IMG/VR virus record: IMGVR_UViG_3300028840_007886
Span: 1 to 25,887 of that record
Strand: one strand, 5' to 3'
Source: a virus
Length of the DNA: 25,887 bases
Positions 1-25,887 of the stretch are shown here, piece by piece (positions within the stretch are counted from its first letter, which is position 1; every line of letters begins with the position of its first letter). The notes under the pieces were generated by a model that searched no databases, was not told where the DNA came from, and was given only the letters and a program-made list of their open reading frames with translations. A program made the position numbers and the translations under genes.

Positions 1-18
1 TTATGTTATTTATCAATC

Positions 19-183
19 ATGGCATTATCACAAAAACAAAAAGATACAGCATTTGAAATTACTGTAAACATTCTTAAGTGTTTCTGCAATGGCGGATCAA
101 ATAAAGAAACGCCAGATATTTTAGTAACAAACCTTTTCAATGCTATTTGCACCCTTGCTGAAGATAATAATTTGTTTGAATGA
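19..183 (+). CDS. Possible small hypothetical protein (may be the C-terminal end of a longer gene)
   Basis: This 54-residue plus-strand frame runs from an ATG at 19 to TGA at 181-183. The same frame is also open back to base 1, so the true start may lie outside the window. The composition looks protein-like, with a hydrophilic start (ALSQKQKDTAF), three cysteines and a hydrophobic C-terminal half. No ribosome binding site is visible before the ATG. It is the only plausible plus-strand gene and is convergent with the tail genes: its stop ends at 183 and the stop of the minus-strand neighbour begins at 184. An opposing minus-strand frame covers 6-218, but it would overlap the gene at 184-411 and lacks a good start. 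I recognise no family and assign no function. Confidence 0.45.
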   Translation: MALSQKQKDTAFEITVNILKCFCNGGSNKETPDILVTNLFNAICTLAEDNNLFE

Positions 184-411
184 TTATTCTTCAGGATAAT
201 CATTAGCCAATTCACCATCAGCCTTCAATTCTCGAATTGCAATTTTTCTCATCCTTTTATTTATCTTTTCATTGTCGTTATTAACATCTTTTAAGCTTTT
301 ATAAAAATCCTTAACTGCTTCAACAGTATCTTTTAAGAATTCCTGACCTTCAAATTGTTTCCTGGCAAAAGCACCTACTACAATTCCATTTTCTTTAAGT
401 ACATATGGCAT
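184..411 (-). CDS. Small hypothetical protein downstream of tail fibre
   Basis: A 75-residue protein starting MPYVLKENGIVVGAFA. A strong AGGAGG ribosome binding site lies just upstream of the ATG at 411, which supports both the start and the reality of the gene. The N-terminus looks like a short beta-hairpin (YVLKENGIVVGAF). The remainder is charged and probably helical, ending DYPEE. There is no signal peptide or membrane segment. It is the last gene of the minus-strand tail operon, 14 bases after the tail fibre gene, a place where many phages carry a tail-fibre chaperone or a small unknown protein. The resemblance to fibre chaperones is limited to the first 20 or so residues and is too weak for a functional call. 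Confidence 0.75.
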   Translation of the reverse strand: MPYVLKENGIVVGAFARKQFEGQEFLKDTVEAVKDFYKSLKDVNNDNEKINKRMRKIAIRELKADGELANDYPEE

Positions 412-425
412 TATTACCTCCTTTT

Positions 426-1391
426 TTAAACAGCATCCTTTCCTCTTGGATCAATCCAACCAACAGTAGCTGCATTTATAGTTGTATTTGCCTGATTTGA
501 TCTCACTCGAACTTGAGAAGATGTGTTAGTTCTAGTTCTGATATTACCATTAACAGCCTGCTCTGTAGTACCTCTTCTGCTTGAAGCCCTACCAACAGAA
601 GCATCAGCAGTTTCATCATCCTGATCAAGTGAGGTAACATAAACAGCAGCTCCGGCAGGAGCTTGAACATGATAATTCTGTATGGCAAAAGTCTGAACTG
701 CATCAGGAGTTGATAATGTATAAGAAACTGCTGTAATAGGTTGAACAGCAGTGGCAATGTCAGCAGGAGGAGCATCCCATAAAAACTCATCTCCTTTTTG
801 AGAATAACCAATAATATTTGAAGATCCATCAGTTAATACAGAACCTACCCTTCTATATTTTGAATAACCAGAAGGAGCAGCATCAGCAATAAGATTTGAA
901 GCTGTTAAGCTTGTATCAAAACCGGCATCAAGTGTTCCATCAGTCTTACCTATAATAAATAAATGATACCATGTATCAATAGCTAATCCTAAACCAGAAG
1001 GAAAACCGCCTTGATTTGAACCTTCTGCCCAGTTTGCATCAATCTGTTTTACAAGAGCTGATGTTAAACTCATTGTAAGATCATCAGTATCTGCTCTGCA
1101 TTTACCAATATTAAATTTAATATCATGATCAGCATCAGTATCATTTTCAGTTATTATTCCATCAATAAATCCTCTTGGGATAGGAGATATCTGAAGCAAT
1201 GCCTGAAAAAGCTGATTCCTTGTATCAGTACTGGCATCAAGTAAGGTGATTCCTGCTTGTTCAATTACATTTGATATCTCTTCCTGAACAGCATTGAGCC
1301 AATCATCATTAACAGTAGTACCCGGAGGACCATCCGTAAATAAAGCAACTCCTCCAACGATCTCGCGATTTGTACCTTCTGTTCTATGCAT
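426..1391 (-). CDS. Tail fibre protein
   Basis: A 321-residue protein whose N-terminus (MHRTEG, then a segment with TVNDDWLNAVQEEISNVIE at about 26-45) is the typical virion-attachment start of phage and prophage tail fibres. The middle (residues 60-200) is rich in G, D, T and S with predicted beta structure. The C-terminal third carries alternating R/S/N/T stretches before GWIDPRGKDAV, as in trimeric fibre tips. The start is supported by an AGGAGG about 6 bases upstream. Its place after the baseplate genes fits a host-recognition fibre on the baseplate, but receptor specificity cannot be read from the sequence. I saw no sign of a diversity-generating template or variable repeat. Confidence 0.8.
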   Translation of the reverse strand: MHRTEGTNREIVGGVALFTDGPPGTTVNDDWLNAVQEEISNVIEQAGITLLDASTDTRNQLFQALLQISPIPRGFIDGIITENDTDADHDIKFNIGKCRADTDDLTMSLTSALVKQIDANWAEGSNQGGFPSGLGLAIDTWYHLFIIGKTDGTLDAGFDTSLTASNLIADAAPSGYSKYRRVGSVLTDGSSNIIGYSQKGDEFLWDAPPADIATAVQPITAVSYTLSTPDAVQTFAIQNYHVQAPAGAAVYVTSLDQDDETADASVGRASSRRGTTEQAVNGNIRTRTNTSSQVRVRSNQANTTINAATVGWIDPRGKDAV

Positions 1392-1402
1392 AACCCCTCC
1401 TT

Positions 1403-1981
1403 TTATTCTCCTTTAACTGCCCAGTCTGGATCGAACCGCCATCTGCTACTGGTTATTTCAGAAACAGCATCCCCTTCAACAATTCCTACAAGTGCTACAC
1501 TGTTTGTTGTGATAGTAACAGATATAGAACCGTATGATCCATGTGACTGAAGATATAATGGTCTTCCTATAAAGCCAGAAAATCTTGCAGATAATCCCGA
1601 ATCATAAACAAGTCCTTTTCTTAATATCTGGCACTGACTGTCATTGGATGTATATGAATTCCCTGCAACTCCCATAACAGGATTTTCAGTAGAATCTGAA
1701 ACCATTGCGTTCTTCCAGACATTTGAAGCGTTCAGATAAAGTACATTACCAAATGATAAATCTTCACCGGCTATCTGGCTGTAATCGATCCAACCTCTTA
1801 TGGTTTTATCAGTTGTAATCTGACCTGGAGCAGGCTGTTTCCAGAAATCACCTGGATAAGCAAATTCAGCTTCCATTATAGTTACTACAAAATTCCTTAA
1901 ATCTTGAGCAGAAATCTGCCCAGTTACATTATCAGCAAAAAGTGTTAAAATTGCTGCTCTTGTCTGTTGTGTATCAGCCAT
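1403..1981 (-). CDS. Tail-tip or fibre-associated structural protein, unknown
   Basis: A 192-residue protein. Residues 5-35 (TRAAILTLFADNV, then ISAQDLRNFVVTI) form a helical head that recurs at the start of phage fibre and baseplate-attached proteins. The remainder is beta-rich, with a cement-like stretch around residues 75-105 (LSFGNVLYLNAS, NPVMGVAGNSY). It starts with a good GGAGG site before the ATG at 1981. Lying between the Mu gp48-like baseplate protein and the tail fibre, it is probably an adaptor or an extra short fibre. That role is inferred from position and composition; I do not recognise the full-length family. Confidence 0.7.
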   Translation of the reverse strand: MADTQQTRAAILTLFADNVTGQISAQDLRNFVVTIMEAEFAYPGDFWKQPAPGQITTDKTIRGWIDYSQIAGEDLSFGNVLYLNASNVWKNAMVSDSTENPVMGVAGNSYTSNDSQCQILRKGLVYDSGLSARFSGFIGRPLYLQSHGSYGSISVTITTNSVALVGIVEGDAVSEITSSRWRFDPDWAVKGE

Positions 1982-1992
1982 CTTTTCCTCCT

Positions 1993-2742
1993 TTATACAG
2001 GTTTATTAAAATCATTGTTAAATTCTCTAAAACTAAAAGCTCCGCCTTCTCTTCTGTCAAAAGCACTTGAAAATTGTAATCCGTTAAATGATCCAGTTAA
2101 TCCAAGTTCAGAAGGCATTGAATCAAAGGCTTCATTAAATGCTGAACTAAATTCCGGACCAACAAATTCAAAATTAACTGAAGTATGAGCCGGTTTATAT
2201 TTTTTAATCATGCATGTTAATGCTTCAATGCCTGGAATCCTTTTTAAAGAATCACCTGATTGACTGCTACCAGATATAAACTCTATTATTTCTCCGCTTC
2301 CTTCAATCTGGACAAGCCAATAAAATATATTTGTTTGATCACCACATTCATCTCCTGAAGCTCCCAGTCCACTCCAGAAAGGAGTGAATTCTACAATATC
2401 AACTGTAAAGCCTAAAGCTGCTGCAAGTGAAATAAAATATCCTTTATCCTGTTGACCTCTTGCAATTAACTTTGAATGAGCAAGATTTCTTCTTTCCTGA
2501 ATTGTTTCTTCACTTTGAGAACATTCATCAGGAAGGCCTAGATCATTTTCATGATTAGTCAATAATTCAGAAGTCGTTCTTGTATCTCTTTCAACTTTTA
2601 AATCATTTGATCTTGAATCAAGCCTGTTAAGCTCATCTCCCATACCTCTTAATAATTCGCTTAATACAGAATCAGGATCTCGATTCCATGCAGAACCGCG
2701 AGGAAGAAGAGCTTGCAACATTTTAAAATAGTCTTTGGCCAT
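1993..2742 (-). CDS. Mu gp48-like baseplate protein (YmfQ/DUF2313 family)
   Basis: A 249-residue protein with the family's characteristic opening (YFKMLQALLPRGSAWNRD), the acidic helical segment around 25-60 and the LGLPDEC...ERR motif near 67-90. In Mu-like tails this protein joins the baseplate wedge and helps attach the fibres. Residues 1-180 are conventional. The last 70 residues instead contain two similar aromatic segments (FSSAFNEAFDS and FSSAFDRREGGAF), an internal repeat that may be the local fibre-docking tail. It lies 3 bases after the gp47-like gene, so translation is probably coupled. The family call is strong; the repeat's function is inference. Confidence 0.9.
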   Translation of the reverse strand: MAKDYFKMLQALLPRGSAWNRDPDSVLSELLRGMGDELNRLDSRSNDLKVERDTRTTSELLTNHENDLGLPDECSQSEETIQERRNLAHSKLIARGQQDKGYFISLAAALGFTVDIVEFTPFWSGLGASGDECGDQTNIFYWLVQIEGSGEIIEFISGSSQSGDSLKRIPGIEALTCMIKKYKPAHTSVNFEFVGPEFSSAFNEAFDSMPSELGLTGSFNGLQFSSAFDRREGGAFSFREFNNDFNKPV

Positions 2743-2745
2743 TAA

Positions 2746-3840
2746 TTAAGCACTCCCAAAAGTAATTGTTCCTAGAACATGGACTTGAGCAGCAGTAGCA
2801 CTTACATTAGAACTTGGAGAAACAAGTGTATGATAATTTTCATTTGCTGAAAGACTTATTGCTTCATTAATCCTTGACAAATAAAGTGTGTTTCCTGGTC
2901 CGCCATCTCTTAAAATTAAATCCTCAAGTTGTTCCTGAACTTCAGCCTGAACTTCTGAAGTATTAGGATTTATATTTATTTCAAAATCAACTGATAATTC
3001 TGTTAAGGCCGGTACAAAAAATCCTGGTTCAGCAGTTACCGGAATTCCGACTGTTTCTCCTGAACCCGGATCTTCATGCTCTATAATATAATCATATACT
3101 GTCTGTCTTTGAGCATCAGTAGGAATAATTGAAAGATCATCATCTCTTACAAATGTTAATGCTATTGTTCCAACTCCTTGATAAAGAGGAAATGACCAAG
3201 CTCTTGTAACTCCTGAAACTTCTAAAGCCCAGGCAACATAATCAAAATCAGCTCCGCCATGGGGAGGTAATCTTTTTCTTGATAATACCCTTTCCCTTAA
3301 AGCATAATCTGTTTCTTCATCTGTTCCGCCAATTAAACCATCTGAATCAACAGTAGCATCATTATCAATTCCGGCAATAGGACTTATAAAACTTACTGTT
3401 GTTCCGGCATCCTGATTTCCATCAGATCCGCCTTCTTGTGCTTCAAGTGATATTGTGGCTACTCCCAAAGCGGTTGTTACATCAGCAGTTGTTTCATAAA
3501 TAACACCGTCAACAGTTTGAAGCTCAGTTCCTTCAGGAATAAGAATCCCATTTCCGCCTGTAGCTCCTGCTTCTCCTGTTGATTTTGCGGCCGCTTTTCT
3601 TGTAATACCATATTCATCAGCTATGTTTTCAAGGTCTTCAGTATCAGCAGATGAAGCAAATAATTGATCCGCTTCATATTCTAAAAAACCATATAGAAGA
3701 TGTATAGCTCCTGCCCAAATACGAGTAAAAACTTTAAGAACCGATCTTCTTAAAAGAGAATTTGCTCCAGTTATTCTTGTTTCAATATCAGAGCTTATTC
3801 TTTCAACCAGAGTGTCAAGTGTAGGTCTATCAAATGGCAT
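2746..3840 (-). CDS. Baseplate J/gp47-like protein
   Basis: A 364-residue protein of the baseplate J family (Mu gp47, P2 gpJ, T4 gp6-related wedge protein). It shows the usual order: a helical N-terminus ending in LYGFLEYEADQLF (about 48-60), the SADTEDLENIADEYGI motif (about 63-79), a beta domain starting GNGILIPEGTEL, and an ETDYALRERVLSRKR segment near 180. A DYVAWALEVSGVTRAW segment follows near 200. It builds the wedges that open when the sheath contracts. The start at 3840 overlaps the end of the gp46-like gene by 11 bases, supporting coupled translation. Length and motifs look intact. Confidence 0.95.
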   Translation of the reverse strand: MPFDRPTLDTLVERISSDIETRITGANSLLRRSVLKVFTRIWAGAIHLLYGFLEYEADQLFASSADTEDLENIADEYGITRKAAAKSTGEAGATGGNGILIPEGTELQTVDGVIYETTADVTTALGVATISLEAQEGGSDGNQDAGTTVSFISPIAGIDNDATVDSDGLIGGTDEETDYALRERVLSRKRLPPHGGADFDYVAWALEVSGVTRAWSFPLYQGVGTIALTFVRDDDLSIIPTDAQRQTVYDYIIEHEDPGSGETVGIPVTAEPGFFVPALTELSVDFEININPNTSEVQAEVQEQLEDLILRDGGPGNTLYLSRINEAISLSANENYHTLVSPSSNVSATAAQVHVLGTITFGSA

Positions 3841-4324
3841 TGAATTGAACCTCCCATTTATCAGCGTATTTAATTGAAACCTGTAATACTGTTTCAGATC
3901 CTCTTTTTATTGTTGCAGAAAAAACAAAACGATCATTACCAGGAGTTCCCTGCCTTTCAGTAGTAACATCAATGCTATCAGCAACAAGATCATCAATCAT
4001 CCATTGAAGCGATTCCTGAATATATGTTTTCCCTAATGTTAAAATATTTTCAGTTGTTTTAGATCTTTCTAAAAGCCAGAGTCTTGATCCAATCTGATCA
4101 CCTTCTTCAATCGGCTTTGCCAGATCACCCCACCATCCCCGCTTATCATCACTTCTTGGATCAGGAAGAATATCATCATCTTTAGCTCTTCTGTCAGTAA
4201 ATAAACTTATAAATACTGCTGTTTCAAGACCTCCATCAGATTCAAGATCGTTAGTGGAAGTAAGAAAAGATAAATCACCTTCAAGAAGAATATTATCCCA
4301 TTTTATTTTTACATCTCCACTCAT
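3830..4324 (-). CDS. Mu gp46-like baseplate protein (GP46 family, T4 gp25-like role)
   Basis: A 164-residue protein carrying the family's diagnostic middle: LETAVFISLFTDRRA at about 32-46, then DKRGWWGD at about 60-67. A SRLWLLERSKTTE helix (about 79-91) follows, and an EDxV-like C-terminal beta region. Members sit in the baseplate wedge and are thought to initiate sheath assembly. The start codon overlaps the last codon of the spike gene (4321-4324), and its own end overlaps the gp47-like start by 11 bases. The gene is therefore embedded in a translationally coupled baseplate cluster. No anomaly seen. Confidence 0.93.
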   Translation of the reverse strand: MSGDVKIKWDNILLEGDLSFLTSTNDLESDGGLETAVFISLFTDRRAKDDDILPDPRSDDKRGWWGDLAKPIEEGDQIGSRLWLLERSKTTENILTLGKTYIQESLQWMIDDLVADSIDVTTERQGTPGNDRFVFSATIKRGSETVLQVSIKYADKWEVQFNAI

Positions 4325-4977
4325 TCGGCTAATACCTTTGTGCTTCCTACTGATATTGGATGTTTATGCCCGGCATTTACATCTGTTTCATCTCCTGCCC
4401 TTATTACTCCGGCAGTTGCTCCAGAACCAAGCTTAACGGTATTTCCTGCTTCAACTATTACATCTCCGGCTGTAGATTCTATGCTTACATTTCCGGTTGT
4501 GGAAATTATATTAACATTAGTATTGGCAGTTATATCAACTTTTTTAGTAGAATTAATATTAACATTATTTACAGCATTTAAAGTAACATTATTAGATCCA
4601 TCAATAACAGTACTTCCATTGGCCTTAAAATGAATTCTCTGGTTTGAATTAATGTCATCCGGACCATAAACAGCTACTTCTCCTTCAACTAAATCAATTG
4701 GCCTTTTATCCCTGTCATGAATACAAAAAGCAATCCCCTGATCTCTGTTACCATTGGCAAATATACTTAAAACTTCAGTATCAGAATAAGGAAATGAAGC
4801 AAAACCGTATTCCTGAAGTCTTCTTAAATCAGAAATAACTTCTCCGCTTAAAAAAGTTGCCTGAATTAATTGAGTGTATCCACTGTTATCAAGAATTTTT
4901 AATATACCAACACTAAATATCCTTGATATTTTCCTCTTAATCGGAGCAACCATTCTGTCAAATATAGACTTGTTCAT
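4321..4977 (-). CDS. Baseplate spike protein, Mu gp45/P2 gpV-like
   Basis: A 218-residue protein starting MNKSIFDRMVAPIKRK at 4977, immediately after the stop of the hub gene (TAATATG). The frame is open upstream to 5073, but that extension lies wholly inside the hub gene, so 4977 is preferred. Residues 1-120 match the Mu gp45 OB-fold region (GYTQLIQATFLSGE, VLSIFANGNRDQGIAF). Residues 120-195 are short repeating beta strands (VTLNAV, VNINST, VDITANT, VSIESTAG) typical of the triple-stranded needle. The C-terminal HKH at residues 204-206 matches the HxH motif that binds an iron ion at the tip of Mu gp45 and P2 gpV. It pierces the outer membrane. Confidence 0.93.
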   Translation of the reverse strand: MNKSIFDRMVAPIKRKISRIFSVGILKILDNSGYTQLIQATFLSGEVISDLRRLQEYGFASFPYSDTEVLSIFANGNRDQGIAFCIHDRDKRPIDLVEGEVAVYGPDDINSNQRIHFKANGSTVIDGSNNVTLNAVNNVNINSTKKVDITANTNVNIISTTGNVSIESTAGDVIVEAGNTVKLGSGATAGVIRAGDETDVNAGHKHPISVGSTKVLAE

Positions 4978-4978
4978 A

Positions 4979-6082
4979 TTATTCCAACTTTGATAAGAAT
5001 GATAAATCTGATGATGAACCTTCATCAAAATTTGTTTTAATTCCAAGAACTGAAGAAAGCGGAGTAAACGCATTTGGATTCATTAATAAAAGTTGCGTTC
5101 TTGCACCCTCTTCAATGCTTAAAGTAAAGGTTATTGCTGTTATTAAAAAAGCTTCATTAATACTCAAGGCTTTATCATATACCTGAATCAATTTATTTAA
5201 CGGCCATGGATTGCCATTTGTTTGACTCCATCCTAAAACAGTATATTTAACTGATCTTGATTTGCCGGCCCGAACAAGTGCTTCCCATTGTGCCTGTTCT
5301 CTTGCCTTTTTTATATCAATAGGAGTGTCAGCTTCAATTACAAGTGTTCTTTCGCGATTAATAACAGAATCAGTATAAGATCCTATGGGCTGAGTAGAAG
5401 CAGTTGGAGTTATAAAATCTGTTCCGTTATTCTGGCCAAGAACATAATATGTCTGATATCGATCCACGTTAGACTGTATTAATGCACCGGCTTTTATGTT
5501 CACTCCAGATTTAAGGGAATCAGTAGCATATGTATCTCCGGCTGAAGTAAGAGTTAATTTTCCATTTCCAGTTGATATCGGTATAAAACCAAGTGCCTTT
5601 CCAAGCTTATCAATTAATGTAAATATGGTATCTCCAACATTGGAAGAAAACTTTGGTATCTTGGCTGAAACTGCTGAAGAAACACTTGCATTTACTTCAA
5701 GAGTAATACCAAAAGGAGCTACCAAAGAAGTTATAATTGATAAAGCGGTTGTATTTACCCATTCATTTTTACCGGCAACATAATAAGAGCAATCAACAAG
5801 ATCCCCTGTTTTGTCCCTTCCATTAACTTCAAGAACATGCTCAGATTCAGAATAATTAACAGGAAGTGTATCAATATAACCATCAATAATATTCTTACCG
5901 TTTATTTTTATCTGGCATTCTGAACCCATTGACATTCCCCATGATCCAGGTTCACCAGGATATCTATCAATAGCCCTAATAGTAAAACTTCCGGCAATCT
6001 GCATAATAGACTGCTGAACGGCTACTTCCTGCCATCCTTCATATGCCTGCCCATTTACTATTAATTGTATATTATCTTCCAT
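4979..6082 (-). CDS. Baseplate hub protein, Mu P (gp44)-like
   Basis: A 367-residue protein of the Mu P/gp44 family. The N-terminus (IQLIVNGQAYEGWQEVAV) is followed by SFTIRAIDRYPGE near 32-44, then by INGKNIIDGYIDTL and HVLEVNGRDKTGDLVDCSY near 60-103. These are the hallmark segments of the family. The protein is related to T4 gp27 and forms the hub ring on which the spike trimer sits. The ATG at 6082 directly abuts the TAA of the upstream gene, and its own stop is one base from the spike start. The length is close to the Mu protein. No frameshift seen. Confidence 0.93.
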   Translation of the reverse strand: MEDNIQLIVNGQAYEGWQEVAVQQSIMQIAGSFTIRAIDRYPGEPGSWGMSMGSECQIKINGKNIIDGYIDTLPVNYSESEHVLEVNGRDKTGDLVDCSYYVAGKNEWVNTTALSIITSLVAPFGITLEVNASVSSAVSAKIPKFSSNVGDTIFTLIDKLGKALGFIPISTGNGKLTLTSAGDTYATDSLKSGVNIKAGALIQSNVDRYQTYYVLGQNNGTDFITPTASTQPIGSYTDSVINRERTLVIEADTPIDIKKAREQAQWEALVRAGKSRSVKYTVLGWSQTNGNPWPLNKLIQVYDKALSINEAFLITAITFTLSIEEGARTQLLLMNPNAFTPLSSVLGIKTNFDEGSSSDLSFLSKLE

Positions 6083-7438
6083 TTAAGCACTCAAAATTTC
6101 TATAGTTTCACCCTGCGGTAAAAAACCAGGATGTTTTATGTCTTCTTTGTTCCGTTCAAATATAGTATCCGCCCTGTCAATATCTTTATATTTATCATAT
6201 GAAAGGTTTAAAGTTGTCATAACTTCAGCAGGAACTTCATAATCCTCAATATCAGCAAGGGAAGCCCCAAGATCAATCATGATTTTTGTAAATTCTCTTC
6301 TCATTTCTTCAAGAGAAGTATAAATATTACTGGTTTCAAAAACTATATTATATGTTCCATAAGTTACTCCGCCTGTTTCATTACCAAGCTTTAAAAGCAA
6401 ATCATCAATTACAGCAGTAATTGTTTCAAGGGTATTTGTTGCTTCCTGTGAACTTTCATATACTACCCTTACAGCAATCTGGCATGCTGTTATGCATGCT
6501 AAACTTCTAAAATAATCCACTGTGCTTGTTTGATTTGCAGACTGTCTTGCCCTTGTCGGAGTAGTTATGGGTATTTCTTCAATCTGGCCACCAAAAGGAC
6601 TGGGATCATCTGAAGAGCCTAATATTTCTCCAAAACGAGCAATAGATAATGCAGCATTTGAAGCTGTTCTGTTTAAATTGTTGCTTATACGATCAGGATC
6701 AAGAGTATCATCTGTTATTGCCACTAAATCAGTAAATATATCAAAGGCTGATACTATAGAATTACCAATATCAGCAGGACTATCAATAATTGAATCAAGG
6801 TTTGATTGTAATGATGATAATGTAGAAATTGCTGTGCTAACAGTTGAATCAACTGTTTCTTTAATAGAATTTATTGAAGACCGTATCATTTTTATGCCAG
6901 TACTAATATTACTGGCCAATGATTCTAAAGAAAATCCTGGTTCATCTTCTGTATCACAATTAGAAAGAAAGTCTATTTCAGCACTTTCTTTGGAAGTGCC
7001 AACTACAGCATCAATTGCCGGTTCAGCAGAAACAACAGTTCCCGGTAAAACCTTCCTGCCGGAAATAACAAAATTAACATTAAACCTGACTATTCCGCCT
7101 TCAGGAGTTATGACTTCAGAAAATCTTGCTTTTCCTAATACACCTACAATGAGTTCACCATAAAAAGGATGGATCAATAATCCATCTCCTTTGGTTCTCA
7201 TGGCAGTAATAAGTTCATCCCTGTTTGTAAAATAATCAAAATCATTTTCAGGCCTTTGGATAATATACCCTTCAACCTGATAATCAGGTGTATCTTCACC
7301 TAAATCTTCAAGATATGGTTCATCCTGAAACGGAAAATTATGGAGAATATTGTTCCTGCCAAAGCCTGCATCAGATGTTCTTATCTCAAAAGGAACACCG
7401 CGAAAGCTACCCTGCAATAAATTATCTCTCCAAGTCAT
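6083..7438 (-). CDS. Mu N-like tail/DNA circularisation protein
   Basis: A 451-residue protein with the family's N-terminal domain: WRDNLLQGSFRGVPF at 3-17, DEPYLEDLGEDTPDY at about 38-52, and a MRTKGDGLLIHPFYGEL segment near 80-96. The Mu N protein is a tail and baseplate component; the label DNA circularisation comes from the Salmonella phage P22-like naming of the domain. The middle (about 150-300) is low-complexity and rich in S, T, I and D. The C-terminal part (about 320-451) is helical. An AGGAG site lies about 9 bases before the start. It follows the tape measure gene by one base, the usual Mu order. Confidence 0.9.
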   Translation of the reverse strand: MTWRDNLLQGSFRGVPFEIRTSDAGFGRNNILHNFPFQDEPYLEDLGEDTPDYQVEGYIIQRPENDFDYFTNRDELITAMRTKGDGLLIHPFYGELIVGVLGKARFSEVITPEGGIVRFNVNFVISGRKVLPGTVVSAEPAIDAVVGTSKESAEIDFLSNCDTEDEPGFSLESLASNISTGIKMIRSSINSIKETVDSTVSTAISTLSSLQSNLDSIIDSPADIGNSIVSAFDIFTDLVAITDDTLDPDRISNNLNRTASNAALSIARFGEILGSSDDPSPFGGQIEEIPITTPTRARQSANQTSTVDYFRSLACITACQIAVRVVYESSQEATNTLETITAVIDDLLLKLGNETGGVTYGTYNIVFETSNIYTSLEEMRREFTKIMIDLGASLADIEDYEVPAEVMTTLNLSYDKYKDIDRADTIFERNKEDIKHPGFLPQGETIEILSA

Positions 7439-7439
7439 A

Positions 7440-8918
7440 TTATAGAGCTCCTACAAGTGCTTCATTTGATACTGCTACCGGGGCTGATCCTTTGACATTC
7501 TTGACATCTGCAGTTGCCCCATCCTTCCCCTTTACTTCAATTAAAATCTTTGATTCTGTGCCTTGTGCTGCCTGACGTTGCTGAACAAGCTTGGCAAGGT
7601 TAGCTAATCCGGTTTGCTGTCTTTCTTGAGCTACTTCTTCAGGGGATTTTTCACCTGAAATTACACGTTTTAGCTTCTGTGAACCTTTAATTAACAGCTC
7701 AACAGTCTTAATCATAGCAGTAAGAGGAGTTAAAAATGCTAAAAGTCCTGCTTTATCCCATAAATCCTTTACGAGTTCTTTAAAAATTCTAAAATCTTTT
7801 ATGATTAATGTTATTAAAGTAATGATTGCAACCATTCCGGCGGCTGCTGCTGCAAAAGCACCAATAAAAATAGCTAATGCTCCGGCTGTTGTCCCTAAAA
7901 CAATAGCCACAGACCCCAAACCTGATACAATAGCACCTATTGAAGTGATAAATAAGCCTACAGTTGCAAGGATAGGACCTAAAACAGCAAGAAATGTTGT
8001 TAATGCAAAAATAACTTTCATTATGCCTGGATGAGCCTTTGAAAATGCAATAAAAGCCTTAGTCATTTCCTGAATTGTAACTATCAAGCCTTTCATTGCT
8101 TCCTTAATCTTGAATTGTTTATCAAGTTCATCTCCAATAGTGGCAAAAGCAATTACAATATTATCTTTTAAAGTGGAAAAAATACCGGCCATGGTATTAG
8201 ATTGTTTTTCCATCTGGTTCTCAAAGATACCTCCCTTATTAGACATCTTTGTCATGGCCTTAAAAATAACATCAAAACTCAACTTGCTTTTTTCAGCAGC
8301 TTTTAATACTTGTTCGCCTGTAATACCATATTCCTCTGACAACATTTTAATAATTGGAATACCGCGATCAGACAATTGAAGAATCTCTTCAGTCATAGCT
8401 TTATTCTTGGCTTTTATCTTACCAAAAATCTGAGCTATATCTGACAAAGGAGCATTTGTCCCTGCTGCAATATCTCCAAGAACTTTTAATCTTGGAATTA
8501 AATCTTCTTCAGCTACTCCAAAAGCTAAAAGCTGTTTTCCAGCCTTTCCAACTCCTTCTAATTGAAAAGGAGTCTTTGCGGTAAAATCAACAAGATCTTT
8601 TACAACCTTTGAAGCCTTTTCAGCACTGCCAAGCATCGATTCAAAAGCCACTCCCATGGTTTCAATATCGGCTGAAGATTTTAAAGCCATCAGGCCTGCT
8701 CCAAGAAGAGGAGCAGTTAATTTTAACGATAGAGAAGAACCTACTTTCTTGAAACTTTTTCCCACTTTAACAGTTTGGTCACCAAGCTTTTTCATAGACT
8801 TATTGAGCTTTGATGTACTCTTGTCAACCTTCTTCAAGCCAGTATCTATCTTAGTTAAAGGTTTAGTGGCCTTATTAATGACTTTTAAAAGAATGCTTAT
8901 GTCAAACTGTTTTGCCAT
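7440..8918 (-). CDS. Tail tape measure protein
   Basis: A 492-residue protein. The N-terminus (1-60) is lysine-rich and coiled-coil-like. Residues 80-300 match the tape measure N-terminal domain (ETMGVAFESMLGSA, FTAKTPFQLEGVGKA, LSDIAQIFGKIKAKNKA, EILQLSDRGIPIIKML). Hydrophobic segments follow around 310-375, including an AIFIGAFAAAAAGM run, as expected for a protein ejected into the membrane. It is shorter than many contractile-tail tape measures. At the commonly used 0.15 nm per residue it would set a tail of roughly 70 nm, which is an inference. Its start lies inside the frameshifted part of the chaperone gene (22-base overlap). Confidence 0.93.
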   Translation of the reverse strand: MAKQFDISILLKVINKATKPLTKIDTGLKKVDKSTSKLNKSMKKLGDQTVKVGKSFKKVGSSLSLKLTAPLLGAGLMALKSSADIETMGVAFESMLGSAEKASKVVKDLVDFTAKTPFQLEGVGKAGKQLLAFGVAEEDLIPRLKVLGDIAAGTNAPLSDIAQIFGKIKAKNKAMTEEILQLSDRGIPIIKMLSEEYGITGEQVLKAAEKSKLSFDVIFKAMTKMSNKGGIFENQMEKQSNTMAGIFSTLKDNIVIAFATIGDELDKQFKIKEAMKGLIVTIQEMTKAFIAFSKAHPGIMKVIFALTTFLAVLGPILATVGLFITSIGAIVSGLGSVAIVLGTTAGALAIFIGAFAAAAAGMVAIITLITLIIKDFRIFKELVKDLWDKAGLLAFLTPLTAMIKTVELLIKGSQKLKRVISGEKSPEEVAQERQQTGLANLAKLVQQRQAAQGTESKILIEVKGKDGATADVKNVKGSAPVAVSNEALVGAL

Positions 8919-9321
8919 TTAATCACTTTCTGAGATCCTTCAGTCCAAAAATTAAGATCATCAAGATCCATTTCCCATACTACATCTGGTTCAAAATGAA
9001 AGACTCCGCACATTCCCCAAATCAGCTCTTTCCAGTTTTGAGGAATGATGCTAAAAAATCCGGTATCTTTTCTGCAATCGGTTCAAGATCAATAATATCG
9101 ATCTCATCAGCAGATTCTTCAGGAATTCCTGTAAGCACTGCAATCAAAGGAATTGCTTCTTTAGGTGTAAGATCACCATCCCCTTCAAATACAGAATCAG
9201 GAAGAACCTTTAAATGTTTTAATTTTAATCTTTGAAAAGTTAAAATATCAGTTTCAATATCGGGGCCCTCTTCCTGCTTAACCGGAATTGGAAACTGAAG
9301 TTTAATCTGATTTTCTTTCAT
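8897..9321 (-). CDS. Tail assembly chaperone, long frameshifted form (G-T type fusion)
   Basis: A -1 slip at T TTT TTA (9058-9052) joins residues 1-90 of the gp41-like chaperone to a second frame of 51 residues. That frame reads SIIPQNWKELIWGMCGVFHF and ends with ...KWQNSLT before a TAA at 8897-8899. The extension looks like a real protein: WKELIWGMCGVFHF, EPDVVWEMDLDDLNFW and a basic end resemble the short E'/T-type partner genes placed before tape measure genes in P2-, Mu- and lambda-like phages. No start codon with a ribosome binding site serves this frame independently. The fusion, about 141 residues, should bind tape measure and tube subunits during assembly and be absent from the virion. 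Confidence 0.85.
9022..9321 (-). CDS. Tail assembly chaperone, short form (Mu gp41-like)
   Basis: A 99-residue protein, the normal termination product of the frame that also yields the longer fusion. It starts MKENQIKLQFPIPVK and carries the LTFQRLKLKHLKVL and LTPKEAIPLIAVLTGI segments of the Mu gp41/phage tail assembly chaperone (E-like) family. The acidic C-terminal third ends DFLASFLKTGKS. Its ATG overlaps the tube stop as TAATG, with GAGG a few bases upstream. By analogy with lambda G it should be made in excess over the frameshifted form, helping tube assembly around the tape measure. Confidence 0.9.
   Translation of the reverse strand: MKENQIKLQFPIPVKQEEGPDIETDILTFQRLKLKHLKVLPDSVFEGDGDLTPKEAIPLIAVLTGIPEESADEIDIIDLEPIAEKIPDFLASFLKTGKS
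9052..9058 (-). promoter_or_regulatory. Programmed -1 ribosomal frameshift site, T TTT TTA
   Basis: On the minus strand the zero-frame codons GAT TTT TTA at codons 88-90 of the chaperone gene contain the canonical X XXY YYZ heptamer TTTTTTA. A -1 slip there avoids the TGA at 9022-9024 and opens a 51-codon frame with conserved family features. This is the usual place and architecture of the tail chaperone frameshift. I did not identify a clear stimulatory hairpin downstream. Confidence 0.8.
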
Positions 9322-9716
9322 TATGAATCCTCACTTGTTTCAGTCCAGTAAGAAGCACTCATCCGAACAGTTACTTCACCTTCACCGGATGTAAGTTCCA
9401 TGTTGTTCAGGCAGGTAGCATTTTCCATCTTATAAGATTTTCCGCCACCGGCAGCCTGGAAAATAACAGTACCATTCTGAAAAATCTGAGCAATGTCATT
9501 AAGCATAACATCACTTCTATCAGTAACTGTAACTTCCAGTAATGCTTCTACACCCTCTTCAACATAGCCATGAACTCCTCCATCTCCGATAACAACCTTT
9601 CTCTCATATGCCTGCTGTCCAGAAACTCCAATTCCACTGGCTGTCGCTCCGGTTTTACTTAACAGCAAATCTCCATTGACAAGAATTTGAACCCTGCCTG
9701 TTATTTTACCTGACAT
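9321..9716 (-). CDS. Tail tube protein, Mu M (gp40)-like
   Basis: A 131-residue protein with the Mu M/tail tube opening (GKITGRVQILVNGDLLLSK) at residues 3-21. A central DGGVHGYVEEGVEALLEVTVTD segment is followed by an aromatic C-terminal strand region (ASYWTETSE). Hexamers stack to form the inner tube through which DNA passes. A strong AAGGAGG site precedes the ATG. It lies 9 bases after the sheath gene, the normal sheath-tube-chaperone order of contractile tails. Its length is close to the Mu M protein and it looks intact. Confidence 0.93.
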   Translation of the reverse strand: MSGKITGRVQILVNGDLLLSKTGATASGIGVSGQQAYERKVVIGDGGVHGYVEEGVEALLEVTVTDRSDVMLNDIAQIFQNGTVIFQAAGGGKSYKMENATCLNNMELTSGEGEVTVRMSASYWTETSEDS

Positions 9717-9725
9717 AATTCCTCC

Positions 9726-11228
9726 TTATAAAATAAATTGTACGAGTCCTGCCAGAATCCTGAACTGGTTGATTAAATCAGGTGGCAATAATACATCAAC
9801 CCGGTTTCTATCAGTTGCATTTCTTTCCACAACTAAATTAGTAATAAAATCATCAAGATTTTCGATCAAGCCAATATCCCTTAACTGTGTAAACAATGCA
9901 ATGCATTCTCCTTTAACAATGCTTGGAGTAGCTACTTTTGATCCGGCCTGAACTGGAAAATCGTTATCAGCCAGTTTAAATCTTGGCACAATAAACCTGT
10001 TTGTCATTCTTACCTTAAACTGATACCTGATTTCTAAAAGGGTTGCCAAAGTCTGAACATCAAGATAACTGGCATCCGGTATTGAAAGAGCATTTGTCTG
10101 ATATGTAGTAATACACCTTTCAATCTGAACCTTGCCAACATTAACAGTATAAGTAGCAATACCATCATAAAGAAGGATGTCTCTCTCTGCCCTGGTAAAT
10201 CTGTTTTCAATAGGCGGAGGAAGAATTCCTTTGAGTTCCAGTGTGTGAAGCGGTCTTGCAGGATCATTATTAAGATTAAAAGATGCTTGTGCTCCAAGTG
10301 CCGCACCCCATTCTGCAGGATCGTTAGGAGCATCATATGCTCCCATAATAGTATTATGAGGACTGTTTCTTGTATTACCAAGAGTAGTGCATGATGCCTG
10401 AGTTCCTCTTACTGCTGTAAAGCCATGACCTTGAATATCTTCTAAAGGACCAAAGCGATCAGAAAGTTCATTTTCAATTTCAGTAAGATTCGCGGAATCA
10501 ATATAAGGCTGAATCATGTACTGATACTGCTCGTTATCAATAACAGCCCATACACTTCCAATATCAGGATCATTAGCTCCGCCTGTCATTTCTGACATGT
10601 GAACTGAATCACCTGTAAATGCTGAAGGAAGTGATTGATTATCATAATAATTATCCCTGAAATTAATATAGTTTCCAGGTGTTCCATTGTTGACCGCTTT
10701 TAAAAGAACTGCTGAAGTAGCATTGGTTGAAGCTACAACGGGTAAGGTTGATTTAGCATTTACGGCTGTAACAATAGCACTGTTTACATCGGCAGTAGAG
10801 TGTCCTGAAGTCATAAGAACATCAACTGCTACACCGTTAATCATAAGGTTGTAAGTTCCTGCTCCGGCTGTTGAAAAACCATTTGCAGAAAGTCCAACTG
10901 ATGTATGAATAATACCTTCAGCAGAAACCCCTGCAGCATTATCACTAACCGCGATTGCATAGAGTTCAGTGTTTGGATTATTCTCTTTGAACTTGTTGCA
11001 CATTCTTGCCAGTAAAGCTCCTGCTCCAAAAAATGTATTCGGAAAATCATCTCTTGTAATTGCTTTAAGTTCAAGCAGTGCGGCAGAACCGGCAGAAATC
11101 TTCTGTCCGATAATTAAAACTTTATGAGGATTTGCAGCAAGTCCCTGTAAAGCTCTTGAATTATCAACTTCCGTATAAGCTCCAGGAGTTCTCATAGTTG
11201 TAGGAATATCATTAAAATTAATAGTCAT
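9726..11228 (-). CDS. Tail sheath protein, Mu L (gp39)-like
   Basis: A 500-residue protein. The N-terminus has the sheath signature RTPGAYTEVDNSRALQGL at about 13-30, and the Mu L-type segments KVLIIGQK and FGAGALLARMC follow. The C-terminal half holds the conserved handshake and core region, including ENRFTRAERDILLYDGIATY (about 336-355) and TTYQTNALSIPDASYLDVQT. Six-fold rings of this protein surround the tube and contract on infection, which makes this a myovirus-type tail. The start overlaps the stop of the DUF2635 gene (TAATG), with GGGAGGT inside the end of that gene. Confidence 0.96.
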   Translation of the reverse strand: MTINFNDIPTTMRTPGAYTEVDNSRALQGLAANPHKVLIIGQKISAGSAALLELKAITRDDFPNTFFGAGALLARMCNKFKENNPNTELYAIAVSDNAAGVSAEGIIHTSVGLSANGFSTAGAGTYNLMINGVAVDVLMTSGHSTADVNSAIVTAVNAKSTLPVVASTNATSAVLLKAVNNGTPGNYINFRDNYYDNQSLPSAFTGDSVHMSEMTGGANDPDIGSVWAVIDNEQYQYMIQPYIDSANLTEIENELSDRFGPLEDIQGHGFTAVRGTQASCTTLGNTRNSPHNTIMGAYDAPNDPAEWGAALGAQASFNLNNDPARPLHTLELKGILPPPIENRFTRAERDILLYDGIATYTVNVGKVQIERCITTYQTNALSIPDASYLDVQTLATLLEIRYQFKVRMTNRFIVPRFKLADNDFPVQAGSKVATPSIVKGECIALFTQLRDIGLIENLDDFITNLVVERNATDRNRVDVLLPPDLINQFRILAGLVQFIL

Positions 11229-11446
11229 TAGTCTTTACCTCCCTTTTTCTCTGGTTTCTCTGGTTTGGTGGTAGACGGTTTTCCTTCAGTTGCATCTCCA
11301 CAATTTACACGCCTTCTCCAATATCTTCCGGCTGATCCTGTCCATGGTTTAATCATCCCTTCTGCCGGTAGCGGTTCATTAGATATCGGATCTCTTACCG
11401 TTAATCCTTTTCTTGGTATTAAAAATCTTTCTGTGGCTTTATCCAT
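11228..11446 (-). CDS. DUF2635 protein (Mu gp38-like)
   Basis: A 72-residue basic protein with the family core RFLIPRKGLTVRDP, LPAEGMIKP and YWRRRV, followed by a lysine/proline-rich tail (STTKPEKPEKKGGKD). This family is almost always found directly before a Mu-like sheath gene; its role is not established. An AAGGAGG site precedes the ATG, and the GGGAGGT that starts the sheath lies in its last codons. The low-complexity C-terminus seems to be partly constrained by carrying that ribosome binding site. Confidence 0.88.
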   Translation of the reverse strand: MDKATERFLIPRKGLTVRDPISNEPLPAEGMIKPWTGSAGRYWRRRVNCGDATEGKPSTTKPEKPEKKGGKD

Positions 11447-11455
11447 ACTTCCTCC

Positions 11456-12061
11456 TTATTCTACAAGTTGTTCTGCATCGGTTTCATTACTGGGAATAGG
11501 AAGGCTTCTTCCGCCCATTGAAAAATCATCATCTGGATTTAATACATATTGAGCATACGCTCTTAAAAATGCCGGAAGTTCGCTTGTGCCTTCATCAGCA
11601 GTATTCTCTGGACTGCAAAATCTTAATGTAGTAGCATATGCATATTGCCACCATACCCAAGCCCTGTTAATATCAATTAATGTTCCACCGGCATAATAAA
11701 TTAAACCTTCATAATTACTTGTATCATCATCAGTATCTGGAATTTTCCATCCAAGAATCTGACTGTTGATTTCATCCCTGACATTATGAATCAGATCCAT
11801 AGGAATTAAATGTGTTTTATCTGATTGTTTTATATCCGCCTTTAAAGCAACTATAACTCCAAATTGTTCAGTTACTAATTGATTAATATGATTATCTCCG
11901 GTATTAGGCGGAGCAGAATCATTCAAAGGAATTACAAATGCCATATCTTCAGTTAAGGTAGCATCTTTTAGAGTTGCAATATCGGCTGCCCCAAAGATTC
12001 TTTGCTCAAATCTTGTATTATTATTAAGCCTTAATTTTAATGCTACTTTGCCAAGTTTCAT
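11456..12061 (-). CDS. Tail terminator protein (Mu gp37-like position)
   Basis: A 201-residue protein resembling the phage tail terminator family of Mu-like tails. Features include FGAADIATLKD near 23-33, AFVIPLNDSAPPN near 41-53, VTEQFGVIVALKAD near 63-76, a LIHNVRDEINSQILGW helix near 89-104 and a GGTLIDINRAWVWWQYAYATT strand region near 125-145. Such proteins cap the growing tail at its head-proximal end. The last 50 residues are acidic and less typical. The ATG overlaps the stop of the gp10-like gene by 4 bases (ATGA). The family call rests on remembered consensus patterns, not on an alignment. Confidence 0.78.
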   Translation of the reverse strand: MKLGKVALKLRLNNNTRFEQRIFGAADIATLKDATLTEDMAFVIPLNDSAPPNTGDNHINQLVTEQFGVIVALKADIKQSDKTHLIPMDLIHNVRDEINSQILGWKIPDTDDDTSNYEGLIYYAGGTLIDINRAWVWWQYAYATTLRFCSPENTADEGTSELPAFLRAYAQYVLNPDDDFSMGGRSLPIPSNETDAEQLVE

Positions 12062-12573
12062 GATAAAATATTTCCAATAGCCTTTGCTATATTATTTTCA
12101 ATTTCGTTTTCTGTTTCTTTTATGGCCGGTTCAATGTAAGGCCTTGCTGCCATAAACCTTGTGCCTTCTTCAAGCCATAAAGGTACTTTATTTTTTCCTG
12201 CTAACGCTCCAACTTCTACTCCGCCTGACTGAGCCAAACTTACAATCCTTGAAACAAGCTCCCCTGTATCAGTTGCCGGAGATTCACCAGGAGCAGATGC
12301 CTGATGAGGTTTATTTCTTTTAACAGCAGGGTAAAAATGACCCTGTGGAGCTTTAAAATATCGATCTGCTTTTTCACCAGGATGAGCACCGCGAAAAAGA
12401 TAAACTCTGCCGGATTTTTTACCTCTTTGAAGATTCATTATAATCGCGGTTCTGATAGCTTCACCGGCAAAAGTAAGTTCTTCATCAAGAGCTCCTTTTA
12501 TTTCTTCAGGAATGTTCTTTAATTCAGCAATTACTTTTTCATTTTCTCTCTGAATGCGAGTTTCTTCAGTCAT
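12058..12573 (-). CDS. HK97 gp10-like minor tail/neck protein
   Basis: A 171-residue protein with the HK97 gp10 plan. It has an N-terminal helix (IPEEIKGALDEEL, about 21-33), the AGEAIRTAIIMNL helix, a central APGESPATDTGELVSRI segment (about 93-109) and WLEEGTRFMAARPYIEPAI near 130-150. The latter two are the most diagnostic parts. Members join the head-tail interface or end the tail. The ATG overlaps the stop of the joining-protein gene (ATGA), and its own TGA overlaps the next start, so three neck genes form a coupled set. A basic insert (residues 50-80) is longer than in the smallest members. Confidence 0.82.
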   Translation of the reverse strand: MTEETRIQRENEKVIAELKNIPEEIKGALDEELTFAGEAIRTAIIMNLQRGKKSGRVYLFRGAHPGEKADRYFKAPQGHFYPAVKRNKPHQASAPGESPATDTGELVSRIVSLAQSGGVEVGALAGKNKVPLWLEEGTRFMAARPYIEPAIKETENEIENNIAKAIGNILS

Positions 12574-13058
12574 ATTTTATAACCAGTATTTTGCTCTTCA
12601 ATTTCGTTACATTCCATAATAAAATATTCATGCTGTTCTTTATGGTTTTCAACTGTCCTTATCCTGAATAATCTTCCCTCATAAATATTGATCTTTGTAA
12701 AATCGAGCCAGAAAGCATTGGAAAAAGCCGTTGTAATCTGACTTCCATAATCAAGAAAGATAAAATACTCAACTTTTACCGGAGCTTGATCAGCTATTGA
12801 GTCATATCCACTTGAAAATCCTGTGGCAAACTGCCGGCCCAAGCTTAAAACCCCTGATTGCCGGATAGTAAAAATATGAGTTGTTTCTTTATCAATCTGA
12901 ACACCGCGAATGTATTGACCGCCCTTAACTGGTTTCATTCCTGCCCATAAACTTGTGATCGGTAAATAACTTCTTTCCATGCCGCCAAAATCAACAGGAT
13001 CTTGAATAGCTTTTAGAAGCTTTATTCTTTTATTAAGTTGTGGAGCGAGCCATGTCAT
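12570..13058 (-). CDS. Head-tail joining protein (HK97 gp7/SPP1 gp16-like)
   Basis: A 162-residue protein. It begins LNKRIKLLKAIQDPVDFGGME, with a LWAGMKPVKGGQYIRGVQ segment and THIFTIRQS following, the pattern of the phage head-tail joining family. Family members are commonly around 110 residues. The extra length comes mainly from an insert between about 75 and 125 that is rich in S, G, A and F. The C-terminus (INIYEGRLFRIRTVENHKEQHEYFIMECNEIE) returns to the family pattern. It bridges portal-bound connector and tail. The ATG directly follows the TAA of the connector gene. Confidence 0.78.
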   Translation of the reverse strand: MTWLAPQLNKRIKLLKAIQDPVDFGGMERSYLPITSLWAGMKPVKGGQYIRGVQIDKETTHIFTIRQSGVLSLGRQFATGFSSGYDSIADQAPVKVEYFIFLDYGSQITTAFSNAFWLDFTKINIYEGRLFRIRTVENHKEQHEYFIMECNEIEEQNTGYKI

Positions 13059-13727
13059 TTATCTTAGGCCTTTACTGATCTTATAATTATTTATATATCC
13101 TCTGGCTTCAGGTGGCGGATCTTTGCTTAATGTCCGGTTCTCATATCCATGCATTACCCATAATTTTAATCCGGTTTTTAAGCCTTCAGGAACATCTGAT
13201 GCCGATCCATAACCGGCAGTATAAACTATTTGATATCCGCCATGCGATCTATCCGAATTATACGGAAGTGTAGCTGTTTGCCGGATGATTAATTTACCCG
13301 GTTCTGAAAGAGTATCAGAATAATAATTATCTGATGAATAGACTGTTTCAGTATCATCTTCATCAAGGGTAACTACTTTTGTTATGGCTATTAATCCGCC
13401 TGCCCTTGGCAATTCAATTACATATGAAGGCCAGTAATCCATGGCATAAGTAATTGTTTGTGTAACTATTGCCCTTCCAAGATACGGTTCAGCGTTTTCC
13501 CTTGCTGTTTTTATTAATCCAAGAATAAGAGCATCTTCATAGTCTCCATCAATCCGACCAAACAACTTTACTTCATCAACAGTAATAGGTTCTTCAGTAG
13601 GCGGAGTAGTAACAGCAAATTGACCATTACCATCAGCAGGCCAAGCTCTTGGATAGATAGAGTTCCTTGGATAAATGGGATAATTGCTTAAATCCCTTGG
13701 AACAAATTCACCATAACGGATAACCAT
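13059..13727 (-). CDS. Head-tail connector protein (HK97 gp6-like)
   Basis: A 222-residue protein. Residues 38-80 carry the family's helical signature (PITVDEVKLFGRIDGDYED, then LIKTARENAEPYLGRAIVTQT). The PRAGGLIAITKV segment and the GGYQIVYTAGYG plus VPEGLKTGLKLWVMHGYENR segments (about 170-205) follow in the usual order. It forms the ring under the portal. The N-terminal 35 residues (with NSIYPRAWP) are extra and proline-rich. A GGAG site lies 9 bases before the ATG. The domain order and length support an intact gene. Confidence 0.88.
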   Translation of the reverse strand: MVIRYGEFVPRDLSNYPIYPRNSIYPRAWPADGNGQFAVTTPPTEEPITVDEVKLFGRIDGDYEDALILGLIKTARENAEPYLGRAIVTQTITYAMDYWPSYVIELPRAGGLIAITKVVTLDEDDTETVYSSDNYYSDTLSEPGKLIIRQTATLPYNSDRSHGGYQIVYTAGYGSASDVPEGLKTGLKLWVMHGYENRTLSKDPPPEARGYINNYKISKGLR

Positions 13728-13728
13728 T

Positions 13729-14208
13729 TTACAGCTCCAGTTGTTTGATTATTTCGGCAGCCAGTTTTTTCCGTTTCTTAAAAGCCTTATCATCAGTGTT
13801 TATATTGATCTTTTCATTTGAATCGGCAAGAACAACAAGCTCATCTCTTTTCATGCCTTCAATAATGTCTTTTGTGAATTCAGCTTCTTTGCCTTCTCCA
13901 TCTTCAGATTCTGCTTCTTCACTTTCAGTAGAATCAGAACCTTCTCCTTCTCCGTCTTCATTTTTCTGATTAGGAGCTTCATTATCGTTCTGCTGAGTTT
14001 TTTCTTCTTCCGTTTCAGGAGGATTTGGTTTTAAAGCATCTTCCTGAGACTGACTGAAAGGATTTGCAGCATCAATATTAACAAAAGTTTCAGCAAGATC
14101 AGGAGAAATGTCAGTACCTACAACATACACTTTATCTTTCTCAAAACCTTTTACTGAAAGTCCATCATTACTTCCTGGTAAAGTTCTTTTCATTTTGATT
14201 TTATTCAT
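13729..14208 (-). CDS. Acidic protein between capsid cluster and connector, unknown
   Basis: A 159-residue protein. Its first 45 residues (MKRTLPGSNDGLSVKGFEK, then YVVGTDISPDLAETFV) resemble short proteins often found between capsid and connector genes. Residues 60-110 are extremely acidic and low in complexity, dominated by E, D, S and G. The last 50 residues (GMKRDELVVLADSNEKI to KKRKKLAAEIIKQLEL) look like a small helical module of the HeH/Rho-N kind. A GAGAGG site lies before the ATG. The role may be head completion or an assembly helper. That is inference; I recognise no single family covering the whole protein. Confidence 0.72.
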   Translation of the reverse strand: MNKIKMKRTLPGSNDGLSVKGFEKDKVYVVGTDISPDLAETFVNIDAANPFSQSQEDALKPNPPETEEEKTQQNDNEAPNQKNEDGEGEGSDSTESEEAESEDGEGKEAEFTKDIIEGMKRDELVVLADSNEKININTDDKAFKKRKKLAAEIIKQLEL

Positions 14209-14232
14209 TTTTTATTCCTCTCTATAATTTTA

Positions 14233-14823
14233 TTATGAAGCTCTTTCTGTCACATTACTTTTACCAAGCACTTGCCATGCATCGCCATTGGCAGAATATA
14301 ATTTTAAAAAACTTCTTTGTTTCATGATAAGACTTGACAGGTCTGATCCGGTTGTTCCTGTAATTGAAGCCCCTGTTCCTTGAACATTCCACTGTAAGCT
14401 TATATCTGCACCAACAGCAGTATCTTTTCCTTCAACAGTTAAAATTTGACCAGAAACAGATACACAAGGAGTAGAAACATTACCATTGCTTATTGCATTT
14501 GTAATAGTTAATGGAAAAAGTCCTATTAAAATTGGAAATTGAACAAAATCAACAACTCCCTGCCATGATAAAATGCCTGCCGTTAAAATAGCAGCATTTG
14601 TATTATCAAAATACATATTGCCACTATTTCTTAAACCTAGCATATAATCATGAAGCATAATTCCGCTTAAAGCTAATCCTGTAAAATCAGCATCAAAGAA
14701 TTTAAACGATCCATCTTCTCTTACAAAAATCAGATCACCGTTTCTTCTAAAGCCTGCCTTTGTAGTAATACTGCCTTCAACATCATCAACCGGATAATGT
14801 GCAGCTACTTGTTCAAGTGTCAT
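14233..14823 (-). CDS. Member C of a three-gene paralogous cluster, unknown structural-like
   Basis: A 196-residue protein related to the two genes just upstream. It shares the N-terminal block FVREDGSFKFFDADFTGLAL (about 33-52) with the gene at 15389-15931, and the C-terminal block GSDLSS...FLKLYSANGDAWQVL (about 158-186) with both. The middle 90 residues differ completely, and it has a longer start (MTLEQVAAHYPVDDVEG). An AAGGA site precedes the ATG. It looks beta-rich with no membrane segment or signal peptide. Position after the capsid gene suggests a capsid surface or fibre protein, an inference only. I do not recognise the family. Confidence 0.72.
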   Translation of the reverse strand: MTLEQVAAHYPVDDVEGSITTKAGFRRNGDLIFVREDGSFKFFDADFTGLALSGIMLHDYMLGLRNSGNMYFDNTNAAILTAGILSWQGVVDFVQFPILIGLFPLTITNAISNGNVSTPCVSVSGQILTVEGKDTAVGADISLQWNVQGTGASITGTTGSDLSSLIMKQRSFLKLYSANGDAWQVLGKSNVTERAS

Positions 14824-14834
14824 CTTTTTAATCC

Positions 14835-15377
14835 TTATGCAGAAGTTCTTTCAGTTGCCGATCCATTTTGTTCAAGAACAGCCCATGAAGTATCTCCAAT
14901 TGCCATTAATTTTAAATAAAAATTGGCACTAAGATTTATGCTGGATAAATCTGTTCCATTGGCAGTACCAATTAAAGAAGCCCCAGTGCCACCATTTAAA
15001 AGAACATTGGCATCCCCTGCAACATCAAAACCTCTTAAAATTAAAATAGTGCCAGACAAGCCAGAACAATTTGGAACAGACATTGAGAATAATGAATTCC
15101 CGGTAGCTAATGAAAAATACCATGTGCCTGCAGGCACATTATATGACAATGCCCCTGTAATAGCACCTACAGAAGTAAGCCTGCTGTTAAGGTTTGAAAG
15201 AACAACGGAATTTATATAAGCACCCTTCATAATACGGCTGAGAAAATGATTTCTCAAAAATATGCCGGATGCTTCAAAATTAAAGAAGTTACAAATCCCT
15301 TCCGCCCTTAAAAACATGGTATCGGCACTCTGTTCTGATCCAACATCGGCTTGATAGCTGGCATCTGTTTCAGACAT
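14835..15377 (-). CDS. Member B of a three-gene paralogous cluster, unknown structural-like
   Basis: A 180-residue protein the same length as its upstream neighbour and clearly homologous to it along its whole length. Shared features are the start MSETDASY, the block VLSNLNSR.TSVGAI.GAL (about 58-77), SLFSMS.P and the C-terminal GTDLSSINLSANFYLKL and NGSATER. Between these it has diverged, notably in residues 20-45 (AEGICNFFNFEASGIFLRN). An AGGAG site precedes the ATG. A tandem duplication followed by divergence is the simplest explanation. Beta-rich, soluble and glycine/serine-rich, it fits a decoration or fibre protein, but no function is proven. Confidence 0.75.
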   Translation of the reverse strand: MSETDASYQADVGSEQSADTMFLRAEGICNFFNFEASGIFLRNHFLSRIMKGAYINSVVLSNLNSRLTSVGAITGALSYNVPAGTWYFSLATGNSLFSMSVPNCSGLSGTILILRGFDVAGDANVLLNGGTGASLIGTANGTDLSSINLSANFYLKLMAIGDTSWAVLEQNGSATERTSA

Positions 15378-15388
15378 TATCTATTCTC

Positions 15389-15931
15389 CTATGATGAAGC
15401 CTGTTCAGTTGCAGAACCGTTTCTATCTTGCACTGACCATATAGCACCATTAGAAACAAATTTAAGATAAAAATCAGCACTGAGATTAATACTTGACAGA
15501 TCGCTTCCCTGCAAACCAAGAACTGAATCACCGCCTGCAGAACCGGCCAGAAGAATTACATTCCCATCTGTAATTACTTCAGCTCCGCGAAAAATAAGTT
15601 CAACTCCTGAAAACTCAGAAGCAATCGGCATTGACATTGAAAATAATGAAAGACCAGTATCAAGAACGAAATCCCATGTTCCGCCTGGAATGTCATTTGA
15701 CAGAGCTCCTACAATCGCACCTACTGAAGTTACTCGACTGTTCAGATTTGAAAGAACTGCTGAACCTAAAGTAGTTCCTCTCATTGTTCTTGATAAAAGA
15801 TTGTTCCTTAAAAACAATCCGGTAAAATCAACATCAAAAAACTTCATGATACCGTCTTCACGGACAAATATTTTTTCAGCTTTTTGTTCTATACCTACTT
15901 TAGTGGTATAGCTTGCATCTGTTTCAGACAT
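15389..15931 (-). CDS. Member A of a three-gene paralogous cluster, unknown structural-like
   Basis: A 180-residue protein, first of the three paralogues in transcription order. It combines FVREDGIMKFFDVDFTGLFL (about 22-41), shared with member C, with the central SNLNSRVTSVGAIVGALS block, shared with member B. The C-terminal GSDLSSINLSADFYLKF and NGSATEQ segments are common to the cluster. It may therefore be closest to the ancestral form. A strong AAGGAGG site precedes the ATG. Just upstream lies an RNA hairpin region (15960-15998). No known family recognised. Its location directly after the capsid and decoration genes suggests a virion protein. Confidence 0.75.
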   Translation of the reverse strand: MSETDASYTTKVGIEQKAEKIFVREDGIMKFFDVDFTGLFLRNNLLSRTMRGTTLGSAVLSNLNSRVTSVGAIVGALSNDIPGGTWDFVLDTGLSLFSMSMPIASEFSGVELIFRGAEVITDGNVILLAGSAGGDSVLGLQGSDLSSINLSADFYLKFVSNGAIWSVQDRNGSATEQASS

Positions 15932-15959
15932 AACAAATCCTCCTTATAAAGAGAAGGCT

Positions 15960-15998
15960 AGACTGCCGATTAAATTAATAATGGGCAGTCTTATGCCC
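15960..15998 (-). promoter_or_regulatory. Two mutually exclusive hairpins between decoration gene and paralogue cluster
   Basis: On the minus strand the leader of the paralogue cluster can form GGGCA/TGCCC (5 bp, 6-base loop, 15983-15998). Alternatively it can form a perfect 8-bp AGACTGCC/GGCAGTCT stem (15960-15967 with 15984-15991). Both use the same ACTGCC bases, so only one can form. No U-run follows the larger stem on the minus strand, so it is not a classical terminator. It may be an RNA-processing or stability element that changes the ratio of upstream capsid transcript to downstream transcript. Function is inference. Confidence 0.4.
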
Positions 15999-16011
15999 TG
16001 TCTTTTATTTT

Positions 16012-16524
16012 TTAGCCATCAGAAGTTGAAACATCATAAACTTCATTAACAGCCCAGTTTGCCGGTTTACTCAGAATAGCCATAGCACCAATGGCATCTG
16101 AAGCCGCACCAACCGAATCAACCAGATCGATAACGCACCTGACATAACGCTTATTACCGCGATAGCCAACCTTATAAACAGTGCTTCCAAGTGTTGAAAG
16201 TGCTGTAGCACCGGAAGTAAAAAGTTTTTTCCAGATGCCTGATGTCAAAGATGTAGCATCCGGACCGATTACATCTGTAGCAGATACTATTGCATAAGTT
16301 GAAGGCCCAAGCCCTAAAGCAGAAGCATCTGTATGCTCAAGTATAAGCTGAATATAACTTACAGAAGTAATTGCTGAAAGCCTGCCAACATTAACACATA
16401 CAGTCAGTGCTTCAAATCCCTGAGTGTCAATGTCCACTCCGGTAAGATCCGCTGAAGCAAGCATGTTCTGTGGCGGAATGCACTGGAAAAATTTATGATT
16501 ACTGAAATTGTCTCTTAAAGCCAT
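16012..16524 (-). CDS. Probable capsid decoration/accessory structural protein
   Basis: A 170-residue protein directly after the major capsid gene. It starts MALRDNFSNHKFFQCIPPQ, has a beta-rich core with SYIQLILEHTDAS near 55-67, and continues with YKVGYRGNKRYVRCVIDLVDS near 117-137. The pattern of a strand-rich core with LEHTDAS followed by KRYVRCVI is shared with accessory proteins found next to capsid genes in other phages. It probably binds the outside of the capsid, which is an inference from position and fold-like pattern. An AAGGAGG site lies 6 bases before the ATG, consistent with high expression. No signal or membrane segment. Confidence 0.72.
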   Translation of the reverse strand: MALRDNFSNHKFFQCIPPQNMLASADLTGVDIDTQGFEALTVCVNVGRLSAITSVSYIQLILEHTDASALGLGPSTYAIVSATDVIGPDATSLTSGIWKKLFTSGATALSTLGSTVYKVGYRGNKRYVRCVIDLVDSVGAASDAIGAMAILSKPANWAVNEVYDVSTSDG

Positions 16525-16554
16525 TTTCTTTCCTCCTTAAAGGTTATTTTATTA

Positions 16555-17967
16555 TTATACAGAAACTTTACCAATTTTGCCTGCCTGGTAATTTATAACG
16601 TCTCCGCCAACACGCTTCCTTGAGTAAAATTCTACAAAAGGTTTTACTGTGAACGGGTCACGCTGAATTGTTATTCCAAGCCGATCAACAATCATGTAAA
16701 ATTCAGCCCAGTCAGCAAGAGCTACAGAAAGAGCATTTGCAGCAATTGTAGGCATTGTGGTTGACATACGAACCGGAAGAGCAAGAATCATTGAAGGCTG
16801 TCCTGCCTGAAGTCCCGGCTGCCAGATATATCTTCCTTCACCGTCTTTTAACTGCATTGCTTCCCTTACCGTTGTTCTGTTCATCAGCCATGTTCCGCGA
16901 TCCATCAAATCTTCAACCATGGCATATTTTACATTGGAAAAGCCATCAGCAGTCAGCTCAGTTGCATGCCCCATGGCAATCTGCTCTACTTCGCCATACT
17001 TGTCAGTGCCTGCTGTTGTATATGTTGGATAAGTAAGAAAACCGCGAGGTTTATTCACACCATCACCATTTACAAATGCAGCTCCTTCAATCCTGCCGAA
17101 TTTACGAGCAACATGACCGGCCAACCATGATTCAATATTTATGCCTGAATCTTCAAGAAGGGTCTGTGTAGCCTTTGGCCTTGATGCAAGAGGATGAACC
17201 GGAATTCTTTTGTAATTGAACTGAGGAGTAGTAGTATCAGTTGTTACAACAGTTTCAGATTCCCATCCGCCACCGGCTTCATCATAATCAACAAGCCATT
17301 CAATAGCACCTGTGGAAATACTTTCAACTGCAGCAATCTGCCTGATCGGGTCCATTTCCCATACACGCTGAATTATCCTGGAACTCATAACAGGAGTTAC
17401 TGCATATCCGCCATCAGGATCAATACCAACTGAAAGATCCTTGTACTGTTCCGGTGTAATATGTTTATCATCATGCCGGAGTACATACTCAAATTCTTTT
17501 TTATACGCTTCATAAGCTTCAGCAGTAATAGCTTCTTTCTGAGCATTATATCTTTTAGCATCAAGTCCTACTTCACCTGATTTGATTGCTAAAGAATGTT
17601 TTCGAAAAGATTCCAGGTATTCAGCTTCCTTGGCCATAAGAGCAGGATCGTTATCATAACCTTTCGGAAGTCGCTGAATCGCGGTTTCAAAATCATCCAT
17701 CCTTTCATTCATTTTCTTTTCAGCTTCATCCTGCCGGATTGTTACAGAATCTCCAAGCTTTTCAACCTGTTCTTTAACAAGCGGATCAAGCTTTTCGCCA
17801 CTTGATTCTATAAGAGCTTTAATCTCGTGAAAATCTTTCTGAAGTGTTTCAAAGTTTTTCTTTGAATCCTCACCAATGGCATTCATATTTAATATAATGC
17901 CTTTTATGACTTCCGGGTTTTTACTCCCTTCAACCAGCTCTTTAAATTCTTTTGAATTAATATCCAT
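16555..17967 (-). CDS. Major capsid protein, HK97 fold
   Basis: A 470-residue HK97-type capsid protein. Residues 1-130 are helical and charged (KNFETLQKDFHEIKALIESS, EAEKKMNERMDDFETAI), a built-in scaffolding delta domain that the adjacent protease should remove. The capsid domain begins around DPDGGYAVTPVMSSRIIQ. Family landmarks follow: IRQIAAVESISTGAIEW, WESETVVTTDTTTPQF, ATQTLLEDSGINIESWLAGHVARKFGRIEGAAFVNG (written here in pieces of the alignment) and PFTVKPFVEFYSRKRVGGDV near the end. An AAAGGA site precedes the ATG. Whether it forms HK97-style cross-links cannot be told from sequence alone. Confidence 0.95.
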   Translation of the reverse strand: MDINSKEFKELVEGSKNPEVIKGIILNMNAIGEDSKKNFETLQKDFHEIKALIESSGEKLDPLVKEQVEKLGDSVTIRQDEAEKKMNERMDDFETAIQRLPKGYDNDPALMAKEAEYLESFRKHSLAIKSGEVGLDAKRYNAQKEAITAEAYEAYKKEFEYVLRHDDKHITPEQYKDLSVGIDPDGGYAVTPVMSSRIIQRVWEMDPIRQIAAVESISTGAIEWLVDYDEAGGGWESETVVTTDTTTPQFNYKRIPVHPLASRPKATQTLLEDSGINIESWLAGHVARKFGRIEGAAFVNGDGVNKPRGFLTYPTYTTAGTDKYGEVEQIAMGHATELTADGFSNVKYAMVEDLMDRGTWLMNRTTVREAMQLKDGEGRYIWQPGLQAGQPSMILALPVRMSTTMPTIAANALSVALADWAEFYMIVDRLGITIQRDPFTVKPFVEFYSRKRVGGDVINYQAGKIGKVSV

Positions 17968-17968
17968 T

Positions 17969-18730
17969 TTAATTGTTTCCTTTCGTTAAGTTTGATTTAA
18001 CATTGTTAATAATTACGTCAAGAATTTGAAGCAAATCCTCATCACCGTTCTTGTCTCCGCCTTTGTCTTCATTCTCCCTTAACTCCCTCAAGGAAGGCTT
18101 TGCAAGGGTAACTATAAACTGAGCAGCTTTTTTAGACATATTTCCTGAATCCCTCAGGAATTCTTCTAACTGCCTTTCAGTTTTTATCCCTTCTACATCT
18201 TTTATATTTGTTATTTGACCTCTTCTGGCCATGGGAAATGTAACAAGGCTTATTTCCCATAAATCAATCTGTTTTAAATATCTGCAACCTTTTGAACTGT
18301 CATATTCAAAAGATTCTGGAAGTCTCATCCCATCCTTATCTCTTGGAAAATCCCATCCGATTGATAACCCGGTTAATCCTCCGCCTTTTGCTGCTACAAA
18401 AGTTTCATTGGCAAGCATTGTTCCTTTAGCTTCATTCGGATCTCCTATAAACATTTTGCCTTCAACTTCAAGACCTTTATCACGTTCAATAAGGCTGTTC
18501 CATACACCAATAGGAGTTTTATCTTTCCGGCCATGCTGTGAAAGCATTACCACTCCTGTTCCGTTTCTTCCGCCTGCCTTAATAGTCTTATCAAAAGCAC
18601 CTTTTACAATAATATCTCCGCCATCATCAGGAGGACCGCCAAAAGGAGATGCTAAACCTTTAATAATGCCTTCATCGCTGATTCCATCTTCTTTCACTGC
18701 AAAAGGCACTTCTAAATATTTTGTTTTCAT
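17969..18730 (-). CDS. Prohead maturation protease (HK97 gp4-like, peptidase family U35/S78)
   Basis: A 253-residue protein with the prohead protease plan. IIKGLASPFGGPPDDGGDII lies near 22-41, a catalytic-type His66 is in LSQHGRKDKTPIG, Ser123 is in LTGLSIGW, and Glu158 is in IDLWEISLVTFPM. Spacing of these three agrees with the His-Ser-Glu arrangement known for HK97 gp4. The last 70 residues are charged and probably removed by self-cleavage. It cleaves the delta domain of the capsid protein during head maturation. A GGGAGGAG site precedes the ATG. Located between minor head and capsid genes, the normal order. Confidence 0.94.
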   Translation of the reverse strand: MKTKYLEVPFAVKEDGISDEGIIKGLASPFGGPPDDGGDIIVKGAFDKTIKAGGRNGTGVVMLSQHGRKDKTPIGVWNSLIERDKGLEVEGKMFIGDPNEAKGTMLANETFVAAKGGGLTGLSIGWDFPRDKDGMRLPESFEYDSSKGCRYLKQIDLWEISLVTFPMARRGQITNIKDVEGIKTERQLEEFLRDSGNMSKKAAQFIVTLAKPSLRELRENEDKGGDKNGDEDLLQILDVIINNVKSNLTKGNN

Positions 18731-18731
18731 T

Positions 18732-19541
18732 TTAAAACTCCTCCCTTACAATATTTGGTTTCATTTCTGAAACCCTATGATATACGACAACACATCTGCA
18801 TTGAATTGTATTGGCTGCAGAGCCGTTAGGATCACCTGGATACATTAAAGCTTCTCCGGTTCTTGTAAAAACTTCTTTCATGCCTACACGTTCACCATCA
18901 GCCCGAATATGACTGAATTTATCATTTGGATCAACACCGCGAGTGCGTTCATCAAGCTTTGCTACCCATTCCCTTTCCATTTCAACCCTGGAAACTTCAG
19001 CAGATTTTTGAACCGCATGAACCGAACCAGTATGAGTTTCATTTCTGGCAATTACAGAAGCCCTATGTGGATTAGTTATTTTTCCGCTTTTTAAAATGTC
19101 TGATGCTATTTCCCTATTACTTAGACCATCTGACATTCCTTTATTTATTATTTTTGCTAAAGCCTTTTTAGTAGTCTGTTGAACCTTTGCTACTTTTTGG
19201 GCAGCCTGAGTAGTTGCCCAGTCATGAATGATTCTTTTAAAGTCAGATTCAGCATCTTTACGTTCAACGGCTTTCAAGGCATCATTAAAAAAGTCACCAA
19301 AGACTTTTGAAATTTTCAGATAATAGGCAATAAATGTTTCTGCCATTAATCCTGCATCTTGTGTAATTGCATAATCCACGTTCATAACACCCTGGCTAAC
19401 AAGCCTTGAAGCCTTTAAATATTGTTTGTTCAACAGCTTTAAAAATCTTCTCCGGCCAACGACTTCTAATCCTGCCATTGTTCTGGTCATGGCAGTTTGT
19501 GCCTGAAGTTTTTCCTTGTCGTTTTTCGGATCTATTATCAT
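18732..19541 (-). CDS. Minor head protein, Mu F/SPP1 gp7-like
   Basis: A 269-residue protein. The N-terminal 130 residues are helical. The conserved C-terminal domain begins with SNREIASDILKSG, continues with HRASVIARNETHTG and REWVAKLDERTRGVDP, and ends in PGDPNGSAANTIQCRCVVVY, with CRC at 248-250. These are the defining motifs of the Mu F-like minor capsid family. A few molecules are incorporated near the portal and influence DNA exit. The ATG overlaps the portal stop by 4 bases (ATGA), so it is translationally coupled to the portal. No toxin or ADP-ribosyltransferase extension, sometimes fused to this domain, is present. Confidence 0.93.
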   Translation of the reverse strand: MIIDPKNDKEKLQAQTAMTRTMAGLEVVGRRRFLKLLNKQYLKASRLVSQGVMNVDYAITQDAGLMAETFIAYYLKISKVFGDFFNDALKAVERKDAESDFKRIIHDWATTQAAQKVAKVQQTTKKALAKIINKGMSDGLSNREIASDILKSGKITNPHRASVIARNETHTGSVHAVQKSAEVSRVEMEREWVAKLDERTRGVDPNDKFSHIRADGERVGMKEVFTRTGEALMYPGDPNGSAANTIQCRCVVVYHRVSEMKPNIVREEF

Positions 19542-20875
19542 CCATTAATAATCGCTTCAATTTCAGTTTCTGAAAAACCTTTGCTTTCCAGTTCTTTCCT
19601 TGCCGCTTTTTCCTGTTCTTCTTCATCATCGATTTCAAAACCTAAAGGAACTTCACTTGCCGAAACATAAATAACATCCCCTTCCGGACCGTAATTATCT
19701 TTCCCTACCATTTCTCTTTTTTCATTTATGGTTAAGAATTTTGAATTCTCTGCTCTTTCCCATAGTTTGTCGCGTTTATGGGATAATGCAGGAACATTGT
19801 CAAGCTCCGGCTTAATAAACAGGTTTGAATCTTCAGCATATACCCAGTTGTTTAATTCACCTTGAATATATTCAAGATCGCCAATAACGGTATCTTCCCA
19901 AAATGAAGCCCTTGCTTCCTTATAGTTTGAAAATTTGGTTTCGCCTGGAATACCGATCAACTGAGGAGGAACTCTATAGGCAGTACAAATCTTTCTGGCA
20001 ATTTCCCTTCCGCCTTCAAGAAAATCAAGCTCTTGTGGATTAAAACCATACGGTTCAACCTTTGTTCCTCTTGTGCCTTCAACAATAAGGCTTTTTCCTA
20101 CACCTTCACCGGAATACTTTTCATTAAGCATCCGCTCCATTCTTGTAAACTGCTTATCAGTGAGCTCAGTAAATCCTTTATCTGGATCAAGAATAACTGA
20201 AGCAACCAGACTAGGCCTGCCCTGATTCTGAAGAAGATTTTTATTCATGCGAGTTGATTCATTATGGGTATCAATTTCCCTGCCTGCCGGTTCAGTAGGA
20301 GCAAGACCATAAAAATCATCATCAGGATGAAATGTTTTAAACTGAAGCAAATCACCCTGCATTGTTATTGGATCGATATCCCAAATCTTGTGCTTTCCGT
20401 TTAAAGTGTATTTATAGCCTATAATAGCACCGGCAGTTTGACTTTGATTCTTTGTGTCTAAAAGAATTTCAACCCTGTCTGGTCTATGAACATATAATTC
20501 TTTTATCTGCCCGGCATTTTCTCCTGTAACTGGTCCTACTCTTTCAAGATAAGAATTACCGGCCAGATGATAAAAAGCCATCAATCTCATGACTAAAAAA
20601 TTAAAACTTTCATTCGGATTTGCTCTTTTTAACCATTTAGGCTGTTCAAGTGTAGGATCTTCACCATCGTATTGTTTCCAGGGAACTGATGCTGATGCTG
20701 ATGCTCTTTCAAGAATACACCTGAAAGCAATGGTGTTTTTCATGTAAGCTTCTCTGGCAAAATTCTGGTAATCGCGTTTCCGCCATACTACTCCATTTGG
20801 AGCTTCCATAACAAAAAGGCCTTGAACCAGGCTTTCTTTTGAAAAACGATTTGCTATCCAGTTTTTTAATCCCAT
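19538..20875 (-). CDS. Portal protein, HK97 family
   Basis: A 445-residue portal protein. Landmarks are VVWRKRDYQNFAREAYMKNTIAF (about 29-51, given as its parts RKRDYQNF and AFRCILERASA), then LMAFYHLAGNSYLERVGP and ELYVHRPDRVEI. Further on come DPDKGFTELTDKQFTRM and FLEGGREIARKICTAYRVPPQLIG, the latter being the clearest HK97-portal motif. Twelve copies form the DNA channel at one vertex, binding terminase outside and the connector below. The last 45 residues are acidic. An AGG is present a few bases before the ATG, a modest ribosome site. The order terminase, portal, minor head, protease, capsid is standard except for the three genes inserted before it. Confidence 0.95.
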   Translation of the reverse strand: MGLKNWIANRFSKESLVQGLFVMEAPNGVVWRKRDYQNFAREAYMKNTIAFRCILERASASASVPWKQYDGEDPTLEQPKWLKRANPNESFNFLVMRLMAFYHLAGNSYLERVGPVTGENAGQIKELYVHRPDRVEILLDTKNQSQTAGAIIGYKYTLNGKHKIWDIDPITMQGDLLQFKTFHPDDDFYGLAPTEPAGREIDTHNESTRMNKNLLQNQGRPSLVASVILDPDKGFTELTDKQFTRMERMLNEKYSGEGVGKSLIVEGTRGTKVEPYGFNPQELDFLEGGREIARKICTAYRVPPQLIGIPGETKFSNYKEARASFWEDTVIGDLEYIQGELNNWVYAEDSNLFIKPELDNVPALSHKRDKLWERAENSKFLTINEKREMVGKDNYGPEGDVIYVSASEVPLGFEIDDEEEQEKAARKELESKGFSETEIEAIING

Positions 20876-20878
20876 TGA

Positions 20879-21454
20879 TTAACCTATGTATTCATGAATT
20901 CCAAAATAAAAAGCAATTGTAGTTCCGTTCTGTCCAACACATGCACATCTTGCCCAAAGCTTTTCGCCTACAGAAACTCTTGTATCAAGAATGTCATTGA
21001 TTCCACTATCTGCATTGTTAGTAGCAGATATATAAGGAAACTCTGAATAATCTTCAGAGGCTAACTTGGCAGCAATATCTGCTGATTCACCCTTTACAAC
21101 CTGAATAATAAAAGCACTTGTGCTGTTTGTTGTTGTTACAAGAAACCTGTGAAGATCAAATTTTAAACAACCTGTTGTAACTGGAGTATCAGAACTGCCT
21201 AAAACCTGAACCCATGAGCCAAAATCATTATTACCGGCTGTTAAGGTAAAGGGAAGAATAACTCCATCCATTCTGTCTGCCCTGTGAATTTCAGCATTTG
21301 GAACTGCAGCAAGACCAAACCATTTTTCATTATTATGTAAATGCTTTTCAATCTCATGGACTCTGTAAGCTAAAGAATTATTTATCCCTTCAAGGCCATC
21401 AGTTTTTAAACTGTCAATTTTAAGAATATCTCTGTTTACAATATTACCGGACAT
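20879..21454 (-). CDS. Unknown structural-like protein upstream of portal
   Basis: A 191-residue protein starting MSGNIVNRDILKIDSLKTDG. The first 50 residues are probably helical (NSLAYRVHEIEKHLHNNEKW). The remainder is beta-rich with hydrophobic strands (GVILPFTLTAGNNDFGSWVQV, in two parts; KLWARCACVG; IAFYFGIHEYIG). The first five residues MSGNI are shared with the next gene upstream, and both have beta-rich bodies, hinting at a family relation or a common attachment tail. An AGGGG site precedes the ATG. The position between terminase and portal is unusual for a structural gene. It may be a capsid or neck decoration. No family recognised. Confidence 0.68.
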   Translation of the reverse strand: MSGNIVNRDILKIDSLKTDGLEGINNSLAYRVHEIEKHLHNNEKWFGLAAVPNAEIHRADRMDGVILPFTLTAGNNDFGSWVQVLGSSDTPVTTGCLKFDLHRFLVTTTNSTSAFIIQVVKGESADIAAKLASEDYSEFPYISATNNADSGINDILDTRVSVGEKLWARCACVGQNGTTIAFYFGIHEYIG

Positions 21455-21462
21455 AAGAACCC

Positions 21463-22026
21463 CTATACAGCAAATACATTTTCATAATTAACAGAAGGAA
21501 CATAAATCAGTCCAAACCTTATAGTTACATTGATACTGGCAGAAGTGTAACCAAACCGGATATAATTATCCACACCGGCCTTTGGAGAAAGCTTTACAGG
21601 AGCAAGAAGAGTTCCTACTGCTGTTTCACGGATTCTGACTTGATCGTTATTTAAACCGATCAAAGCATTTGCCACAACATCATCTTTAAGGAAATATGAT
21701 CCTAATCCATAACCAGTTAATGCCGGCCCTGCTGCTGCTGTGAGCTTAACTGAAGTAGTGCCATCCCAAATATCAAAATGACATGCTGTCATATCAGCAA
21801 TGTCTGTTACATCTGTAAACACTCCAAAAATAAAATTCAGGTTGCATGCCCCATCAAACCTGAAAAGATTTGTTAAATGCGGAGCTGCTGCTGTTGTTAA
21901 AGTTTTTGTAACTGATTTTTCATATCCATCAACTGACCTAGAAAGCATATCCCAAGCTGAATTAACATTATAATTTGCAGGAATAATTCTTGTAAGGCCA
22001 TTTGGTTTTATAATATTTCCTGACAT
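21463..22026 (-). CDS. Unknown structural-like protein between terminase and portal
   Basis: A 187-residue beta-rich protein starting MSGNIIKPNGLTRIIPANYN. Strands are suggested by NLNFIFGVFTDVTD, CHFDIWDGTTSVKLT and SINVTIRFGLIYVPS. The segment FDIWDGTTSVKLT is like a jelly-roll or carbohydrate-binding sandwich core, but that is a loose impression. It shares MSGNI with its downstream neighbour. An AAGGAG site lies 8 bases before the ATG. There is no signal peptide or membrane segment. A virion surface role is plausible from composition (low charge, many T, N, A and G) and from its co-transcription with head genes; it is not shown. Confidence 0.68.
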   Translation of the reverse strand: MSGNIIKPNGLTRIIPANYNVNSAWDMLSRSVDGYEKSVTKTLTTAAAPHLTNLFRFDGACNLNFIFGVFTDVTDIADMTACHFDIWDGTTSVKLTAAAGPALTGYGLGSYFLKDDVVANALIGLNNDQVRIRETAVGTLLAPVKLSPKAGVDNYIRFGYTSASINVTIRFGLIYVPSVNYENVFAV

Positions 22027-22037
22027 ATCAAATCTCC

Positions 22038-22475
22038 TTATGAAGTGCCAAGTCTAAGGATAGCAGTTCCGGCATCCCATTGCCCTGCTCCACAACCTAT
22101 TCTGTATTCACATGGTTCTGGTTCTGGAGTAGTTGAAATATTTTCCTCAGAAGCACTTGCACCGGAAGTAGACAAAACAGTCCAGTCTTCAACATCTCGC
22201 CAAGCCCAGTCAGCATCTCCTGTTCCTGAAAGCTGATTAGTATCTTCACGCATTCTTCTCTGAAGAATAATACTCGCGGATAATGTGCTTACCATACCGG
22301 AAATAGTAGTGCTAAAAGCGTAAGCCGAAAGCATATCACTGACAAATGATCCAATAAGAATTCCAATATTAATTCTTTGTTTCGCCTGGACTCGTAAAGC
22401 ACTTGTCCACATGGCTGAACCTGTAAGATACATTGCAACTGCTTTTCTATCACCTGTTATATCGAAAAAAGCCAT
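22038..22475 (-). CDS. Unknown beta-sandwich-like phage protein downstream of terminase
   Basis: A 145-residue protein. It starts MAFFDITGDRKAVAMYLTG. The central stretch STLSASIILQRRMRED, followed by WAWRDVEDWTVL, a linker, CEYRIGCGAG and AILRLGTS, is a pattern I associate with small phage proteins that compare a signal with a strand-turn-strand sandwich (LQRR then DVE.WT then YRIG). Their function is not established; some lie near capsid genes. The strong AAGGAGG site supports high expression. It is the first of three genes of unknown role between terminase and portal. Confidence 0.7.
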   Translation of the reverse strand: MAFFDITGDRKAVAMYLTGSAMWTSALRVQAKQRINIGILIGSFVSDMLSAYAFSTTISGMVSTLSASIILQRRMREDTNQLSGTGDADWAWRDVEDWTVLSTSGASASEENISTTPEPEPCEYRIGCGAGQWDAGTAILRLGTS

Positions 22476-22484
22476 AATTCCTCC

Positions 22485-24032
22485 TTAAACTTGCCTTACC
22501 CTGAAATGAGGTCCTTTGTCTTCAACAGGAGCAAAAGCATAAATTAAACTGTCAGCATTGTTTGGAGATTTCACTCCCCTTGCTTTCATATCCTGTTTGG
22601 ATTCTATTTTTATTTTACCGTTATCTGTATATTTATATTTTGGCATTGAAAGTTCCGCAATTGTTTCACGATCATCAGGGATTGAAATCATATCATCAGG
22701 ATCATGTTCTCTAATGCCTTCTCTTGTTTCAAAGGTTTTTTCAAACCGTCTTCTGACTTTCCACCATGCTTCAGCCCTTAGATTTAAAAACTGATCGCGG
22801 TTTTTTTTGCCTGGGATTTGATTTTCTGGATCTGGCTTGATATACCATCCGGCAGTCGGTTTACTGGCTGATGAAAAGCCTTCAGCCTTTAAATCTTTAT
22901 ATTCTTTATGATCAAGCTCATCCCTTACACTTACACCTATGCCTACAGTATCAAACTTTAAAACAAGCATGCCATTCTCAAGGCAAAGATGATAAGCTTT
23001 TCTGGCACTTTCTGCCGGAGTGCCTTTTTTCCATGATTTAATTGGTTTTGGAACAACAGAACCTTCCCTGAAGCAAATCGCATTTAAATCTCCGCCATCA
23101 TCGGCAACATCTAATCCTGCAACTTTTTCTCCTTCACCCGGTATTTCAAAATTCACTGCAGCCTTTACCCATCTGGCCGGAATACAAATTCCTTCAGCAG
23201 AAGCACCTGGATCTCGATCAACTTCTTGAGCAAAAATTATAGGGTCTTCTTTTTCTTTCCGCTTATCATACCATTCCTGGTCTTTTCGTTTATCATCAGT
23301 CCAGTCAAATTCAAATACAGGATATTTACCGGAGAACCGTTTTTGATAAAACAGGTTTCCAATTCCGTTATGAGTTGAAACGTCAATTTTGACATCAGAG
23401 TTGTGAGAAAGAGCGGCATCGATCTTCAAAGGTCTTTCATAGAAAGCAGATTCATCCTTGAAATACATTGTTGATCTGCCGCCCCTTCCTATGTTATCTC
23501 CGCCTTCCCCGGCAATGACAGCCCCATTAACAGGATTTTTGATTTTTAAATGAGTAGCATGTTTATCAATATTGAAAGTTCTTGGAAGGAATTCATTTGG
23601 AAGAAGTCTAAGGCCTATTCTCATCTTTTCAAAAATACTGTCTGGATCTCCGATTGTATCAACAAGCTTTTCCTTTCTTGATCCAAAACCTATATTGAAT
23701 CCATCAAAATAAATCCATCTGTGAATTGAATACCAACAATTAAGCCAAGTTGCTCCAGCATCCCGACACTTATCAACAACCCCATCTTCCTCAAGTTCAA
23801 CACGATCATCAAGCCAGTCAAAATAATCTTCCTGCTTTGTCCAAAGGACCATTGGAAGTGTTTTTAAATTCTTCCGCCTGGGATCATGAGTCCATGCCCA
23901 GTCATTAACAAAACTTATTGGATTGAATTTATAGTGATAGTTTATGGCATCAAGATCCACATTGCCGGATCGAATTTTTTCAAGCCGTTTTACACGATCA
24001 ATAATTATTTTTTGGTAAATATCGTTATCCAT
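22485..24032 (-). CDS. terL: Terminase large subunit
   Basis: A 515-residue packaging motor protein. The start chosen is ATG at 24032, overlapping the small-subunit stop by 8 bases; a frame extension to 24071 would lie inside that gene. ATPase features are CRDAGATW (89-96, Walker A-like), STMYFKDESA (187-196, Walker B with Asp193-Glu194) and the coupling motif DVSTHNG (217-223). The nuclease domain opens with AGLDVADDGGD around 305-315, which supplies metal-binding aspartates. Further acidic residues lie in LKFDTVGIGV and in NNADSLIYAF near the end. It cuts concatemeric DNA and pumps it into the prohead through the portal. All key residues appear present. Confidence 0.95.
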   Translation of the reverse strand: MDNDIYQKIIIDRVKRLEKIRSGNVDLDAINYHYKFNPISFVNDWAWTHDPRRKNLKTLPMVLWTKQEDYFDWLDDRVELEEDGVVDKCRDAGATWLNCWYSIHRWIYFDGFNIGFGSRKEKLVDTIGDPDSIFEKMRIGLRLLPNEFLPRTFNIDKHATHLKIKNPVNGAVIAGEGGDNIGRGGRSTMYFKDESAFYERPLKIDAALSHNSDVKIDVSTHNGIGNLFYQKRFSGKYPVFEFDWTDDKRKDQEWYDKRKEKEDPIIFAQEVDRDPGASAEGICIPARWVKAAVNFEIPGEGEKVAGLDVADDGGDLNAICFREGSVVPKPIKSWKKGTPAESARKAYHLCLENGMLVLKFDTVGIGVSVRDELDHKEYKDLKAEGFSSASKPTAGWYIKPDPENQIPGKKNRDQFLNLRAEAWWKVRRRFEKTFETREGIREHDPDDMISIPDDRETIAELSMPKYKYTDNGKIKIESKQDMKARGVKSPNNADSLIYAFAPVEDKGPHFRVRQV

Positions 24033-24636
24033 TAACAAGTTCTCTGTAAGCTCTGGCAGCTTCTTCAGCATCCATTTTGTGAGTTACTTTACCTTCAACT
24101 TCACCGGCCAGTTTTAAATTTATATTCGTGTCTGCATGCATACCAAGACATTTTTCAAGCCGGTTTAATGCTTGGCCTTTATCCCAAAACTTGTAAATAT
24201 ATTTTTTTATGATCGGCATGCCTTTAAGATCATATTCAAGCTGTTTAACTTCAAAGTGTGATATGCACTGCCTGACATTTTCAGGAAGCTTATGAACTGG
24301 AATATTACATCCGTTTTCATCCATTAAATCCGCTATATCCGATCTGGTTAGATTTCGCTCTTCATGAAGTATCTGTGTAGTATCAAGCTCTATCTTATTA
24401 AACATTTCCCTTTTGAGCTTTAAAACATAATTAAGCACTTTTGGAATCTTCATTAGTTTTGCAGCACCATTCCTGGCAGTATCTCTATTGCTTGTTTCAT
24501 ATGCTTGAATATATGCTTCAGTCTGATTCCAATCACATGAAGGCAATAAATCACAATACTTCTTCTGATTAATAGTAAGTTTTAAACAGGCTTTCTTTTT
24601 CTTTGGGGATTTTTTTACGGGAGTTTTCTTCTTCAT
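24025..24636 (-). CDS. terS: Terminase small subunit (Terminase_2-type)
   Basis: A 203-residue DNA-binding subunit. The start MKKKTPVKKSPKKKKA at 24636 is preferred; a TTG start at 24657 would add 7 residues but overlaps a promoter-like stretch. After the lysine-rich N-terminus, residues 20-70 carry the family pattern LTINQKKYCDLL, WNQTEAYIQAYETS and TARNGAAKLMKIPKVLNYV, a helix-turn-helix for recognising the packaging site. A coiled middle and GQALNRLEKCLGMHAD follow. It recognises the phage DNA end and loads the large subunit. The ribosome binding site is weak for either start. Confidence 0.9.
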   Translation of the reverse strand: MKKKTPVKKSPKKKKACLKLTINQKKYCDLLPSCDWNQTEAYIQAYETSNRDTARNGAAKLMKIPKVLNYVLKLKREMFNKIELDTTQILHEERNLTRSDIADLMDENGCNIPVHKLPENVRQCISHFEVKQLEYDLKGMPIIKKYIYKFWDKGQALNRLEKCLGMHADTNINLKLAGEVEGKVTHKMDAEEAARAYRELVNG

Positions 24637-24644
24637 GAGCCAAT

Positions 24645-24690
24645 AATAAACATTCAACCTTAAATTTTGTCAATATTATTTATTATAACA
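24645..24690 (-). promoter_or_regulatory. Candidate promoter for the late operon
   Basis: On the minus strand TGTTATAAT (24690-24682) is an extended -10 element that would start transcription about 40 bases before the terminase ATG. A second set, TTGACA (24673-24668) with TTTATT 17 bases further, would start transcription almost at the ATG and is less convincing. The region lies between an upstream terminator and the first gene of the 24-kb operon, the expected place. Phage late promoters often need their own activator, so consensus matching is only suggestive. Confidence 0.45.
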
Positions 24691-24755
24691 TGCCTGTAAA
24701 TCGGGGCCCTTTTTGCAATCTCTTATATATAAGGGGAAGAATTTATTTTTTTTAT

Positions 24756-24792
24756 AAAAAAACCCCTGTTATTTTCATAATAAGGGTTTTTT
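24756..24792. terminator. Strong bidirectional rho-independent terminator
   Basis: A run of A and CCC (24757-24765) pairs with GGGTTTTTT (24784-24792). After one C-A mismatch, TGTTAT (24767-24772) pairs with ATAATA (24777-24782) around a TTTC loop. The U-run is present on both strands. On the minus strand it would stop transcripts from the genes at the right before the late promoter, separating two transcription units. Confidence 0.8.
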
Positions 24793-24834
24793 CTCGACTT
24801 TAAAGTATGAGTTGATTTAGAGACTGTTTTGTTT

Positions 24835-24856
24835 TTACTCCATAAGAAACTCCTTT
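24835..24856 (-). other. Possible two-codon minigene with strong ribosome binding site
   Basis: AAAGGAG (24856-24850) stands 6 bases before ATG GAG TAA (24843-24835). The site is as good as those of real genes here, but the reading frame ends after Met-Glu. It may be a minigene of the kind known from phage lambda (bar), a remnant of a lost gene, or chance. It lies between the structured RNA and the terminator. Confidence 0.35.
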
Positions 24857-24885
24857 CCTTTGGCCAATAAAAGAATAATGTTTTT

Positions 24886-25014
24886 AAAAAAACACCTGAA
24901 GCATCAAGACCGGGATTAAGAAGTGGTTTGAGTAGACATCCCTTGGGTTCAGATATAGGCCTTCCTGCAAGGAGTTCAGGCAGTGTGTCACAGACAAAGG
25001 ATGCTTCAAGTGTT
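24886..25014 (-). ncRNA. Candidate structured RNA closed by a 15-bp stem
   Basis: AACACTTGAAGCATC (25014-25000) and GATGCTTCAGGTGTT (24905-24891) form a 15-bp stem. The one non-Watson-Crick pair (25009/24896) is G-U only in the minus-strand RNA and a C-A mismatch on the plus strand, favouring minus transcription. Seven U (24892-24886) follow, like a terminator. Inside are a two-part hairpin (24959-24981: GCCT/AGGC and TCCT/AGGA with a 4-base bulge) and a GGGAT/ATCCC pairing (24912-24916 with 24938-24942), giving a branched fold. It is richer in G+C than its surroundings. It begins 5 bases after the coiled-coil gene stop. I could not match it to a known RNA family. It could also be a DNA site used by terminase. 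Confidence 0.5.
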
Positions 25015-25019
25015 CTTGG

Positions 25020-25376
25020 TTAAAATTTAGCATCTGAAGTTGCTTCTGGTCTTTCTGTTTTTTCTTCTTCTTTTTCAATAACATATTTAGCAAGTTCTTT
25101 AACAGCTTCATCTCTTTCATCTTCAAGGGTTTCATTTAAATCTTCTAATTTTTTTATTTTTTGAGAAGAATCGTGAAGTTTTTTAAGAACATCATCATGG
25201 GATGTTATGTATATTTTCAGTTCTTTTTTCAGTTCTTTTATTGTTTTTTTCATTCTTGAGCTGCCGGATTTATAACCGCGAATTTCCAGGCGGAGTTTTT
25301 TGTTAGTAGCTCCATTCTGGAAGTATTCTTTAACGGTCTGAACTGTTTTTTTAATGAGCTCAATAATTTTTTCCAT
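25020..25376 (-). CDS. Small coiled-coil protein, unknown
   Basis: A 118-residue, highly charged protein. Helical heptad-like segments run through nearly its whole length (MEKIIELIKKTVQTVKEYF, KKTIKELKKELKIYI, KKLHDSSQKIKKLEDLNETL), ending in an acidic, lysine-rich tail and SDAKF. There is no membrane segment or signal peptide. The start at 25376 has only a weak GGAA before it. A better ribosome binding site serves a tiny overlapping frame further upstream (25360-25413), so translation may be coupled. It comes just before the structured RNA and outside the late operon. Function unknown; it is not obviously a lysis or spanin protein. Confidence 0.72.
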   Translation of the reverse strand: MEKIIELIKKTVQTVKEYFQNGATNKKLRLEIRGYKSGSSRMKKTIKELKKELKIYITSHDDVLKKLHDSSQKIKKLEDLNETLEDERDEAVKELAKYVIEKEEEKTERPEATSDAKF

Positions 25377-25413
25377 TTTTTTCCATGGTTGTTTTTTGTT
25401 TTTTCTTTGGCAT
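25360..25413 (-). CDS. Tiny basic leader reading frame overlapping the coiled-coil gene
   Basis: A 17-residue frame (MPKKKQKTTMEKNGKNY) starts at an ATG with AAAGGAG placed 6 bases upstream (25426-25420). It ends with TGA 14 bases beyond the start of the coiled-coil gene. It may be a leader that couples translation to that gene. Alternatively the two frames belong to one protein separated by a +1 shift in the A7 run at 25376-25382, whether a real slip or a sequencing error in the homopolymer. Confidence 0.4.
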   Translation of the reverse strand: MPKKKQKTTMEKNGKNY

Positions 25414-25435
25414 GTTAATCTCCTTTGTTTTTGGT

Positions 25436-25887
25436 TTATCCTATGTTCTCTGTTATTTTTTTAATTTCTTTTGTTACTGGTTGTTCAAGTTGTAATTGTT
25501 CTTTAACAGGTTCAAGGTTTTTATATGCTTCAATAAACTCTTTAGGAAACCATTTTTCCAATTCGGAAGTAAGGACTGTTCTTCCCCAAGATTTTATATT
25601 CCATCTATCAGTCATTAGTTTTTGAGTAATTGGATCAGAATACTGGCATTTATAATTTCCGTATTTTAAATCTTTAAGAACGATCATAAGTTGTTGATGT
25701 GCTATTGTATCAATAGTTCCTTCCAGGTATTCTCTAAAGTCAGCAATTACAGGAAATGAAGTATATTTTCTATTGGCCATTATTTTTTTAGAAGCATTTA
25801 TTACCTGTTCGATATTGAAGTTTTTAAGAGCTTCATAATATATTGTGAGTAGTGTTTCAGTGTATTTTCTATTATAATATTCACAAA
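25436..25887 (-). CDS. Partial early-type phage protein (C-terminal part)
   Basis: The frame is open to the right edge of the window, giving at least 149 residues. The ATG at 25780 has no ribosome binding site and is probably internal. The segment before it (CEYYNRKYTETLLTIYYEAL, then FNIEQVINASKKI) continues the same protein. The plan, a helix with YNR.LTE..L..YYEAL followed by a PVIADFREYLEG motif, then SDPITQKLMTDRW and a WFPKEFIEAYKNL helix, resembles a phage protein family found with replication genes (DUF6475-like, from memory). It is encoded on the same strand as the coiled-coil gene, 22 bases before the next start. A role in replication is inference. Confidence 0.75.
   Translation of the reverse strand, partial: CEYYNRKYTETLLTIYYEALKNFNIEQVINASKKIMANRKYTSFPVIADFREYLEGTIDTIAHQQLMIVLKDLKYGNYKCQYSDPITQKLMTDRWNIKSWGRTVLTSELEKWFPKEFIEAYKNLEPVKEQLQLEQPVTKEIKKITENIG

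Follow-up and report, generated by a model that had tools for sequence, protein, structure and literature searches.

An atypical long-loop, U-tailed hairpin at the boundary between upstream and late genes of a phage

The window analyzed here, the complete 25,887-nucleotide stretch of virus record IMGVR_UViG_3300028840_007886, contains a stem-closed element at positions 24886 to 25014. We regard it as about an even call that this element is an atypical long-loop 3'-end or terminator-like hairpin located where the upstream and late operons meet, and we judge it to be largely ordinary. The closing stem, obtained from the fold and from the pair probabilities, comprises 18 contiguous pairs on the minus strand between a 5' arm at 25017 to 25000 (AAGAACACUUGAAGCAUC) and a 3' arm at 24905 to 24888 (GAUGCUUCAGGUGUUUUU), with predicted probabilities of 0.79 to 1.0. 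Beyond a CC bulge of 2 nt, six further pairs join UUUUAA at 25025 to 25020, which holds the UAA stop codon (25022 to 25020) of the upstream gene, to UUAAAA at 24887 to 24882. A U7 tract (24892 to 24886) takes in the terminal U's of the 3' arm. Across the whole window, the minus strand contains no more than two U7 runs, and both are located at the 3' feet of stems in the same noncoding junction. A sequence-only reading had proposed a 15-bp closing stem with a trailing U7; the U7 was found on the minus strand exactly where it had been placed, and the stem proved to be longer than proposed. Its further claim of a single wobble pair valid only on the minus strand held for the strand but not for the count, since the stem contains two G-U pairs, both of which are mismatches on the plus strand.

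The fold of the element on the minus strand reached -41.9 kcal/mol (z of -4.1) and was better than that of all 200 shuffled sequences. On the plus strand, the z-score was -1.4, with 20 of 200 shuffles equally good. It should be noted that these z-scores were computed on single sequences from one phage, and that the statistics given here are uncorrected for the number of hypotheses examined on this one element. The G+C content of about 44%, compared with 25 to 34% in most neighboring windows, agrees with the elevated value reported earlier. Within the 366-nt noncoding junction only, a stem as long was obtained in 1 of 500 shuffles. When the whole window was shuffled, the stem score was matched in 4 of 100 cases, and an equally good stem is present near position 18653, inside a gene. 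Location aside, the stem is barely out of the ordinary; much of the weight is therefore carried by its location and the U7 tract. An inverted repeat arisen by chance in AT-rich noncoding sequence, which would fit the whole-window shuffles and the intragenic stem, appears very improbable in light of the junction shuffles, the flush U7, and the position at a stop codon. The strongest fold in the scanned region from about 1 to 21840 was found elsewhere, at 14561 to 14700 on the minus strand (z of -8.9, 20 shuffles), inside a 196-amino-acid (aa) gene.

The position of the element in the gene order suggests to which transcript it belongs. To its left, the recognizable phage genes, encoding tail, capsid, portal, TerL, and TerS, are on the minus strand. 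To its right lies a gene (25020 to 25376, minus strand) of 118 aa if ATG 25376 is taken as the start, whose stop codon marks the start of the element, followed by a truncated 149-aa gene fragment of PHROG 10105, a family of unknown function (25436 to 25885, minus strand). The only relative of this fragment in phage records resides in a Vibrio phage, close to genes for a DNA methyltransferase and a nuclease-like protein, a neighborhood that suggests a replication or early module. The terS gene (Terminase_2; 24025 to 24657, minus strand) has its probable start at ATG 24636, and the element lies about 230 to 380 bp upstream of it. The sequence between them contains, on the minus strand, a conventional terminator hairpin at 24757 to 24792 (AAAAAACCCUUAUUAU..AUAACAGGGGUUUUUU, then U) and a perfect extended -10 motif at 24682 to 24690 (TGTTATAAT), unique in the window and the probable promoter of the terS operon. 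The element had been described as lying immediately before the terminase operon, which is a loose description, as a terminator and a promoter-like site intervene. Since the element adjoins the upstream stop codon and both motifs precede terS, it is placed at the tail of the upstream transcript. It is therefore most likely a 3'-end feature of that transcript, not a terS leader or a packaging signal.

Two short open frames were noticed in the same region. An AAGGAG ribosome-site motif at 24855 to 24850, followed after six bases by the two-codon frame ATG GAG TAA (24843 to 24835, minus strand), could represent a minigene of two codons, or what is left of the start of a gene since lost. AAGGAG-N4-8-ATG sites number 12 on the minus strand, and most of them coincide with real gene starts. 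Directly before terS, a possible six-codon leader (MFIIGS, 24653 to 24633) is located behind AAGG; its stop codon overlaps the terS ATG and may couple translation.

Under the 3'-end reading, termination or 3'-end protection would take place at the element itself. Once the second arm has been copied by RNA polymerase, an 18- to 24-bp helix would form over a 94-nt loop next to U7, and helix and U7 together would end the upstream message, or protect it after 3' trimming, just past the 118-aa stop codon. Some 95 nt downstream, the conventional terminator would act as a backup, the late operon would be transcribed on its own from the promoter ahead of terS, and the interior of the element would be filler. 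This proposal is consistent with a stem directly after a stop codon, with wobbles and a U7 tract that favor the transcribed strand, with the rarity of the stem in the junction (1 in 500), with the location of both minus-strand U7 runs at stem feet, with the unstructured interior, and with a consensus extended -10 motif downstream of both stems. In a phage relative (L117), two tandem U-tailed hairpins of different sequence are present before terS in a comparable place.

The loop argues against this assignment. Terminators predicted by TransTermHP have loops of 3 to 13 nt and stem-loops of at most 59 nt, and Term-seq data give a median loop of 4 (PMC12207403); with its 94 nt, the loop of the element lies well beyond the canonical range. 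Neither junction stem was listed by our terminator scan, which requires a loop of 3 to 8 and a short, G+C-richer stem. In common with intrinsic terminators, the element has a stem and then a U7 tract on the transcribed strand, after a stop codon and at an operon boundary. It differs from them in its loop and in its stem of 18 to 24 bp with an A/U-rich base, and it exceeds the stem-loop limit of 59 nt. Because the long loop breaks the usual definition, the element is better considered terminator-like in role than a canonical member of the class. In addition, the strong ribosome-site motif between the element stem and the next terminator hints that transcription continues beyond U7.

The 94-nt interior (24906 to 24999, minus strand) showed no structure beyond the level of shuffled sequences. 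Folded alone, it yielded z-scores of +0.9 (minus strand) and +0.5 (plus strand). The minus-strand value is slightly worse than that of shuffles, and the two internal helices, and with them the description of the element as branched, consequently lost their support. A small CUGC/GCAG hairpin in the interior displays ACUCCUU, which is complementary to the AAGGAG ribosome sites of the phage. However, CUCCUU was present in 57 of 500 shuffled cores, and the duplex energy of the core was equaled by 129 of 500 shuffles for the downstream ribosome site and by 107 of 200 shuffles for 31 gene starts. An anti-Shine-Dalgarno regulator was accordingly rejected as a candidate, with motif frequency and duplex energies both at chance level.

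These results bear on the possibility that the element is a separate small RNA of the phage, about 130 nt long, transcribed from a weak extended -10 motif (TGCTAAATT) within the very end of the upstream gene and terminated at U7. Its paired 5' and 3' ends would provide stability, and its loop would base-pair with mRNAs. Some stable bacterial RNAs, such as 6S RNA and SRP RNA, have paired 5' and 3' ends, and the ends of the element are likewise joined in one helix; unlike these RNAs, it has no Rfam match, interior structure beyond chance, or demonstrated promoter. A small RNA of this kind would account for paired ends with U7 and for the exposed ACUCCUU, but no promoter was detected at scan threshold at the proposed start, no homologue was found, and core structure, CUCCUU frequency, and duplex energies were at chance. 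We consider it a possible but unlikely explanation. The fuller version, in which a minus-strand RNA of about 130 nt, closed by its paired ends and carrying an anti-Shine-Dalgarno loop, is made at the late-operon switch and regulates phage or host translation, is less likely still. Of the small-RNA proposal in the sequence-only reading, the stem-closed minus-strand RNA agrees with fold, wobbles, and U7, but the branched functional core does not agree with an interior at chance level. Regulation of host genes could occur in trans, and the anti-Shine-Dalgarno loop lends it no support.

The earlier remark that the element holds no convincing protein also applies to the present data. A plus-strand frame across the core is free of stop codons and has a coding-like codon score (0.239, with genes of the window as the only control), but no ATG, GTG, or TTG start precedes 24928, and neither a protein family nor a credible homologue was found for it. 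The minus-strand frame through the core likewise had no credible homologue. A stop-free frame that looks as if derived from a gene, a core of higher G+C content flanked by 18-bp arms, and TTAA on both flanks would suit a remnant or copy of a MITE-like inverted-repeat element carried in from a host, with the arms as terminal repeats. The element shares with MITEs its shortness and its near-perfect bounding inverted repeats. It differs in being single-copy, both in the window record and in a 33-kb sister record, and in that neither transposase kinship nor target duplication was demonstrated. No copy was detected in viral contigs, phages, plasmids, or bacterial genome draws (among which the host is probably not represented), and this origin seems quite improbable. 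An integron attC site (RYYYAAC ... GTTRRRY) was rejected: one end reads TTTTAAC, but the other has GTTTTTT in place of GTTRRRY.

Searches for relatives of the element covered RNA families, viral sequences, and bacterial genomes. No Rfam family matched anywhere in the window at the gathering threshold, and a permissive scan gave a single match on the element, scoring 15.6 bits where the cut-off is 100. This is in line with the earlier failure to recognize it as 6S RNA, tmRNA, SRP RNA, or RNase P. Collection of homologous loci had been envisaged; apart from the near-identical record of the same phage, neither the element DNA nor either open frame had a homologue in viral contigs, phage records, or plasmids. 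The element DNA had no homologue in about 1,000 bacterial genomes drawn from two phyla, two classes, and one order, which is weak evidence, as the host is probably not among them. The one strong match in a bacterial genome covers 22 nt (L257) and lacks the second arm, a further point against a mobile element.

A 17-mer of the arm had matches in four other viral contigs: in L003, L005, and L006 the sequence is unrelated and only the arm is common, and L004 has the same 18-mer as L005. When the same arms were allowed to enclose any core, 43 stretches were obtained, and among the best 20 of the 43 by arm extension none shares the core. The best arm matches (L209 and L213) belong to an unrelated element, a perfect inverted repeat whose arms (GAGCTCGAAGCCTGAAGCATC) measure at least 21 bp each and enclose about 80 nt, located at 3597 to 3699 in L209 and 5099 to 5201 in L213 and the same in both. 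The searches did not substantiate any likeness between the core and repeats of sulfate-reducing bacteria, and none is claimed.

Location near terS also raises the possibility of a site that acts as DNA, either pac/cos recognition by the terminase or a replication origin, in which the inverted repeat would provide protein-binding half-sites. Sites of the pac/cos type are often located upstream of terS, and the element folded as single-stranded DNA better than shuffles (z of -2.9). On the other hand, the strand bias of the wobbles and the U7 tract point to RNA, and no conservation was observed near related terminases. Such a site is the least probable of the explanations considered here. Among 171 loci, most with a related TerL, none carries the element sequence. 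Long-range stems upstream of TerL with a z-score above 3 were found in 10 of 70 relatives, with sequences different from the element. Two of the ten were inspected. One is L117, where the stem consists of two tandem terminators; in the other, a phage whose TerL is 45% identical (L011), an inverted repeat of about 200 nt with a stem of about 59 positions (4149 to 4354), stronger than the element, lies immediately upstream of a terS-like gene.

A packaging RNA analogous to phi29 pRNA had been suggested as well. The element resembles pRNA in its size of about 120 to 130 nt and its location near packaging genes. It differs in having neither an Rfam match nor conserved structure, and the packaging machinery here is of the ordinary TerS/TerL type. 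Terminases of this type are not known to require RNA. For a packaging RNA and a pac/cos site alike, we found no positive evidence beyond the distance to terS, given the intervening terminator and extended -10 motif and the absence of the element from the approximately 170 loci.

The only second copy of the element, identical in sequence, was found in IMGVR 3300017971_007146 (33,442 bases), a near-identical record of the same phage. Over the 9.8 kb compared at the end that carries the element, the sole difference between the two records is a 10-bp indel at 25367 to 25376 (TTTTTTCCAT on the plus strand), beside a tandem copy. Without these 10 bp, the 118-aa frame extends to 127 aa; with them, it seems to be interrupted downstream of the best ribosome site (AAGGAG at 25425). 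The indel may reflect phase variation or an assembly error. The sister contig (L260) also extends to the left of the window. Its positions 1 to 4649 encode, on the plus strand, a fragment of a polysaccharide-biosynthesis enzyme, a GNAT acetyltransferase, and an 898-aa MptE-like/TPR protein, next to minus-strand genes that include a CII-type phage regulator, which looks like a host-prophage junction.

If the element is a discrete RNA, it would be one more orphan phage small RNA. Whether it is that or a 3'-end hairpin, it offers no argument that terminase-driven packaging involves an RNA. If it is no more than a 3'-end hairpin, it would explain how this phage separates its upstream and late gene blocks, and it would indicate that long-loop hairpins with a U-tract escape standard definitions of terminators.
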